Shown here: positions 1 to 64,000 of the stretch, piece by piece
Layout: each line of letters begins with the position of its first letter
How positions within the stretch are numbered: position 1 is the stretch's first letter
From: Trichocoleus sp.
Lineage (GTDB): Bacteria > Cyanobacteriota > Cyanobacteriia > Elainellales > Elainellaceae
Reading direction: 5' to 3'
NCBI GenBank assembly: GCA_036702865.1
Contig: DATNQD010000064.1
Coordinates: forward strand, 1 to 64,000
DNA length: 64,000 nt
The notes under the pieces: generated by a model
Told to the model about the DNA's origin: nothing
The model's database searches: none
The model's input: only the letters and a program-made list of their open reading frames with translations
Program-made: the position numbers and the translations under genes

Positions 1-309
1 AGGTTTTCGATTCTAGGAATACTGAAGCCAGCAGAATGGGAATCGACAGACCGCTGTGTTCGTAATTAGTCCAACAGTAACGGCAGAAGTGCATTTTCAC
101 AGTCTGACTTGACTTAGTGAAGCTCAGGGAATATGTTATGCTCCACTTCCCTGTTGCATCAAAGTGCTCTCTAAAACAAAAAAGTGGAAATCTCCGCAGA
201 CCTCCACTCGCTCATTCAGGTAATTCAGTTAACAGATCAGCCCGATCGCTGTCATCGAAATCGCTTGTACAACCTGCTTGAGTCAAATTTGATCTCTGCC
301 TAACTCCAG
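1..309. other. Intergenic, no gene seen
   Basis: The stretch downstream of tyrA holds no reading frame with coding character on either strand, no clear hairpin followed by a T-run, and no tRNA-like fold. It may hold the start of whatever lies to the left of the window. Confidence 0.5.
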
Positions 310-1431
310 CTAGTCTGCAAGGCTCGCGACTTGTTCTCGATTCGATATCAAACGATTTCGTTGCTCTACTTCACCTGCTGCTAGGAGAGTACTTAAGCTC
401 TTGATTACATAATCGCTTTCCTCTAAAGCACGGCTTGCCTCTTCTTTAAAGGCAGTTTGAGCAGTTTCAAATTCCCGCATTAAAGCAGACTTATCCTTTT
501 GCTTCACCATTTCAGCTAGACGCTGGTAGGTTTCCACCAATCGATCGATCGCCTCACATCGCTCCTCGGTTGCCAGCATAATGTCCAGATAGAGCGAAGC
601 GTTTTGAGCAAATAATCGGCTCACCATGTCGATCTCTAAACGATAAGTCGGACTGGCAAACTCCAGGCTACGATTCACATCAATCGCCTCTTCAGATAAG
701 AAAACCCCCAAACTAAACACTGAAAAATGACGAATGACCTGTACCGTTGTCATCATTCGATCGTGCTCTTCGGACGTACAGTGAATGAGCTTACCCCCTT
801 CTGCTGTAATTAAATCCAGTAGCCACTGAAATGTCTCTTCTTGTCGTCCGGGGCAAACCACCACCCTTTGCGACATAAAAGAGGTGACCCCAGGACCAAA
901 CATCGGGTGTAAGCCCAACACCGGACCCTGGTGCTGTTCCAGCATCGCTTTCACAAATGGCGCTTTAATGCTTGTAACATCTGCTAATGCGGTTGTTGGA
1001 GAGAGATGAGGCGTCAGGGTTTGAATTACTTTCAGGGTTGCCTGAATTGGGACAGAAACAATGACAAGATCTGCGTCAGCCACAATTTGATCGACTCGGT
1101 GCCAATCGTCCTGTTCCAAAATATTGACTAAATGACCCGCTGCAGAGAGCCGATCGACAAAGAAACGACCGATAATGCCACGTCCACCGACAACTGTCAC
1201 TTTTTTGGCCGCCATTGCCAGAGAGCGAGAAGGACTGGTCGCCAGAGCCGCTGCACAGCTAATCAAAATATTTTTCCAAACAAACTCAGGAACACCCATC
1301 TCACTGAGGAGTGGCGACAGATGCGAGGATTGTTCATCAAGAGATAAAGAGGAAGACGCAAGAGCAGAAATCCGCTTACCGAGTAATTCAACTAAATTAC
1401 GATCGATTTGTGTAAGATTCTCTTGGGTCAT
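310..1431 (-). CDS. tyrA: Prephenate dehydrogenase with vestigial chorismate mutase domain (T-protein type TyrA)
   Basis: It should oxidatively decarboxylate prephenate to 4-hydroxyphenylpyruvate with NAD in the cytosol. Residues 1 to about 70 align with the AroQ chorismate mutase domain of enterobacterial T-protein (QIDRNLVELLGKR), and the rest with the dehydrogenase. The Rossmann motif VVGGRGIIG is at about 80-88, the catalytic His lies in SEEHDRMM at about 223, and the prephenate-binding Arg is in SPTYRLE at about 264. The mutase half is short, lacks the Arg that precedes QID and lacks the Lys/Arg/Glu active-site block, so it is probably inactive. The start chosen is ATG at 1431, preceded by GAGAG; a TTG lies four codons upstream. 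Cyanobacteria normally make tyrosine through a short arogenate dehydrogenase, so this fused form is probably specialised. It is divergent from the NRPS-like gene and may feed it. The family call is firm; the dedicated role is inference. Confidence 0.9.
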   Translation of the reverse strand: MTQENLTQIDRNLVELLGKRISALASSSLSLDEQSSHLSPLLSEMGVPEFVWKNILISCAAALATSPSRSLAMAAKKVTVVGGRGIIGRFFVDRLSAAGHLVNILEQDDWHRVDQIVADADLVIVSVPIQATLKVIQTLTPHLSPTTALADVTSIKAPFVKAMLEQHQGPVLGLHPMFGPGVTSFMSQRVVVCPGRQEETFQWLLDLITAEGGKLIHCTSEEHDRMMTTVQVIRHFSVFSLGVFLSEEAIDVNRSLEFASPTYRLEIDMVSRLFAQNASLYLDIMLATEERCEAIDRLVETYQRLAEMVKQKDKSALMREFETAQTAFKEEASRALEESDYVIKSLSTLLAAGEVEQRNRLISNREQVASLAD

Positions 1432-2119
1432 TTTTGCTCTCAAAAAATAATCTAGTTAGAAGTTCTGTGGCGCTCGTTGCCTAAGCGCAGAATACTTCTC
1501 TTCTTTTGGGAGAGCAAAGCTGCGAAGTTGCTTTTCGTGGAAAGTTCATACTCGCCGGGCAATTGTAAAACAATGCACAAGCAAATCAGGCTGAGCAACA
1601 AAAAGACTCCGTAAAAACCCAGCTTCCTTTGACTCTACTGCTTTCCTTAAGCTTTCAAGGGCAGGCTCTCTGACCTGAAGCTTCCAGAACTAATACCTAA
1701 ATTTGTTACTGTTGCTACTGTCAGCCTCTTTTTTGCTTCACACCAATTTTAAAGTAAAAGTTTATACATGTTTTTTCTATAAAATCCTCAGCCGCCGAGG
1801 AACAGAGAAATTTTTAGCAAACAAAATATAGATAGGAGATAGGAGAACTTTTGCTGAGGGCAAACTGCAATTTCCACATCAGGCTCAGTTCTGAATGGCT
1901 TCATGGCTTGCTGAAACAGTGGGTGCTCTCCTCACAAAGCCTTATGGAAAAACAGAGTAATATCCTGAACTCTTCTACACATAACTCTGCTAAGCGATGA
2001 ATATTTGGTAAACGAGCCGAAATAAAGCAGATCCAAACAGATTTGACCAAATAATCTAAAACTACGCCGATCGCTGACATTCCTGCCGAAGCCCTTACAC
2101 TCACAGCACGATTCAAACC
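1432..2119. other. Divergent promoter region between tyrA and the NRPS-like gene
   Basis: This 688-bp gap separates two divergent genes and must hold both promoters. A TATAAAAT box lies at 1778-1785 on the + strand, but I see no convincing -35 element at the right distance. Short overlapping frames in the right half have no coding character. No operator-like palindrome stands out. Confidence 0.35.
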
Positions 2120-5100
2120 ATGACCAGCAACTCACTTGTAAAACCTGAAACGTTCTCAGAAATGGTAGATTCTTCAGCAGGCCCATCTGATCAACACCGT
2201 GCTTCGGGCGAATCAGGATTGGGGCAGCTAACCGCTGTGGAAAAGGAACCTTCCATTCTGCAACTCCCCTACGATTTTCCAAAAACACCGACTACACCTT
2301 ATCAACCGAGCTATTACCCGTTTTCATTATCAAACGGCTGTCTCGAATCCCTCACTGCTGAAACGCTTGCCGCTCGCCTTGAAACACAATCTTTATTATT
2401 AGCTGCTCTTACTGCTCTTTTCTATCGTTATACGCAACAAGAAACGATCGCACTAGGGCTAACGCTGGCTCACGTAAACGGCAGCACAGACAGAACAGAA
2501 ATTTGTAGCTCAATTTATAGCGAGTTAAAAGCAAGAGCATTAGCGAGTCATATTTCGGCTGGTTTGGAGCAAACGATCGCAGCACCCCAAGTCGCTACCT
2601 CAGCCAATCATCAGGTACTTGTCACATTCCTTGCAGAGGCGAGTTCTGCGGCGGCAGCAAAACAGTGGATGACAGAGGTGCAGCAACGACAGGCAAATAA
2701 CAGCCTTGATCTGCACTGTGTTCTGTTTCAGGATCAGGAAATTGCTGGAGTTGTAGAGTATAACGCAAACCTGTTTAAGTCAGAAACGATCGCCCGTTTT
2801 GTCGGTCATTTTCAAACACTGGTTGCAGGGATTCTGAGTGAGCCGGATCAGTCGATTGCTCAGCTACCGCTGTTGACTGATGCAGAAGAGCATCAATTGC
2901 TGGTGGAGTGGAACAGCGCTTCAGTTTCCTATCCTCAGATTCCGGTTTATCAACATATTGAAACTCATGCAGCACAGCGTCCTGAGTCGATCGCTCTAAG
3001 ATGTCAAGATCAACAGCTTTCATATGCTGACCTGAATCAGCGGGCAAACCAACTCGCTCATTATTTAACCAGCCTGGGAGTTGTGGCAGGCGATCGAGTT
3101 GCTGTTTGTGTCCAGCCCTGTTTAGAAATTGGGGTTGCTTTACTCGGCATCTTTAAAGCAGGCGGTGTTTATGTACCGCTTGATCCAAGCCATCCTCACG
3201 AACGCCTCACTGCCATTCTGGAAGATACGCAAGCCAAGGTGCTGCTGACTCAAGCTGCTCTCCTTCAGAACCTTCCAACCGTGCAGCACATGCTCTGTCT
3301 CGATACCGACTGGGCAACCGTGCAGCCTTTTCCATCTCACAATCCAGAAAATTCACTGGACTTGGATCAATCTGCTTACATCATCTATACCTCTGGTACA
3401 ACTGGCAAACCAAAGGGAGTTGTCGCCAGCCATCGGAATCTGGTGAACTATATTCTTGCAACGGGAGATCGGTTCGGCTTCAATTCTGAGGATGTGATGC
3501 CATCGGTTGCTCGGTATACCTTCAGTATTGCGATGTTCGAGCTACTGTCACCGCTAGTTGCGGGTGGAACACTCGTTTTACTATCACGAGAGCAGGTTTT
3601 AGACTTCGATCGCATGGCGAAAACGCTGGAGCAATTGACCATGCTGCACACGGTTCCAAGCCTGATGCAAAAACTTGTAAGTTATATCCAGGACAGAAAG
3701 ATTGATCTACAAAAATATCAAGGTATCAAACATATTTTTACAGGTGGTGATATTGTCGCGCCTGACTTACTAGAAACTTTAAAGGCAGTCTTTCAGAATG
3801 CGAATGTTTATGTCCTCTATGGCTGTAGTGAAGTCTCTTCGCTCTGCTGCTCCTACCCGGTTCCTCGAGAGCAGACGGTGACTCAGAGCCGAGTCGGTCG
3901 AGCCTTTAACAATGTCCAAACTCGCTTGTACGATCCTGACCAAAACCTCGTGCCGATCGGCGTTCCAGGTGAGATTTATGTGAGTGGGGCAGGAGTGACT
4001 CAGGGCTATCTCAACCGGGAAGACCTGACTCAAGAAAAGTTTGTGACGATCGACGGGCAGCGCTTTTACCGTACAGGTGATTTAGGACGGTTGCGCGATG
4101 GGGGTCAGATTGAATTTTTGGGTCGTGCCGATTTCCAGGTGAAGCTGCGCGGCATCCGCATTGAATTAGGCGAGATTGAGTCTACACTGCGTCAAGCTCC
4201 TGGAGTGCGGGAGGGTGTGGTGATGGCTTGCGAGTTGGGTGGCGAGAAAAATCTGGTTGCTTATGTTGTGCTCGACCAGACACAAAAACCTCAGGTTGAG
4301 GAGATCCGCAGCTTCCTACAGGTCAGGCTCCCCGACTATATGGTTCCTGCTGCTTTTGTTGTGTTAGACATTATGCCGCTCAACCCGAACCAAAAGGTCG
4401 ATCGCCGCGCCCTGCCTCAACCGACAGTCGAGAACTTAGTGGGTTTTGGCAATCATGTTGCATCCCGGAATGAGGTAGAGCAGACATTGGTTGAAATCTG
4501 GCAGCGCATTTTGGGGATTGCGCCGATCGGCATTCAAAACAATTTCTTTGATCTGGGTGGCACTTCTCTATCCGCTGTTCAAATGCTGAGTGAGATTGAA
4601 AAGCAGTACGGCAAAAATTTACCCATCACGACGCTGCTTCAGGCAAACACAATCGAAACGCTTGCGGAAGTTTTGCAAAGGAGCGGTTCTGAGGCGATCG
4701 TTGAAGATGTGATCACCTTGCAAAAGGGTGGTAATAAGCCGCCGCTCTTCTGTATCTATGGCATTCTGCTTTATCGGGAGCTAGTTGATAACCTTGATCC
4801 AGAACAGCCTGTCTATGGAGTTTATCTTCAAGAAGAGGTTGATTTGATCAAAACAGGCCAACTCGACCAACTCAACTCCATTTTCAAAGATACGCCTACG
4901 GTTGCGGCTCGCTATCTGGAAGCTATCCGTAAACACCAACCTCAGGGACCCTACTATTTGGCAGGCGAATCTTTCGGCGGCGTCGTTGCCTATGAAATGG
5001 CACAACAGTTGCGATCGATTGGTGAAGAGGTCGCTTTGGTGGCGCTGTTTGATTCAATGGCTCCAAATTGCCGCATCGAAATTCCACGGCTGGAGCGACT

Positions 5101-5518
5101 CAAACTGCACATGCAGCTTTTTGCCAAAGAAGGGTTTGCTTATATGGCAAGGAAAATGGAGCCTCAGATTAAGCAGATCCGACGCAATTTAGAAATAAGC
5201 CTGCATCAGGTCTATCGAAAACTGAATCCAAATGCGGCGGCCCTGCCTGAAACCATCGAGGAAGCGATTCAAGAGGACATTCGTCAGTCAGTGCGGGCAC
5301 AAGCCAGCGAAGCCTATTTCCCCCAACCCTATTCAGGAAAGGTGCTGCTTTTCCGCGCCATGGAGAAAGAGGTCTTCGATGACTACGATCGCGATCTTGG
5401 CTGGAATAAAGTAGCCCAAGATCTAGAAATTATTGATGTTCCAGGCGACCACATTGGAATTCTCAAAGAGCCAAACGTACAAGTTATGGCAAGCAAATTG
5501 CAAACGTATCTGAAATAA
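2120..5518 (+). CDS. NRPS-like synthetase (partial C)-A-T-TE, probably activating an alpha-keto acid
   Basis: The 1132-residue protein starts with the C-terminal half of a condensation domain (about 40-270, no HHxxxDG). An adenylation domain follows at about 275-770 (YIIYTSGTTGKPKG; YRTGDLGR; NQKVDRRAL). The carrier domain at about 785-850 has its phosphopantetheine Ser at 816 (LGGTSL). A thioesterase at about 870-1132 has nucleophile Ser951 (GESFGG) and His1111. In the adenylation pocket the motif reads FSIAMFE, so Ser469 stands where Asp235 binds the amino group of amino-acid substrates; the A5 motif is YGCSE instead of YGPTE. An A-T-TE layout without this Asp is known for aryl-pyruvate synthetases (TdiA, atromentin and ralfuranone enzymes), which dimerise keto acids into quinones or furanones. 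The neighbouring tyrA would supply 4-hydroxyphenylpyruvate. Domains are certain; substrate and product are inferred. No good ribosome-binding site precedes the ATG. Confidence 0.88.
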   Translation: MTSNSLVKPETFSEMVDSSAGPSDQHRASGESGLGQLTAVEKEPSILQLPYDFPKTPTTPYQPSYYPFSLSNGCLESLTAETLAARLETQSLLLAALTALFYRYTQQETIALGLTLAHVNGSTDRTEICSSIYSELKARALASHISAGLEQTIAAPQVATSANHQVLVTFLAEASSAAAAKQWMTEVQQRQANNSLDLHCVLFQDQEIAGVVEYNANLFKSETIARFVGHFQTLVAGILSEPDQSIAQLPLLTDAEEHQLLVEWNSASVSYPQIPVYQHIETHAAQRPESIALRCQDQQLSYADLNQRANQLAHYLTSLGVVAGDRVAVCVQPCLEIGVALLGIFKAGGVYVPLDPSHPHERLTAILEDTQAKVLLTQAALLQNLPTVQHMLCLDTDWATVQPFPSHNPENSLDLDQSAYIIYTSGTTGKPKGVVASHRNLVNYILATGDRFGFNSEDVMPSVARYTFSIAMFELLSPLVAGGTLVLLSREQVLDFDRMAKTLEQLTMLHTVPSLMQKLVSYIQDRKIDLQKYQGIKHIFTGGDIVAPDLLETLKAVFQNANVYVLYGCSEVSSLCCSYPVPREQTVTQSRVGRAFNNVQTRLYDPDQNLVPIGVPGEIYVSGAGVTQGYLNREDLTQEKFVTIDGQRFYRTGDLGRLRDGGQIEFLGRADFQVKLRGIRIELGEIESTLRQAPGVREGVVMACELGGEKNLVAYVVLDQTQKPQVEEIRSFLQVRLPDYMVPAAFVVLDIMPLNPNQKVDRRALPQPTVENLVGFGNHVASRNEVEQTLVEIWQRILGIAPIGIQNNFFDLGGTSLSAVQMLSEIEKQYGKNLPITTLLQANTIETLAEVLQRSGSEAIVEDVITLQKGGNKPPLFCIYGILLYRELVDNLDPEQPVYGVYLQEEVDLIKTGQLDQLNSIFKDTPTVAARYLEAIRKHQPQGPYYLAGESFGGVVAYEMAQQLRSIGEEVALVALFDSMAPNCRIEIPRLERLKLHMQLFAKEGFAYMARKMEPQIKQIRRNLEISLHQVYRKLNPNAAALPETIEEAIQEDIRQSVRAQASEAYFPQPYSGKVLLFRAMEKEVFDDYDRDLGWNKVAQDLEIIDVPGDHIGILKEPNVQVMASKLQTYLK

Positions 5519-5570
5519 GATGCTGGTAGGGGTCAGGTAATCGGGAGTAGGGGACAGTGAATCCCATCAA

Positions 5571-5600
5571 GACTTTGAGAAACTTTGAGAAATTCTGAGA
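5571..5600. repeat. Three tandem 10-bp repeats
   Basis: Units gactttgaga, aactttgaga and aattctgaga sit in the 114-bp gap between the convergent NRPS-like and MFS genes. The third copy is degenerate. No function is evident. Confidence 0.6.
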
Positions 5601-5632
5601 ATCACTGATCTCGATTTCCTGCTCCTGTCTCC

Positions 5633-7066
5633 CTATTGCTTTTGCATCCGCCAGAGTAGAGCAATAATCAGCGTAGCGACAAATAGCACCAAAGCAGCGA
5701 GACGAAACGTTCCTTGAACGCCGATAACTAGCGCAGCAGCAGGTGCATTGGTCACACTGGTTGCCTGACTATGAGCCAACGCCAGAAAGGAAAAAAACGA
5801 AGCCAGCAGAGGTACACCAGACGTTTGCCCCAAGGTGCGGGAGAGCGACAACAATCCGGCGGCAATGCCTAAGCGATCGGCTGAAACTGCTCCTAAAATG
5901 GCGCTGTTGTTGGGTGACTGAAACATTCCTAGACCAACTCCAAAGGGAGCAACGCGCAGAATGTAGCCTAGATCAGTTAGCTGAGCGCTAAACGTGCTAA
6001 TACTCAAACAGCCGATAACCATCAGCATTAAGCCGATTAAGCTAATGATGCGGCTCCCAAAGCGATCGGATAAGCTGCCCGAAACTGGTGCGACAATGCC
6101 TCCTAACACCGGGGAAACTGCCAACAATAAACCAACATGCTGGGTTGGATAGTGCAGAACAAGCTCTAGAAAAAACGGCAGAATAAAAATGCTGCCAGCG
6201 ATCACAATAAAGACCAAAACTCCAGCAGCCAGGCTCAAACTAAATTGAAGATTTTCAAACAAGTTTAGATCCAGCATTGGCTGTTGCAGATGGCGCTCAA
6301 TCCAGATAAATAAAAGCAAGCCCAGAACGGCAGCCCCTAACAGTCCCAATGTGCCCGGATGATTAAAACCGTGATCTTGTCCGTAGGTCATGCCAAATGC
6401 AAAGGCAACCAATGTGCAAGTCATCACGATTGCCCCCCACCAGTCAAACTGCTGCCTTGTCTGAACTGAGCGATGATTGGGGATGTTTCGCATCACAATG
6501 AAGCTAGCAAAGATGCCAATCGGCACGTTGACGAGAAAGATGCTGCGCCATCCAGAAATCGCAATCAAAAGTCCGCCTACCGTGGGGCCTAGCGCAATGC
6601 CGAGGGAAACGGTTGCTCCAATGATGCCCAAAGCTCTTCCCCGCTCTGAGTTGGGAAAAATTTCGGTAACGATCGCCGCGCCCAAGGCAGAAATCATCAG
6701 TGCGCCCAAACCCTGAAGTGTCCGAAAGCCGATCAGCCATCCGACTCCCGGTGCAAGCCCACAGAGCAAAGAGCTAATCGTGAAGAGAACTAACCCGCCC
6801 AGGTAGAGCATTTTTTTGCCAAACATATCCCCTAAACGAGCCGCCCCTAAGACGAGCGTTGTGATGACCAGGAGATAGCTCAAAACGACCCATTGAATTG
6901 TGGCAAAGCTCGTATGAAAAACCTGAACGAGCGTCGGTAGCGCAATATTGACGATACTGGTGTCAAGCGTAAACATCAAAACCCCTAAACTGACTCCTAA
7001 CATAGCGAGCCACTTGGCAGTGTTTGATAAAGGCTGCGGTTCCAGGGAGGGAGAATGGTGATTCAT
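5633..7066 (-). CDS. MFS drug/metabolite exporter, DHA2 (EmrB/QacA) family
   Basis: A proton-driven inner-membrane exporter with about 14 hydrophobic segments over its 477 residues, the usual DHA2 size. The first helix pair carries FTLDTSIVNIALPTLVQVF, typical of EmrB/QacA proteins. Motif A follows in the helix 2-3 loop (LGDMFGKKMLYLGG). The antiporter motif C is in helix 5 (LGPTVGGLL). I start at ATG 7066 (MNHHSP), because the 21 residues upstream in frame are polar and unlike the family. The gene converges on the NRPS-like gene, so it could export that enzyme's product. It has no TetR- or MarR-type regulator beside it. The substrate cannot be told from sequence. Confidence 0.88.
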   Translation of the reverse strand: MNHHSPSLEPQPLSNTAKWLAMLGVSLGVLMFTLDTSIVNIALPTLVQVFHTSFATIQWVVLSYLLVITTLVLGAARLGDMFGKKMLYLGGLVLFTISSLLCGLAPGVGWLIGFRTLQGLGALMISALGAAIVTEIFPNSERGRALGIIGATVSLGIALGPTVGGLLIAISGWRSIFLVNVPIGIFASFIVMRNIPNHRSVQTRQQFDWWGAIVMTCTLVAFAFGMTYGQDHGFNHPGTLGLLGAAVLGLLLFIWIERHLQQPMLDLNLFENLQFSLSLAAGVLVFIVIAGSIFILPFFLELVLHYPTQHVGLLLAVSPVLGGIVAPVSGSLSDRFGSRIISLIGLMLMVIGCLSISTFSAQLTDLGYILRVAPFGVGLGMFQSPNNSAILGAVSADRLGIAAGLLSLSRTLGQTSGVPLLASFFSFLALAHSQATSVTNAPAAALVIGVQGTFRLAALVLFVATLIIALLWRMQKQ

Positions 7067-7168
7067 ATCATCATCTTTTAGACACAAAATAAAATGCCTA
7101 CAGCCCGATCGCAGATCAGGTGCAGGCAAGCCATAAATCGTTTAGAAAATAAAAAACTGACGCTTAGT

Positions 7169-7432
7169 TTAGCGGAGTGCTAGAGCGGGCTCAGGCATTT
7201 GAGGTGTGATCACTTCATGAGAGGAGCGATTTTGCTTGAGGGTGCGGAGTTGTTGCAATAGCGCTTCGGTTTCGGCTTGAAGATGCAGGAGTTCAACCTG
7301 GTGATTAGCCTGATAGGGCAGTTTACCCACCTTTTTCTGGTCAGCTTGTGCCGTAGAATTTTGACTGATTGTTGAAGGGTCGTTATGAGAAAGGTTTGCT
7401 ATTTCGCTGTTCATTAACATTTGCCTAGTCAT
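7169..7432 (-). CDS. Small conserved cyanobacterial protein, coiled-coil
   Basis: An 87-residue soluble protein of unknown function. Residues about 44-68 (VELLHLQAETEALLQQLRTL) form one amphipathic helix with a leucine heptad pattern, suggesting a dimeric coiled coil; both ends are polar and probably disordered. Three in-frame ATGs lie within the first seven codons (7432, 7420, 7414), and the third is preceded by an AGG, so the true start may be a few codons in. It stands between the MFS exporter and hisS on the same strand. I recognise the type as one common in cyanobacterial genomes but know no function. Confidence 0.6.
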   Translation of the reverse strand: MTRQMLMNSEIANLSHNDPSTISQNSTAQADQKKVGKLPYQANHQVELLHLQAETEALLQQLRTLKQNRSSHEVITPQMPEPALALR

Positions 7433-7537
7433 TATTACTCATTCACACCACAGGAGATATTTTACCCTAAACCTTAATCCTGATTGTATTGGGTGGATCG
7501 ATCGACTCCTCTCAATCTGTGTCGGTTCCCCAACTGG

Positions 7538-8821
7538 CTACGCTCTAGCTTCGGCAATCCGCTTCTGAAAGTCCTCTACCAAAGTGCATAGGTCTGTCTG
7601 CGAGATCGATTCTTGTTGCCCCGATGCCAGCCACTTGAGTTGTACCGTTTGATTCTCGGCTTCTGCATCTCCCAAGATGAGACAAGCAACCGCCCCACTG
7701 CGATCGGCACGCTTCAACTGTTTCCCAAAAGCACTGCCGCTTAAGTCTAGTTCAACTGCAAAGCCTTGGTGTCGTAGCATTTGAGCCAGTTTTAGGGCTG
7801 CTGGTTCTGCCCGATCGCCCCGCGAAACGAGGTAAAAATCGAGCAAATTAGCTGGAGCCGCAGTTTGTTGTTTCAGGAGAATGATCAGGCGTTCCAGTCC
7901 GATCGCCCAACCAACCGCCGAAGTTGCAGGTCCTCCCAGTTCGCGCACCAGCCCGTCATATCGGCCGCCGCCACAGACTGTATTTTGTGCCCCCAAGCCA
8001 CCATCCGAAATGATTTCAAATGCAGTATGCGTGTAGTAGTCCAAGCCGCGCACCAGGCAATGATTCAGCCGATAGGAAATGCCTAAATCGGTTAGCTGTT
8101 GCTGTACCTGATCAAATCGCTGCCGTGACTCCGGCTCTAGCGCCTCCCAAATGTTAGGGGCTTCCTGGACGATCTGCTTGGTTTTGGCATCCTTGCTGTC
8201 AAGAATTCGCAGCGGATTTCGCTCTAATCGATTTTGCGAGTCAGCATCCAAATCTGCTTTGTAGGGCGTGAGATAGTCTACCAAGGCTTGCCGATAGCGT
8301 TGTCGGTCTTCCGGGTTGCCCACCGAGTTGAGATCGAGCCGCAGTTGATCCAGCCCCAAGGTCTTGAGAATATCGATCGCCAGCGCAATCACCTCAACAT
8401 CTGCACGCGGATCAGGGCTGCCCAATGCCTCCAGTCCCAACTGATGAAACTGTCGCTGTCGCCCTTCCTGGGGTTGCTCATAGCGAAACATCGGTCCCAA
8501 ATACCAGAGCCGTTGTGTATCTCCCTGAGCATAGAGACTGCGCTGAATGAAGGCTCTCACCACGCCTGCGGTTCCTTCTGGACGAAGCGTAATCGATCGA
8601 TCGCCCTTATCGACAAAGGTGTACATCTCTTTGCCAACAACGTCTGTTGCTTCTCCAATACCCCGCTCAAAGAGATCAGTTTGCTCAAAGATAGGGGTGC
8701 GAATCTCTCGATAAGCGGCTTTTTGAAGTGTGCTGCGGGCAACTGATTCAACCCATTGCCAGTAGCCTACCTCATCAGGCAGGATATCGCGGGTTCCTTT
8801 AATTGCTTGAATTGCGCTCAT
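7538..8821 (-). CDS. hisS: Histidyl-tRNA synthetase
   Basis: Charges tRNA-His with histidine in the cytosol. The 427 residues are the normal length for the bacterial class II enzyme. Motif 2 is visible around residue 115 (FRYEQPQEGRQRQFHQLG). The histidine-specific loop follows near 260 (LVRGLDYYTHTAFEI), motif 3 near 310 (SAVGWAIGLERL), and an anticodon-binding domain fills the last 100 residues. The ATG at 8821 gives the standard N-terminus (AIQAIKGTRDILPDE). It is the last gene of a leftward run after the regulator pair at 8.9-9.6 kb, separated by about 130 bp. Nothing is unusual. Confidence 0.98.
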   Translation of the reverse strand: MSAIQAIKGTRDILPDEVGYWQWVESVARSTLQKAAYREIRTPIFEQTDLFERGIGEATDVVGKEMYTFVDKGDRSITLRPEGTAGVVRAFIQRSLYAQGDTQRLWYLGPMFRYEQPQEGRQRQFHQLGLEALGSPDPRADVEVIALAIDILKTLGLDQLRLDLNSVGNPEDRQRYRQALVDYLTPYKADLDADSQNRLERNPLRILDSKDAKTKQIVQEAPNIWEALEPESRQRFDQVQQQLTDLGISYRLNHCLVRGLDYYTHTAFEIISDGGLGAQNTVCGGGRYDGLVRELGGPATSAVGWAIGLERLIILLKQQTAAPANLLDFYLVSRGDRAEPAALKLAQMLRHQGFAVELDLSGSAFGKQLKRADRSGAVACLILGDAEAENQTVQLKWLASGQQESISQTDLCTLVEDFQKRIAEARA

Positions 8822-8948
8822 GAATCGGGATCAAAATGATAGGGGTTAGGGGAGGAAATGGCTAGAGGCTGGGCTGCTCGATCAAGAAGCGAAGCTGCAC
8901 CCCAAGTAGAAGATTGTAAACGAAGCCCTTAACACCAGCACTGATTTC

Positions 8949-9248
8949 CTAACCCTTGAGATTTTCCCAGGCTCCAAACCGATCGGCGTAATAACTCAAA
9001 ATCTGCTCAACTCGCCGTTGTGAGATAGCATCTGCTGCGGAGGTATAGCGAATCCACAGCCCACCTACCTGACTCTGATAATAGTCAAACTGTTGAGCAC
9101 GTTGGGGCAATAGCCCTGCCTCAATGCCAGCAACCTGTCGGATGTGAGCCGCAACTTCTCGATAGACAGCCAGCGGGAGACGCGGACAAACAAGATTAAT
9201 CTGGGTAGATTGTCCAGCAGAAGAGAGGGTAGGTTCAGTCATGGTCAT
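8949..9248 (-). CDS. Conserved cyanobacterial protein coupled to the LuxR-type regulator
   Basis: A protein of about 99 residues with no recognised domain. The core (LPLAVYREVAAHIRQVAGIE, then a Tyr/Trp-rich stretch QFDYYQSQVGGLWIRY) reads like a compact alpha/beta protein. Two ATGs, at 9248 and 9242, overlap the end of the preceding regulator gene; the one at 9242 forms ATGACTGA with the regulator's stop, a translational-coupling arrangement. The longer frame running upstream to 9374 is only the shadow of the regulator. Co-transcription suggests a linked function, but I cannot say which. Confidence 0.7.
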   Translation of the reverse strand: MTMTEPTLSSAGQSTQINLVCPRLPLAVYREVAAHIRQVAGIEAGLLPQRAQQFDYYQSQVGGLWIRYTSAADAISQRRVEQILSYYADRFGAWENLKG

Positions 9249-9555
9249 TCGGTTCACTCGGCTGCCAATCTGTTGCCTCTGGTTTAAGGTTGTCTCTGGC
9301 GATCGGCAATGTGCAACAGTTGACTTCATCAATACACACCTTACCCCACTGCAACGCCCAACGGACGAGCGCAACGCGATTTCCGGTCGCTGTCTTGGTC
9401 AGAATATTGCTGATGTGGTTATCAACGGTGCGTTTGCTGATTTCCAGCTTTTCCGCGATTTCTTGGTTGGTCAAGCCGCCTGCCACTAGTTCAACGATTT
9501 GTAGTTCCCTTTCTGAAAGGGTTCCAGCGTTTTGGGACTCGCCACCAGTCATCAT
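9235..9555 (-). CDS. pedR: Small LuxR-type redox regulator, PedR-like
   Basis: A 106-residue protein that is almost only a LuxR/GerE helix-turn-helix: LSERELQIVELVAGGLTNQE at about 14-33, then the recognition helix ISKRTVDNHISNIL. It has no receiver domain. The tail after the domain holds three cysteines (KVCIDEVNCCTLP). This matches PedR of Synechocystis (Ssl0564), a small LuxR-type regulator whose activity follows photosynthetic electron transport through thioredoxin and cysteine redox state. Assignment to PedR rests on size, domain and cysteines, and I hold it as likely. An ATG at 9552 is an alternative start, and AGGG lies upstream. The downstream gene overlaps its 3' end. Confidence 0.75.
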   Translation of the reverse strand: MMTGGESQNAGTLSERELQIVELVAGGLTNQEIAEKLEISKRTVDNHISNILTKTATGNRVALVRWALQWGKVCIDEVNCCTLPIARDNLKPEATDWQPSEPNDHD

Positions 9556-9746
9556 TTGAATCGCCCTACTGTGTATATGTACTTATCGGTATCTCTTTCA
9601 TTGTAAGGACATATCTGCTCAATGCCGCAGTTCGTAATGGATTCAGTGACGGAGCCAGCGATCGGGACAAAAATGGCAAAACTGCCAAAAGCCAAGCCTA
9701 CGGTAGAATCTTGAGTACATTTGCACCGTAAAAGCGCTTAAAAGTA

Positions 9747-11549
9747 ATGATGAATCGATCGATGGGCTGGGTAGGGGTTGGAGTCATGATGGGGACGATT
9801 GGCATCACCAGTCCTGCAAGTGCTGAGCAACCGCTTTCCGTGGTCTATCCACCCGACAACCATGAAACCACCGCCGCTCGGATCTTTCTCATTGGGACAG
9901 CCCCACCAACGGGCGAAGTCACAGTGAATGGTCAACCGATTGAGCGCAGTGCCGCCGGACATTTTGCCCCCAGTTTTCTGCTTCAGATGGGGGAGAACAC
10001 CTTGACCCTAAAGTATGGCTCCCAAACCCTGACACTTCATGTTACCCGCACCTCAGACGCCCCTCCTGCCCCAGTGGGCGTTGCTTTTGCTACCGATTCA
10101 CTCACCCCTGCTGTCGATATTGCTCGCCTGCCCAATGAGCCAATTTGTTTTTCAGCCGTTGCGCCTCCCAGTGCCACCGTTTCTGTGCTGCTAAACCAGC
10201 AATCGATTCCCCTCCTGCCGCAGCCAGCCTCAGCGAGCTTGCCCCCCAATTCAGCCGTTCTGACGCTGCAAAACCAGCCTGTGACTGGAGGGGCGATCGC
10301 CACTTACCGGGGCTGCACCACCACAGCCACCCCAGGGCTGCTAGGGACTCCAGAATTCCGGCTCAGTTTGAACGGGCAAACCTTCAAGCAAGCAGGGACA
10401 GGCAAGGTCGAAATTCTCTCTCCAACCCAGTTGCAAGTCGTTGAAGTGACTGCCGGTTCAGGCGCAACCCGCACAGGGCCCAGTACCGACTACTCGCGCC
10501 TCACCCCTCTCCCCAAAGGAACCAGAGCCACTGTCACCGGACGCGACGGAGAATGGCTACGGCTTGATTATGGTGTTTGGATTCAAGCTTCTGAAACGCA
10601 GATTATCTCCAACGCTGCTCCCCCACAAACGCTCATTCGCAGCATCCGAGCAACTCAAACGGACGGCTGGACAGACATTCAATTTCCGCTCCAAGTGCCT
10701 GTTCCGTTTACTGTGCAGCAAGACGATCGAACCTTTACGCTCACGCTCTACAACACGACTGCCCAAACCGACACCATTCTGCTTAGTGATGACCCAATCA
10801 TCCAACGATTAGACTGGCAGCAAACTACACCAGGGCAGGTGCAATATACCTTTCACTTAAAGACCGATCAACAGTGGGGCTACAAACTCCGTTATGAAGG
10901 GACAACGCTTATCCTGTCGCTGCGCCATCCGCCCACATTGGGAACAAACAGACTTCCTCTCACGGGAATCCGCGTCATGCTCGATCCGGGTCATGGTGGT
11001 CCAGAAGATTTAGGGTCACGGGGTCCAACAGGCACTGCCGAAAAAGACGTGGCTCTCACGCTGGCGAAACTTCTGCGCGATCGACTTGAAGCCCGTGGTG
11101 CAATGGTTTCCCTGACTCGCGAAGCAGATATTGATCTCGACCTCAGACCTCGCATCGATGCGATTAACCAGGCAGAACCAACGATCGCCTTGAGCCTCCA
11201 TTACAATGCCCTCCCCGACAACGGCAATGCAGAACAAACCGCAGGAGTTGGCGCTTTCTGGTACAACCCCCAGGCACACAGTCTGGCAATGTTTTTGCAC
11301 CACTACCTCACCCAAAACCTCGATCGCCCTTCTTACGGCGTTTTCTGGAACAATCTCGCGCTTACCCGTCCCACAGTTGCCCCCACCGTCCTCCTCGAAC
11401 TGGGCTTTATGATCAACCCGACTGAATTTGAGTGGGTTACTGATCCCCGACAGCAAGAAAAATTGGCAGAAGCACTAGCGGCAGGCGTAACGGACTGGTT
11501 GCGAACTCGCACAGAGGAGGATCAAGCGATGCGAAATGAAGGAAAGTGA
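9747..11549 (+). CDS. N-acetylmuramoyl-L-alanine amidase (Amidase_3) with SH3 domain
   Basis: A periplasmic zinc amidase that cuts the bond between muramic acid and L-Ala in peptidoglycan. A signal peptide covers residues 1 to about 26, ending in ASA. Beta-rich regions follow, with a bacterial SH3-like domain around 230-285 (SGATRTGPSTDYSRLTPL) and an AMIN-like stretch around 300-395. The catalytic Amidase_3 domain occupies about 407-590. Zinc and catalytic residues are His416 (DPGHGG), His485 (SLHYN) and Glu551 (LLELGF). At 600 residues it is longer than AmiC because of the N-terminal domains, as is common in cyanobacteria. It is transcribed away from the pedR-like gene. In filamentous cyanobacteria such amidases make septal nanopores, but a role here is inference. 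Confidence 0.92.
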   Translation: MMNRSMGWVGVGVMMGTIGITSPASAEQPLSVVYPPDNHETTAARIFLIGTAPPTGEVTVNGQPIERSAAGHFAPSFLLQMGENTLTLKYGSQTLTLHVTRTSDAPPAPVGVAFATDSLTPAVDIARLPNEPICFSAVAPPSATVSVLLNQQSIPLLPQPASASLPPNSAVLTLQNQPVTGGAIATYRGCTTTATPGLLGTPEFRLSLNGQTFKQAGTGKVEILSPTQLQVVEVTAGSGATRTGPSTDYSRLTPLPKGTRATVTGRDGEWLRLDYGVWIQASETQIISNAAPPQTLIRSIRATQTDGWTDIQFPLQVPVPFTVQQDDRTFTLTLYNTTAQTDTILLSDDPIIQRLDWQQTTPGQVQYTFHLKTDQQWGYKLRYEGTTLILSLRHPPTLGTNRLPLTGIRVMLDPGHGGPEDLGSRGPTGTAEKDVALTLAKLLRDRLEARGAMVSLTREADIDLDLRPRIDAINQAEPTIALSLHYNALPDNGNAEQTAGVGAFWYNPQAHSLAMFLHHYLTQNLDRPSYGVFWNNLALTRPTVAPTVLLELGFMINPTEFEWVTDPRQQEKLAEALAAGVTDWLRTRTEEDQAMRNEGK

Positions 11550-11696
11550 TCAGAAAAAAGATCAGAACAGTGGCGCATATTGCTCAGTTCTCCATAATCG
11601 CCTATTATCCACTCCTCAAAAAGTTTACTTTTCCCGTCACTTTAGGGAATATTGACCACGTAGGTTTATCACATCCTTGAGGATCGTTGCCTAGCT

Positions 11697-11945
11697 ATGC
11701 CCAGAACGCCAAGCGAATTTTCGGTGCATCTTTTGATGGAAGGGGGACACCGTGAAGAAGTCCGCTTCCCTACAATCCAGGACTTTCAGAAATGGTACAG
11801 TGCTGAGCTTGTGCCCAAATCTGCCTCGAATGACTTTATCAACGTACCAATCAAGAACATTCAGGGTGAGTATATGGTCGTGCGCCCGTCGCGGGTAATT
11901 GCGCTGCGAGTCGAGCCGATTTTCTCTGGTAGCGTTGACTTTTAA
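11697..11945 (+). CDS. Conserved small cyanobacterial protein
   Basis: An 82-residue protein, mixed alpha/beta by eye, with a conserved look (EFSVHLLMEGGHREEVRF, then DFINVPIKNIQGEYMVVRPS). I recognise it as a type found across cyanobacteria without a known function. It has no signal peptide or membrane segment. A TTGAGGA lies about 20 nt before the ATG, too far for a good ribosome-binding site. Its stop is only 4 nt before the likely GTG start of the MltA gene, so the two are probably one transcript. Confidence 0.8.
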   Translation: MPRTPSEFSVHLLMEGGHREEVRFPTIQDFQKWYSAELVPKSASNDFINVPIKNIQGEYMVVRPSRVIALRVEPIFSGSVDF

Positions 11946-11949
11946 ATCT

Positions 11950-13134
11950 GTGCTTCGATCGCTGCTGCTGTTTTGTCTGAGTTTAGGTCTGGTTCTTGGT
12001 CTGGGAGTGTTACCCGCCCGGACAGAACAGGCTGCTTTGCCGTTGCCAACTCCACTGCAAAAAATTGAGCTTGCGACCCCAGAAGGGGCACTCGGTCTGG
12101 ATGAGCAGCTTTTTGGTCAGGGTCGAGCATCTGACCGACGGGCATTGCTGCAAGCGATCGACTATTCCCTACAATATCTGGCTTCTCCTGCTGCTGAAGC
12201 CGCTTATGCCCAATACCCGGTTCGCTCTTTTAGCCGCGATCGCGTTCGGCGAAGTCTGGTTCGCTTTCGGGAGCTGCTGCGATCGGCTCGTTCACCAGAG
12301 GCATTGCGATCAGCCGTTTGGCGCGAGTTTGATCTCTATCAGTCGATCGGGAGTGATGGGCAGGGAACGGTTAGCTTTACCGGATATTTTGAACCGATTT
12401 ATGCTGCCAGTTGGGTTCAGACTCGCGAGTTTCGCTATCCGCTGTATCGGTTGCCGCCTAACTTAGTGCAGTGGGCAAAGCCACACCCAACCCGACAACA
12501 GCTTGAGGGCAAAGATGGGCTTCAGGGATCGCAGGGACGCTTGCGCGGTTTGGAATTGGTCTGGTTGCGCGATCGGCTGCAGGCATATCTGGTGCAGGTA
12601 CAGGGATCAGCGAGGCTGCAATTGACTGATGGGACACAGATGTCGGTAGGCTATGCCGGACGAACGGAATATCCTTATGTCAGCTTGGGGCGAGAACTGG
12701 TCAATGCAGGGAAAATTCCAGCCGCAAATCTCAGTTTGCCGCTTGTCATTCAATATTTCCAGGCTCATCCTGCCGAATTAGATGAATACCTGCCCCGGAA
12801 CGATCGCTTTGTCTTTTTCAAAGAGACAACGGGCACACCCGCAACCGGAAGCTTAGGTGTTCCTGTAACCGCAGAACGATCGATTGCCACAGATAAACAT
12901 CTGATGCCGCCTGGTGCACTGGCATTGATTCAAACCGAAATTCTTCAACTTGACGCCCAGGGGCAACTCACCCCACAAAGAGCCAGTCGCTATCTGCTGG
13001 ATCAAGATACGGGAGGCGCGATTCAGGGAGCCGGACGAGTTGATATTTTTATGGGAACTGGAATCCAAGCAGGCGATCGAGCCGGACTGATCCATGCTCC
13101 AGGTCAGCTTTACTATCTGTTGCTGAAGAACTAG
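11950..13134 (+). CDS. mltA: Membrane-bound lytic murein transglycosylase A
   Basis: Cleaves the MurNAc-GlcNAc bond of murein with formation of 1,6-anhydromuramic acid, outside the inner membrane. The N-terminus is a signal peptide (LRSLLLFCLSLGLVLGLG) with no obvious lipobox. The MltA domain spans about 90-290 (GYFEPIYAAS; YPLYRLP; VQVQGSARLQL; VGYAGRTEYPYVSLG). The C-terminal 3D domain carries the Asp-rich signature DQDTGGAIQGAGRVDIFMG near 365. No ATG is available: in-frame starts are TTG 11899, TTG 11935 and GTG 11950. I chose GTG because it lies just after the upstream stop and gives a clean signal peptide; the first 17 residues are uncertain. Confidence 0.92.
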   Translation: MLRSLLLFCLSLGLVLGLGVLPARTEQAALPLPTPLQKIELATPEGALGLDEQLFGQGRASDRRALLQAIDYSLQYLASPAAEAAYAQYPVRSFSRDRVRRSLVRFRELLRSARSPEALRSAVWREFDLYQSIGSDGQGTVSFTGYFEPIYAASWVQTREFRYPLYRLPPNLVQWAKPHPTRQQLEGKDGLQGSQGRLRGLELVWLRDRLQAYLVQVQGSARLQLTDGTQMSVGYAGRTEYPYVSLGRELVNAGKIPAANLSLPLVIQYFQAHPAELDEYLPRNDRFVFFKETTGTPATGSLGVPVTAERSIATDKHLMPPGALALIQTEILQLDAQGQLTPQRASRYLLDQDTGGAIQGAGRVDIFMGTGIQAGDRAGLIHAPGQLYYLLLKN

Positions 13135-13415
13135 CCTTTGCTATGCTGATCAGGTTGTGAGGCGCGATCGGCAAAACCGCAAAATCAAAATTTGTGATTA
13201 CTCTAGTTTGTAAAGAGATAACGATCGCACTTCCAATTCATTCCTAATTTTTGCTTTCCCCGCTGTCACTGAATCCTTGCATGATAGAACCCGATCGAAG
13301 TCACGTCCTGAGCATTGCAATTCAACCGTCAATTAAACCAATCAAACCAATCCGACTGGGAAGATTGCAGACCATGCCGATCGATCGCGGCAGTCGCTTA
13401 CCTTAGTCAGACCTT

Positions 13416-15320
13416 ATGGATGCAGCAGCGTTTCAGCTTACCTTGCAGATAGTACTTGCCGTCATTGCGGGCATCGGGGCACAAGTTCTGGCAGATTTTT
13501 TGAAAGTGCCGAGCATTGTGGTTTTGCTCCTGTTTGGGATGTTGATGGGAGCAGATGGAATTGGCATATTGCATCCCAACTGGCTGGGGAATGGGCTTGA
13601 AGTCATTGTCTCTCTGTCAGTTGCCCTGATTCTGTTTGAGGGCGGGCTAAACCTGAATTTGCGCGAACTGGATAAAGTCTCTGGAAGTTTGCGAAATCTG
13701 GTGACATTCGGCGTACTGATTACCCTGCTCGGTGGCGGGATGGCGGCTCACTGGTTGGGAGAGTTTCCCTGGACGATCGCCTTTCTCTATGCCTCGCTGG
13801 TGGTGGTCACAGGTCCCACGGTCATCACTCCCTTGTTGAAGCAGGTGAAGGTCGATCGTCCGGTTGCGGCGCTATTGGAAGGCGAAGGGGTGCTGGTCGA
13901 TCCGGTGGGGGCAATTCTGGCAGTAGTCGTGCTGGACATCATTCGCAACGGGGGGGCTGATCCGCTGGCGGTTTTAAGTGGTTTGATGCTGCGCCTGGGG
14001 ATTGGTGGTGGCATTGGAGCGATCGGCGGCTGGTTGCTGGGTACTGTGCTGCGACGGGCAAATTCGCTTTCAGATGATCTGAAAAATCTGGTCGTGCTGG
14101 CTGGCGTTTGGGGCTTGTTTGGGCTGGCACAACTGATTCGCAGCGAATCGGGTCTGATGACGATGGTGGTTGCTGGAATTGTGGTTGGGGCATCTTCGCT
14201 TCCGGCGGAGCGGCTGTTGCGTCGCTTTAAAGGTCAGTTAACGATCCTGGCTGTCTCAGTTCTATTTGTGCTGCTGGCAGCAGATTTGTCGATCGCCAGT
14301 GTTTTTGCTCTGGGGTCAGGAGCACTGTTCACAGTGGCGGCACTCATGTTTATTGTGCGTCCATTGAATGTTTGGTTCTGCACCTGGAATAGCGATCTGG
14401 ACTGGCGACAAAAGCTGTTTATTTGCTGGATTGCACCCAGGGGTATTGTCTCAGCATCCGTTGCATCCCTGTTTGCCATCTTGCTAACCGAGCGGGGCAT
14501 CAACGGCGGTGACTCGATTAAAGCTCTGGTTTTCCTGACGATTCTCTCGACAGTCTTTTTGCAGGGTTTGTCTGCTGGCTGGGTGGCTCAACTGCTGGGC
14601 ATTACTTCAGTGCAGGCAACTGGAGTAGTGATTGTGGGCTGTAGTCCGTTGAGCCTGCTGATTGCACGTTTATTCCGCGATCGAAATGAGTCTGTTGTCC
14701 TGATTGATACTGACATCGACGCCTGCCAAGTTGCCAAGCAGCAGGGCTTTACAGTTTTTTCTAGCAGTGCCCTCGACACGACTGTTTTAGAAGAAGCGGG
14801 ACTCGAACGAACCGGAACATTTTTGGCGATGACCAACAACGGCGAAGTGAATCTGGTTTTAGCGCAGCGTGCCGCTGAAGAATTTAATCCACCGAGAGTT
14901 TTTGCAGTTTTTCCTGGCGATCAAGAACCCAATATTCCAACGGATATTAGCAAGGTTCAGCAGGCGTTCACGACGCAAATTTCTTTGAAAACCTGGAACC
15001 GTTACCTCGATGAGAATGCCGTCAAGCTTGGAGAAACAACCCTGCGTGAACCCGGATTTCTCTTTCAGCAAGCTCATCTCAAAGCACTGATCCGCACTGA
15101 GGAACTTGTTCCGCTTCTGATCGAGCGAGACGATCGACTCTTAGTAATCCCGGTGACTGAAGAATGGCAGTCGGGCGATCGGATTATTTATCTGCTGCAT
15201 GACCCCCGCCCCAGACTCCTGAAGCAATTGGCAGGCGCAAACAACAAGCCCCTCGTCGTTGAGAAACTGCCCCAAGTCGAAGAAATTCCCTTTACTCCCC
15301 TGCTGGAACTGCCCAACTAG
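13416..15320 (+). CDS. CPA1-type Na+/H+ antiporter with C-terminal RCK (TrkA-N) domain
   Basis: An inner-membrane cation/proton exchanger. Residues 1 to about 400 hold some 12 transmembrane segments. Ion-path signatures are LSVALILFEGGLNLNL near 70 and the acidic EGEGVLVDPVGAILAV near 155-170. From about 405 a Rossmann TrkA-N domain begins (VVIVGCSPLSLLIARLFRD), with the nucleotide-binding Asp in VVLIDTDIDAC, followed by a small TrkA-C-like part. This fusion allows nucleotide or redox control of transport. The 634 residues fit this subfamily, which is common in cyanobacteria. It is a monocistronic gene meeting the methyltransferase gene tail to tail with 3 bp between them. Ion specificity (Na+ or K+) cannot be read. 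Confidence 0.9.
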   Translation: MDAAAFQLTLQIVLAVIAGIGAQVLADFLKVPSIVVLLLFGMLMGADGIGILHPNWLGNGLEVIVSLSVALILFEGGLNLNLRELDKVSGSLRNLVTFGVLITLLGGGMAAHWLGEFPWTIAFLYASLVVVTGPTVITPLLKQVKVDRPVAALLEGEGVLVDPVGAILAVVVLDIIRNGGADPLAVLSGLMLRLGIGGGIGAIGGWLLGTVLRRANSLSDDLKNLVVLAGVWGLFGLAQLIRSESGLMTMVVAGIVVGASSLPAERLLRRFKGQLTILAVSVLFVLLAADLSIASVFALGSGALFTVAALMFIVRPLNVWFCTWNSDLDWRQKLFICWIAPRGIVSASVASLFAILLTERGINGGDSIKALVFLTILSTVFLQGLSAGWVAQLLGITSVQATGVVIVGCSPLSLLIARLFRDRNESVVLIDTDIDACQVAKQQGFTVFSSSALDTTVLEEAGLERTGTFLAMTNNGEVNLVLAQRAAEEFNPPRVFAVFPGDQEPNIPTDISKVQQAFTTQISLKTWNRYLDENAVKLGETTLREPGFLFQQAHLKALIRTEELVPLLIERDDRLLVIPVTEEWQSGDRIIYLLHDPRPRLLKQLAGANNKPLVVEKLPQVEEIPFTPLLELPN

Positions 15321-15323
15321 GCT

Positions 15324-16181
15324 TTAGCCGATCGGCACCCAATCACCTGTCTCGGTCGTCTCAAACTTCACCTTCTCATAGGGCAAAGGCTTCACCCCTT
15401 GCGTGACCTGCTGCACCAACCAGACTGCTTCTGTTTTCACTTCTCGAAATCCGGCGGCTCCCATCCAGGCATCCAGACTCCCTTCTGCAAAAGCACGAAT
15501 ATACGGCTCCTCAAAGATTTGGGTCAGCCATTCTGTTTGCCGCAACACCGCCTGATTGCCGTCTAGAATCATCACCTCGCCTCCAGGCTTTAGCAGCCGA
15601 AAACATTCCTGAAGGACTGTACAAGAGACGATCGGCGGCAGTTCGTGAAACAGCAGTGAAGCCGTAACGAGATCAAAGCTGGCATCCGGAAATGGGGTTT
15701 TCTCAGCGTTGCCCTGCTGATATTGAATCTTGAGTCCTGCCTTTTGGGCGCGATCGTCTGCCACAACCAGCATATAGGGCGACAGATCTAGACCCATGAC
15801 CTCCGCCTGGGGAAATGCCTGTTTCAGCAAAAGCGTCGTGGAACCCGTGCCACAGCCCAAATCAAGAATGCGGCGTGGATGGCAGCGAATCCTTTCAACC
15901 AATCCCTGGCGCACCAGTCCCTCGTTAGGTAGCAGCACATATTGCGTCACTGGGTCATAGGTAACAGCTGCATCAACAGTGAGATAGCCGCCCTGGATGC
16001 CGTGAAAGTTTTGCGATCGATAATAGTCAGGATACTCAAGATCAGGCTGGCGAAACCGATCGCATTCTTGCTCCCAATCTTTACTTTGGGCATAGCGGAG
16101 CAACGCTTCTCGATCGATGAGAAACTGATTGAAAATCGGAGCCAAAAACCGCTCAAATAGAGAATCTCGCTGGGCGCTCAT
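15324..16181 (-). CDS. Class I SAM-dependent methyltransferase
   Basis: A soluble methyltransferase of 285 residues with an N-terminal helical part (about 1-100) and a Methyltransf_11/25 Rossmann core at about 105-225. Motif I is ILDLGCGTGSTTLLLKQ; the acidic end of strand 2 is VMGLDLSPYML; motif III is near SFDLVTASLLFHELP; and LLKPGGEVMILDG follows. The substrate is unknown. I place the start at ATG 16181 because AAGGAGGA sits 5 nt ahead of it; a start five codons upstream would place that site inside the gene. It is leftward, tail to tail with the antiporter, and 76 bp from msrP. Confidence 0.88.
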   Translation of the reverse strand: MSAQRDSLFERFLAPIFNQFLIDREALLRYAQSKDWEQECDRFRQPDLEYPDYYRSQNFHGIQGGYLTVDAAVTYDPVTQYVLLPNEGLVRQGLVERIRCHPRRILDLGCGTGSTTLLLKQAFPQAEVMGLDLSPYMLVVADDRAQKAGLKIQYQQGNAEKTPFPDASFDLVTASLLFHELPPIVSCTVLQECFRLLKPGGEVMILDGNQAVLRQTEWLTQIFEEPYIRAFAEGSLDAWMGAAGFREVKTEAVWLVQQVTQGVKPLPYEKVKFETTETGDWVPIG

Positions 16182-16257
16182 CGGTTCCTCCTTCATGTGC
16201 TGCTTGATGACTAAAGACTGACTCGATCGCCTTTAAGCCTCTATGCTCTTTAAGCTT

Positions 16258-17238
16258 CTATGCATAGAGAGATGCAACATATTCACCGTAGCCGTTGTAT
16301 TTCAGCGTGGGCATCTCCTTCCATTTAAAGTCTGGACCTTCTCCCACAAATCGTTCTTTTGCCTGCGACCAGCGAGGATGAGAAACTGCCGGATCGACAT
16401 TAGACTCAAACTTATATTCACCTGGGCTGATCGTGTTCCAGAACGTTGCAGGCTGCGTTGCCACAAACTCAATTTTGACGATCGACTTTGCTCCCTTAAA
16501 GCCGTATTTCCAGGGAAGCACTGCCCGTAATGGAGCGCCATGCTGCTTCGGCAGCGTATGACCATAAATTCCTACAGCAAAAAACGCGAGTTCGTTCGCC
16601 ATTTCCTCAATTCGGATGCCCTCCACATAGGGAAAAGGCAAGAACTGGCTGGGCGGAAAGGCTGGACCCTTAGTAATTTGCGGATTGTAATAGGACGTAA
16701 ACCGGACAAACTTTGCGTCTGAGCTTGGTTCAACTTCCTTGATTAAGGCATTCATGGGAAAGCCAATCCAGGGAACCACCATTGCCCAAGCCTCGACACA
16801 GCGAAAGCGACAAATCCGTTCTTCAAGTGGAAACTTTTTCGTCAGGTCATCGAGGTCATAAGTCCGAGGATTTTTCACCAAACCGGATACTTCCACCGTC
16901 CAGGGATCGATCGGCAATGCCTGAGCATTCTTCCAAATTCCCTTTGTGCCCCCAAACTCATAAAAGTTGTTGTAGGTTGCAGCGAGGCGCTCATTCGTCG
17001 TGGGGCGATCGACCTGAGCAAAGGCAGGATTCACCTGAGGCGTTAAGGATTTTGTGCCAACGATCGGCATTTCTTCAGTTGCCGTTTGCGATTGACAACC
17101 CACTAAAGGCAATGCTGCTCCGGCAATTCCGGCTCCAACCAGGGTTTGCAAAAAACGCCGCCGATTGAAAAACGCAGATTCAGGCGTAACATCACGCTCT
17201 GACAGTTGCCAGGACGGGGGGAGATGAATAAATGCCAT
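16258..17238 (-). CDS. msrP: Protein-methionine-sulfoxide reductase catalytic subunit MsrP (YedY)
   Basis: A molybdenum-cofactor enzyme that repairs methionine sulfoxide in envelope proteins. A twin-arginine signal is plain at 25-31 (NRRRFLQT), followed by a hydrophobic stretch ending at Cys48 (PLVGCQS), which could also be lipidated. The oxidoreductase molybdopterin domain occupies about 105-290; Cys147 in FRCVEAWAMV is the expected Mo ligand. Length (326) matches E. coli YedY (334). The heme-binding membrane partner MsrQ, usually adjacent, is not in this window, so the electron donor is unclear. The leftward neighbours are unrelated. Confidence 0.93.
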   Translation of the reverse strand: MAFIHLPPSWQLSERDVTPESAFFNRRRFLQTLVGAGIAGAALPLVGCQSQTATEEMPIVGTKSLTPQVNPAFAQVDRPTTNERLAATYNNFYEFGGTKGIWKNAQALPIDPWTVEVSGLVKNPRTYDLDDLTKKFPLEERICRFRCVEAWAMVVPWIGFPMNALIKEVEPSSDAKFVRFTSYYNPQITKGPAFPPSQFLPFPYVEGIRIEEMANELAFFAVGIYGHTLPKQHGAPLRAVLPWKYGFKGAKSIVKIEFVATQPATFWNTISPGEYKFESNVDPAVSHPRWSQAKERFVGEGPDFKWKEMPTLKYNGYGEYVASLYA

Positions 17239-17490
17239 AAGGATTTTGGGATTCGATCGCTTAAAGCCTTTTACATCTCTTAATATACGCCCATCTGCCA
17301 GGATTCAGCCCGACTTGCAACGACAACAGATGAGAAAAGAGCGATCGACCTCTATCCCAATGTCATTCCTGGTGCAAATTGCCCCACAGAGCCACACTAA
17401 GACTATCTGAGATTCGATCGCTCTCTTAATCAATCGATGCTTCGGTTTATATGAAAGTAACAGAACTGTTCAATCTTTTTCAGTCTGCTG

Positions 17491-17940
17491 CTACCACTTC
17501 TTATAAGGCAAAAATTTCCCGTTCATGATCACTTTCACCCGATCGCCCTTCAGATCTTCTTCTTTCTCAATGTCCAGCGTGAAATCGATCGCACTCATGA
17601 TGCCATCGCCAAATTTCTCATGAATCACTTCCTTGATCGGCATCCCATAAACCTGCATGATTTCGTAGAAGCGATAAATGAGCGGATCAGTGGGAACGAT
17701 CGGACCCAGTCCTTTGCTGGAAGAACTGATGAGTTCAGCCGCAACAGAGGCATCTAGCCCCAAGGCTGCAACTAATTGGCTGGCTTCGTCTGGTGAAGCA
17801 CTGGCTTGGCGATACATTACAGCCGCAATCCAAACTTCGTCTCGCCCTACAATCTTTTCCAGCTCAGCAAATGTGATTCCTTTGGCGGTTTTGGCAGCAA
17901 GGAGCTTTTCGGTAATGGCTGGAATTTCTGGAACTGACAT
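17491..17940 (-). CDS. cynS: Cyanate hydratase (cyanase)
   Basis: Converts cyanate and bicarbonate to ammonia and CO2 in the cytosol as a homodecamer. The protein has 149 residues from ATG 17940 ([13 protein letters not shown]); GAGG lies upstream, and the frame extending to 18087 is not family-like. The N-terminal half is a helix-turn-helix-like bundle. The C-terminal half carries the catalytic set Arg90, Glu93 (YRFYE) and Ser116 (GIMSAIDF), each offset by six from the E. coli residues 96, 99 and 122. No cyanate/nitrate ABC transporter or carbonic anhydrase flanks it, so it may mainly detoxify internal cyanate from carbamoyl phosphate. Confidence 0.97.
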
Positions 17941-18121
17941 ACTCTTAACCTCAAGGCAATTTGGCTTGTCCTCCAATCCCGATCGCTTTATTCGATGGAT
18001 TGGGTGCAACAAGCCCTGATTTCTTGCATGAGTTTTACATAATCCCTGAATGATGGTTGCTGCTTTCAATACAGACGAGAATCCCATTCCAGGTTTTTAG
18101 TTCAGTTGCCAGCCACCAAAA

Positions 18122-18169
18122 TTTTTGCCCAATCTTATTTTTGCCCAATCTTATTTTTGCCCAATCTTA
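18122..18169. repeat. Perfect triple 16-bp tandem repeat
   Basis: Three exact copies of tttttgcccaatctta run head to tail. The last copy supplies the TAA stop of the GDSL esterase, read on the minus strand; the other two lie in the gap toward cynS. Perfect identity implies a recent expansion. Confidence 0.9.
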
Positions 18170-18967
18170 CAAAGACTGAATTGGCGCGATCGATTGCTGA
18201 TTGAGAGCAGTCATGGCGCGATTTGCCAAAATTCGATGTGCGGCAGTGGTTGGATGAATACCGTCCCAAAATAGAAACTGATCGGCGTTGCCGTAGGCTT
18301 GAGTATCTGTGAGGCAGGCACCTGTGACATCAGTTAGCCCATATCGCTGAGGATGGGCAATTGCATCTCGATAAAGAGCGCTGACATCGAACTCAGTGAT
18401 TTGCACCTGAGGATTTGACGATCGGTTCAGAGTTTGAGAGAGCGTTGCATTATGGGTTTGGGTCAGGGTGCTTAAATACTGCGAGTTGGGGCGATGGTGA
18501 GTTGCGGGCAGTTGTCCTAAGTCGGGGAGGTTGGCAACTAAAAACTGAGTTGCTCCTGCTTTTGTCAACATGGCGATAGTTTGAGCGATATTATTGACAG
18601 CCGTTGTGGGACTAGTCATTTCATGCAGATAATCATTGGCTCCTGCCCAGAGCACACAAAGCGCATTTGGCGCAAGACGAGGCTGGGTTGCCAAAAAACC
18701 TTCCGCCTGCATCAGTAAACCTGGAACGCCAAGCGAACTATTCTTTCCGGTTGTTGCACCACCACAGGCAAGATTGCGGCTTTGGGCTGCCGTTAATCCT
18801 AGTTGGAATGCGAGATATTCGACCCACACTTGACCGTTGGAGTATCGTCCCTGAAAATAAGGTGGGCTGGCTGGATAAAGTCCTCGCGTGACGCGATAGA
18901 TATTGCCAACATCAGAAAGGCTGTCGCCAAAGATGTAGAGTTGCCCGATCGATCGAGAAGTTCGCAT
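18167..18967 (-). CDS. SGNH/GDSL lipase-esterase
   Basis: A serine hydrolase of the GDSL family acting on acyl esters or thioesters. Block I is at the N-terminus (LYIFGDSLSDVGNIY, Ser near residue 16), block III Asn is in VLWAGANDYLHEM, and block V holds the Asp-His pair in FWDGIHPTTAAHR near 240. There is no signal peptide before the catalytic block, so the 266-residue protein is probably cytoplasmic or leaves by a non-Sec route. It resembles the phospholipase/lecithinase/haemolysin-annotated group in cyanobacteria. The stop codon is part of a 16-bp tandem repeat, so the C-terminus may have been altered by it. Confidence 0.9.
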   Translation of the reverse strand: MRTSRSIGQLYIFGDSLSDVGNIYRVTRGLYPASPPYFQGRYSNGQVWVEYLAFQLGLTAAQSRNLACGGATTGKNSSLGVPGLLMQAEGFLATQPRLAPNALCVLWAGANDYLHEMTSPTTAVNNIAQTIAMLTKAGATQFLVANLPDLGQLPATHHRPNSQYLSTLTQTHNATLSQTLNRSSNPQVQITEFDVSALYRDAIAHPQRYGLTDVTGACLTDTQAYGNADQFLFWDGIHPTTAAHRILANRAMTALNQQSIAPIQSL

Positions 18968-19487
18968 GGATAGCTCTGGATAAATCTTTTAGACATTTGG
19001 CGGAATCTGCGCGAATCAGTTGATGGGTCTGAGCACAGTTAATCCAAATTCCGCTTCTTTAGCCTAACAAGCTTGCTTCAAACCTACTGACGACAGCCGA
19101 TCCCCGCCTGTACGGATTCTTCGACTCAGAGAGCGGCAAGATTTCACCGGATCATTTCTCTCTATCCTGAAGCATCCCTCACACTCCAAACTCTGACCCG
19201 CCTGCTATTCCCGTCGCAGAACTACGGATAACTTTGCAATCTCTTCATCATGCTGGCTGTCTGGCTCAGTATATTTTTCCTGATGCTCCCTGGCTCATTG
19301 GTATTAGTTAGCAGTGCCTCTCAACCCGAAATCAGGAGACTGGAGCAGCATCACCAAGGTTAGGACAGCTGAACTGAGCGAAGCTAAAGCAGACTCACAA
19401 GCATCCTTAACCACTGCTATCTGCCGTCTGTTGCCTGCTAAATCGGGTGCAAAGAAGTCTCTGGCGATTTCAAAAAGGAAGCTGCTC
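18968..19487. other. Divergent intergenic region upstream of the polysaccharide locus
   Basis: A 520-bp gap between the esterase and the Wza-like gene, expected to hold the main promoter of the exopolysaccharide locus. A frame open from 19314 continues into the export gene, but its first 58 codons look non-coding. AAGGA lies 9 nt before ATG 19488. I see no obvious operator or riboswitch. Confidence 0.4.
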
Positions 19488-21740
19488 ATGCGTGCTTTAA
19501 ACATCGTTCGTCTCTCAGTTGCAACTATCGTTCCCTTTGGCCTTCTGGTCGCAAATGGGGCAAATAGTGAGGCTGGAAATTCTAAATCGCCGGTTTCCAA
19601 TAAGCCTAATCTTAGTGCCGACCGTGCGACTTCAGCCAATTCGTCTGTTGTTACACCGCCTAAACCCATAGCAGCACCAGAAACAGTGCCGATCGCAGCG
19701 GCTCCTCCAGTTACTTCAGCAAATTCACTCCCTGTTATTCAAGTTGCGAAGCACCCTCAACTGAGCCAAACCCTGGCAGTCGGTAAGGCAACGTTTCCAA
19801 AAGCAAGCAGCCTGACCGCAGTTAGCCAACCTGAAAATCTTGGTCTGTCCTGGGACAGCATTATTGAGCGTTCTGCTGGCATTCGTTTGTCCCCCATGAC
19901 TGCGCCCAGCAGAGTTTCTGAGCCAACCCAAAAACCATCTGCTGAAGCAAGTTCTGAGCCAAGTTCTGAGCCAAGTTCTGAGGAAGCGGCTGCCAAGGCA
20001 TCTAATCCCCCTGAGCCGATCGCCCCGTCCCTCGTTGAAAATGCTGCCAATGCGTCTCCTACTCCAGCAATAGCGGCTCCCCAAAGTACTGAATCTTCAG
20101 AAACCGTTGCTCAAGCGCCCTTACCAACAGTTGCAGTTGCGACTCCAGAAGCCACTTCAGCCCCAGAATCGATATCTCCTACAACGCCTTCTCCAGAAGT
20201 CACTTCAGTCCCAGAATCAACACCCCCTACAACGCCTTCTCCAGAAGTCACTTCAGCCCCGATCGCTCCCCCAACCAGAACAGCACTTCATTCAGCAATT
20301 CCATCTCCAGAAACCACTGCCCCCATTCAATCACCTCAAGTTACGCCTGCAGCCAATCAAGCGACACCTGTTGCCAACACAGTTTCTAACCCAACTGGGA
20401 TTCGTCTCAATACAGGGGCGCAGAACATGGTCGCGCAAAGGACAGTGACACAGAATGGAACTGCACAAAACACACTCGTGCAAAACACAGTGGCACAGGT
20501 CGATGAACGCTATGCGTTAGATGCAGGAGATACGTTGCGGATTGATGTCTTTAACGTGCCAGAATACAGTGGTGAATATCGAGTTCTAGCAGATGGGACG
20601 CTTAATCTTCCTGCTGTAGGCAGTGTTTCAGTCGCCGGACAAACCTTACAGCAAGCACAAGAAACGATCGCGACTCAATATGGTCGAGAACTCAGAAACA
20701 TACGCATTACAGTCAGCTTGATTAATGCCCGTCCGTTGCAAGTGGGAGTCGTGGGAGAAGTGGGACAGCCCGGACTCTACACGCTGGGCTTAACGGGAAA
20801 CTCCCAATTTCCGACCGTTGCACAAGCCATTCAAACGGCAGGTGGCGCGACTCAAGCTGCAGATCTGCGTCAAGTGATTATCCGCCGGACAAAAGGCGCA
20901 ACTCCTCAAGAAATTCAAGTTAATCTTTGGGAGCTTTTACGCAATGGGGACTTAAGCCAAAACCTGGCGCTCCGAGATGGAGACACAATCATGGTACGTC
21001 CCAGTGCAAATGTCGATCTGGCAGAAACCAGTCAACTGGCATCTTCCAATTTGGCAACCAATAATGCTGAAGCAGTGGATGTTGCCTTAGTGGGGGAAGT
21101 AGCTCGACCCGGAGCCTATAAGCTTGGGGGACAGAGTGCATCCAGCCGTCCAACCTTGACAGAGGCAATCCAAGTTGCAGGTGGAATTACTTCTTTAGCG
21201 GATATCCGTCAGGTGGAAGTGCGGCGACAAACTCGGAGTGGAACAGAACAGGCTTTCAAAGTTGATTTGTGGCAGGTGGTTCAGGCAGGCGATTTAAACC
21301 AGGATGTTATTCTCCAGCGAGGCGATCGGATTGTCATTCCAACAGCTCAAGCCCTCTCTCGCGAAGAGTCAGTTCGCCTGGCTGCCAGCAACATTGCACC
21401 TAGCCAGATTAAAGTCAGCATTGTAGGTGAAGTCGAGAACCCTGGCAGCGTTGAGATTCCATCAGGTTCTACGTTAAATCAAGCCGTGTTATCTGCTGGA
21501 GGACTCAACCGCCGGGCGCGGCGAACGGTCGCCCTGATTCGTTTGAATCCGAATGGTTCGTTAACAAGGGAAGAAATTAAAGTCAATTTGCGTGACGGCA
21601 GCGACGAAGCAGCAAATCCATTGTTGCAAAATAACGACATCGTAGTTGTTGGTCGTACTGGGCTTGCTTCATTCTCAGACACGCTCTCGGATGTTCTCAA
21701 TCCGCTCTTCCGACTAGTGCCATTAACGAATCTGTTCTAG
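19488..21740 (+). CDS. Wza-like polysaccharide export protein with SLBB repeats
   Basis: Forms the periplasmic/outer-membrane exit channel for polysaccharide. The start is ATG 19488 with AAGGA upstream, giving 750 residues. A signal-like hydrophobic stretch at about 5-25 has no lipobox Cys. It is followed by some 300 residues of Pro/Thr/Ser/Ala-rich sequence. The Poly_export domain starts at about 342 (YALDAGDTLRIDVFNVPEYS). Three SLBB-type units then follow, each opening VGEVGQPG, VGEVARPG or VGEVENPG. The long linker is much larger than in E. coli Wza (379 residues), where a lipidated Cys is present. It is immediately upstream of the Wzc-like kinase, its expected inner-membrane partner. Confidence 0.92.
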   Translation: MRALNIVRLSVATIVPFGLLVANGANSEAGNSKSPVSNKPNLSADRATSANSSVVTPPKPIAAPETVPIAAAPPVTSANSLPVIQVAKHPQLSQTLAVGKATFPKASSLTAVSQPENLGLSWDSIIERSAGIRLSPMTAPSRVSEPTQKPSAEASSEPSSEPSSEEAAAKASNPPEPIAPSLVENAANASPTPAIAAPQSTESSETVAQAPLPTVAVATPEATSAPESISPTTPSPEVTSVPESTPPTTPSPEVTSAPIAPPTRTALHSAIPSPETTAPIQSPQVTPAANQATPVANTVSNPTGIRLNTGAQNMVAQRTVTQNGTAQNTLVQNTVAQVDERYALDAGDTLRIDVFNVPEYSGEYRVLADGTLNLPAVGSVSVAGQTLQQAQETIATQYGRELRNIRITVSLINARPLQVGVVGEVGQPGLYTLGLTGNSQFPTVAQAIQTAGGATQAADLRQVIIRRTKGATPQEIQVNLWELLRNGDLSQNLALRDGDTIMVRPSANVDLAETSQLASSNLATNNAEAVDVALVGEVARPGAYKLGGQSASSRPTLTEAIQVAGGITSLADIRQVEVRRQTRSGTEQAFKVDLWQVVQAGDLNQDVILQRGDRIVIPTAQALSREESVRLAASNIAPSQIKVSIVGEVENPGSVEIPSGSTLNQAVLSAGGLNRRARRTVALIRLNPNGSLTREEIKVNLRDGSDEAANPLLQNNDIVVVGRTGLASFSDTLSDVLNPLFRLVPLTNLF
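20143..20260 (+). repeat. 48-bp coding tandem repeat
   Basis: About 2.4 copies of a 48-bp unit (16 residues, core SPEVTSxPESxPPTTP) lie in the Pro/Thr-rich linker of the Wza-like protein. Being a multiple of three, copy changes keep the frame and would only change linker length. Confidence 0.85.
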
Positions 21741-21810
21741 AGAAAGCCGGCTCTCTTTTCCATCTTTTTATTGTCTTACTGTTGTCTCACTCGTTACCCC
21801 CCGATCTCGC

Positions 21811-23976
21811 ATGGAGAAGTCTCCCTCTAAACTGTCTACAACTCAGACAAACGGTAGCGTTCCTGCTTTTATACCGTTTCCAGCTCAGCTTACGGGTCAA
21901 ATGCCGGCTCAAAGCACAGAGGCGAATGGAGATTTGCAGCAGCTATTGGGCATGGTACGACGACGATCGCTCGTCATTGTCAGCGTCGCAATTACAACAC
22001 TTCTGGGTACAGTTGCCTTTTCAATTTTGCAAAAGCCGCTGTACCAGGGGAGCTTTCGCATCCTAATCGAGCCGGTGAATGCTAACGAGCGAGATGTTTC
22101 ACAACTTACTACTGAAAGGAATAATTCCAGTCAGTCTACGCTGGACTATAGCACTCAGATTCAGGTGCTTCAAAGCCCGCAATTGTTAAATGAGATTGCC
22201 CAAAAACTGCAAAAAACTTACCCTGATCTTAGCTATAACAGCCTGATTGCAGACCTTTCGGTAGCACGGATTGGACAAACTAAAATTTTAGAAATTCGCT
22301 ATCGCAATTCTGATCCAACAAAAGTGATTGCCGTCTTAGATCAAGCTTCTCAAGATTATCTAGACTATAGCTTGAAAGAACGACAGACTAATCTGCGGCA
22401 GGGTATTCAGTTTATTCAAAATCAATTGCCGTCTAACCAAAGCCGGGTTCAGCAGCTACAAAATGAACTGCAAACATTAAGACAAAAGTACGGTTTTATT
22501 GATCCATCAAACTATGCTGAGGGAAAAATCAGCCAACTTGCAAGTATTGCAGAGAAACGTCAAGAAATTGCTCAAGCACTCACAGAAGCAGGATCTTCCT
22601 ATAGTGCTCTAAAACAGGAATCTGGAGCAGTTGCTGCACTCAATAATGCTCCTGCTTATCAAAGCCTGGTGAATGAACTTCGACAAGTTGAGGTTCAAAT
22701 CTCTTCAGAGCAGACTCGATTTCAAGATGACAGCTTGAACATTCAGGTTCTACGTGAAAAGAGACAAAATTTACTGCCCCTGCTCCGGGAAGAAGCTGAA
22801 CGAGTGGTTGGCTCCAAATTAGCAGAAGCCGCAACTCAAATTCAGACTCTGGAAGTGCAACAGCAAGCTTTAGCGCAAACTCAACAAGAACTTGAGCAAC
22901 AATCAGCAGAGCTTCCCCGAGTTGCCCGCCAATACAGCAACATTCAGCAAGAGTTACAAAGTGCGACGGACAGCCTTAATCGCTTTCTCAAGGCTCGGGA
23001 AGACTTGCAAATTGAAGCGGCTCAAAAAGAAATTCCCTGGCAACTTGTTCAACCTCCAACCAAGCCACCAGCACTGATTTCAGCAGACTTTGGGCAAAAT
23101 ATGCTGCTAGGTTCTCTTGCAGGGTTGGCCTTAGGAATGGCTGCAGCCTGGCTTTTAGAAAAATTTGACAATACCTATCACTCGGTAGAAGAACTAAAGC
23201 GAAAAACAAAATTGCCGCTTCTGGGCACGATTCCCTGGCATCGCCAACTGCATGACATTCAACTAGAGAGCTTGACGACATCCGATCGCTTGCCAATGCA
23301 GCAAGTGCAAGACAAGACTGAAGAACCAACAGAAAAAACTTCGGTCTTTTTAACGCAGTCTTCAGCAGGACAACTCTATCATTCCACAAAGTTTCTCGAT
23401 GCGCTGCGAGTCCTTCACATTAACATTCAGTTGCTCAATTCCGATCGCCGAATTCGCTCATTAGTAATCAGCTCTGCGTTTGCAGGTGAAGGCAAATCGA
23501 CGATCGCACTTTACCTGGCACAAACTGCTGCGGAAATGGGATTGCGCGTCCTGTTAGTCGATGCGGATCTGCGTCGCTCTCAAATCGGAAATCGATTGCC
23601 TTTTATCCGTTCCAAAGGACTGAGCCATTTTCTTACAGAGAGCATTTCTTTGAAAGAAGTGATACAGCAGCCCCTTCCCATTCCCAACTTCTATGTTTTA
23701 CCAGCCGGAGAACCTGCTGCTGATCCAGCTCAATTGCTTGCTTCATTCAAAATGCAGCGATTAATTGAAGTGTGTCACCGCACATTTGATTTAGTTGTTT
23801 ATGATACGCCAAATATTTTAGAGCTTGCGGATGTAAGTTTAATTGCACCTCGTACAGATGGCGTAGTTCTTGTTGCTCAACTGGATAAAACGGAACAATC
23901 TGCCCTTTCGCAGGCAATGGACAGCTTGAAAATGACCCAGATTCCAATGCTAGGAGTCATTGCAAATAAAGGTTGA
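21811..23976 (+). CDS. Wzc-like chain-length regulator and BY-family tyrosine autokinase, tail frameshifted
   Basis: Couples polysaccharide polymerisation to export in the inner membrane. A Wzz domain is flanked by a first membrane helix at about 53-72 and a second at about 431-452 (LLGSLAGLALGMAAAW), with a long coiled coil between. The BY-kinase domain follows: Walker A with Lys562 (GEGKST), Walker A' LLVDADLRR and Walker B VVYDTP. The frame ends at TGA 23974, directly after GVIANKG. In the -1 frame the sequence continues for 40 coding-like codons (PEKPAVYYSRSGHPGG) to TAA 24093. One missing base near 23971-23974 would explain this. The lost piece is the tyrosine-bearing tail that these kinases autophosphorylate. 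The family is certain; whether the lesion is natural or a sequence error is open. Confidence 0.93.
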   Translation: MEKSPSKLSTTQTNGSVPAFIPFPAQLTGQMPAQSTEANGDLQQLLGMVRRRSLVIVSVAITTLLGTVAFSILQKPLYQGSFRILIEPVNANERDVSQLTTERNNSSQSTLDYSTQIQVLQSPQLLNEIAQKLQKTYPDLSYNSLIADLSVARIGQTKILEIRYRNSDPTKVIAVLDQASQDYLDYSLKERQTNLRQGIQFIQNQLPSNQSRVQQLQNELQTLRQKYGFIDPSNYAEGKISQLASIAEKRQEIAQALTEAGSSYSALKQESGAVAALNNAPAYQSLVNELRQVEVQISSEQTRFQDDSLNIQVLREKRQNLLPLLREEAERVVGSKLAEAATQIQTLEVQQQALAQTQQELEQQSAELPRVARQYSNIQQELQSATDSLNRFLKAREDLQIEAAQKEIPWQLVQPPTKPPALISADFGQNMLLGSLAGLALGMAAAWLLEKFDNTYHSVEELKRKTKLPLLGTIPWHRQLHDIQLESLTTSDRLPMQQVQDKTEEPTEKTSVFLTQSSAGQLYHSTKFLDALRVLHINIQLLNSDRRIRSLVISSAFAGEGKSTIALYLAQTAAEMGLRVLLVDADLRRSQIGNRLPFIRSKGLSHFLTESISLKEVIQQPLPIPNFYVLPAGEPAADPAQLLASFKMQRLIEVCHRTFDLVVYDTPNILELADVSLIAPRTDGVVLVAQLDKTEQSALSQAMDSLKMTQIPMLGVIANKG

Positions 23977-24095
23977 TCCCAGAAAAACCTGCCGTTTATT
24001 ATTCTCGTTCTGGTCATCCAGGCGGAAGAAATTTTGAATTACTGAATCAGGCATTGAAAACGGAAGCAGAAAGAGAGAACACGGGGCAAGCCTAA
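23973..24095 (+). pseudogene. Detached C-terminal tail of the tyrosine kinase (frameshifted)
   Basis: Forty codons in the -1 frame relative to the kinase gene, opening LIPEKPAVYYSRSG and closing at TAA 24093-24095. A tail directly after the last kinase strand, with adjacent tyrosines, is what a BY-kinase should have. No start codon or ribosome-binding site belongs to it, so alone it is not a gene. A terminator follows 55 bp later, as expected for the true gene end. Confidence 0.7.
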
Positions 24096-24149
24096 CAGTA
24101 ATTCAGTACCTTAGTTCAGTTTTTTAGCCCACTTGAGTCACCCGCCTTA

Positions 24150-24173
24150 AAGCTGTTGCAGCTTGTTTTTTTT
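24150..24173 (+). terminator. Rho-independent terminator after the kinase gene
   Basis: AAGCTG and CAGCTT form a perfect 6-bp stem with a 3-nt loop (24150-24164), followed by G and eight T. It closes the Wza-Wzc transcript just after the expected (unshifted) end of the kinase gene. Confidence 0.75.
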
Positions 24174-24767
24174 CATTGGTATAAGCTGCTACTAAAATGC
24201 AAATTGATAGAAATACAGGTGAATCAATGATTTCAATTCTTGATGAATAAAGGGTGTTGTAAGCAGCATTTGGCAAAACGGACAAAAGCAGTCTTTCCTA
24301 ACGCTTGCAAATATAAAAAATGCTTTAAGTTATACATTCAAGGAGAAAAAGATTTGCCAGAATTTGAGTAACCATGTTGAAAACTCAAATCTTTCGAGAG
24401 CTAATTGATTTCTCAAGCTACTTTTTGTTTTTGTAGGTGACAAGTATTCTGAGTAATCGCTTCTTTTGAAATTTAATCTTTATAGGAGACAGACGAATGT
24501 TCTATCACTTTAAAGACTAAGTGAAGAGGCTGTATTTCTGTTTGATCTTCCAAAACTATCGATTTAGACTTTAAGTGAATTCAGGGAAATTACTGAAAAG
24601 CTGATTTAGTAATTTGGTAATTTCAATCGGTGCAATACCTTCAGCACTATCTGCAAACTATTCTAACCTTTGTCCGATTTCTCACTTCATTCCAGGGTTC
24701 AGGCTCTACCAGACCAGTCACAGCAAGCAACTTTGTGACACACTCTTCGTTTTTTCGTTAGAGCCTT
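24174..24767. other. AT-rich intergenic before the WecA-like gene
   Basis: Almost 600 bp without a convincing gene. AGGAGA followed by ATG at 24497 opens a seven-codon frame (MFYHFKD, stop 24518-24520), which could be a leader peptide but may be chance. A 42-codon frame from 24243 has no coding character. The region probably holds the promoter of the next operon. Confidence 0.35.
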
Positions 24768-25817
24768 ATGTTATTGATCTGGTATTACCTGCTTACCTTT
24801 TCCACAGCTTTGATTGCTGTAGTTATCAGCATTCCCGTTGTTCGAAAGATTGCCCTCTCACAAGGATATGTCGATCGACCGGATGCCCGCAAAGTTCATC
24901 ATCAACCGATCGTACGGATTGGTGGAGTTTCAATTTGTCTGGGTATTGTGATTGCATTGGCTGTTGCTTATTATTGCGGCAGTCTGAGTCTCTTGCCATC
25001 TGAAGCCGTAGCCAAAATTCAGTGGGTTATCTTTGGTAGCCTTGGATTTTTTATCATTGGTTTAACCGACGATCTCTTGGGGCTATCTCCACTGCTTAGA
25101 CTGGTGGTTCAAGCTGGAGTCTCTAGCTTTGTCTGGCAAGCCGGTGTACGAATTGAATTTCTGACCTTTCCAGAAGTCGGTATTGTTCATTTAGGTTGGT
25201 TGAGCTTACCAATTACCATAATTTGGCTGACGGGAGTTGTTAACGCTGTAAATTGGATTGATGGCTTGGATGGTTTAGCCTCAGGTGTTTGTGGAATTGC
25301 CGCAAGTTTCATCTTTATTGTTTGTTTGTTTACAGGACAGTATGCTGCTGCCTTCGTCATGCTGGCTCTGGCAGGAAGCTTGCTGGGTTTCTTGTATTAC
25401 AACTTCAATCCTGCTCAGATCTTTATGGGTGATGGCGGTTCTTATTTAATTGGTTTCATGATTGCTGGAGTTAGCATCATCGGATTGGTGAAAAGTGCAG
25501 TTGCTACAGCGATTCTTGTGCCATTTTTGATTCTGGCAGTTCCAATTTTGGATATGTCAGCTGTGATTGCCCTCAGGCTCTATCATGGCAAATCCCCTTT
25601 TCTTGCAGACAAACGACATCTTCACCATCGGCTACTCCGATTTGGACTATCTCATCGTTCTACAGTCTGCGTCATTTATAGTCTGGCAGTCTGGGTTGGC
25701 AGCTTCGCGATCGTTCTGGTTGGCATTCCTTACAGTTTGATGGTTGTATCAGGTGCGACAGGATTACTGGGATTTACAACCTGGCAAGCCTGGCGGTCTG
25801 TGCAGCCTCAATCATAG
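24768..25817 (+). CDS. WecA/MraY-type undecaprenyl-phosphate sugar-1-phosphate transferase
   Basis: Starts repeat-unit synthesis by putting a HexNAc-1-phosphate on undecaprenyl phosphate at the inner membrane. The 349 residues have about 10-11 membrane helices. Family signatures are DRPDARKVHHQPIVRIGG (about 37-54), FIIGLTDDLLGLSP near 95, NAVNWIDGLDGLASG near 160, IFMGDGGSYLIGF near 222, and HLHHRLLRFGLSHR near 284, the His-rich loop of WecA-like enzymes. It is the likely initiating enzyme of the locus. Whether it uses GlcNAc or another sugar cannot be read. The 790-bp gap upstream and the terminator suggest it begins its own transcript. Confidence 0.92.
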   Translation: MLLIWYYLLTFSTALIAVVISIPVVRKIALSQGYVDRPDARKVHHQPIVRIGGVSICLGIVIALAVAYYCGSLSLLPSEAVAKIQWVIFGSLGFFIIGLTDDLLGLSPLLRLVVQAGVSSFVWQAGVRIEFLTFPEVGIVHLGWLSLPITIIWLTGVVNAVNWIDGLDGLASGVCGIAASFIFIVCLFTGQYAAAFVMLALAGSLLGFLYYNFNPAQIFMGDGGSYLIGFMIAGVSIIGLVKSAVATAILVPFLILAVPILDMSAVIALRLYHGKSPFLADKRHLHHRLLRFGLSHRSTVCVIYSLAVWVGSFAIVLVGIPYSLMVVSGATGLLGFTTWQAWRSVQPQS

Positions 25818-25975
25818 TCGAGCTTTGCTTTATTTCAGGGATGCGATCGGAATCAGGTGAGGATTCTGCCATTAAAGGGAGTGAAAACAGGAAGTCTACC
25901 GTTGCTAAAACACGCTCAAGGCACTTCTAACAGGAAGATCAAAAGCAATATTTCTGTAATTCCTGTGAAGCGTTT

Positions 25976-27337
25976 ATGCCCCCAATACACAAATTGCAAG
26001 AGGTGAAAAAGCCTGTGACACTTAGTGAATCCCGCAACAAATTTAATCAGGCAGGTTATCTGTCTCATTCTGTCAGTGCAGAGTCGATTAAAAGACAAGC
26101 TGAACAGCTTCCGCAGCCAATTCACCTAGAAATTATTACGCAATTCTTTCCGCCTGATTTTGCAGCAACGGGACAACTCATTGAAGAACTCGTTAAGCAA
26201 TTTGCTCAGCAAGGGATTTCGGTTACAGTTTTTACAGGTCAACCCGGCTATGCTTTCCAGACTGCGACAGCTCCAAATCTGGAGAAGCAAGATAAAATCC
26301 GAATTCGTCGATCGCGAGCAGCTCAGCTATTTCCACAGCGAATTCGTGGTAAAGCCTTGAATGGTGTTGTATTTGCGATCCGGGCTGCTTTGCATTTGTT
26401 TAAGTCAGTTCGATACCATAATGTATTACTGTTAACAACTGCCCCCCCGTTTCTACCGCTTATCGGATATTTTGCGAAAAAGCTGTTTAATATTCCCTAC
26501 GTTTGTATCTTGTATGATCTCTATCCTGATATTGCAATCAAATTAGATGTCATTCCTCAAAATCATAAGCTGGCAAAGATCTGGCGATCGATTAACTGCC
26601 GTGTGTGGCGCAACGCAGAACAATTGATTGTGCTCAGTCCAGAAATGAAACAGCAAATTGCTGCAACTTGTCCGGATGTTCTTGATAAAATTTCAGTCAT
26701 CCATAGCTGGGCAGATCCAAGTCAGATTGCACCGATCGAGAAGCAAAAGAATTGGTTTGCCTGGAAACACCAATTAGTTAATCGCTTCACGGTACTCTAT
26801 TCGGGCAACATGGGTCGTTGCCATGATGTGGATACCTTGCTTAAAGCAGCTTCTCTATTACGAGATGAGCCAATTCAATTTGTTTGTGTTGGTGGAGGAG
26901 CAAAGCGACGTTTGCTGATAGAACAGGTGGAACAAGCAGGACTCAAAAACTTTCTGTTTTTACCCTATCAGGATAAGGAAGTATTGCCTTACTCTTTGAC
27001 TGCTTGTGATCTTTCTTTGGTCAGCGTTAGTGCAGGGATGGAAAAACTTGTTGCGCCCAGTAAGCTTTATCCTGCACTTGCAGCAGGAAGACCGATCGCT
27101 GCTGTTTGTTCTCGGAAGTCCTATCTGAATGAACTCATTGCAGATGCAGAATGTGGGGCAACATTTGAAAACGGTGATGCTGCTGGTTTAGCCCAATTTA
27201 TTCGCCTTCTGAGCCGAGATCAACAATTGACTCAACAGATGGGCAAAGCAGGTCGTCAATATCTGCAGGCCAACTTCACACCAGAAATTATTGCTCAGCA
27301 GTACGTTGAAGTACTTGAGCAATCAATATTGCCGTAA
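25976..27337 (+). CDS. WbuB-like GT4 glycosyltransferase
   Basis: A cytoplasmic or membrane-associated GT-B transferase, probably adding an early sugar of the repeat unit. An N-terminal extension of about 45 polar residues precedes the catalytic fold (IHLEIITQFFPPDFAATGQL). The donor-binding half begins near 265 (RFTVLYSGNMGRCHDVDTLL). The usual C-terminal E(x7)E is replaced by KLVAPSKLYPALAAGRP, as in WbuB-type fucosamine transferases. A hydrophobic stretch at about 140-165 (VLLLTTAPPFLPLIGYF) is typical of the subgroup. Donor sugar is unknown. It follows the initiating transferase by 158 bp. Confidence 0.88.
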   Translation: MPPIHKLQEVKKPVTLSESRNKFNQAGYLSHSVSAESIKRQAEQLPQPIHLEIITQFFPPDFAATGQLIEELVKQFAQQGISVTVFTGQPGYAFQTATAPNLEKQDKIRIRRSRAAQLFPQRIRGKALNGVVFAIRAALHLFKSVRYHNVLLLTTAPPFLPLIGYFAKKLFNIPYVCILYDLYPDIAIKLDVIPQNHKLAKIWRSINCRVWRNAEQLIVLSPEMKQQIAATCPDVLDKISVIHSWADPSQIAPIEKQKNWFAWKHQLVNRFTVLYSGNMGRCHDVDTLLKAASLLRDEPIQFVCVGGGAKRRLLIEQVEQAGLKNFLFLPYQDKEVLPYSLTACDLSLVSVSAGMEKLVAPSKLYPALAAGRPIAAVCSRKSYLNELIADAECGATFENGDAAGLAQFIRLLSRDQQLTQQMGKAGRQYLQANFTPEIIAQQYVEVLEQSILP

Positions 27338-27786
27338 CAGCAAAAAAGATTAATTGTGAGGTGAGGAGTGCTAAGTATCTATCGCTTTGATATTGAATTG
27401 AGTTGTTCATCCCAACAGCAACTAATGCAAATCGGCAACATCAATTCTTGTAGTTCTTTAGAGGGAAATTGCGTAAATTCTGCATAAACTAACGTGCTAA
27501 ATCTTGCATTCTCTTGGTGGAATTACTAATATCAAAGTGAGGCACAAACCTCATTGCACAATCAACAAAGTTTTCAGGGAATCAACTGCTTCTACCTTCA
27601 GTGCACTACCAGGCTACCGACCAAGATGAGGTGTCTACATAGCCTGGGTGTTATGACAGGCTAGAGAACAAACAACTGTTACAAGACTATTACATAGGAC
27701 TGTTACACAGTGTTTGAATCGGTAGCCTACCAACTTGAATCTGACTGTGTTCCAAAACAACAATGCATACTGAGGTAGGTAAACCT
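27338..27786 (+). other. Untranslated leader region of the PTPA-CTERM gene
   Basis: A 449-bp gap without a gene. It holds a nested set of inverted repeats (27611-27728, listed separately), two copies of ctgttaca about 30 bp apart near 27676 and 27701, and GAGGTAGGT ahead of ATG 27787. The layout suggests a promoter and a structured 5' leader. Confidence 0.45.
27611..27728. repeat. Nested inverted repeats upstream of the PTPA-CTERM gene
   Basis: Outer arms aggctaccga (27611-27620) and tcggtagcct (27719-27728) are perfect 10-bp complements. Inside lies a second hairpin, agcctg (27641-27646) with caggct (27657-27662). If transcribed, the RNA would close a loop of about 100 nt ending 58 nt before the start codon. 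Confidence 0.75.
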
Positions 27787-28413
27787 ATGAATTCAAAGAA
27801 ACTTTGTTTCGGTGTTGCGATTGCAACTATGGCGGTCGCAGGTTCACTTGTTTCAGCCTCATCGGCTGAGGCTTTAGTCATTGGCGGTAACGCACATTAC
27901 AGTCCTTTGGTTGGGCTACCAACGACGCTTACCGTTGATGGCGAATTCGATAACAGTGATCTCACTGGAGGATTCACTAAGGTATTAGGGCTGCGAGTGA
28001 ATTCTTTGTTAATCAAAGCAGGTGGAAGCTATGATGCAACTTCCAATTTTCTGTCTAACTTCAAGTATGCTGGCGTAGACGCAGTATTCAATCTGTTTGA
28101 GGACAATAGCCTGCTGCATACCTCAACAACAGTGGGTGATTTTATATCGACTTCCACTGTTGAACCCGAGTTTTTTGGGGAAATCAGATCAGTGCTAGGC
28201 AATAAACTTCTAGCGACCGCATTTGGAGGCTTTTCAGCAGGCGAGACAATGAGAGGAGGCACGCTTATTTCTTCAAATTTCTCCCTAGACCTCACAGCTA
28301 CAGCCGTTCCTACCCCAGCACTACTGCCGGGGCTGCTTGGAATGGGAGTGGCGGCTCTGCGTAGGCGCAAGAACGAAGAAACTCAAGCAGAAACAGTAGA
28401 GGCAGAAGCATAA
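27787..28413 (+). CDS. PTPA-CTERM sorted surface protein
   Basis: An exported protein that should be processed by the exosortase encoded 900 bp downstream. From ATG 27787 (GAGGTAGGT upstream) there are 208 residues. A signal peptide at about 1-33 ends SSAEA. A beta-rich, low-Cys mature domain follows, rich in Leu, Thr, Ser and Gly. The C-terminal sorting signal starts near 175: VPTPALLPGLLGMGVAAL then RRRKNE, that is a PTPA box, a short hydrophobic helix and a basic cluster. A 12-residue acidic tail follows the basic cluster, which is longer than usual. The mature domain is not one I recognise. The sorting signal and the nearby exosortase support each other. Confidence 0.88.
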   Translation: MNSKKLCFGVAIATMAVAGSLVSASSAEALVIGGNAHYSPLVGLPTTLTVDGEFDNSDLTGGFTKVLGLRVNSLLIKAGGSYDATSNFLSNFKYAGVDAVFNLFEDNSLLHTSTTVGDFISTSTVEPEFFGEIRSVLGNKLLATAFGGFSAGETMRGGTLISSNFSLDLTATAVPTPALLPGLLGMGVAALRRRKNEETQAETVEAEA

Positions 28414-28567
28414 GCTTTCTTGGTTGTTTTCGTTAATCATACGGATCAACCATTGCTTGCTGTGAATAAGTAGCTACTAAAAGCACATTTCCCGCCAAAA
28501 CGAATCAGCTACTCCTTCTACTAAGAGGGGAAAAAGCGAAATTAAAAGGGAAAAGAGTGAAATTGAT

Positions 28568-28625
28568 AATGGGGGTGCGCCAAGCAAATGAGTTCAGCCT
28601 TCTGAATTGTTGCTGCTCCCCCATT
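28568..28625. repeat. Inverted repeat between PTPA-CTERM and HpsJ-like genes
   Basis: Arms aatggggg (28568-28575) and cccccatt (28618-28625) are perfect complements and enclose a smaller ttcag/ctgaa hairpin. There is no T-run, so it is not a classic terminator; it may be an attenuator or an mRNA-stabilising element in a polycistronic message. Confidence 0.6.
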
Positions 28626-28667
28626 CCTTAAACCAGTCTAGTTATCTTCAAAGCATTCACTAATTCT

Positions 28668-29285
28668 ATGGCATCTTTTTCTACTCCGACCTCTAATGCT
28701 GCCAACCTCTCGACCACAAGAGGCATCTGCCAAATTGCTGGTTTGACTTGTTTAGTTGGGTTTGCGATCGACCTGCTTGTCCTACTCCTGCCCCCCGAAC
28801 TCGGCAATGCCCAGTGGCGATTTGGCGTAATGCAACAGCTTGCCGATCGCAGCATTGTTCTGTTTTTTGGTGCAGCCTTGATGATCTTTGGAAGTTTGGA
28901 CAGCCGCCGTGGGTTAAAGCGGCTATCAACGCTTTGTATGGCAACAGGTGTTGCTTTTTTTCTGTTTAGTTTGCTTGTGATTACGGATTGTCTCAAACTA
29001 CGGGAGCAAGCGACCAATAATATCAGCGCTCAAGAGACACAAGTTCAAACACAAATTCGCAATGCTCAGACCAATCCAGGTGCTTTGAGTGGCAACGTTA
29101 AGGCAGAAGATCTGCAACGTCTCTCTGAACAACTGAGCAACCAAGCAAAGACATTGAAAGAATCTGCCCAAACTGGTGTAGTCAAAACGGGAGCCGCTAG
29201 CATTGGAAATTTGATTGTAGTCGGGTTAGGGCTAATCGGTTTAGGTCGTTATGGTATGAATTTACGTCGTAGCAAGGCTCTATGA
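28668..29285 (+). CDS. HpsJ-like, cyanoexosortase-associated membrane protein
   Basis: A 205-residue inner-membrane protein. Two helices in the N-terminal half (about 23-42 and 62-81), a third at about 88-106 (LCMATGVAFFLFSLLVITD), a Gln/Asn-rich coiled coil (about 112-170), then a final helix (IGNLIVVGLGLIGLGRYGM) before a basic end. This pattern matches HpsJ-like proteins that sit beside cyanoexosortase genes; HpsJ itself belongs to hormogonium polysaccharide secretion in Nostoc. Its stop overlaps the exosortase start by 4 bp (ATGA), so the two are co-translated. The exact role is unknown. Confidence 0.82.
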   Translation: MASFSTPTSNAANLSTTRGICQIAGLTCLVGFAIDLLVLLLPPELGNAQWRFGVMQQLADRSIVLFFGAALMIFGSLDSRRGLKRLSTLCMATGVAFFLFSLLVITDCLKLREQATNNISAQETQVQTQIRNAQTNPGALSGNVKAEDLQRLSEQLSNQAKTLKESAQTGVVKTGAASIGNLIVVGLGLIGLGRYGMNLRRSKAL

Positions 29286-30190
29286 ACGTCCAGAAAATGT
29301 CTGTCACCATGAGCCGCCTGCTGCAACTCAGCCTGAAAACTTCCCATAATCGCATTGTTGCCTGTGGTCTATTCATTGGGCTGTGTTATTTGCCCTTCTG
29401 GCTACAAGATGTGATTGTCGGTTCCATTCATGGCTCTGCCAGTCTTCTAATGGTGGCAGTGATTGCTCTGGGATTGCAGCGGCTCTGGAAGAATCGCCAT
29501 CAGCTTGAACAGTTACAGGTAAGTGATGAGGATCGATTCCTGGGGCATTTACTAATTTTCGGTGGAATTGGCCTTGCCCCTTTCTTCTCTAGTTCGGAAT
29601 GGTCTCAGCGGCTCATTTGGTTAGTGATTCTTGCTGGAATTGCCTGTAGCTCCTGGGGAGCAGGTTTTTTCATGCGCTATCCTCTGCCTACCCTGTTGAT
29701 CATCACTGGTTTTTTTCCCCAGCCTACAGTCGTAGGCAAAATTTTGTGGGAAACCTTTACGCCACCGGAAATGCTAGAGCGATTTATGGCGTGGAGTGGA
29801 GGGTTGGGATTACAGGCGATCGGTCAACCTGCAACATTTATGGGCACCATCATCACAATTACCGGGAAATCGGTGCGGGTCGACTGGGGATGCAGCGGGT
29901 TTGATATGGCAACGATTATGGCAGTTGCGAGCCTGGTTTTAGGCATATTTCTGAAGCAAAGTTTCCCTAAGGTGATCACGTTGATGGTCATGGGCGTTAT
30001 CCTCGCATTAATTGCTAACATTCCCCGAATTATGCTGCTAGCAATGTCTGAAGCGTACTGGGGACGATCGGCTTTTGATTTCTGGCATGGTCCCTGGGGT
30101 GGTCAAATTTTTTCCACCATTATGTTCACCATTTACTACTACATTGTGATGGCAGTGGTGAAAAGGCGATCGACTCAACAATCTGTGTAA
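29282..30190 (+). CDS. Exosortase (cyanoexosortase)
   Basis: A multi-pass membrane cysteine transpeptidase-like enzyme that processes PEP/PTPA-CTERM proteins. The 302 residues hold about eight helices. The catalytic set is visible: Cys204 (WGCSGFD), Arg249 (IPRI) and His269 (FWHGPWGG). It is coupled to the HpsJ-like gene and lies two genes after its probable substrate. It sits inside a polysaccharide locus, as exosortases usually do. No second small partner of the EpsI type is seen. I cannot decide between the named cyanoexosortase subgroups by eye. Confidence 0.93.
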   Translation: MNVQKMSVTMSRLLQLSLKTSHNRIVACGLFIGLCYLPFWLQDVIVGSIHGSASLLMVAVIALGLQRLWKNRHQLEQLQVSDEDRFLGHLLIFGGIGLAPFFSSSEWSQRLIWLVILAGIACSSWGAGFFMRYPLPTLLIITGFFPQPTVVGKILWETFTPPEMLERFMAWSGGLGLQAIGQPATFMGTIITITGKSVRVDWGCSGFDMATIMAVASLVLGIFLKQSFPKVITLMVMGVILALIANIPRIMLLAMSEAYWGRSAFDFWHGPWGGQIFSTIMFTIYYYIVMAVVKRRSTQQSV

Positions 30191-30359
30191 GGTCTAAGCA
30201 AACCGTATTTCTCCGGATCATCCACATGCAAATGGAATATGTAGATAAGTAAAAAACAAAAAGGTTGTATTGCAAAGACGATGTAACCGAAAAAGAAAGT
30301 TTTTTGCTTCGATCGCTACGGTGTGTGGAGAAGTTTTTGGAAGAAAAGGCTAAGCAATT

Positions 30360-32174
30360 GTGAAACAGCTAAAATCTGCTTTGAATTCCCCAGCTTATCG
30401 ATTAATCATAGCTACAGCACTGAGAAACTGGTCACTACTAACCGTTAGTATATCGACTAATTTACTGGGTGCTTTGCTAGAGGGTAGTACCCTTGGTGTT
30501 ATCTATTTAGCAGTTTCTTTAATTTCAGGCGGATCTCAGAGCCAACAGCAGCCTCAACTATTGCAGCAATTCCTCTCTTTAGTTCCTCTCTCCCGATCGC
30601 AGCAGTTCTTAGGGCTATTGGGGGTTGCTGTGGTGTTACAGACTCTATTAGCTCTGAGCAGTTATGCAAATAAGGTGAGCACAGCTTATCTATCAGCACG
30701 GGCACAACCACAAGTGACAGGTCGGGTGTTTGAGCAAATCATGTCGTTTAGCTTTGCCTGCTCCAGTCAATATAAAATTGGAGACTTAGTAATGTTTGCG
30801 AATGATGCAGCACTTACAGTAAACAAACAGATTCAATATCTAAATGACTTTACTGTTAGCTTTTCATTCATGATTATTTATATAATTGCTCTAGTTAGCT
30901 TATCGCCCTCTTTAGCGTTGATGGCTGTTTTGCTGGCATCTGTTGTCATTGCTGTACAGCGGAAGTTACTGCCTCGCTTACGTGCTGTTGCCCAGCAACT
31001 AAATTCTGCTCAGGTTGAGTTAGCCAAGCGGATGACGGAGAACATTCAGGCTCTCAGGCTACTCCATACTTTTGGCACTCAACAGCGATCAATTGATGAA
31101 GTAATGCTCTTATTGCGTGATGTACAAATTCAGTTACAGCATCGAGCACGCATCTTCTTTCTGCCAGAGCCCATTTTAGATGTGCTGCCAATTCTATCCC
31201 TTGCGATTTTGGCAGCATTTGCTTACGCAACGAGTAACAAGCCAGAAACAATCCTGCCACTGCTGCTCACTTTTCTATTAGCTTTACAGCGATTGTCAGC
31301 TCGCTTTCGAGGAGTTGCCGGAGCGTTTACTCAGCTAGCAGATACTAGCGCAAATGTACATCGGATAAATAGTATTTTGGAGATTAGCGATAAGCAGTTT
31401 GCCTTAGTTGGCGGTGAACCGTTTGAGTCATTACAAACAGATATTTGCTTTGAAAAGGTAAATCTTGCTTATTCGAGTGATCAAGCTCCTGTGTTGCAGA
31501 ATTTGAATTTTAAGATTCCTAAAAACCAGGTGACAGCTCTAGTGGGACAGTCTGGCGCAGGCAAGTCTTCAATTGTCGATCTGCTGATTGGGTTATATCA
31601 ACCTACTTTAGGACAGATTACAGTGAACGGAAAAAGCTTGCAGCACTACAATCAGGCAAGCTGGCGACAGCATGTGGGCGTAGTGAGCCAAGATACGTTT
31701 ATTTTTAACAGCAGCATTCTGGATAATCTTCGTTATGGTATGCCAGAGGCAACAAATGAAGCGGTTGTGGAAGCAGCCCAAGCAGCTCAGGCACATCAGT
31801 TTATTCTCGATTTACCAGATGGGTATGAAACAATTGTGGGAGAGCGAGGCTATCGTCTATCGGGGGGGCAACGGCAGCGATTAGCACTAGCCAGGGCAAT
31901 TCTAAAGCAGCCTGAAGTTTTAATATTGGATGAAGCAACCAGCGCATTAGACAGTGAATCAGAGCGCTTAATTCAACAAGCCCTTGCTAAGTTTCAGCAA
32001 AATCGAACAGTGATTGTAATCGCCCATCGTTTATCTACGATCGTAGAAGCTGATCAAATTTTAGTGTTAGAGAAAGGGCGGCTGATGGAACAGGGCAATC
32101 ACAGAGTGTTGATGCAAAAACAGGGACGGTATGCCCACTATTGGGGCTTGCAAACTCAAGGAGTGGTGGTTTAG
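30360..32174 (+). CDS. MsbA/PglK-type ABC exporter, candidate lipid-linked oligosaccharide flippase
   Basis: A half-size ABC exporter of 604 residues with six membrane helices (about 20-310) and one ATPase domain. Walker A is GQSGAGKSS near 400, Q-loop SQDTF, signature LSGGQRQRLAL near 500, Walker B VLILDEATSALD, and the switch His in IAHRLS. There is no C39 peptidase domain, so a bacteriocin role is unlikely. The start is GTG 30360; no ATG is available upstream. The locus has no recognisable Wzx, and PglK-type exporters are known to flip undecaprenyl-linked glycans, so that role is proposed here. Lipid or RTX-protein export are alternatives. Confidence 0.9.
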   Translation: MKQLKSALNSPAYRLIIATALRNWSLLTVSISTNLLGALLEGSTLGVIYLAVSLISGGSQSQQQPQLLQQFLSLVPLSRSQQFLGLLGVAVVLQTLLALSSYANKVSTAYLSARAQPQVTGRVFEQIMSFSFACSSQYKIGDLVMFANDAALTVNKQIQYLNDFTVSFSFMIIYIIALVSLSPSLALMAVLLASVVIAVQRKLLPRLRAVAQQLNSAQVELAKRMTENIQALRLLHTFGTQQRSIDEVMLLLRDVQIQLQHRARIFFLPEPILDVLPILSLAILAAFAYATSNKPETILPLLLTFLLALQRLSARFRGVAGAFTQLADTSANVHRINSILEISDKQFALVGGEPFESLQTDICFEKVNLAYSSDQAPVLQNLNFKIPKNQVTALVGQSGAGKSSIVDLLIGLYQPTLGQITVNGKSLQHYNQASWRQHVGVVSQDTFIFNSSILDNLRYGMPEATNEAVVEAAQAAQAHQFILDLPDGYETIVGERGYRLSGGQRQRLALARAILKQPEVLILDEATSALDSESERLIQQALAKFQQNRTVIVIAHRLSTIVEADQILVLEKGRLMEQGNHRVLMQKQGRYAHYWGLQTQGVVV

Positions 32175-32177
32175 CTA

Positions 32178-32732
32178 ATGGATCGTATTAGACAGCTTGT
32201 TATTCCATACCGAGTCAAGCTTTTTAAGAAGATTAATGAATATTTAATTGAGAGCCAGCATCACACTCTTAAAAAGAACCTGAAGTATTGTGGTGAGAGA
32301 ATTCATTTCTATCTACCACTGCATATTTCAGCACCTAACAATCTAGAGATTGGGGAAGATTCTACAGTAGGAACTTATGTACATATGTGGTGCCAAGGAG
32401 GAATTTCAATTGGTAAACGAGTGATGATTGGTTCCCATGTTGCAATTACTTCAGTAACACATGACTATTCTTGTCCTGATATGCGATTTGCTCCTGCAAT
32501 TCATAAGCCTGTAATAATTGAAGATGATGTTTGGATTGGTGCTCACAGCGTTATCCTACCAGGGGCAAAAATTGGGAAGGGGGCTGTGATTGGAGCAAAT
32601 TCGGTTGTCACCAAAGATGTTGAACCTTGTTCCATTGTCGTTGGAAGTCCTGCTAGGCTGTATAAATTCAGAGAGTTAGAGAATGCCAGTTTAACTCCAC
32701 ATTCTCTCTTCCCTTCAACTGAAAAGAAATGA
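32178..32732 (+). CDS. Hexapeptide-repeat O-acetyltransferase
   Basis: Probably acetylates a sugar of the repeat unit from acetyl-CoA in the cytosol. The 184 residues form a left-handed beta helix from about residue 55 (NLEIGEDSTVGTYVHMW), with hexapeptide repeats through IEDDVWIGAHSVILPG and IGKGAVIGANSVVTKD. The conserved His is in SVTHDYSCPD, and the C-terminal cap is VVGSPARLYKF. This is the WcaF/MaeB-like group. It starts 4 bp after the ABC exporter's stop, so they are one transcript. Confidence 0.9.
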   Translation: MDRIRQLVIPYRVKLFKKINEYLIESQHHTLKKNLKYCGERIHFYLPLHISAPNNLEIGEDSTVGTYVHMWCQGGISIGKRVMIGSHVAITSVTHDYSCPDMRFAPAIHKPVIIEDDVWIGAHSVILPGAKIGKGAVIGANSVVTKDVEPCSIVVGSPARLYKFRELENASLTPHSLFPSTEKK

Positions 32733-32758
32733 TTGCTTTTGAATGGGTTAATTGCTAA

Positions 32759-33688
32759 ATGGACAATAATCTCCAGTTGCCTCGTATTAGTATTATCACT
32801 CCTAGTTACAATCAAGGGCATTTCATTGAAGAAACAATTTGCTCAGTTTTGCAGCAAAATTATCCCAATTTAGAGTACATCGTTATTGATGGTGGTAGCA
32901 CAGACAATACGGTTGATATTATTAAGCGATATGAGTCTCAAATTAGTTACTGGGTCAGCGAACCCGATCGAGGACAAACTCACGCAATCAATAAAGGGCT
33001 GAAGAGAGCAACAGGAGAGATTTTGGCATATATAAACAGTGATGATTATTACTTGCCAGGAACCCTTCATGCTGTTGCAGAATATTTTAGGAATTATCCT
33101 GAGATTGATTTATTGCATGGACGATGTTGCTACGTTGATGCTCATGGAGAATCGATTGGAGAGCAATTTGGCAATATCCATACTTTTGAAGAAATCATTG
33201 ATCTTTGGAGCATTTGGTGGAGGAAGCAACAGTTTGTTCAGCCTGAAGTGTTTTGGACAAGAAGAATCAGCGATCGGGTTGGAGCCTTCAATGAAAGCCT
33301 TTATTTCGTAATGGATTATGAGTACTGGAGCCGAATTTTGCAGGCAGGGGGCACGGTAGGCAGACTTGATCGTCAACTCTCTTGTTTTCGCTTTACTCAA
33401 ACTCAAAAATCAGCACAGAGCTTCAAAGTTGCCGATGAACTTTTAAGTGTGGTGAAACCCTGGTTATGGGATTCATCTACTCCAATTGCTTGGAAGAAGC
33501 GATTCGCTCTACAGGGACAATGGTTATATCAGGTAGTTTTTCTAAAGCAACTTGAGCAATCTGTTAATGCTGGAGAGCACAGATGGATTCGCTATCTTAA
33601 ATCTGCCAATACTCTCCTAAGCCATCCCAAGCTCTTATTTTCCTTTGGATTGCACCAGCGATTTCAAAAGATTTTGCTCCAGCGATAA
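32759..33688 (+). CDS. GT2 glycosyltransferase
   Basis: A GT-A fold inverting transferase of 309 residues. The nucleotide-binding start is RISIITPSYNQGHFIEET, followed by VIDGGSTDNTVDII. The metal-binding acidic motif is in AYINSDDYYLPG near 92, and the acceptor-side acidic residues are in MDYEYWSRIL near 185. It has no membrane segments, so it acts at the inner face. It starts 26 bp after the acetyltransferase. A short decayed relative of its first codons lies at 39282. Donor and acceptor are unknown. Confidence 0.92.
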   Translation: MDNNLQLPRISIITPSYNQGHFIEETICSVLQQNYPNLEYIVIDGGSTDNTVDIIKRYESQISYWVSEPDRGQTHAINKGLKRATGEILAYINSDDYYLPGTLHAVAEYFRNYPEIDLLHGRCCYVDAHGESIGEQFGNIHTFEEIIDLWSIWWRKQQFVQPEVFWTRRISDRVGAFNESLYFVMDYEYWSRILQAGGTVGRLDRQLSCFRFTQTQKSAQSFKVADELLSVVKPWLWDSSTPIAWKKRFALQGQWLYQVVFLKQLEQSVNAGEHRWIRYLKSANTLLSHPKLLFSFGLHQRFQKILLQR

Positions 33689-33744
33689 TGTCTTTAATAG
33701 GCTATGGAATAAATGAATTTCTTATACAGTCTTGAGTTTTCACT

Positions 33745-34737
33745 ATGAAAATTGCAGTATTTGGCTACTATAACTCTCTCAATGCAGGAGACGATCGAAT
33801 TCAATATTCCATCACTAAGCTAATGGAGGGTAACACCATTATTTTTCTGCCTCATTATCTATCTCCACCTAGAGAATACCTAGAGACTTTTGATTGGATT
33901 TTGATCGGTGGAGGCGGATTAGTTTTTGAAAGGGTTGGAATATGGGTTGATGTTAGGAAATGGCTGCGGTATTGCAAAGCAAAGATTGGTATTCTGGGTT
34001 TAGGTGTGAACTGTGTTACTGAGGAATTAGAACCTGAGTTATCTTCTTTAATTGAAGCCTCAGAGTTTTTTTATGTGCGGGATGATGAGAGTAAAAGGTT
34101 GCTCAATCAACATGCGCATGTAGAAGTTCACCCTGACCTAACTTGGTGTTTTCCTGTCAACTCAGAAGCCTCTGCAACTCAAGAACAGGGAATTGCCCTC
34201 AATCTACTACCTTGCCATTGGAAAGAGTTTAATCACAATGCCTGGATTGAATCTCTGTCTAGTTTTCAAACTCATCCCTTTCCATTTCACTTTGGGCAGA
34301 ACAGGGACTTTAGTTTACTCAGGCATTACTTTGGAGATAAAACTCCTTCTGAGTTCTCGTTGCAGCCTTTAATCAAAAGTAAACTCCTGGTTGCCTGTCG
34401 ATATCATGCCATCGTTTTTGCAATGCAAATGGGTAAACCCTTTATCGCCATTAACTATGATGAGAAGGTTAAGCGGTTACTAGAAGAGAGCGATTTAATG
34501 GAATGCTGTTTAGAAACAACAGAACATCATTTACTGCCGAACAAAATTCAGTTTGTTCTTGATCATCAGATAGAGCTACAAAACAAAATCGACAGGTTTG
34601 CTACTTTAGAAAAAGAACGAGCTAAACATCTTAGGAATAAAGTGCAGAGCTATACTGCTATATCCTCCCACCCTGCGAATGATCCTGTCATGTTTTCTAT
34701 AAAATCAATAGCCAAGCGTTACTTAGGGCAATCTTAA
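33745..34737 (+). CDS. Polysaccharide pyruvyl transferase (CsaB-like)
   Basis: Transfers a pyruvyl ketal from phosphoenolpyruvate to a sugar, making the polymer anionic. The 330-residue protein is of GT-B-like fold: N-terminal FGYYNSLNAGDDRIQYSI, then WILIGGGGLVFER near 52, GILGLGVNC near 85, a catalytic-side HPDLTWCFP near 130, and CRYHAIVFAMQMGKPFIAI near 215. The RYHA motif is characteristic of the family. A second, differently organised pyruvyl transferase is encoded at 42477. It is followed by a 269-bp gap. Confidence 0.88.
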   Translation: MKIAVFGYYNSLNAGDDRIQYSITKLMEGNTIIFLPHYLSPPREYLETFDWILIGGGGLVFERVGIWVDVRKWLRYCKAKIGILGLGVNCVTEELEPELSSLIEASEFFYVRDDESKRLLNQHAHVEVHPDLTWCFPVNSEASATQEQGIALNLLPCHWKEFNHNAWIESLSSFQTHPFPFHFGQNRDFSLLRHYFGDKTPSEFSLQPLIKSKLLVACRYHAIVFAMQMGKPFIAINYDEKVKRLLEESDLMECCLETTEHHLLPNKIQFVLDHQIELQNKIDRFATLEKERAKHLRNKVQSYTAISSHPANDPVMFSIKSIAKRYLGQS

Positions 34738-34799
34738 AAATGATGTTTAGTGTAACAAGACTCATGAACTGATAAAAGTTATGTCGCTTCTAAATCACA

Positions 34800-34928
34800 T
34801 TAAATTTGCAGCCCTGACAAAATCAAACGCTTGTTAGAGCACCAGTAATAGGCTCGCTCTGTTGCAGCATCACTTTCCTTTTGTATTAGTCGAGCGGCAG
34901 CAGCATCGAACACAGTTTGTATTTTCAA
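34800..34928 (-). CDS. Possible small protein or gene remnant
   Basis: A 42-codon frame antisense in the gap between the pyruvyl transferase and the RTX gene. It opens with TTG 34928, preceded 4 nt upstream by AGGGGG, and reads MKIQTVFDAAAARLIQ, then an acidic/basic helix and YYWCSNKRLILSG. The composition is protein-like, unlike most chance frames here. I do not recognise it. It could be a real small gene with a weak start codon or the remains of one. Confidence 0.3.
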   Translation of the reverse strand: MKIQTVFDAAAARLIQKESDAATERAYYWCSNKRLILSGLQI

Positions 34929-35006
34929 AAAGCCCCCTTTGTTCAAGAATTATTTTCCTTTACCTGAATCTTTCATTTGATTAAGACGAATTAACCGAGA
35001 GCCTCT

Positions 35007-36236
35007 ATGCCCAGCTTTACCTACCTTAATCCAACCCCATTAGGACAATTTAAAGGAGCGTGGATTTATCAATTCAACCTAGCAGATTCAGGGCTAACAT
35101 CGATTCAATCTATTACGGTTGAAGACGATAACCTTATTTCTGGCGGCTTAGGTTCTGACTCAGGTGCTGATATTGATTGGGTTCAAATTTCATCAACCCC
35201 CCTTGGCAGCCTAGCTGGAGTTGCAACACTGCCAAACCTAAATACCTTCACTTTCGCTGATTCAAGCGTTTTCTTTCAACCTGGACTGATGGCTCCGAAG
35301 GAAGGTCAAACCCAGTTGCTGGGAACGATCGGTGATAAGGTTAACTTTCAGTTTGCGACGCTTGATCAACTCGATAGTAAAGCAGGAACAGGCGCTAACG
35401 ATGGCACTGGTAGAATCTCGATTGGCGAAGGCGGACGTCTAGGGTTTGCCCTCAATCGTTCGATCGCAACTAGCGGTTCATACCTTTATATCGCGGAGAC
35501 AGGGACACTAGACAAATTCCAGGTTACGGTTTCTTCTGACGCTACTCCCGTTTCCAATCCTAATCAAGGGATTGACCTTAGCGGAACAGGTGGAAATGAT
35601 GTCATCGATCTCACTCAAGGCAGTAATCAAATAGCTGGACGGAGAGATGATCTGATTAACGGCGGGGCAGGTAATGACACCATTCGTTCAGGTCCTGGCA
35701 ATGATACGTTAGTTGGTGGGCTTGGCGATGACATTCTAGATGGGGGTGACGGTAATGACATCTTAGTGGGTGGGGCAGGTGCAGATATTCTAACAGGCGG
35801 TTTAGGTGCCGATCGCTTTGTCTTTTCTGGAGTAACCAAGCAAGCAGCCCTCAGAAGCTCAACGTTGAAATCAATGGATCAGATTACAGATTTTCAGTTT
35901 AAGCAGGGCGATCGATTCCAGCTTGATTTTGACAATAACCTGACCACTACAGAGTTACCTAAACGCCTTTTCAATGCTGGCAAGCGCAGGGGAAGCTTAC
36001 AAAAAGTGGTTCGGCAGGTTTATCGTGATAAAGACCTGAAGCAAAGTAATGCTCAGTCACTTCTACCAAATGAAGCTGTGTTCTTCTCAATTGGCAAAAA
36101 GACTTATTTGTCCGTCAACGATGGTAAACGCAGCTTCTCTGTACAAAATGACTTGATCGCTGATGTAACCGGCATCCAGTTCAAACCTCGGGATCCAAGC
36201 AAGCAAACGTTAGTTGTTTCCAACTATTTTGTTTAA
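35007..36236 (+). CDS. RTX calcium-binding repeat protein, probably type I secreted
   Basis: A 409-residue protein without a signal peptide. The N-terminal half (about 1-190) is a beta-rich domain I do not recognise. Residues about 195-275 hold the RTX array of GGxGxDxUx nonapeptides (INGGAGNDTIRSGPGNDTLV and on), which folds into a Ca-binding beta roll. The C-terminal 130 residues (ADRFVFSGVTKQ onward) are typical of cyanobacterial RTX tails and should carry the uncleaved secretion signal. No HlyD or TolC gene is near; the ABC exporter at 30360 lacks clear HlyB traits. It may be a cell-surface or matrix protein associated with the polysaccharide. Confidence 0.88.
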   Translation: MPSFTYLNPTPLGQFKGAWIYQFNLADSGLTSIQSITVEDDNLISGGLGSDSGADIDWVQISSTPLGSLAGVATLPNLNTFTFADSSVFFQPGLMAPKEGQTQLLGTIGDKVNFQFATLDQLDSKAGTGANDGTGRISIGEGGRLGFALNRSIATSGSYLYIAETGTLDKFQVTVSSDATPVSNPNQGIDLSGTGGNDVIDLTQGSNQIAGRRDDLINGGAGNDTIRSGPGNDTLVGGLGDDILDGGDGNDILVGGAGADILTGGLGADRFVFSGVTKQAALRSSTLKSMDQITDFQFKQGDRFQLDFDNNLTTTELPKRLFNAGKRRGSLQKVVRQVYRDKDLKQSNAQSLLPNEAVFFSIGKKTYLSVNDGKRSFSVQNDLIADVTGIQFKPRDPSKQTLVVSNYFV

Positions 36237-36662
36237 GAAGTGAGTTGAAAATCTTTACGGCTAATAGGTTATTCGCTTCACTTCTTTCAACATTACCTCA
36301 TCGTTCATCGATCTCGCTTGAGCATTGATCGATCGTGCTTTAACATTTATTGATCTCCTTAATCCATCTAGGCTGATTACTTGAGCATTAATCGATCGTG
36401 CTTCAGCGTTTGCTTCTGTCGCTCTTGTTGCTTTATAGCCCTCGCTCAACTGGCTTCTGTTACAGCGCAAATAAATTCTGCTCGTACTTTTGCTGTTCCA
36501 AAACAGATGCAAGAGAAAAACAAAGAATTCTAGCGGGAAACCACTTAAGTTTATACAGTTGAAAAGCTTAAATTTGAACAGGATTCCGAAATTTTTCTCA
36601 AAGCAACTCAAGTCCCTTTGAGTATGTTGGTATAAATTGTTTCCATTCAGGGAGATCTACTA
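36237..36662. other. Intergenic with degenerate 21-bp repeat
   Basis: A 426-bp gap between the RTX gene and the small coiled-coil gene. It contains the six-unit repeat listed at 36304-36429. A 116-codon minus-strand frame crosses it, but outside the repeat its sequence is Phe/Leu-rich and not protein-like. AGGGAGA lies 9 nt before ATG 36663. Confidence 0.5.
36304..36429 (-). repeat. Six degenerate 21-bp tandem repeats rich in cgatcg
   Basis: Units of exactly 21 bp begin at 36304, 36325, 36346, 36367, 36388 and 36409. The clearest are ttgatcgatcgtgctttaac (first 20 bases) and ttaatcgatcgtgcttcagc. On the minus strand they encode a heptad-like series, EARSINAQ, RRSINVK, ARSINAQ, ARSMNDE. The period of seven residues could mean a coiled-coil protein fragment, or DNA repeats built on HIP1-like palindromes. 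Confidence 0.7.
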
Positions 36663-37028
36663 ATGTCTAGAAGAAAACGAAGTTCCAAAACTCTTGAAAA
36701 AGCAGAGCGTCGGTTAGCAGGACTAAAATCGATCAATTCAAGTTTAGATTTGGGCAATGGATTAACAGTTGAGAGCTATACAACACGGATTGAGGATGCG
36801 CGAGCCAAATTAGAGTCCTATAACACAGCGCTCTCCAGCGTGGATAAAGCATACAACGATATTCTGGAAGCTGAGCGAGTATTGGGTGATCTGTCTGAAC
36901 ATATGCTGCTTGGTGTTGCCAGCAAATTTGGCAAAAGCAGCGATGAGTATGAGATGGCAGGGGGTGTGCGCAAGACAAGCCGACGGCGCTCAAACCGCAA
37001 TCCCCAGATTGCAACTGCAACTGCCTAA
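36663..37028 (+). CDS. Small basic coiled-coil protein, unknown function
   Basis: A 121-residue soluble protein. The start is basic (SRRKRSSKTLEKAERRL), and residues about 30-85 form two amphipathic helices (YTTRIEDARAKLESYNTALS; AYNDILEAERVLGDL). The end is Arg/Ser-rich (RKTSRRRSNRNPQ), which could bind nucleic acid or an acidic polymer. AGGGAGA precedes the ATG, so translation looks real. A terminator follows at 37076, so it is probably monocistronic. Similar proteins occur in cyanobacteria; I know no function, and its place in the polysaccharide locus may be accidental. Confidence 0.75.
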   Translation: MSRRKRSSKTLEKAERRLAGLKSINSSLDLGNGLTVESYTTRIEDARAKLESYNTALSSVDKAYNDILEAERVLGDLSEHMLLGVASKFGKSSDEYEMAGGVRKTSRRRSNRNPQIATATA

Positions 37029-37075
37029 AAAAATTGCATCGTCTTTAATGACAGACAAATTAAAACTTGAATTGT

Positions 37076-37107
37076 AAAAGGGTATGGCTAAACGCTGTAC
37101 CTTTTTT
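37076..37107 (+). terminator. Rho-independent terminator
   Basis: The arms aaaagggta and tacctttttt pair, with extra pairs from ggc and gct around loop taaac, and the right arm runs into six T. It ends the transcript of the 36663 gene and separates the first half of the locus from the glycosyltransferase block that starts at 37267. Confidence 0.75.
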
Positions 37108-37266
37108 GTATCCAAACTCTCTCATATCAAAAAATGTGATGCATCGTAATTTATCCTGATTGCAACCCTAATTGCAGTAAAGAGATAAAGATGCTGACAT
37201 CCTGAACAAGCATTTAAGCCGCTGTGATGTTGATGTTTGAAGTCTCAACTGTAGGAGCATGAACGG

Positions 37267-38166
37267 ATGTCCCTGGGTTCTCTGGTTCTCAAAGTCCGCC
37301 AGAAATATGAGCACGGTTTGCATACCGCTTACTACCGTGACTCAGTAAGGTTCCGTATTCTCGACACTAAACCCATCACTAGAAACACCAACAAGACCTG
37401 TGAGATTCACGTTCTGACCTATGAAAAAGACTGGCTTAACTTAATTTGGGCACTGAAAACCTTTTATTATTACTCCAACCGCCACTATGCCCTTTGCATT
37501 CACGATGACGGGACTCTGACGGCAGATAACCGGGCAACTTTGCAACACCACTTTCCCGATGCCCGCATCATTGACCGGGAAAACGCCGATCGTCGAGTTC
37601 TTGCATCATTAAAAAACTATCCCCGCTGCCTGGAGTTTCGCAAGACCAATCATCTGTCACCAAAAGTATTTGACTTTCGGGAATATCTAGAAAGCGAGCG
37701 GATGTTGCTACTCGATAGTGATGTTCTGTTTTTTTCAGAACCAACTGCTTTACTACAACGAATTGAAGATCCAGACTATCAACTCAACACTGTGAATGGG
37801 GATGTCGCCAGTGCCTATACGATCGAGCCTGAAGTGGTGAAAGCCAAACTTGGATTTGACGTACTCGATCGGTTCAACTCCGGTTTGGGGCTGATCCACA
37901 AACAGTCAATGCGCTTGGACTGGATTGAGGAGTTCCTGGGTTTACCAGACATTCTGGGGCACTTCTGGCGAATTGAGCAAACCCTTTATGCTCTGTTTAG
38001 TTCCAGGTATGGTGCAGAGCTACTGCCGCGGGAATATGACGTTCATCTGCAAGGCGGCATTGGTGGCTCACCCAGCCGCCACTATGTGGGCAAAATTCGT
38101 CAGTTAATGTATGGCGAGGGAATTCAACATTTAGTGCAGAACGGGTTTCTCAAAGCGTTGCGGTAG
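37267..38166 (+). CDS. GT-A type glycosyltransferase, GT8-like
   Basis: A 299-residue protein with a retaining-type GT-A layout. The N-terminal strand-helix unit reads TCEIHVLTYEKDWLNLIWAL. The middle DxD motif is in RMLLLDSDVLFFSEP near 160, and FNSGLGLIHKQS near 210 matches the conserved Asn-Ser-Gly turn of GT8-like enzymes. The C-terminus holds LQGGIGGSPSRHYVGKIR. GGAG lies 10 nt ahead of the ATG. It is the first gene after a terminator and is followed 7 bp later by a GT4 gene. Donor unknown. Confidence 0.8.
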   Translation: MSLGSLVLKVRQKYEHGLHTAYYRDSVRFRILDTKPITRNTNKTCEIHVLTYEKDWLNLIWALKTFYYYSNRHYALCIHDDGTLTADNRATLQHHFPDARIIDRENADRRVLASLKNYPRCLEFRKTNHLSPKVFDFREYLESERMLLLDSDVLFFSEPTALLQRIEDPDYQLNTVNGDVASAYTIEPEVVKAKLGFDVLDRFNSGLGLIHKQSMRLDWIEEFLGLPDILGHFWRIEQTLYALFSSRYGAELLPREYDVHLQGGIGGSPSRHYVGKIRQLMYGEGIQHLVQNGFLKALR

Positions 38167-38173
38167 GACTGCT

Positions 38174-39235
38174 ATGAAAATCCTGATGATGCCAGACTAC
38201 CGTTCAGATAATCCCTACCAAAGTCTGCTGGCGGAAGCGTTGCAGGATGAAGGAGTGGAAGTCTGTTTTCCCCAAAACTATAAAAGGATCTTTCCTATTT
38301 CTCGATTAATTAAAAGCCAGCCTTTTAATGTCCTCCATCTGCACTGGTTTACGCCTTATCTGAAAGGAAATAATTGGCTACTCCGATCGATTTATTCCAT
38401 CAAATTTTTGCTTGATGTCCTAATTGCAAAATGGCTTGGGGTAAAAGTGGTATGGACGGTTCATAACCGCATTTCTCATGAGTCTCCTTTTCCCCGACTG
38501 GAATGGTGGACTCAACAAACCTTTATTCGATTGGTCGATCGAATGATTGTCCATCACAAGAATGCACTAGAAGAATTAGCTCAAAGCTATGACTTTGATC
38601 ATTCAAAAGTTGATGTGCTGCCTCATGGACATTACCGGGGAGTCTATGGGACTGCGATTGATCCCTTAGAAGCCCGAAAACTTCTGGATTTACCTGCTAC
38701 TGGACGTATTTACTTACATCTGGGTATGTTGCGCCCCTATAAGGGGATCGAGCATCTGCTGGAAATTTGGCAGGAGAACCAAGTTGCTTTGGCTGGCAAC
38801 ACGTTATTAATTGCTGGAAAAGCACTAGATGAAAACTATAGGCAAGTATTAGAGAGTTGTATCGCAAACTGTGAGGGGGTAATTTGGCACCCTGGTTTTG
38901 TGGATAACGATCGCATTTCTCTCTATTTCAGTGCAACCGACGTAGTTGTATTGCCCTTCAAATCTATCCTTACCTCAGGTAGCTTAATTCTAGCAATGTC
39001 CTATGGTAAACCAATTATTGCGCCCAAAATTAGCAGCATTGTTGAAACGCTAGGGCAAGCAGATAGGTTGTTGTATAACCCGCAGGATGAGCAAGGGCTA
39101 CTCCATTCCTTAAAAGACAGTACACAAGTGGATTTAGGTGCATTGAGCCAATTAGTGATTCAAGAATGCGATCACTTGAACTGGGATGAGATTGGGAAAA
39201 AAACACGAACACTTTATCAAAGTGTTTTGGAGTAA
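38174..39235 (+). CDS. GT4 glycosyltransferase
   Basis: A GT-B transferase of 353 residues. The acceptor half starts LMMPDYRSDNPYQSLLAEAL and has VLHLHWFTPYLKGN near 53 and VKVVWTVHNRISHESP near 92. The donor half follows (IYLHLGMLRPYKGIEHLLEI near 180). The phosphate-binding end is KSILTSGSLILAMSYGKPII, with no acidic E(x7)E pair, as in the mannosyl/glucuronosyl subgroup with the HLHW signature. It starts 7 bp after the preceding gene. The downstream 150 bp contains a decayed GT2 start. Confidence 0.88.
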   Translation: MKILMMPDYRSDNPYQSLLAEALQDEGVEVCFPQNYKRIFPISRLIKSQPFNVLHLHWFTPYLKGNNWLLRSIYSIKFLLDVLIAKWLGVKVVWTVHNRISHESPFPRLEWWTQQTFIRLVDRMIVHHKNALEELAQSYDFDHSKVDVLPHGHYRGVYGTAIDPLEARKLLDLPATGRIYLHLGMLRPYKGIEHLLEIWQENQVALAGNTLLIAGKALDENYRQVLESCIANCEGVIWHPGFVDNDRISLYFSATDVVVLPFKSILTSGSLILAMSYGKPIIAPKISSIVETLGQADRLLYNPQDEQGLLHSLKDSTQVDLGALSQLVIQECDHLNWDEIGKKTRTLYQSVLE

Positions 39236-39281
39236 ATTTTTCTCAAATCACTACTTAAGATGAAAAAATATCAGAAGTAGA

Positions 39282-39368
39282 ATGCACAATTTGCTTTTAC
39301 CTCGTATCAGTATCCTTAGCTACAATCAAGAAAAGTTTTTAGAGCAAACCATCTCAAGCAGAAGATAA
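39282..39368 (+). pseudogene. 28-codon stub of a GT2 glycosyltransferase
   Basis: ATG 39282 opens MHNLLLPRISILSYNQEKFL then EQTISSRR and TAA. It is clearly related to the first 30 residues of GT2 enzymes such as the one at 32759 (PRISIITPSYNQGHFIEET), but lacks two residues after ISI and stops where the next helix should go on. It is a truncated 5' end, probably left by deletion or recombination between GT2 genes. Confidence 0.8.
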
Positions 39369-39390
39369 CTTTAATATTGGAGTAGCAATT

Positions 39391-40468
39391 ATGGTGCAGA
39401 GTATTGGTATATGGACACAAACACTAGAACACCTAACCTACACAATATCTAGAGTATGTGCATTAGGTGATGCAAAAAATTATGTTTTTACGGCAAAAAA
39501 AGATCTAATTGAATATCGTGGGCACAAATTTTACTATGAAAAGATAGAAAATTTTTCCAATGTAAAATTTTTAGATCAATGCGATGAGGTTGAATTGGAT
39601 TGGCTTTATATTCAGTTATCGTTTATTTCTTCCATGTCTGATTTGCTTAAGTGTGCCAAGCAAGACAAACATGTATGTATTTTTTCAAGTTCTAAAAAAT
39701 TTACCTATCTCAAAACGCTCTTTTACAAGTTAAAAGAAATTGTTAAATATGCTCCAGTAACGCTCAGGGCAGAAAAAGTATTTCTGCCAAATGGATTTTA
39801 TAAGCTAGATATCTACGGCATTTGGTATAAAAAATATTATCTAGGATTTGATGTTCACTCAAATTTTTTGGATGATATTGCATTGTTTAATAAACTATTT
39901 GACTCTAGCTAGAGTCCGGAGGCTATTAGAGAATATAAATTTAACTTTATTGGTAATCGGCATCCTCAGGCAAGGAGTGAAATCATTAATTCTATAAAAT
40001 CTTATATTAAGGGTAAAAATTCTACTTTGAGCTTGGATGAAATGGAAGAGACATCAGATATTTTGTGGATTGAATATGGAGATGATCCTGGAGAAGCAAG
40101 GGGAGTGCCAGCATTCAAATACATAGATTATTTATCAGATTCAGACTTTACGTTATACCCACCTGGATATAGCCCGTTAACGCATCGAGTCATAGAGGCA
40201 CTAGTTCGAGGAAGTATTCCTGTATTACATGAACAAGAATTAGAACTATACGATATTCATTTTCAAAATCGAGTTAATTGTGTTGCAGTAAAAAACGGAG
40301 ATTGGCTTACTGCAATAAAAGAGATACAGGCTATTTCTCAAGACGTAGTGATTGAAATGCGTTCTAATATTTTGGCAATGAAAGATACCTATTTGTCTAA
40401 TGAAAGATACCTATTTGTCTGATTCTGCTTTTTGCTATGCTCTTAGAACCAAAATGGGTCTCTCTTAA
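39391..40468 (+). pseudogene. Exostosin-like (GT47-type) glycosyltransferase broken by a stop codon and a duplication
   Basis: Read through, this is one protein of about 350 residues. The first part (39391-39912, 173 codons) ends at TAG 39910. The same frame continues without pause through FNFIGNRHPQARSEII, ILWIEYGDD and DFTLYPPGYSPLTHRVIEAL, then RGSIPVLHEQELELY, the exostosin-type donor-binding region. Near the end, a 22-bp tandem duplication (40377-40420) shifts the frame and ends it at TGA 40420. Without the copy the frame would run on to TAA 40466. A TTG at 40027 could restart translation, but would give only the C-terminal half. The gene is strongly AT-rich and has no cgatcg site, unlike the rest of the window. 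Confidence 0.82.
40377..40420 (+). repeat. Perfect 22-bp tandem duplication
   Basis: The unit aatgaaagatacctatttgt plus ct occurs at 40377-40398 and again at 40399-40420 with no mismatch. As 22 is not a multiple of three, it shifts the exostosin-like frame. Perfect identity points to a recent slip. Confidence 0.92.
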
Positions 40469-40475
40469 GTATTAG

Positions 40476-41438
40476 ATGGCTATGAACCCTCGAGTTAGTA
40501 TTCTCATTCCCTGCTACAACGCCGATCGTTGGATTGCCCAAGCAATTCAAAGTGCTCTTGATCAAACTTACCCTAACAAAGAAGTCATTCTAGTCGATGA
40601 TGGTTCGACCGATCGCAGCTTAGAAGTGATTCAAGGATTTGGCGATCGAATTCGCTGGGAAACGAGAACCAATCAAGGGGGAAATGCAGCAAGGAATCGA
40701 CTGTTAGAACTCAGTACTGGGGAATGGCTACAGTACCTGGATGCCGACGATTATCTGCTGCCAGACAAGATTACTCATCAAGTTCAGCATCTCGCTCAGG
40801 TTCCTCAAGCAGACATTATTTATAGTCCTAGTGTGTTTGAATATCATCAAACAGATCAGGTTCGACAAGAAATTATACCCATCCCTGAACCTCATGATCC
40901 TTGGATTTTGCTTGCTCGCTGGTATTTGCCGCAAACTGGAAGCCCTCTTTGGCGTAAACAAGCAATCTTGGATGTCGGCGGATGGAAGCCGGACCAACCC
41001 TGCTGCCAAGAACATGAGTTATATCTTCGCCTCCTGGTGGCAGCCAAACGATTTGAATACTGCCCTGTCGCTGAATCAGTTTATCGGCAATGGAGCGAAT
41101 CAACGCTTTGCAAAAAAGATATCTCTAAAACTCAGCACCAGCGATTGCTGATCAAAGAGCAGCTAGAGCAATACTTAAGTGATCGAGACCAGCTTACTCC
41201 TGAACGACAACATGCAATTAATCAGGCTCGCTTTGAATGTGCTCGTATGCTTTGGCTTTCAAACCCGGAGTGGGCAGGACAAGTAATTGCGAAGATTCGA
41301 TCGACTGAGACAGATTTTGTGCCTTCAGGAGCGGCAGCACCAAAATTCTATCAACTAATCTATCGCTGGTTTGGGTTTTTAATGGCAGAACAGGTTGCAA
41401 AGTTGAAAAGATCTTTGGTCTTACCCCTTTTATCCTGA
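40476..41438 (+). CDS. GT2 glycosyltransferase
   Basis: A 320-residue GT-A transferase. The N-terminus is RVSILIPCYNADRWIAQAI with VILVDDGSTDRSLEVI. The DxD-type motif is in YLDADDYLLPD near 89, and the acidic QEHELYLRLL near 180 lies on the acceptor side. It has no membrane segment. Codon use and cgatcg sites resemble the host core more than the broken gene just upstream. The donor cannot be read. It follows the exostosin-like pseudogene by 8 bp when the old frame of that gene is counted. Confidence 0.92.
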   Translation: MAMNPRVSILIPCYNADRWIAQAIQSALDQTYPNKEVILVDDGSTDRSLEVIQGFGDRIRWETRTNQGGNAARNRLLELSTGEWLQYLDADDYLLPDKITHQVQHLAQVPQADIIYSPSVFEYHQTDQVRQEIIPIPEPHDPWILLARWYLPQTGSPLWRKQAILDVGGWKPDQPCCQEHELYLRLLVAAKRFEYCPVAESVYRQWSESTLCKKDISKTQHQRLLIKEQLEQYLSDRDQLTPERQHAINQARFECARMLWLSNPEWAGQVIAKIRSTETDFVPSGAAAPKFYQLIYRWFGFLMAEQVAKLKRSLVLPLLS

Positions 41439-41505
41439 CTAACATTGATTCTTTAAAGTATCAGATTAGTACAGTATAAACATTCCATTTCTATTTGATT
41501 CTGTG

Positions 41506-42345
41506 ATGCTATTTAGAGAAGCTATGCCAAAGAAAGACTTCAAAATTCACTCAATCTGTGTAGTCAAAAACGAAGTCGATATTATCGGATATTGTCTTGA
41601 GCAGGCTTCACAGTGGTCTGATTATATTTACATTTATGATAATGGGAGCACGGATGGAACATGGGAGAAGGTTCTGTCAATACAAAATGAAAAAATTATT
41701 GCCTGGAAACAAGACGATAAGGTATTTCAGGAATCTTTAAGAGGAGAAGTTTTTAATGCTTTTAAGCATCAAGCAAGACCAGGAGACTGGTGGTGTCGTC
41801 TAGACTCAGATGAATTCTATGTTCAATCCCCTCGTGAATTCCTTGCGAATGTATCTCCCTATAATCATGTTGTTTGGGGCATTGCAATTGAGTATTATCT
41901 AACTGATAAAGATATTCACTCAATAAATTTTGAAACATCTACTCCTGAAATTTTGTCATTACTCAGGTACTACAAAGCTGAAAATTCTGAGCCAAGATTC
42001 TTTAAACATCGCAATAGCTTAGTTTGGGATAACGGTTCGTGGCCTAAACACATGGGTGTAGTTGAGCAGGAACGTATTTTTTACAAACACTACAAGTACA
42101 GATCTCCTACACAAATTAAACAACGACTAGATACACGCCGCCAGAGCCGAGAGCGCGGTTTTCCAGGCTGGGAACATGCAGCAGAAACAGATTGGCGGCA
42201 AAAGATTGTTAGTTTTGAGAAATTGCATTACGACACCCACAAGGGACGATATATCACAGACATTGTTAAACTTCCTAATCATCTTGATCCTTTCCATAAG
42301 AGGTTTTTAAAGAGGGCTATGCATGGCGTTGGTATTTGGCCCTAA
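41506..42345 (+). CDS. GT2-family glycosyltransferase (short GT-A type)
   Basis: About 279 residues. FKIHSICVVKNEVDIIGYCL near the start, YIYDNGSTDGTW near 44, and the metal motif in CRLDSDEFYV near 97 define a GT-A fold of the Glyco_tranf_2_4 type. The C-terminal half is rich in aromatic and basic residues (FYKHYKYRSPTQIKQRLDTR). GTG 41503, ATG 41506 and ATG 41524 are all possible starts; AGAGAAG before 41524 favours the last, which would remove six residues. The region is AT-rich. It is part of the rightward glycosyltransferase series. Confidence 0.82.
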   Translation: MLFREAMPKKDFKIHSICVVKNEVDIIGYCLEQASQWSDYIYIYDNGSTDGTWEKVLSIQNEKIIAWKQDDKVFQESLRGEVFNAFKHQARPGDWWCRLDSDEFYVQSPREFLANVSPYNHVVWGIAIEYYLTDKDIHSINFETSTPEILSLLRYYKAENSEPRFFKHRNSLVWDNGSWPKHMGVVEQERIFYKHYKYRSPTQIKQRLDTRRQSRERGFPGWEHAAETDWRQKIVSFEKLHYDTHKGRYITDIVKLPNHLDPFHKRFLKRAMHGVGIWP

Positions 42346-42476
42346 CACAGATTAGGATTATGTAACTGAACAAAGGTCTGTTACAGTTGCTAATAAATTT
42401 ATCCTGCTAGTTTTTATAGTTGTGAGTTACTTTTTGTAATTCTGTTCCATTAGGTACTTTTCTGAGATTAGCAATT

Positions 42477-43334
42477 ATGAGGCTGTATTACGCAAACAAA
42501 ACTAGAAGTTACGTTCCTTTTGGAAACTTTGGTGATGATCTAAATCCTTGGGTTTGGCGACATTTTCTACCGGGTATTCTTGAAGATGAGCACTCTGATG
42601 CTGTGTTTGTAGGATTTGGAACAATACTCAACGAGAATTTGCCTAGATTTAAGAAAACTATTATCTTTGGTACAGGTTATGGGTATGGCAAATTACCGAA
42701 GATTGATAATACATGGACTATTTACTGTGTGAGAGGTCCTCTAACGACCACTGCTCTAAATTTACCAAGAGAACTCGGAATTGCTGATCCAGCTATCCTA
42801 GTTAATAGAGCTTATAGTCCTCCTGATCCAAACAAGAAACATAAAGTCGCTTTGATTCCTTTTGCCTGGGAGATGGAAAGCAGCCCAGAGGTATTTCTAG
42901 AAATTTGTGAGCGTCTAGGCTATGCCTGTATTGATCCACGTTGGGATGTAGAAAAAGTTCTTCAAGAGATCAGCCGATCGCAACTTATTGTGACTGCGGC
43001 TATGCATGGTGCGATTGTTGCAGATGCTCTACGAGTACCCTGGATTCCACTTAAATCTAATGCAGGCATTCTAGATTTTAAGTGGGGTGATTTCTGTCAG
43101 TCTTTAGAGCTTGAATACCAGGTTAATCGCTTTCGTCGTTTTAATAGTATTAGTCAGAAATTTCCACTATTTCAACCAATTGAAGTAGCACGCATGACTT
43201 CTTACATCCGGCAACTTGTTCATTGCTCTAAACCTCAGTTAAGTAAAGAAAAAATATTACAGGAAAAACTGGACGGATTAGAGCAGAAGATAGACGAGTT
43301 CAAACAGGATTTAAAAGCAGGGAAATTTGAATAA
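42477..43334 (+). CDS. Polysaccharide pyruvyl transferase (ExoV-like)
   Basis: A 285-residue pyruvyl transferase of the ExoV type. The N-terminus reads YYANKTRSYVPFGNFGDDLN, then VFVGFGTILNENLP near 54, IIFGTGYGYG near 72, CVRGPLTTTALNLPRELGI near 90 with the acidic DPAIL, and TAAMHGAIVADALRVPW near 178. It should add a pyruvate ketal to a sugar of the repeat unit. It differs from the CsaB-like enzyme at 33745, so two sites or two polymers may be pyruvylated. The final 30 residues form a charged coiled coil (LEQKIDEFKQDLKAG). Confidence 0.88.
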   Translation: MRLYYANKTRSYVPFGNFGDDLNPWVWRHFLPGILEDEHSDAVFVGFGTILNENLPRFKKTIIFGTGYGYGKLPKIDNTWTIYCVRGPLTTTALNLPRELGIADPAILVNRAYSPPDPNKKHKVALIPFAWEMESSPEVFLEICERLGYACIDPRWDVEKVLQEISRSQLIVTAAMHGAIVADALRVPWIPLKSNAGILDFKWGDFCQSLELEYQVNRFRRFNSISQKFPLFQPIEVARMTSYIRQLVHCSKPQLSKEKILQEKLDGLEQKIDEFKQDLKAGKFE

Positions 43335-43370
43335 TAGCCTTAGGTCAGCTACAAAGAGATTTACTAGACA

Positions 43371-44300
43371 ATGGTACTTTTTTCAATCATTATTCCAGTT
43401 TTTAATAGAGCTAAGTTAATTGGCTCTACACTTGATTCTATTTTGAATCAGGAATTTAAAAATCTGGAGATTATTGTAGTTGATGACGGTTCAACAGATG
43501 AAACACTTAAGATTTTAGAAAAATATCAAGATAGAATTCAGATCTTACACCAGCCAAATCGTGGTCCCGGTGCAGCTCGAAATTTGGGTATTCAAAATGC
43601 TAGAGGTCGATACATTGCGTTTCTAGACAGTGACGATCTTTGGTTTCCCTGGACTCTTGCTACCTATAATCAAGTGATTCTAGAGCATGATTTTCCTGCA
43701 TTTATTGCGGGTCAAGCAGTTCAATTTCAAGATGAAGCGGAAATACGATTAGTTCAGCCTTCGTTATCCCTTATAGAATTCTTTTCAGACTATTATTCTT
43801 CCAGCAAAAAACCAGTGTGGGTTTTGCCCGGGGCTGCGGCGATAAGAGCAGATGTCTTGAAACAAGTAGGAGGATTTACGAAGGAGTGGATCAACGGGGA
43901 AGATTCAGATCTTTGGTTAAAACTAGGAACAGCACCAGGATTTATCTCCATTCAGTCTCCTCCTGTACTTGCTTATCGGCAACATACTAATACTGCTGTT
44001 TCTAATAACACCAGAACTTATCAAGGCATCTGCTACATGATTGATCAAGAAAAATCAGGTCGTTACCCAGGAGCAGAAGTACGACGACTTGAGCGACTTG
44101 AGATTCTAACTCGTCATATTAGACCAGTAAGTTTTGCTTGCATAAAGCAAGGCGATATTAAAGCAGCTTTAGGGCTTTACCAGGAGACGCTCGAGTGGCA
44201 TTTTGATCTAAAGCGCATTCGTTACCTTTTGGGATTTTTAGTAATTTTAATTGCAAATCTACTTTTTAAGAATTTGGGTTCAAAGGTAGTAGTTGAGTAA
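43371..44300 (+). CDS. GT2 glycosyltransferase
   Basis: A 309-residue GT-A transferase. LFSIIIPVFNRAKLIGSTLD opens it, then IIVVDDGSTDETLKILE, RYIAFLDSDDLWFPW near 85 and INGEDSDLWLKLG near 180 (the acidic acceptor-side motif). One hydrophobic segment near the end (IRYLLGFLVILIANLLF) may anchor it to the membrane. AT-rich, with few cgatcg sites. It begins 36 bp after the pyruvyl transferase. Sugar unknown. Confidence 0.92.
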   Translation: MVLFSIIIPVFNRAKLIGSTLDSILNQEFKNLEIIVVDDGSTDETLKILEKYQDRIQILHQPNRGPGAARNLGIQNARGRYIAFLDSDDLWFPWTLATYNQVILEHDFPAFIAGQAVQFQDEAEIRLVQPSLSLIEFFSDYYSSSKKPVWVLPGAAAIRADVLKQVGGFTKEWINGEDSDLWLKLGTAPGFISIQSPPVLAYRQHTNTAVSNNTRTYQGICYMIDQEKSGRYPGAEVRRLERLEILTRHIRPVSFACIKQGDIKAALGLYQETLEWHFDLKRIRYLLGFLVILIANLLFKNLGSKVVVE

Positions 44301-44435
44301 GTATAAGCAATGAATGAAACTAAATGGATTTGACAGATAGCATATACCTATTTTTGTTTTATAACGCTTATTTACTTATTTATCTTCTCAACAATATACA
44401 CATAACGATGACTTCAAACAAAGCTGCTGAACATC

Positions 44436-45323
44436 ATGAACTGTGACATTACTGTAGTCATTCCAACATATCAACGAATAGAAAAACTCTTAGAAGCTTT
44501 AAGCAAAATTCAAGCATGTAGTCCTGCTCCAGATGAAATCATTCTTCATATCGATGGAACTGATACCGTTACTGAATCAGCAGTTCGCACTAGCCAATTT
44601 CAAAATGTAAAAGTTCTTAAGAGCAATATTCAAGTTGGTCCAGGAGGCGGACGAAATAGAGCTATTGCTCAGGCAAAACACTCGATCGTTGCCAGTTTTG
44701 ACGATGATTCTTATCCGATCGATTCAGATTACTTTGCTCGCCTTATCCAATTATTCGATCAATTCCCGCAGGCGGCCGTGATTGGAGCCGCTATTTTTCA
44801 CCAGAATGAAGTGATTATTCCAGATGAGGCAACTGCAAAGTGGACGGCTGATTTTGTTGGCTGTGGCTGTGCTTACCGCAGAGATATCTTTTTGCAGACC
44901 AATGGCTATGTTGAGCTTCCCCTGGCATACGGGATGGAAGAAGTCGATTTATCGTTGCGGCTTCATCATATGGGCTGGGGAGTACTACAAAGCCCCTGGC
45001 TAAGGGTTTTTCACAACACTCAACTAGAACATCATCAAAATCCTCGAATTACCGCAGCCAGTATTGCCAATCAAGCCCTATTAACCTATCTCAGATACCC
45101 GATTAGCCTCTGGTGGCTAGGCAGCGTTCAGTGCTTCAACCGAATTTCCTGGTTGGTTCGACATCAGCGGCTAGAGGGGATTCGAGCAGGTGTAACAGCA
45201 ATTCCTCAACTAATCCAGCATCAACATCACAAACGCCAGATCGTCTCTGCTCAGTCAATATTTTCTTACTTACGGCTCCGCCGCAACGCTGGCTCCGAAC
45301 CCTTCGCTTTAAAAGTGCAATGA
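44436..45323 (+). CDS. GT2 glycosyltransferase (rhamnosyl-transferase-like)
   Basis: A 295-residue GT-A transferase. ITVVIPTYQRIEKLLEAL is the N-terminal strand-helix unit. VGPGGGRNRAIAQA near 68 is the GxGGARN-type motif, followed by the acidic cluster IVASFDDDSYP near 88. GMEEVDLSLRLHHMGWG near 168 is the acceptor-side acidic motif. The GGxRN pattern recalls rhamnosyl- and galactofuranosyl-type enzymes, but donor choice cannot be read. Its TGA overlaps the next gene's ATG by 4 bp, so both are made together. Confidence 0.9.
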   Translation: MNCDITVVIPTYQRIEKLLEALSKIQACSPAPDEIILHIDGTDTVTESAVRTSQFQNVKVLKSNIQVGPGGGRNRAIAQAKHSIVASFDDDSYPIDSDYFARLIQLFDQFPQAAVIGAAIFHQNEVIIPDEATAKWTADFVGCGCAYRRDIFLQTNGYVELPLAYGMEEVDLSLRLHHMGWGVLQSPWLRVFHNTQLEHHQNPRITAASIANQALLTYLRYPISLWWLGSVQCFNRISWLVRHQRLEGIRAGVTAIPQLIQHQHHKRQIVSAQSIFSYLRLRRNAGSEPFALKVQ

Positions 45324-46537
45324 ATACACCCTGGATTTGCTGTCAGATTGGGGCACGCGAACATTACGCAATTCCCCGATCGCTCCACCAAGCCGGACAA
45401 CTTGCTTACCTGATGACAGATGCCTGGGTTTCGCCTCAGTCGGCATTCAATGCCTTGCCAAACACCTTACTGAGACCCCTACGCGATCGGTTCCATCCTG
45501 AGCTGGCTGATGCACCGATTCGATCGTTTACCGCTTCCCTGCTTCAGTTTGAGCTAATGCATCGACTTCAGAAAACCGGAGACTGGGAACGAATGATTGC
45601 CCGAAACCGCTGGTTTCAACATCAAGTGATTCAATCCCTTAAGACAATCGAGGCGCATCGTCCATTCAAAACACCACCTGTTCTGTTTACTTATAGCTAT
45701 GCTGCCCTAGACTTGTTGCGCTATGCCAAAGAGAAAGGTTGGAGGACTGTTTTGGGGCAAATTGATCCAGGCATTGTAGAAGAGAAAATTGTTTTAGAAG
45801 AACACCAAAAACATCCAACACTAGCTCCCAGTTGGCAACCCGTACCACCAAGCTACTGGGCAACCTGGCAAGAAGAATGTGCGATGGCAGACCAGATTGT
45901 TGTTAATTCTTCCTGGTCGAGTCGAGCATTGCAGCAAGCTGGTATAGCAGCAGATAAAATTCGGATTGTTCCATTAGCTTATACGGCACCCCAAGAAAGC
46001 CAGGGTTTTGAGCGGGCATATCCAGACAAGTTTTCTGTCGATCGTCCTCTCCGTGTTCTGTTTCTTGGTCAAATTATCTTACGCAAAGGCATTGCGGCAT
46101 TGTTAGAAGCGGCTCGACTGTTAGTGGATCAACCGATCGAATTTTGGTTGGTTGGTAGCATTGGGATCGATCGATCGCAGGTTTTGCTGCCAAATATTCG
46201 TTGGGTCGGGTCTGTGCCTCGTAGCGAAACCGCTCAATACTATCAACAAGCAGATGTATTCCTCTTCCCAACGCTATCAGACGGGTTTGGCTTAACACAA
46301 TTAGAATCGCAAGCCTGGAAGCTACCCCTGATCGTTTCCGGATTTTGCGGTGAAGTGGTGAAAGATCGAGTAAATGGAATTGTTTTGCCCGAAGTGACGG
46401 GGGAGGCGATCGTTACAGCAATTCAAACTTGCCTAGATTCACCTGAAGCACTAAAACGATTTTCTCAGAACATCATTCCAATTTCTCAGTCCAGTTTGTC
46501 TAGTCTATTGCAGAGACTTCAACAGATGAAAACTTGA
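45320..46537 (+). CDS. GT4 glycosyltransferase
   Basis: A GT-B transferase of 405 residues starting at ATG 45320, inside the ATGA overlap with the preceding gene; the frame further upstream is only the shadow of that gene. The acceptor half has VLFTYSYAALDLLRYAKEKG near 115 and VLGQIDPGIVEEKIVLEE near 137. The donor half begins near 240 (LRVLFLGQILRKGIAAL pattern). The acidic E(x7)E motif region is FPTLSDGFGLTQLESQAWKL near 318. It should act at the cytoplasmic face with a nucleotide sugar that cannot be identified from sequence. Confidence 0.9.
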   Translation: MNTPWICCQIGAREHYAIPRSLHQAGQLAYLMTDAWVSPQSAFNALPNTLLRPLRDRFHPELADAPIRSFTASLLQFELMHRLQKTGDWERMIARNRWFQHQVIQSLKTIEAHRPFKTPPVLFTYSYAALDLLRYAKEKGWRTVLGQIDPGIVEEKIVLEEHQKHPTLAPSWQPVPPSYWATWQEECAMADQIVVNSSWSSRALQQAGIAADKIRIVPLAYTAPQESQGFERAYPDKFSVDRPLRVLFLGQIILRKGIAALLEAARLLVDQPIEFWLVGSIGIDRSQVLLPNIRWVGSVPRSETAQYYQQADVFLFPTLSDGFGLTQLESQAWKLPLIVSGFCGEVVKDRVNGIVLPEVTGEAIVTAIQTCLDSPEALKRFSQNIIPISQSSLSSLLQRLQQMKT

Positions 46538-46542
46538 TACTT

Positions 46543-46550
46543 AAGGAGGA
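46543..46550 (+). promoter_or_regulatory. Strong ribosome-binding site that sets a TTG start
   Basis: AAGGAGGA lies 7 nt before TTG 46558. The other in-frame start, TTG 46534, lies upstream of this site and overlaps the previous stop. The site decides for the start at 46558. Confidence 0.85.
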
Positions 46551-46557
46551 ATCTTGC

Positions 46558-47685
46558 TTGAGTAAGTTCAAGGTTGTTTTTTATTCGATTGTTCCCTCTC
46601 CTTATCAACGAGATTTTTTTTACGAATTATCTTGTTCGCCAGAAGTTGATCTTCAGGTCTTTTATTTAGAAGCAGACAGTCCAGATTCACCCTGGACCAA
46701 AAAACCATTACAGCCCTATGAGCAGGTTCTACCTGGAAGTTATCTTACCTGGGGAGGAGCACACTTTTATCTAAATTGGCATCTACCAAATTTAGCGCAA
46801 GCAGATATTGTAGTGCTGAATGGCTATCAAAATCTCACCTCACAACTGATTCTGCATCACTGGGCAAATCAAATTCCCTGTGTTTTTTGGGGTGAAAAAA
46901 TGGTTGCAGCTTCAACCGGAATCAAAGGAAAACTGCAGCAAGGTTTTGCACATGGGTTAAACAACTGCCGGGCGATCGTGGCGATTGGCTCCAAAGCTCA
47001 GGCTGATTATCGCGATCGATTTCCAGGTAAACCTATTTTTAACATTCCCTACTACTGCAATATTTCCCAGTTCAGTAACAACCTGCCAACCCGCCCTCGA
47101 AATCCGATTACCATCCTGTGCTGTGGGCAAATGATTGCCCGAAAAGGCATTGATCTACTACTCCAGGCATTTGAGCGACTGATTCAATCTGGTCTAAAAG
47201 CTCGCTTATTGCTGGTTGGGTGGAAAGCAGAACTTCCGCAAATGATGCAGTCCCTTTCAACAGACGTACAGCAGTGCATTGACTATGCAGGATTTCAAGC
47301 TCCCGATGCGCTGCCTCAATTCTTTCAGCAAGCCGATCTCTTTGTTCTGCCCAGTCGATATGACGGTTGGGGAGTGGTCGTGAATCAAGCCTTGGGGGCA
47401 GGGTTACCGATCATTTGTTCAGATACAGTCGGTGCAGCTTACGACTTGATTGAGCCAGGAGTCAACGGTTGCCTCTTTCCAAGCGGTAATGTTGACGCAC
47501 TCACCCAAGCACTTGCTGGCTATCTCAAACATCCTCAAGTGATTCAGGCAGCAGGTCAGGCATCGTTGCGGAAATCGATCGAATGGTCTCCGTCGGTTGG
47601 GGTGAAGCATTGGCTTGAGGTATTTCAGGCACTTAGCGATCAGTCAGCAGTTGCAGATTCAATCCCCTCCGCTGTTCTAGAGTGA
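46558..47685 (+). CDS. GT4 glycosyltransferase with TTG start
   Basis: A 375-residue GT-B transferase. The N-terminus (SKFKVVFYSIVPSPYQRDFF) is typical of this group, in which the SPYQ turn binds the acceptor. VLNGYQNLTSQLILHHWANQ lies near 92. The donor half begins near 180 (ITILCCGQMIARKGIDLLLQ). The acidic motif is VLPSRYDGWGVVVNQALGAG near 260. There is no ATG near the start; TTG 46558 with a near-perfect ribosome-binding site is used. It starts 20 bp after the previous stop and is followed by a broken GT4 relative. Confidence 0.9.
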   Translation: MSKFKVVFYSIVPSPYQRDFFYELSCSPEVDLQVFYLEADSPDSPWTKKPLQPYEQVLPGSYLTWGGAHFYLNWHLPNLAQADIVVLNGYQNLTSQLILHHWANQIPCVFWGEKMVAASTGIKGKLQQGFAHGLNNCRAIVAIGSKAQADYRDRFPGKPIFNIPYYCNISQFSNNLPTRPRNPITILCCGQMIARKGIDLLLQAFERLIQSGLKARLLLVGWKAELPQMMQSLSTDVQQCIDYAGFQAPDALPQFFQQADLFVLPSRYDGWGVVVNQALGAGLPIICSDTVGAAYDLIEPGVNGCLFPSGNVDALTQALAGYLKHPQVIQAAGQASLRKSIEWSPSVGVKHWLEVFQALSDQSAVADSIPSAVLE

Positions 47686-47742
47686 CTAGAATCATACCTT
47701 CTCATTGTGTTCACATTTCTTGTATCTTATTTTCCTAAATGA

Positions 47743-48256
47743 TCCTTCGAGTTTCGCCAAGCTGCTGCAAAGCATCCAGGTGCAATCCTCCGGATTATTG
47801 GCTCTGGTGCTGAAGAAGAGAAAATAAGGGCGACGATCGCTCAACTTAATCTAACAAATCAGGGTGCAGATGATTGGGAAAAGACCTCATGCAGAAGTGT
47901 TACAGGAGATGGTTTGGGCGGATTGTTTTGCCCTTATTGGCTGGGATGAACCCTTTGCTACCGTTTATTTAAAAGCGATGGCAGCGGGGAAGCCAGTGAT
48001 CTGTTGCCAAGATGGCGGCATCACAGATGTTCTACAGGATGGCGTTCATGGTTACACCGTTCCTCCCAAAGATATTGATGCAGCGGCAGCAGCAATCGAT
48101 CGAATGTTGAGCCATGACCAACAACGTATAGAGATGGGTTGTAATGCTCAGCGACTAGTTATGGAGCAACTAACCTGGGATGTCAGAATGGCGGAGCTTT
48201 TACAGCTATTTGAAACTGCAGCATCCAGTCGCACGTCCCATACAACAATTGATTGA
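47743..48256 (+). pseudogene. 5'-truncated, frameshifted GT4 glycosyltransferase
   Basis: Only the donor half of a GT4 enzyme remains. The first piece (47743 to about 47862) reads SFEFRQAAAKHPGAILRIIG, then EEEKIRATIAQLNLTNQ. One extra G in the run at 47862-47864 throws it out of frame. The second piece continues as VQMIGKRPHAEVLQEMVWAD, then IGWDEPFATVYLKAMAAGKP with the acidic E(x7)-type motif, to TGA 48254. The second frame is open from GTG 47864 (130 codons) but lacks the whole acceptor half. A stop precedes the first piece. It was probably left by a recombination that removed the 5' two-thirds. Confidence 0.82.
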
Positions 48257-48271
48257 TTCAATTCATCCTCT

Positions 48272-49702
48272 ATGTCAAATTTAGACTATTCCTATTCCAG
48301 CTATCTTGAGTATGACTATTCTTCTATTGCACCAGAGGAGCATCTGCCCCCTCATGCTTCTTTTGCAAGTACTACAGTTTTTATTGCTGGATTAATAGTA
48401 GCCACTATCTTCAGTGCAACTGATCAGACCCCGACCACAATGGCAAGCACTGCTGCAGTCGTTGTTGGAATTTCGCTTTTACTCAGCATTTGGTTGGATT
48501 ATAAACGCGGATTACGCAACCTGTTTCGAGCAGACTTGCTGTGTCTGGCAGCACTCTATGCTCTGACGTTACTTGAGTTTTTATTTCCACAGGAAGGGTT
48601 TGACGAGCGAGTAACATTAGAGCAGACAGTAAAGGCACTCCATCTTGTTTTTATTGGAATGGGAGGGCTGGCAATTGGACGACATCTAGTTGCACTCAAG
48701 CCAATTCAATCAAGCTGGCTCAACTTTAGTAATATTTCCAATAAAGCCCTATTTCAGATGCTGTTAATGGCAGCATTTTTAGGGTATCTACACATGCTAA
48801 TATCAGTTAATTTTGATATTTTTAGAATGATTGATGCAATGTTAGGTCCAAGGTTTTCTGAGCCTTGGTCACGTGGCAGATTGGGTGGTGCAACTAGTTT
48901 AATTAGCGAACTTGCTTTGATGTTGTCTGCCATTCCACCTTTAGCAGGAGTAATTTGGAATCGTCGTCAGTCATTTTCTGTTTTTCAGCTTTTCATTGTC
49001 TTTATACTTTTTGCGTTGACTCTCTTTCAGGGCTTTTCTGGGGGTACGAGAAACGTCTTTGCCTCTTACCTAATCGCCTTTCTAATCGGCTATCTTTTGA
49101 CTTTACCGCAATACAGCTTTAAGAACACAATTATACCCATCCTAATTGCTTTAGGCATATTATTCTACGCGTCAGATCATATGCTTGCCTTTAGGCAGAT
49201 AGGTTTAAGAAACTATATTTTAAACGAAGCTTATATTAACAACACACCTGAGACCTTTGCAGTTGACTATAACTTGTGGGCAATTGGTCTACTAGCAGAT
49301 GCTTTTCCTGAACAACATGACTTTTTAGGATTGGAGATTATTGTATGGTCAATTGTTAAACCGATTCCTCGCTTTTTTTGGCCGGGTAAACCGGAGGGGC
49401 TTAGCGTCAGTATTGAAGAAATCGCAGGTGCAGAAGGGTGGACGGTTGCTGCAACCTACTTAGGCGAAGCCTATATGATGGCTGGGATATTTGGTGTCAT
49501 TGGTGTCTCTCTCTTTTTTGGAGCACTGGCTGGCTGGTGGAATCGAATGGCACTCCAAAGCCAATCTGCCTATGCAATGGTAGTCTATGCATTAGGTTTT
49601 TTTGCCCTTGGTGTAACCATGCGAAGTATGTTTTGGTTGACTACTTTAATATTGCCGATCGTCGCATTAGTTGTTATCAAGAAGTTGAAGATAGTCCGTT
49701 AA
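48272..49702 (+). CDS. Wzy-like polysaccharide polymerase
   Basis: A 476-residue integral membrane protein with about 12 hydrophobic segments after a 30-residue Tyr/Ser-rich cytosolic start (DYSYSSYLEYDYSS). Arg-rich loops are visible between helices (MLGPRFSEPWSRGRLGG near 190; GFSGGTRNVFASYL near 255). A long periplasmic loop lies at about 305-385 (AFRQIGLRNYILNEAYINN; PIPRFFWPGKPEGLS). This is the layout of O-antigen-type polymerases that join repeat units outside the inner membrane. Sequence conservation in this family is weak, so an O-antigen ligase-like role is the alternative. It follows the GT4 remnant by 15 bp. Confidence 0.75.
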   Translation: MSNLDYSYSSYLEYDYSSIAPEEHLPPHASFASTTVFIAGLIVATIFSATDQTPTTMASTAAVVVGISLLLSIWLDYKRGLRNLFRADLLCLAALYALTLLEFLFPQEGFDERVTLEQTVKALHLVFIGMGGLAIGRHLVALKPIQSSWLNFSNISNKALFQMLLMAAFLGYLHMLISVNFDIFRMIDAMLGPRFSEPWSRGRLGGATSLISELALMLSAIPPLAGVIWNRRQSFSVFQLFIVFILFALTLFQGFSGGTRNVFASYLIAFLIGYLLTLPQYSFKNTIIPILIALGILFYASDHMLAFRQIGLRNYILNEAYINNTPETFAVDYNLWAIGLLADAFPEQHDFLGLEIIVWSIVKPIPRFFWPGKPEGLSVSIEEIAGAEGWTVAATYLGEAYMMAGIFGVIGVSLFFGALAGWWNRMALQSQSAYAMVVYALGFFALGVTMRSMFWLTTLILPIVALVVIKKLKIVR

Positions 49703-49791
49703 ACCAAGAATTTACGGAAGTTCCCTGAAGTTGAGCCAGGTATGTTGAGCAAGCTTTTAGTTAAAGTACATCTAACCTGGATTGCCAACGC

Positions 49792-51024
49792 ATGAAAGTA
49801 CTCCACGTTATTCCATCACTCAGCCCATCACTGGGCGGACCTCCACAGGTTGCTTTGAACTTAGTTTGGGCATTACGAGAATGTGGAATTGATGCTGAAA
49901 TCGTCACGACTAACCACGACGGTCCAGGCTATATGGATTTTCCGTTAAATCAGCGAATCGAGTATCAGTTCGGAGCAGACAAAAATTTGACTGTTCCTGT
50001 TTGGTTCTTGCCTTTCCAACCTCCCGCACTAAAAGAGTTTATCTTTTCATCTGCCCTGACTCGTTGGTTATGGAAACATATTGAAGACTACGATGTTTTA
50101 GATAACCACTATCTTTTTTCCTATGCACCAACCTGTGCCGGGGTAATTGCTCGCCGTAAGAACATCCCCTACACAGTGCGGACAATGGGACAACTGACTC
50201 CCTGGGCACTAGAGCAAAGCCGTCGGAAGAAGCAGGCATACACTTTTTTAATTGAGCGTCATAACCTGAATCAGGCAGCCGCAATTCATTGCACAACTGC
50301 TGCTGAAGCAGAAGATGTACGCCGTTTTGGAATCCAGGCACCTACTATCACGCTCCCGCTGGGTGTCAATTCGCCAATACTCTACGCCGATGCCAAAGCA
50401 CAGTTACGATCGCAATACAACCTCCCAGTCCATACCCCTATCATCCTGTTTCTTTCGCGCCTCCATTACAAAAAGCGTCCAGAACTGTTGCTAGAGTCAC
50501 TCCATCAGCTCAAAGCAAAATACAACTTCTATGCAATTTTGGCAGGTTCAGGAACACCAGAATACTTGACAGAATTAAACACTTTGGCAGAATCTCTTGG
50601 CATCTCCGATCGCGTTTCCTTCCCCGGACTGATTACCGGAAAAGCCAAAGATGTGCTTTTACAAGGCTCCGATTTCTTTGTCCTGCCATCCTTTTCAGAG
50701 AACTTTGGGATTGCGGTAGCAGAAGCCCTGGTTTCAGGTCTGCCTGTGATCATCACACCCGGAATCCAAATTGCTGAAGATGTTGCAGCAGCGAGAGCAG
50801 GTTTAGTTGTTGAGGGAGAAGTCAATGACTTAACAGAGGCGATCGAAAAACTGTTAGTTTCTACTCAATTGCGCTCTGAACTAGGCAACAATGGCAAGCA
50901 GTTGGCTCAAACACGCTATTGTTGGAAAACGATCGCTCAAGACTTGATTCCAATTTATACCAGTATTGCGGCAAGAAAACCGCTTTCCAGAAATGTCCAA
51001 TATGATTCCCTAAGCAAAGGATGA
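49792..51024 (+). CDS. GT4 glycosyltransferase
   Basis: A 410-residue GT-B transferase. The start (MKVLHVIPSLSPSLGGPPQV) is the common GT4 acceptor-side Gly-rich turn. TVRTMGQLTPWALEQSRRKK lies near 125. The donor half begins near 205 (TPIILFLSRLHYKKRPELLL). The nucleotide-sugar motif is FFVLPSFSENFGIAVAEALV near 300, with both Glu of E(x7)E. It resembles WcaI/PslH-like enzymes. Its stop lies in an ATGA overlap with a 25-codon stub, so a further gene may once have followed. Confidence 0.92.
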   Translation: MKVLHVIPSLSPSLGGPPQVALNLVWALRECGIDAEIVTTNHDGPGYMDFPLNQRIEYQFGADKNLTVPVWFLPFQPPALKEFIFSSALTRWLWKHIEDYDVLDNHYLFSYAPTCAGVIARRKNIPYTVRTMGQLTPWALEQSRRKKQAYTFLIERHNLNQAAAIHCTTAAEAEDVRRFGIQAPTITLPLGVNSPILYADAKAQLRSQYNLPVHTPIILFLSRLHYKKRPELLLESLHQLKAKYNFYAILAGSGTPEYLTELNTLAESLGISDRVSFPGLITGKAKDVLLQGSDFFVLPSFSENFGIAVAEALVSGLPVIITPGIQIAEDVAAARAGLVVEGEVNDLTEAIEKLLVSTQLRSELGNNGKQLAQTRYCWKTIAQDLIPIYTSIAARKPLSRNVQYDSLSKG

Positions 51025-51098
51025 TTGGACAATTAATAGGGACGAACATTCATGCCACGTATGGCATCAGTCAAAATATTTTGACGCAAACACTTTGA
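51021..51098 (+). pseudogene. 25-codon stub overlapping the GT4 stop
   Basis: ATG 51021 overlaps the TGA of the GT4 gene by 4 bp, with AAGG just before, and reads MIGQLIGTNIHATYGISQNI, then LTQTL and TGA. The coupling is what a real next gene would show, but the frame stops at once and 770 bp of non-coding DNA follow. It may be the head of a deleted gene. Confidence 0.4.
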
Positions 51099-51868
51099 CT
51101 CCTACTCCTATAGGATAGGTATCCCGCCTATATAGCTCAAGCTACAAGATGCCTCAGCACTAATAGCCCGTATCGCAATAACTTGGGGCAGGATGTAGGG
51201 GTCAACCTCTCGCAGAGCAACCTTCGGCATCCACTTGACCTAATTGAGTTGGCGATAGCTATCGCTATACCAATCTAATTTGTAGATGCTAAAGACTCAG
51301 TCTGGGGGTGCAGAATATCCTCAGCAAGATTAATTCGTAGCGACTGTTCTATAAGTTGGTACGAGTTGTAATTGTGTTGAATAACAGCGAAATCTAAGTG
51401 TCAGCCTGACTTTTTTTTAATTGGAGATAGCTTAGAATCAATACTCTTTCTGATTCTTTCTTATAAAGAATAGATTGAATCGTACAGAAGCAGTATTATT
51501 TTTTACTTATTATACTGCGCTAAACACAGAGAAATTTTTCAAGTTTCAAGTTAGATGTAATTTCTCCTCGCTAATTGTGATTGATCTTTCAAAAAAGCTT
51601 TGATTTAAAGAGCAAATTTGTGATGAGATCACAAGTTAGATTGCAATTTATTAGTTACTATACAAAGTAACCGAGCTAACTCAGTTGGGAGTAACTTGGC
51701 TAGAAGCATTGCGCTTGTTCGTCAAGTTTATAGTGCCAGTTCTAATCCTGGACTACAGAACAAGTGCTGCATATTTGAGGAAAATGCATCTGCTATAGAC
51801 TAATCAACAACGTTGCCATTTCATCGCATGTTGCTGATTAGATATCATGTCGTTTTGAGGCAGGTTTA
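51099..51868. other. Long non-coding gap in the polysaccharide locus
   Basis: The gap is AT-rich on its right side. On the left are short palindromes: atgcca/tggcat around cgta at 51052-51067 just inside the stub, and gcgatagctatcgc at 51253-51266. A 40-codon minus frame (51108-51230, opening MPKVALREVDPYILPQ) is protein-like but unrecognised. A patch near 51672-51770 looks weakly like a tRNA but does not fold. GAGGCAGG lies before ATG 51869. The gap may be the scar of a deletion. Confidence 0.4.
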
Positions 51869-52759
51869 ATGTTAGTTCAAGCACCACTAACTCTATCTCA
51901 ATTTATTTCTAAAAGTGCATCTGCTGGCACCTGGAACGAGGGCATCCTTGCTTTCAAAATCGCTCATTCAACTCCAGCAATGCAGGCGAATAGTTACTAC
52001 TTTGGGCATCTAGAGTGGAGCAGAAACTATCTTGAGGCTTGCCATCAGTACCCTGAATTTAAAGACCGATGGCAAGCTGTTATAGGCAGTTGGCAAAACA
52101 AGATCGTGGTTGATATTGGTTGTGGTCCTGGCAATCTCTATGCCTCTCTACGCGATCGCTGTGGTACTCCCCAGCTACTCATTGGGGTTGATATATCAAA
52201 GGGGGCGCTAAAAATTGCCCAAGAGCTCGGCTACATGCCAGTTCTTGCAGATGCTCAACAACTTCCCTTTATTTCTGGTTTTGCAGATATTGTGACGGTT
52301 AACGCTACTATTCATCACTGTGATGATATGGGCAAAGTGTTATCTGAAGCAGCTCGACTCGTTCGCCCAGGTGGGCTACTGATTACGGATCACGATCCTC
52401 AGAAAACTGCTTGGCGCAATAATTTGATTGGTTGGCTCAGTTGGAACGCTCGTCTCCCTCTTTATCGCTTACTAAGGCGAGGAGGACATGCTACTGCGGC
52501 AGAACAATTTTGGAGTACGGCAACAGAAGCCCATCATCGTCCTGGAGATGGAGTAGCACCTGATTTGTTCCACCAAATTTTAGAGCCACTGGGATTTGCA
52601 GTACAGCTCTATCCCCATAATCGAGCAGTGGGGGCAGAAATCTTTCGGGGTGCGAGGGGTCGAGCTGAATGGAAGCTCCGCTTGATTCAACGATTGAGTG
52701 GTATTAACCCAGATTCACCAGAAGCAGCCATGCTGTTGATGTGTGTTGCAACACGCTAA
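51869..52759 (+). CDS. Class I SAM-dependent methyltransferase
   Basis: A 296-residue soluble methyltransferase. Motif I is VVDIGCGPGNLYASL near 75, the strand-2 acidic end is LIGVDISKGALKIAQ near 100, and ADIVTVNATIHHCDDMG plus RLVRPGGLLITDHDP complete a Methyltransf_11 domain. The C-terminal 100 residues are specific to this protein (HRPGDGVAPDLFHQILEPLG). GAGGCAGG precedes the ATG closely. It may methylate a sugar or lipid in the polysaccharide pathway, but only position supports this. Confidence 0.88.
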   Translation: MLVQAPLTLSQFISKSASAGTWNEGILAFKIAHSTPAMQANSYYFGHLEWSRNYLEACHQYPEFKDRWQAVIGSWQNKIVVDIGCGPGNLYASLRDRCGTPQLLIGVDISKGALKIAQELGYMPVLADAQQLPFISGFADIVTVNATIHHCDDMGKVLSEAARLVRPGGLLITDHDPQKTAWRNNLIGWLSWNARLPLYRLLRRGGHATAAEQFWSTATEAHHRPGDGVAPDLFHQILEPLGFAVQLYPHNRAVGAEIFRGARGRAEWKLRLIQRLSGINPDSPEAAMLLMCVATR

Positions 52760-52876
52760 ACAATGCCGTCTTGTGTTCCCTGTATTTCCTGTGACAAACC
52801 CAAAAGATGCCGCTAAGCTAGATACAGTTTCTATTGAACTTAATCTTTAAGTTTAGGGTAATCAACTGCGTTGGTA

Positions 52877-53494
52877 ATGCATCAAGCAACTGGGTTGGCG
52901 ATGAGATCAAAAAGTCGATTTTTTCAATGTCGCTTGTTCAGCTTAATAGGTTTATTGCTTCTATTCAGCCTTATCCCAGTTCGTTTAGCGATCGCTGCTT
53001 ATCAAGTTCCCCGTCCTCAAGCCATTCTTGTACTAGGGGGTGATCCTCACCGTGAAAAAGCAGCAGCTCAAATTGCTCGATCTTATTCATCATTAGATGT
53101 TTGGGTTTCCAGCGGTTCATCGCCAGCAGATATCGATAGTATCTTTCAAGCAGCAGCAGTGCCTCAGAGCCGCATTCATCTCGACTATCGTGCTACAGAT
53201 ACCGTTACGAACTTTACAACGCTCGTTCCAGAATTGAAGCAACATCAAATTCAACACCTCTACCTAATCACTTCTGACTTCCACATGCCCAGGGCAAGAG
53301 CGATCGCCACGCTTATTTTGGGCAGTCAAGGAATCACATTTACACCCATTACTGTGCTTTCTGACGAACCGCAAGAACCCCCACTATCAACAGTGCGAGA
53401 TGTAGGACGATCGCTTCTCTGGATTGTGACAGGTCGAACAGGTGCAAATTTTGGTCGATTGCTTGAAAGCAGATTTCCAGAAATTGCTGATTGA
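52877..53494 (+). CDS. YdcF/ElyC family protein (DUF218)
   Basis: A 205-residue protein with one N-terminal membrane helix (LFSLIGLLLLFSLIPVRLAI) after a basic start, then a periplasmic DUF218 domain. QAILVLGGDPHREKAAAQIA near 45 is the nucleotide-like Gly-rich opening, VSSGSSPADI follows, YRATDTVTNFTTLVPEL near 115 carries the conserved Asn/Thr region, and LYLITSDFHMPRARAI near 140 the SDFH motif. Family members influence envelope and undecaprenyl-carrier metabolism (ElyC, SanA). Start is ATG 52877; TTG 52871 and ATG 52901 are alternatives. Confidence 0.88.
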   Translation: MHQATGLAMRSKSRFFQCRLFSLIGLLLLFSLIPVRLAIAAYQVPRPQAILVLGGDPHREKAAAQIARSYSSLDVWVSSGSSPADIDSIFQAAAVPQSRIHLDYRATDTVTNFTTLVPELKQHQIQHLYLITSDFHMPRARAIATLILGSQGITFTPITVLSDEPQEPPLSTVRDVGRSLLWIVTGRTGANFGRLLESRFPEIAD

Positions 53495-53592
53495 ATTGTG
53501 AACAACACTTTGAAGAAGATCTCTTCAGCAACTGTACGGATTTGTAGTGCGATGGATGAATGGGTGAGTAGAACCTTGCTGACCATCCTGCA

Positions 53593-54201
53593 ATGAAGAT
53601 TGACGAAGCACAAATTAATATTCCTGGAATGCGACTCGATCGCTACAAACTTGGTGATTATACTCCCGGTGCGCCTTACTGGAAACAGCTTTTGTGGTAC
53701 TTTATTGGTTCACCGCTGGTAAAGAGCTATTGGCTGCCATTTTCATCCCTTAAGGTATTGCTACTGCGCTACTTTGGAGCAACGATCGGGCAAGGGGTGC
53801 GCATTAAACCGGGTGTGCGTGTCAAGTTCCCCTGGCGATTAAGCATTGGTGACTTTACCTGGATTGGCGAAGATGTTTGGTTAGACAACCTGGCATTGAT
53901 TGAGATAGAAAGTCATGTTTGCCTGTCGCAGGGCGTTTATCTCTGCACCGGGAATCACAACTGGAGCCATCCAGAGTTTCAATTGCAATGTGCGCCAATT
54001 TCTGTGGGAGCAGGCAGCTGGTTAGCGGCGCGATCGATTATTGGTCCTGGCGTCACAATCGGTCAGGGAGCCATATTAGCACTCGGAGGCGTGACCGGAC
54101 GATCGCTCGAACCGATGACAATTTATGCCGGAAATCCAGCTCAGCCAATCAAAAAACGACAGTACCAATTTCAACAGGAAAATGGTGTAAGCTGCTGCTG
54201 A
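53593..54201 (+). CDS. WcaF-family hexapeptide acetyltransferase
   Basis: A 202-residue left-handed beta-helix acyltransferase. The N-terminal YTPGAPYWKQLLWYFIG and the helix SSLKVLLLRYFGATIGQG are typical of WcaF-type colanic acid acetyltransferases. Hexapeptide turns run from IKPGVRVKFPWRLSIGDFTW to IGPGVTIGQGAILALGG. The catalytic His is in CTGNHNWSHPEF near 117, and the end cap is IYAGNPAQPIKKRQY. It probably O-acetylates a repeat-unit sugar. It is the last clear polysaccharide gene in the window. Confidence 0.9.
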   Translation: MKIDEAQINIPGMRLDRYKLGDYTPGAPYWKQLLWYFIGSPLVKSYWLPFSSLKVLLLRYFGATIGQGVRIKPGVRVKFPWRLSIGDFTWIGEDVWLDNLALIEIESHVCLSQGVYLCTGNHNWSHPEFQLQCAPISVGAGSWLAARSIIGPGVTIGQGAILALGGVTGRSLEPMTIYAGNPAQPIKKRQYQFQQENGVSCC

Positions 54202-54342
54202 TGCAGGCTTATCTCGTAAGACAGACAAGAATTGAGATTAAAGTCAACCCTTGACAGAAGCAAAGCGTTTGTTTTGCCAGTACAACAGAGTTAGATGGTC
54301 AAAAGTGTTTGTGCTGTTGCTGATGGCTCGAGGGTGGTTCGC

Positions 54343-54771
54343 ATGGCTTCTAAGAAGGAATATCGAATTTTAGTAGTGGATGATATCGCTGACAATTCAT
54401 TCCTGCTCACAACTTTCCTTGAATCTGAAGGATATACGGTTGATGTTGCAACCAGTGGAAAGACGGCATTTCAGAAAATGCAATCTCATCCACCCGATCT
54501 CGTGATGCTTGATGTGATGATGCCTGACATGAACGGGTATGAACTCACTCGTAAAATCCGTCATGACAGCCAACTCCGATCGATCCCTGTGGTGCTGGTG
54601 ACGGCACATATTCAGTCTTGCCGCATTAAAGGAATCGCGGTAGGCGCAACTGACTTTATCTACAAACCGATCGATTTATCAGAGCTGGGATCACGCCTGG
54701 AGCGAATCTTGCAGCATCAAAATGCTCGTAGCGCTTACGAATTTTTCTCGCCGCCTACCAGTTCTGCATAA
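54343..54771 (+). CDS. Response regulator, receiver domain only
   Basis: A CheY-like single-domain response regulator of 142 residues. Acidic pocket VVDDIADN near 10, phospho-acceptor Asp in LVMLDVMMPDMNGYEL near 54, Thr in VVLVTAHIQ near 83, and Lys in FIYKPIDLSELGSRL near 105 are all present. There is no output domain. ATG 54343 has GAGGGTGG upstream; ATG 54295 would add 16 residues. No histidine kinase is adjacent on the same strand; the PAS kinase at 57.5 kb is a possible but unsupported partner. It ends 28 bp from the convergent ABC-F gene. Confidence 0.9.
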   Translation: MASKKEYRILVVDDIADNSFLLTTFLESEGYTVDVATSGKTAFQKMQSHPPDLVMLDVMMPDMNGYELTRKIRHDSQLRSIPVVLVTAHIQSCRIKGIAVGATDFIYKPIDLSELGSRLERILQHQNARSAYEFFSPPTSSA

Positions 54772-54795
54772 CCTCAGTCAGAATTGATTCTGAGG
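54772..54795. terminator. Hairpin between convergent genes
   Basis: The 28-bp gap holds overlapping inverted repeats: cctcag with ctgagg, and tcagaat with attctga around tg. There is no long T-run on either side. It probably serves as a weak bidirectional terminator. Confidence 0.4.
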
Positions 54796-54799
54796 AAAA

Positions 54800-56719
54800 T
54801 TAGCTGAGCCGTTCAGCCAGTTCTAACCAGCGCTCGGTGGAAACGTCGATCGTTTGGGTCAGCTCAGCAAGACGGTTTGTGAGCTGCTGCATCTCTGTGA
54901 AATCAGTGGGTGGCTCGTTATAAAGTTGCTTTTCGAGATTTTCTTTTTCCGCTTCCATCTCCGGAATCTGAGCTTCTAGTGTTTCGTATTCTCGCTTTTC
55001 CTTAAAAGACAGCTTGCGTGGCTTTGCGTTGTCTGAGTCGGGCGATTCAGTTTGTGGTTTTGCTTTCGAGGTAGAGACTTTCGGTTCTTGCCGACTGGAT
55101 TCTGCTTCTTCTTCGGTTTTTTTATAATCCAAGTACACAGAATAGTTGCCGGGATATTGGCGCACATTTCCGCCTGGCTCCAGCGCAAACACCGTATCAA
55201 TGGTTCGATCGAGAAAATAGCGATCGTGCGATACGACAATGACGCAGCCATTAAAGTCTTCAAGGTACTCTTCTAGAACTGCGAGCGTTTGCACATCTAA
55301 ATCGTTGGTTGGCTCGTCTAGAATCAGCACATTTGGCGCACTCATGAGAATTCGCAGCAGGAACAAACGACGTTTTTCTCCACCCGACAGCTTATGAATT
55401 GGGGCATATTGTTGATTGGGTGGAAACAGAAACCGCTCTAGCATTTGGGAGGCTGTAACGATTTCCCCATCGGCTGTTTTGACAAGTTCTGCCACGCTCT
55501 TGAGGTAGTCAATGACTCGCTGATCTTCATTCAAATTGAGGTCATCAGAATGTTGATTGAAATAGCCGATATGAATGGTGGAACCCAACTCCACTATGCC
55601 GGAATCTGGCTGAACCTGTCCGGTGATGATATTCATCAGCGTGGATTTGCCTGCCCCATTGCTGCCAATAATGCCGACCCGATCTTCAGGGCTGAAGGAA
55701 TAGGTGAAGTCTTTGATTAAGGTGCGATCGTTGTAAGCCTTGCTCACTGCTATTAGATCAATCACCTTTTTACCAATTCGCCGACCTGCCGTCGAAATCT
55801 CCACTTTGCCCTGTTTCTGCTTAAATTCCTGGTTCTGCATTTCCCGAACTCGATCGATCCGGGCTTTCTGTTTGGTGCTGCGGGCTTTAGGTCCACGCTT
55901 TAGCCATTCCAGTTCTCGGCGCAGCACGCCTGCATGTTTCCGTTGCGTACTTATTGCAGACTCTTCAGATTCGGCTTTTTTCTCCAGATAATAAGCATAG
56001 TTGCCTGAGTAGGCATAGAGATCAGCGCGATCGATTTCGAGAATTCGGTTGGTGACACGATCGAGGAAATAGCGATCGTGGGTGATGAGTAGGAGTGCGC
56101 CCCGATAGCGGTTGAGATATCCCTGGAGCCATTCCACAGACAGTGCATCCAGATGGTTCGTTGGCTCGTCCATCAGCAGCACATCAGGTTCAGAGAGGAG
56201 AGCCGCTGCTAACGCAATTCGCTTACGGTAGCCACCGGAGAGATCGCCAATTCGCGCCTCATAATCCTGGATGCCCAGCTTGCTTAAAATAATTTTGGCG
56301 TTGGTTTCCAGTTCCCAGGCTCCAGTTGCTTCCATCCGTTGAGACAGACTGGAAAGACGCGAGATCATCTGTTCAGCGTTGCCCTGCCCATGTTCCATCT
56401 TGCTGGAGAGTTCTTCATACTCGCGCACCAGGGACATCTGTTCGTCGCTGTCGGCAAAGACTTGCTGAAGGACAGTGTGATTTTCATCGAGTTCGGGTTG
56501 CTGGGGCAGGTAGACAATCCGTGATCCTGCGTTGACCCAGATTTCGCCACTGTCGATCGGCTCTAGCCCTGCAATCATCTTCAAGAGCGTTGATTTGCCC
56601 GAACCGTTGGTGCCAATCAGCCCAACCTTATCGCCTTCATCCAGGCTAAAGCTGGCATCCCGCAGGATTTCTTTGATACCAAAGTCTTTAAAGACCGATC
56701 GAAGCGTGAAGATAGTCAT
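54800..56719 (-). CDS. uup: ABC-F family ATPase, Uup-like
   Basis: A soluble twin-ATPase protein of 639 residues without membrane helices, acting on ribosomes and, for Uup, on branched DNA. First cassette: Walker A GTNGSGKST near 38, signature LSGGYRKRIALAAAL near 159, Walker B VLLMDEPTNHLD near 180. The ABC-F linker follows (RRELEWLKRGPKARSTKQKA near 266). Second cassette: GSNGAGKST near 352, LSGGEKRRLFLLRIL near 448, VLILDEPTNDLD near 470. The last 90 residues form the Uup-type C-terminal coiled coil (KREYETLEAQIPEMEAEKEN). The other ABC-F branches are less likely because of this tail. Confidence 0.9.
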   Translation of the reverse strand: MTIFTLRSVFKDFGIKEILRDASFSLDEGDKVGLIGTNGSGKSTLLKMIAGLEPIDSGEIWVNAGSRIVYLPQQPELDENHTVLQQVFADSDEQMSLVREYEELSSKMEHGQGNAEQMISRLSSLSQRMEATGAWELETNAKIILSKLGIQDYEARIGDLSGGYRKRIALAAALLSEPDVLLMDEPTNHLDALSVEWLQGYLNRYRGALLLITHDRYFLDRVTNRILEIDRADLYAYSGNYAYYLEKKAESEESAISTQRKHAGVLRRELEWLKRGPKARSTKQKARIDRVREMQNQEFKQKQGKVEISTAGRRIGKKVIDLIAVSKAYNDRTLIKDFTYSFSPEDRVGIIGSNGAGKSTLMNIITGQVQPDSGIVELGSTIHIGYFNQHSDDLNLNEDQRVIDYLKSVAELVKTADGEIVTASQMLERFLFPPNQQYAPIHKLSGGEKRRLFLLRILMSAPNVLILDEPTNDLDVQTLAVLEEYLEDFNGCVIVVSHDRYFLDRTIDTVFALEPGGNVRQYPGNYSVYLDYKKTEEEAESSRQEPKVSTSKAKPQTESPDSDNAKPRKLSFKEKREYETLEAQIPEMEAEKENLEKQLYNEPPTDFTEMQQLTNRLAELTQTIDVSTERWLELAERLS

Positions 56720-56816
56720 GGGTTCGAGGATAGCCGTCAGTAAACTAGTCTAACGCTGCCTTGGGTCAAACCGTCTCTATAATCGAGGCAGTTGTGCTTG
56801 CCTGCAAATTTCATCC

Positions 56817-57455
56817 ATGAACCAACCCAACTCAAATCTCCAGTGGCTCACCTGGGCACAAAAACTTCAGGCGATCGCCCAAAATGGCTTGTTCTATAGC
56901 GAAAATCCTTTTGATCACGATCGATACCGTCAGATCCAACAGGTTGCAGCCGAGATCATAGCGACTTATGCCGAGATCAAATTTGATGCTGTGCTGAATT
57001 TATTTGAGCAAGAAACAGGCTACGCGACACCAAAAGTCGATGTGCGGGGAGCGGTGTTTCAAAACGATCGAATTTTACTGGTCAAGGAACGCATTGATGG
57101 GGGTTGGACATTGCCAGGAGGGTGGGTAGATGTGGGAGAACCGCCCAGTTTAGCGATCGAGCGAGAGATTTTTGAGGAGTCGGGCTATCAAACAAAGGCT
57201 GTGAAAGCGTTAATGGTGGTCGATCGTGACCATCCCCGTCATGAACATCCACCTCTCCCAGTGCAGATCTACAAGCTGTTTTTCTTATGTGAACTGCTAG
57301 GCGGAACAGCGACCGAAAGCAACGAAACGGATGGGGTTGACTTCTTTGCCGAAGACGAAATTCCGCCTTTGTCTTTGAGCCGGGTTGTGCCATCCCAAAT
57401 TACTCGCTTATTTGAGCATTATCGCCATCCGGATCTGCCCACTGATTTCGATTAG
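56817..57455 (+). CDS. NUDIX hydrolase with N-terminal helical domain
   Basis: A 212-residue pyrophosphohydrolase. Residues about 5-70 form the helical NUDIX-associated N-domain (WLTWAQKLQAIAQNGLFY) seen in the RDD/ADP-ribose-type branch. The catalytic domain begins KVDVRGAVFQNDRILLVKE. The NUDIX box is complete at about 102-124 (GWVDVGEPPSLAIEREIFEE, then SGYQ), including the metal-binding Glu residues. The substrate is a nucleoside diphosphate linked to another group, but which one is not readable. It is divergent from the ABC-F gene with a 97-bp gap and converges on the kinase gene. Confidence 0.92.
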   Translation: MNQPNSNLQWLTWAQKLQAIAQNGLFYSENPFDHDRYRQIQQVAAEIIATYAEIKFDAVLNLFEQETGYATPKVDVRGAVFQNDRILLVKERIDGGWTLPGGWVDVGEPPSLAIEREIFEESGYQTKAVKALMVVDRDHPRHEHPPLPVQIYKLFFLCELLGGTATESNETDGVDFFAEDEIPPLSLSRVVPSQITRLFEHYRHPDLPTDFD

Positions 57456-57465
57456 CGATCGTCAG

Positions 57466-59235
57466 TTAACGGGTTGAGGCTGTTTCCCCCACTTGCTCCG
57501 CTTGGTCGTTCCCTTCCTTCAAGATAGAGTCGCTGGATTGCCAAATTGGAATCTCAATCAAAAATTCTGTGCCTTGATTGGGTTCGGAGAAGCAGCGGAG
57601 TGAGCCGCCGTGTTTTTGAATGATTTGGTAGCTGATAGACATCCCCAGCCCTGTCCCTTTGCCGATCGGTTTTGTGGTGAAAAATGGATCAAAAATGCGG
57701 TTCAGCTTTGACTTGGAAATGCCTGAGCCTGTATCGATAAACCGGATCAGAATATGATCATTTTGTTGTTCTGTGATGATCCGAATCTGCGGAGGAGCAG
57801 CAATCATCTGTGCCTGAGAGCTGTTTTGTTCCTGGTCTTCCAGAGCATCGATCGCATTACTCAAGATGTTCATAAAGACCTGATTGAGCTGTCCGGCAAA
57901 ACATTCCACTAAAGGTAAATTGCCGTATTCTTTGAGCACGCAAATCTCATGATGATCCGGTTTCGCTTTGATGCGGTTCTGCAAAATGAGCAGTGTACTA
58001 TCAATGCCCTCATGAATATCTACCGCTTTCATTTCGGCTTCATCCATGCGTGAAAAATTGCGGAGTGAGGCAACAATCTTTTGAATTCGCTCTGCACCCA
58101 CTCGAATTGAAGCAATAAGCTTGGGTAAGTCTTCCACCAAAAATTCCAGGTCGATCGCCTCTGCTGCTGCCTGAATTTCGGTCACTGGATGGGGATAGTG
58201 TTTCTGATAAAGCTTCAGCAAATTCAGCAGATCTTGGGTGTACTGGCTGGCGTGGCTGAGGTTGCCATAAATAAAATTAACGGGATTATTAATTTCATGC
58301 GCGACACCCGCTACAAGCTGTCCCAGTGAAGACATTTTTTCACTTTGCACCAGCTGAATCTGCGTGCGTTGAAGTTGATTGAGTGCAGCTTGAAGTTCTT
58401 GGGTTTGCTGCCTTAGTTGTGCCTCTGATTGTTTGAGGGCTTCCTCGGCTTCTTTGCGATCGGTAATATCCCGCACGATGAGCAGCACTTCATCCTCAGC
58501 GGCAATCGCAATCCGAGCTTCTTCGTAGTGCAATGCACCATTAATCGTGAGCTGCTGCTCATAGGTATACATTTCACCCGTTGCTAAGACCTGTTCAATC
58601 GATCGCATTCGCTGTTCTGCAACCTCTGGAGGCAAAACCTCACGAATATTTTTACCAATGCGATCGTTTGGGAAGACAACGAGATGAAAGTCTTTGGGCG
58701 CTTGGCAATCTAAATAGGTTCCATCTCGATGCAGCCGCAGCATCAGGTCGGGAATGGCGTTTAAGAGGGCGCGGCTTCTTGCCTCAGCTTGGCGGACGGC
58801 TTCTTCTGCTTGCTGGCGTTCATGCAGTGCTGCCTGCTGTTCTGTAATCTCAATGATTAAGCCATACCAGAGAACATCCCCGTTTTCTTGCTGCTGTGGA
58901 CGCACAATTGTCTGAATCCATTTCACGCTGTCTTGAAGCAAGACCCGACCCTGCCATTGCCAAACTTGAGCAGTTTGAGCTGATCGATGGAGGAGATGAG
59001 TAAAGCATTCCCGATCTTCGGGGTGAATCTGGTTGAGCAGCAGCGTTCCGTCCTGCTGAAGTGCTTCAGGTGAGATGTGAAATAAGTCCTGACATCCCTC
59101 GCTGACATACTGAAAGGACAATTCCTGGGAACGATAACACAACTGATAAATGACACCAGGAAGATGAGCGAGAAGCTGCTGCACTGTGAAAGGATGCTCC
59201 GCCTGACTGACCTCAGACGATATCGATTTCTCCAT
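57466..59235 (-). CDS. PAS-domain sensor histidine kinase
   Basis: A kinase of about 589 residues with no membrane helix, so a cytosolic sensor. A first PAS/PAC unit lies at about 20-145 (LPGVIYQLCYRSQELSFQYV) and a second at about 165-275 (LLNAIPDLMLRLHRDGTYLD). A coiled coil follows, then the dimerisation/phosphoacceptor helix with His313 (GVAHEINNPVNFI). The ATPase motifs are N-box NAIDALED, G1 FIDTGSGIS and G2 GTGLGMSIS. ATG 59235 is the first ATG; a TTG 17 codons upstream is possible. The signal and partner regulator are unknown. It lies 10 bp tail to tail from the NUDIX gene. Confidence 0.92.
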   Translation of the reverse strand: MEKSISSEVSQAEHPFTVQQLLAHLPGVIYQLCYRSQELSFQYVSEGCQDLFHISPEALQQDGTLLLNQIHPEDRECFTHLLHRSAQTAQVWQWQGRVLLQDSVKWIQTIVRPQQQENGDVLWYGLIIEITEQQAALHERQQAEEAVRQAEARSRALLNAIPDLMLRLHRDGTYLDCQAPKDFHLVVFPNDRIGKNIREVLPPEVAEQRMRSIEQVLATGEMYTYEQQLTINGALHYEEARIAIAAEDEVLLIVRDITDRKEAEEALKQSEAQLRQQTQELQAALNQLQRTQIQLVQSEKMSSLGQLVAGVAHEINNPVNFIYGNLSHASQYTQDLLNLLKLYQKHYPHPVTEIQAAAEAIDLEFLVEDLPKLIASIRVGAERIQKIVASLRNFSRMDEAEMKAVDIHEGIDSTLLILQNRIKAKPDHHEICVLKEYGNLPLVECFAGQLNQVFMNILSNAIDALEDQEQNSSQAQMIAAPPQIRIITEQQNDHILIRFIDTGSGISKSKLNRIFDPFFTTKPIGKGTGLGMSISYQIIQKHGGSLRCFSEPNQGTEFLIEIPIWQSSDSILKEGNDQAEQVGETASTR

Positions 59236-59545
59236 ACTTTGCCCAACTGGATTATTATCTGGAAGGCTCGCTGACTGGTTCTGCAATGTTCCTGGCGATC
59301 GATGGGATCGGATGCAACCTGTATCAACTCTATTTAATTAAGATGCCCTAAATTTAGCTGTGTCCCGCAAGACACCTGAAAGAAAGTGAAGACAGCGATC
59401 GAGTTGCAATTTGCTCCAGCGTCCAAGTATTCTTTCTCCTGAAAATTTTTTGAGTTACCCATCACCCCAACTCAGTATTAAAACTTGCAAAAAAAGTAAG
59501 CGCTTTGCCACTACCCTGGAAACGTTGGGTATAAGAGCCGCTGCT

Positions 59546-60775
59546 ATGGATTTGAAAATTGCCAATGCTTGTTTGCCCGGTCGTGCAGGACAGTGGCAGA
59601 TTGGCATCCAGGGAGAAACGATCGCGGTGATCGAGCCTCTCCTCTCCCAGCCTGCAACCCAGACGATCGATGCTCAAGGACATCTGGTGATTGCGGGTTT
59701 GGTGGATGCTCATATTCATCTCGACAAAGCTCTGCTGCTCGATCGGGCACCTGCAATTGAAGGAACCTTTAACGAGGCAATGAGAGAAACACTGCGCCTC
59801 AAGCAAGCCTTTACAGTTGAAGACATCCAGCAACGGGCAAAGCGAGTTTTAGAGCGGGCGATCGGTTTTGGCATTACAGCCATGCGGAGCCATATCGAGG
59901 TCGATCGGGCAGCAGGACTGACAGGCATGCAGGCACTCTTACCCCTGCGAGAACATTATGCCTGGGGAATTTCGCTCCAGTTAGCAGTTTTTGCCCAAGA
60001 GGGAATCACCAATCAGCCTGGTTCAGTTGCGCTGCTGCGTGAGGCGATGGCAATGGGCGGAGATGTGATCGGTTCTGCGCCTTATGTTGATCCAGATCCG
60101 CAACAAAATATTCAAGCCATTTTTGAGATCGCTGCGGAATTTGACTGTGATGTTGATTTTCACCTCGATTTCTTAGATGATGATGCGCCACTGCTGCTGC
60201 CTTTTGTCATCACAGAAACGATCGCTCGCGGCTGGCAAGGTCGGGTTTGCCTGGGGCACATGACCAAACTCGCAGGGCTACCACCCACTGAACTCGCAGC
60301 GATCGCTCCGGCGATCCGGGAAGCAGGGATTTCAATTCTGGCGCTTCCTGCCTCTGACCTCTATATGATGTCCCGCAAAGATACGCATCATGTTCGTCGT
60401 GGAGTTGCTCCGATTCATCGCCTGGCGGAAGCAGATGTCACTGCTGGGCTGGCAACCAATAATATTCTGAATTTGTTTACGCCCTTTGGGGACGGGGATG
60501 TGCTCAAAATCTGTACGCTGCTGGCTCAAGTTCTACAGTTGGGCACTGTTGCCAGTCATGAAAGCTGTTTAGCAATGGCAACGGATCAAGCAGCCCGATC
60601 GATCGGCATCATGAATCACGGCATTGCGGTCGGCAACCTCGCGGATCTGGTGATTCTGGATGCTGCTTCTGTAACAGAGGCGATCGGTTCAGCCCCCACC
60701 GGACGCACCGTCATTAAATCTGGCAAAGTCGTTGCCCAAAGTAAATTAGAGCAACAGTGGTTTTTGCCTGGATGA
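59546..60775 (+). CDS. Cytosine deaminase-like amidohydrolase
   Basis: A metal-dependent amidohydrolase of 409 residues, closest in pattern to CodA-type cytosine/isocytosine deaminases. The metal-binding HxH is in GLVDAHIHLDKALLLDR near 55-71. Further ligands and base-contact residues lie in DVDFHLDFLDDDAP near 205 and VCLGHMTKLAGLPP near 236. A C-terminal Asp region is present (LATNNILNLFTPFGDGD near 308), and the beta-sandwich closes with HGIAVGNLADLVILDA. ATG 59546 matches the family N-terminus; upstream frame residues do not. The exact base deaminated is not readable. It converges on mtnA with a 19-bp gap. Confidence 0.88.
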   Translation: MDLKIANACLPGRAGQWQIGIQGETIAVIEPLLSQPATQTIDAQGHLVIAGLVDAHIHLDKALLLDRAPAIEGTFNEAMRETLRLKQAFTVEDIQQRAKRVLERAIGFGITAMRSHIEVDRAAGLTGMQALLPLREHYAWGISLQLAVFAQEGITNQPGSVALLREAMAMGGDVIGSAPYVDPDPQQNIQAIFEIAAEFDCDVDFHLDFLDDDAPLLLPFVITETIARGWQGRVCLGHMTKLAGLPPTELAAIAPAIREAGISILALPASDLYMMSRKDTHHVRRGVAPIHRLAEADVTAGLATNNILNLFTPFGDGDVLKICTLLAQVLQLGTVASHESCLAMATDQAARSIGIMNHGIAVGNLADLVILDAASVTEAIGSAPTGRTVIKSGKVVAQSKLEQQWFLPG

Positions 60776-60794
60776 AGAAATAAGTTAAACCTGC

Positions 60795-61853
60795 CTAAAC
60801 CACTTGCTTCATCTGTAAATCAATCAGCTCAGCAGGCTTTACGGCTCCATACTCTGTAATGATTGCGGTGATTAGCTCTGCGGGCGTGACATCAAAGGCA
60901 GGGTTGTAAAACTCAACGCCTGCGGGACAGATGCGCGTATCACCAATTTGATAAACTTCTGTCGGATCGCGTTCTTCGATCGGGATCTGGTCACCGTTTG
61001 CGAGAGAAAAGTCGATCGTTGAAAGGGGAGCAGCAACAAAGAAAGGGACGTTGTGGGCTTGAGCAATGAGGGCAACGCTGTAGGTGCCAATTTTGTTTGC
61101 AGCATCTCCATTGGCAGCAATGCGATCAGCGCCAACGACTACCGCATCAATTTTGCCGAGCTTCATGCAGTGAGCCGCCATGCTGTCAGTAATCAGCGTT
61201 ACGGGGATGCCTTCCTGCACACATTCCCAGGTAGTGAGCTTGGCACCCTGCATGCGGGGACGAGTTTCATCAGCGTAGACGCGCTCTAGCCTGCCTTCTT
61301 TCCAAGCCGATCGAACGACCCCTAAAGCAGTTCCGTAGCCTCCGGTTGCGAGTGCCCCAGCGTTACAATGAGTCAGAAGTCGCAGTTGAGCGGGCTGGGA
61401 TGGCAGCACCTTTAGACCCTGCGCTCCGATCGCCTCACAGGTCTCAATATCTTCAATGCGGATTGCTTCAGCCGTTTTCAACATCACTTCTTTGATGTAA
61501 TCGACTGAGCCAAGTGTTTGTCGAGCAGTACGCAGCATTCGTTCGATCGCCCAAAACAGATTCACTGCGGTGGGTCGGGTTGCTCGTAGCTTCTGGGCAA
61601 CTTGTTCCAGATGGGTCAAAAACTGATCTCGATCGCTGGTCTGAGTTTCTCTTGCTCCCAAATACATCCCATAAGCTGCCGCAATTCCGATCGCAGGAGC
61701 ACCGCGAACAATCATCGTTTTGATTGCCAGCACCATGTCATCCAGGCGGCTAATTTCAACGACTGCAAACTCCTGGGGCAGATTGGTCTGGTCGATCAGT
61801 CTGACATGATCTTGATACCAAAAGACTGGGAAAACCTGAGAAGAAAATGACAT
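60795..61853 (-). CDS. mtnA: S-methyl-5-thioribose-1-phosphate isomerase
   Basis: Isomerises methylthioribose-1-phosphate to methylthioribulose-1-phosphate in the methionine salvage pathway. The 352 residues match the family. [20 protein letters not shown] near 48-67 binds substrate, Cys163 in [19 protein letters not shown] and Asp243 in [13 protein letters not shown] correspond to the catalytic pair of the Bacillus enzyme, and [16 protein letters not shown] near 195 is a family signature. Other salvage genes are not nearby. No SAM-responsive riboswitch is visible upstream. It could instead be a related aldose-phosphate isomerase, but the fit to MtnA is good. Confidence 0.96.
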
Positions 61854-62287
61854 ACCACATCTCGCCAGCAGTGACAGAGATCTAATTTACCGCACATTGC
61901 CTCTGGATGGATAATCCAGTTGCGGTCAGCAAATTGCAGGCAAGTATCCCTGAGATTAGCGCATTTAGATTGGCGCACTCGATGCGATCGTCTGACAACC
62001 CGCTTGAGCCAGATTTTTTCAGCCTCAATTCTATCCTCTGAGTAAACCGCCTTAAGACATAGGACAGCCAGCAGTAGATCGATCAGACTGAAAGAGCCAA
62101 ACTGATGGAATTCAGAGTTCTCTAAACGGTTGTTTGAGAAGTCGCAATTATCTGTCCGCTCTTCCTAGTTTCCCTTTTGTTTAAAGGAACTGAGCGCCTC
62201 AAAGTCTCTGTTGAAGAGATTTAGGTTTAAGACGGTCAGGATCAAAGCTTTTCAAGCACCTTCCGAGACAGTTTGGATTGAATAAGT
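61854..62287. other. Divergent intergenic region upstream of mtnA
   Basis: A 434-bp gap between mtnA and a membrane-protein gene. I see no gene, no S-box-like fold, and no tRNA. It must hold both promoters; no clear -10/-35 pair stands out. Confidence 0.45.
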
Positions 62288-62785
62288 TTGACTAAAAGCG
62301 ATCGAATATCTCGTTTTTACCTCAGAAAATACAGCGTTGTTTCAGAGATTTGGCTTATGCGAGTAGGTCCTGGTGCATTTGGTACATTCGTTTACTATTT
62401 CGTCCTATCTGCTGTTATTTTGTCGATCTCCGCTTCCTTTATTTTTGACCGCGAAACCGGGATCCCACAACAGATTTCAGTGGTTGGGGGAGTCATCATT
62501 GCCTCCATTAGCACCTACTTTAATCGCACTGTGATCACACCCTTCTCGATCAGTAATGGAGCAGAGTTTTTGAATCAATTCAAGGCAATTCTGACTGCAT
62601 CTGGCTACCAACAAGTTGAGCAGATTGATGAAGTGTCTATTTTTGAGCGATCGAAGCAAAAGTGGCTTTCCGGAAAAATATTCCTTCGGACAGAAGCAGA
62701 ACAAGCCACAATCGCAGGCCGGGCAGCCCAAGTTCGTCGGATTCGGCAACAGCTTGAAGCCGCTCATTTAGTCCAAGAAGTATGA
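62288..62785 (+). CDS. Small membrane protein, unknown function
   Basis: A 165-residue protein with two hydrophobic helices, at about 28-50 (GAFGTFVYYFVLSAVILSIS) and about 63-80 (ISVVGGVIIASISTYF), then a soluble C-terminal half with GAEFLNQFKAILTASGYQQV and a basic helical tail. The start is uncertain: TTG 62288 gives a basic, juxtamembrane-like N-terminus, while ATG 62357 would begin right at the first helix. I keep TTG. I recognise no family. It is followed by another small cyanobacterial gene on the same strand. Confidence 0.6.
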   Translation: MTKSDRISRFYLRKYSVVSEIWLMRVGPGAFGTFVYYFVLSAVILSISASFIFDRETGIPQQISVVGGVIIASISTYFNRTVITPFSISNGAEFLNQFKAILTASGYQQVEQIDEVSIFERSKQKWLSGKIFLRTEAEQATIAGRAAQVRRIRQQLEAAHLVQEV

Positions 62786-62912
62786 CTCTAGATTGCGCGA
62801 TCGTAAAAGTAAGAGAAGATACGTAAACTTTCTTTTCTGGAGCACTTAACGCTCGCCATTTTTGAGAAGCTGTGAGACTATAAAGAAAATCTTAAGAAGT
62901 TTAGGTTCACCA

Positions 62913-63137
62913 ATGTCTATATCACCAACCCTACTCCGTCAGCTCTGGACAATCATTGAATCAATACAGACAAGTATTTTGCTCGAAATTGATGACATGG
63001 CACTCGTTCAATTATTGCTCAAGCAGTTTGCCGCTAAGCAGCCGATCGACCCAATGACCAGCAACAATCTCAATCAATACATTCAATCCAGCCTGCCCCT
63101 GATCCGCGATACGGCTGAAAGCCGAAAGTTTGTTTAG
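62913..63137 (+). CDS. Small helical protein, cyanobacterial, unknown function
   Basis: A 74-residue, mostly helical protein (LLRQLWTIIESIQTSILLEI; DDMALVQLLLKQF; NNLNQYIQSSLPLIRDTAES). The hydrophobic spacing suggests a three- or four-helix bundle. The start is ATG 62913 with TAGG upstream; a frame extending to TTG 62862 looks like leader sequence. Proteins of this type are common in cyanobacteria with no known role. It lies 128 bp after the membrane-protein gene and converges on the SH3 protein gene. Confidence 0.7.
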   Translation: MSISPTLLRQLWTIIESIQTSILLEIDDMALVQLLLKQFAAKQPIDPMTSNNLNQYIQSSLPLIRDTAESRKFV

Positions 63138-63224
63138 CGCAAACACTTTCACCTGATGACAAGATGACAAGACAAGATGATAAAGAGTTTTGCTGAACTC
63201 CAACAGCCGTAACCATCCCTAAAA

Positions 63225-64000
63225 CTAATCTCCAGTAATAAAGATAGTCATCTGCCAGCGATTATTAATCTGCTCGAACCGAGCACGATAACCAGCCGGA
63301 ATAAAGGCATAACGACTCGAAACATACCCTCGTTGCCCTTGCGGTGTCGTCACTGGAAACCAGCCGCTTAGCGTCTCAGCCGCAATTCTCTGGCTCTCTG
63401 AAAAAGCATTATAGGCAGCTTGATCGATCGCCACAACCTCATTCGATAGCACTCCAACAACAGCACTATTGAGTTGAGGTTTTGCCCGCACATTCACACC
63501 TTCACCCACTACATAAACATCAGTGAATGGATCGCCCAACGCTGCCTGAGCCACATGAGGACAAACCCAAGCATCTGTAGCAGGTGCACCCGCCGGAGCT
63601 TCATAAGGGGCACAGCCTGTACTAATAATTCGCTCTAACCGTTGCCAAAATAGCGCATTGGGATTATCAATCTCTAAATCATTCAGAGTAATAGGCAGCC
63701 CAAAGGTTAGCCTGATATTGGGTGCAGCGATCGATCGAATAAAGGCAGCATCTCGACCCTGTACGGCTTGCTGTAACTGCTGCCGAAATTGATAGAAAGA
63801 ACTACCGGGTTTCGCCTGATCGATCGCCGTGAAAGGTCTGCGAGCACTGGCACTGAGTTGAGCAATCTTCGCTGATCCTAAAGTCACTGAGTGTGACTGG
63901 TCGAGCGCCAAGCCCTGCTGAGGAAAAGAAACTGCTCTAGCACGATGGGCAGAGCTACTCAGTAGCGTCAGAATTAGCAGTGGAGTCAGGTGAAGAAATC
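63225..64000 (-). CDS. Secreted SH3-domain protein, 5' end outside the window
   Basis: The minus-strand frame runs off the right edge. The first readable residues (FLHLTPLLILTLLSSSAHRA) are the core of a signal peptide, probably cut after RARA. The mature protein then has an unknown N-terminal helical domain (SSFYQFRQQLQQAVQGRDAA). A bacterial SH3-like domain follows (VYVVGEGVNVRAKPQLNSAV near the middle; RGYVSSRYAFIPAG) and a C-terminal strand. A TTG at 63911 could be mistaken for the start, but the signal peptide upstream shows the true start lies beyond 64000. SH3 domains of this type bind peptidoglycan or other envelope polymers. The function is not known. Confidence 0.82.
   Translation of the reverse strand, partial: FLHLTPLLILTLLSSSAHRARAVSFPQQGLALDQSHSVTLGSAKIAQLSASARRPFTAIDQAKPGSSFYQFRQQLQQAVQGRDAAFIRSIAAPNIRLTFGLPITLNDLEIDNPNALFWQRLERIISTGCAPYEAPAGAPATDAWVCPHVAQAALGDPFTDVYVVGEGVNVRAKPQLNSAVVGVLSNEVVAIDQAAYNAFSESQRIAAETLSGWFPVTTPQGQRGYVSSRYAFIPAGYRARFEQINNRWQMTIFITGD

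Follow-up and report, generated by a model that had tools for sequence, protein, structure and literature searches.

A putative tyrosine-precursor pathway in cyanobacteria with a Ser235 adenylation domain and HPPD-related partners

The window analyzed here covers the opening 64 kb of contig C64 in a 5.93-Mb cyanobacterial genome. A gene for a T-protein-type prephenate dehydrogenase (TyrA) lies 309 bases from the contig end; a synthetase gene starts 676 bases past it on the opposite strand, and an MFS transporter gene comes next. Pfam and NCBIfam domain calls agree with the first-pass annotation, which had described a TyrA, a partial C-A-T-TE synthetase and a DHA2 MFS gene side by side. All three open reading frames lie where it had placed them, with position 7066 being an internal ATG of the MFS reading frame. 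The features are as follows.

310..1443, minus strand: T-protein-type prephenate dehydrogenase (TyrA), 377 aa (NCBIfam PRK11199, 2pv7 match)
2120..5518, plus strand: half-C / A / T / TE synthetase, 1132 aa (Pfam, NCBIfam)
2249..2905, plus strand: C-terminal part of a condensation domain, residues 44-262 (Pfam PF00668)
2930..4444, plus strand: adenylation domain, residues 271-775 (Pfam PF00501, tree)
3524..3526, plus strand: Ser469 at the PheA Asp235 position (alignment to 1amu)
3647..3649, plus strand: His510 at PheA position 278, invariant in the Ser235 family (alignment)
3824..3826, plus strand: Cys569 of YGCSE, replacing the Pro of YGPTE (alignment)
4472..4687, plus strand: thiolation (carrier) domain, attachment site Ser816 (Pfam PF00550, alignment)
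4715..5515, plus strand: thioesterase (TE) domain, inferred triad Ser951/Asp978/His1111 (Pfam PF00975, alignment)
5633..7129, minus strand: DHA2-family MFS transporter, 498 aa (NCBIfam TIGR00711)

The synthetase follows the A-T-TE order and ends in its TE, with an AMP-binding match of 297.6 bits alongside PP-binding and thioesterase matches (Pfam). Its condensation domain is partial: the best stretch, residues 176-261, corresponds to profile positions 370-456 of 456, and the part bearing HHxxxDG is missing. An AlphaFold model of the full-length protein (mean pLDDT 71) had termination modules (4zxh, 2vsq and EntF) as its best PDB folds; residues 464-472, including Ser469, fell below pLDDT 50, making the model usable for the fold and not for the pocket. 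TyrA scored 317.5 bits against a PRK11199 cut-off of 273, and its closest solved structure was the T-protein 2pv7 (E 9.5e-64, matching residues 80-350 and leaving the N-terminal stretch 1-79, a candidate chorismate mutase half, outside the match); a distant, ordinary TyrA is encoded elsewhere in the genome, on C71. Searching a plasmid collection returned no orthologue (best match ~37% identity), and a PADLOC search returned no match.

We read the adenylation pocket by alignment to the solved PheA sequence (1amu), which gave the code S469 I470 F473 H510 F G L S L (SIFHFGLSL). As the first-pass annotation had proposed, Asp235 is replaced by Ser469, with no Asp at that position; at the nine code positions its residues also stood, except the fourth, where PheA T278 corresponds to His510 and not Thr511. 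Ordinary domains in the same alignment yielded familiar-looking codes (DVWHFSLID, DLYNLSLIW and DILQLGLVW), indicating that the alignment behaves as expected. Noise does not account for the substitution: Ser occupies position 235 in all 27 distinct rows of one A-domain clade, and the 34 other A-domain rows have Asp. The same 27 rows all read YGCSE at the A5 motif, where 25/34 of the other rows read YGPTE.

Published keto-acid domains offer a partial comparison. In the solved domain of the cereulide synthetase StsA, Asp235 and the A5 Pro are both lost, and restoring the Pro abolishes activity (PMC11253843). The window domain resembles StsA in lacking Asp235 and in the replacement of the Pro after the Gly of A5, but StsA has Ile at position 235 and an aliphatic substrate; known keto-acid domains are aliphatic at this position (PMC11253843), where the window has Ser. 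Nor does Ser469 match the Val at the first code position that marks fungal aryl-keto-acid enzymes (PMC10316625). Since the A5 Pro is also lost in amino-acid domains (GGATE, YGATE or YGLTE, 8/34 other rows), its loss in the Ser235 family would not be decisive for keto-acid use. The Ser235 of this family is unlike the published codes consulted for comparison, and the substrate class may be a keto acid, an aryl-acetic acid or a hydroxy acid.

Genome searches covered 60 relatives plus 390 genomes of the class, and the Ser235 synthetase family was found in 25/390 sampled cyanobacterial genomes, Myxacorys almedinensis among them. In a quick maximum-likelihood tree, the 27 Ser235 A-domain rows formed one clade on a long stem (SH-aLRT 100). 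The main subtype carries the code SIFHSGICM in 23/23 distinct domains, while SIFHFGLSL is found in the window and three relatives (L054, L050 and L039), which together form a subclade (support 100) nested among members linked to 4-hydroxyphenylpyruvate dioxygenase (HPPD). Two genomes hold neighboring copies. In G003, two-module and single-module Ser235 synthetases lie side by side (L052:3359-10126 and 11101-14454), and the second module there reads DPRHCGGQL, not a glycine-like code. In G136, two Ser235 A domains stand in tandem (L110:4586-7437 and 8018-13873), with one reading frame split just before the carrier domain, possibly by a frameshift after recent duplication.

We then counted neighbors within about 10 kb of the Ser235 synthetases. 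Sixteen loci had full-length HPPD (TIGR01263 around 400 bits), 14 had T-type TyrA with the window counted, 12 a family-2 glycosyltransferase (GT2) and 4 a DAHP synthase; in two more synthetase genomes, HPPD and TyrA occur together on another contig (L202, L203). Full HPPDs number one to three per roughly 5-9 Mb genome, so their repeated adjacency to the synthetase is far beyond chance. T-type TyrA was found in 16/25 synthetase genomes versus 11/365 others (Fisher P 2e-15, uncorrected for kinship), which supports a conserved tyrA-synthetase pairing. HPPD is nonetheless the more constant partner, because six genomes have it adjacent yet lack a T-type TyrA (G171, G133, G246, G104, G276 and G136). 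The cluster HPPDs keep all or most of the DHxxxN, QH and FFExIER motifs, plus the GNF Phe. GT2 was dropped as a partner in the window genome, where the homologue lies on C71 beside apparent exopolysaccharide genes.

Several other loci surfaced in these searches. Three T-type TyrA loci that lack the synthetase (L195, L198 and L200) look scytonemin-like, and in scytonemin clusters the tyrA step stops at 4-hydroxyphenylpyruvate (HPP; PMC2726228, PMC7997468). At L196:7912-14548, T-type TyrA neighbors a 1768-aa protein whose adenylation-related sequence falls outside the Ser235 family; this pair may belong to a further pathway that uses HPP. HPPD ahead of a homogentisate-dioxygenase-like reading frame (assigned by eye), as in tyrosine catabolism, was seen at L208:6449-8761 and in the window genome at C29:28103-30418 (L092:8103-10418); the latter pair indicates that this genome also has full HPPDs unrelated to the synthetase locus. 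Weak HPPD matches also came from small VOC-fold-like proteins that have signal-like N termini and are often arranged in tandem (L205:8104-9381, L206:8334-8912, L207:7729-10705); these occur whether or not a genome carries the synthetase.

The window subclade departs from the HPPD pattern. L050, L039 and L054 have no adjacent full HPPD and encode instead, near tyrA, a protein of 221-241 aa that resembles only the catalytic, C-terminal half of HPPD. Its counterpart in the window genome lies near a contig end at C79:837-1517; the ends of C64 and C79 were compared and share no sequence overlap. This half-size gene was found in 4/390 genomes, exactly the four with the code SIFHFGLSL. Relative to HPPD (TIGR01263; 1t47), the protein lacks the N-terminal half and scores 33.7-39.4 bits, far under the family cut-off of 277, but keeps two His and a Glu: a putative 2-His-1-Glu metal site, assigned by motif only, is formed by His9, His90 and Glu146 in VDH, QH and FAEYVQR, and is invariant in all four proteins. 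A structure model built from the four sequences reached a mean pLDDT of 32 and was not used.

The pocket differs in parallel. HPPD-type A domains have 128 invariant columns, eight of which are replaced in all four window-type domains, and four of these eight fall among the nine pocket positions (hypergeometric P about 7e-4). Because the pocket is otherwise frozen, this suggests that the substrate changed together with the dioxygenase. The two changes fall on one branch, and the dioxygenase/pocket swap is a single evolutionary event in one clade, so P values from genome counts ignore relatedness.

The TE may have a different history. Between the window protein and its three subclade sisters, A domains are 70-74% identical and TEs only 34-38%, whereas the window TE is 52-58% identical to those of the two-module members L103, L106 and L101. 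The TE nucleophile is Ser951 in the window and Cys in the sisters (GLCxGG or GMCAGG), a residue also used by the lactone-forming TE of ObiF (PMC6668435). Loss of a module, or recombination, may thus have left the window protein with a starter module fused to a two-module-type TE. In the two-module proteins the condensation domain is complete, with HHxxxDG, and the second A domain reads DILQLGMVW, which resembles the glycine code.

The transporter, which the first-pass annotation had cast as the exporter of the pathway, does not share this conservation. It scored 276.2 bits against an EmrB/DHA2 cut-off of 230.2 (NCBIfam TIGR00711), and strong homologues were found in 4/31 genomes, with linkage to the synthetase confined to the window. 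In G017 and G340, transporter and synthetase lie on separate contigs (C112 and C178; C6 and C7), and G016 has a homologue and no Ser235-family synthetase. The DHA2 transporter is a neighbor and not part of the conserved set.

We consider it fairly probable that the window captures one end of a tyrosine-precursor pathway dedicated to a secondary metabolite, in which a non-amino acid derived from HPP is activated and released. The T-type TyrA, distinct from the ordinary TyrA of the genome, would convert prephenate to HPP; the half-size HPPD-like protein, through its 2-His-1-Glu site, would oxidize HPP or a later intermediate; and the Ser235 adenylation domain would activate the resulting acid, lacking an alpha-amine, and load it onto the carrier. 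The half condensation domain, without its catalytic motif, would form no peptide bond in the window enzyme, and the TE would free the acyl group as an acid, ester or lactone. Most relatives would use a full HPPD in place of the half-size enzyme, with homogentisate or HPP as the substrate, and two-module relatives would link the acyl group to a glycine-like residue. An HPP origin and a non-amino substrate, both anticipated by the first-pass annotation, are likely given the conserved neighbors and the Asp235-less pocket.

With slightly less than even confidence, we further propose that the Ser235 A domains are NRPS starter domains of a new family that accepts an HPP-derived non-amino acid, homogentisate or a relative. 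The two pocket codes of this family would switch with the dioxygenase (full HPPD with SIFHSGICM; half-size enzyme with SIFHFGLSL), giving rise to two related aromatic metabolites. The half-size HPPD-derived enzyme is apparently undescribed. Across the literature searched, mostly non-subscription, we found no described cyanobacterial cluster of such make-up, no homogentisate-activating domain and no match from nostotrebin biosynthesis, which is weak evidence of novelty for the cluster. If correct, the proposal would contribute two specificity codes for aromatic acids that lack an amino group, reveal a conserved cyanobacterial cluster for which the literature searched reports no product, and provide a small-scale natural experiment for setting an oxygenase swap against an A-domain pocket swap.

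Other readings can be set beside the closest described systems. The first-pass annotation favored a furanone or benzoquinone dimer, made by adenylating HPP and joining two units at the TE, as in the RalA, EchA, TdiA and atromentin synthetases. These enzymes and polyporic acid synthetases share with the window the A-T-TE order, the missing amino-anchoring Asp and an aryl-pyruvate supply, here from a dedicated TyrA, and the loss of the A5 Pro is keto-acid-like. Compared by published descriptions, however, the window has Ser and not Val at code position 1 (PMC10316625), and the family adds an HPPD or half-size partner and condensation sequence, a half domain in most single-module members and a full one in two-module members. 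The window TE is nearest those of two-module, peptide-forming relatives; the analogy is weakened because peptide-bond formation in those relatives appears to be fed by this same first module. As HPPD, the most constant neighbor, would also be unneeded for dimer chemistry, we regard a homodimer as improbable. The scytonemin cluster (scyA-F with tyrA, aroG, aroB and a glycosyltransferase) likewise shares the TyrA step ending at HPP and, like the Ser235 loci, holds extra shikimate-pathway genes and a glycosyltransferase, but it couples keto acids through the ThDP enzyme ScyA and has no Ser235-type synthetase.

An ordinary tyrosine- or phenylalanine-activating module that had lost Asp235 has a precedent in McyG, an amino-acid domain that has Val at this position and reportedly activates Phe (PMC11253843). 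The first-module position with no working condensation domain upstream, the family-wide Ser235/YGCSE signature and a T-type TyrA that goes no further than the keto acid all make this unlikely. Closer to our preferred pathway is the narrower possibility that the main clade uses homogentisate from the adjacent HPPD and the window subclade a different acid from the half-size enzyme. The HPPD-adjacent loci, six of them in genomes without T-type TyrA, the retained HPPD motifs and the coincidence of pocket change and enzyme swap all point this way; no known NRPS code for homogentisate is available for comparison, HPPD could merely divert HPP or act after the synthetase, and HPP itself would suit an A domain with keto-acid hallmarks, so we hold this assignment as plausible but doubtful. 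Biosynthetic clusters sometimes hold a spare copy of their target, and HPPD could accordingly be a self-resistance copy against a product that inhibits it. This is very improbable: the cluster HPPD is the only HPPD in G171, G133, G246, G159 and G061, hence no spare, and the clusters of the window's subclade contain no full HPPD.

A second synthetase type was also observed, with a formyltransferase domain before A-T-TE (L051:3542-7756; Pfam). In G017 about 8 kb separates this copy from the Ser235 synthetase, and a window-genome protein at C71:146570-151015 (L120:6570-11015) has a start that appears similar to it by eye.
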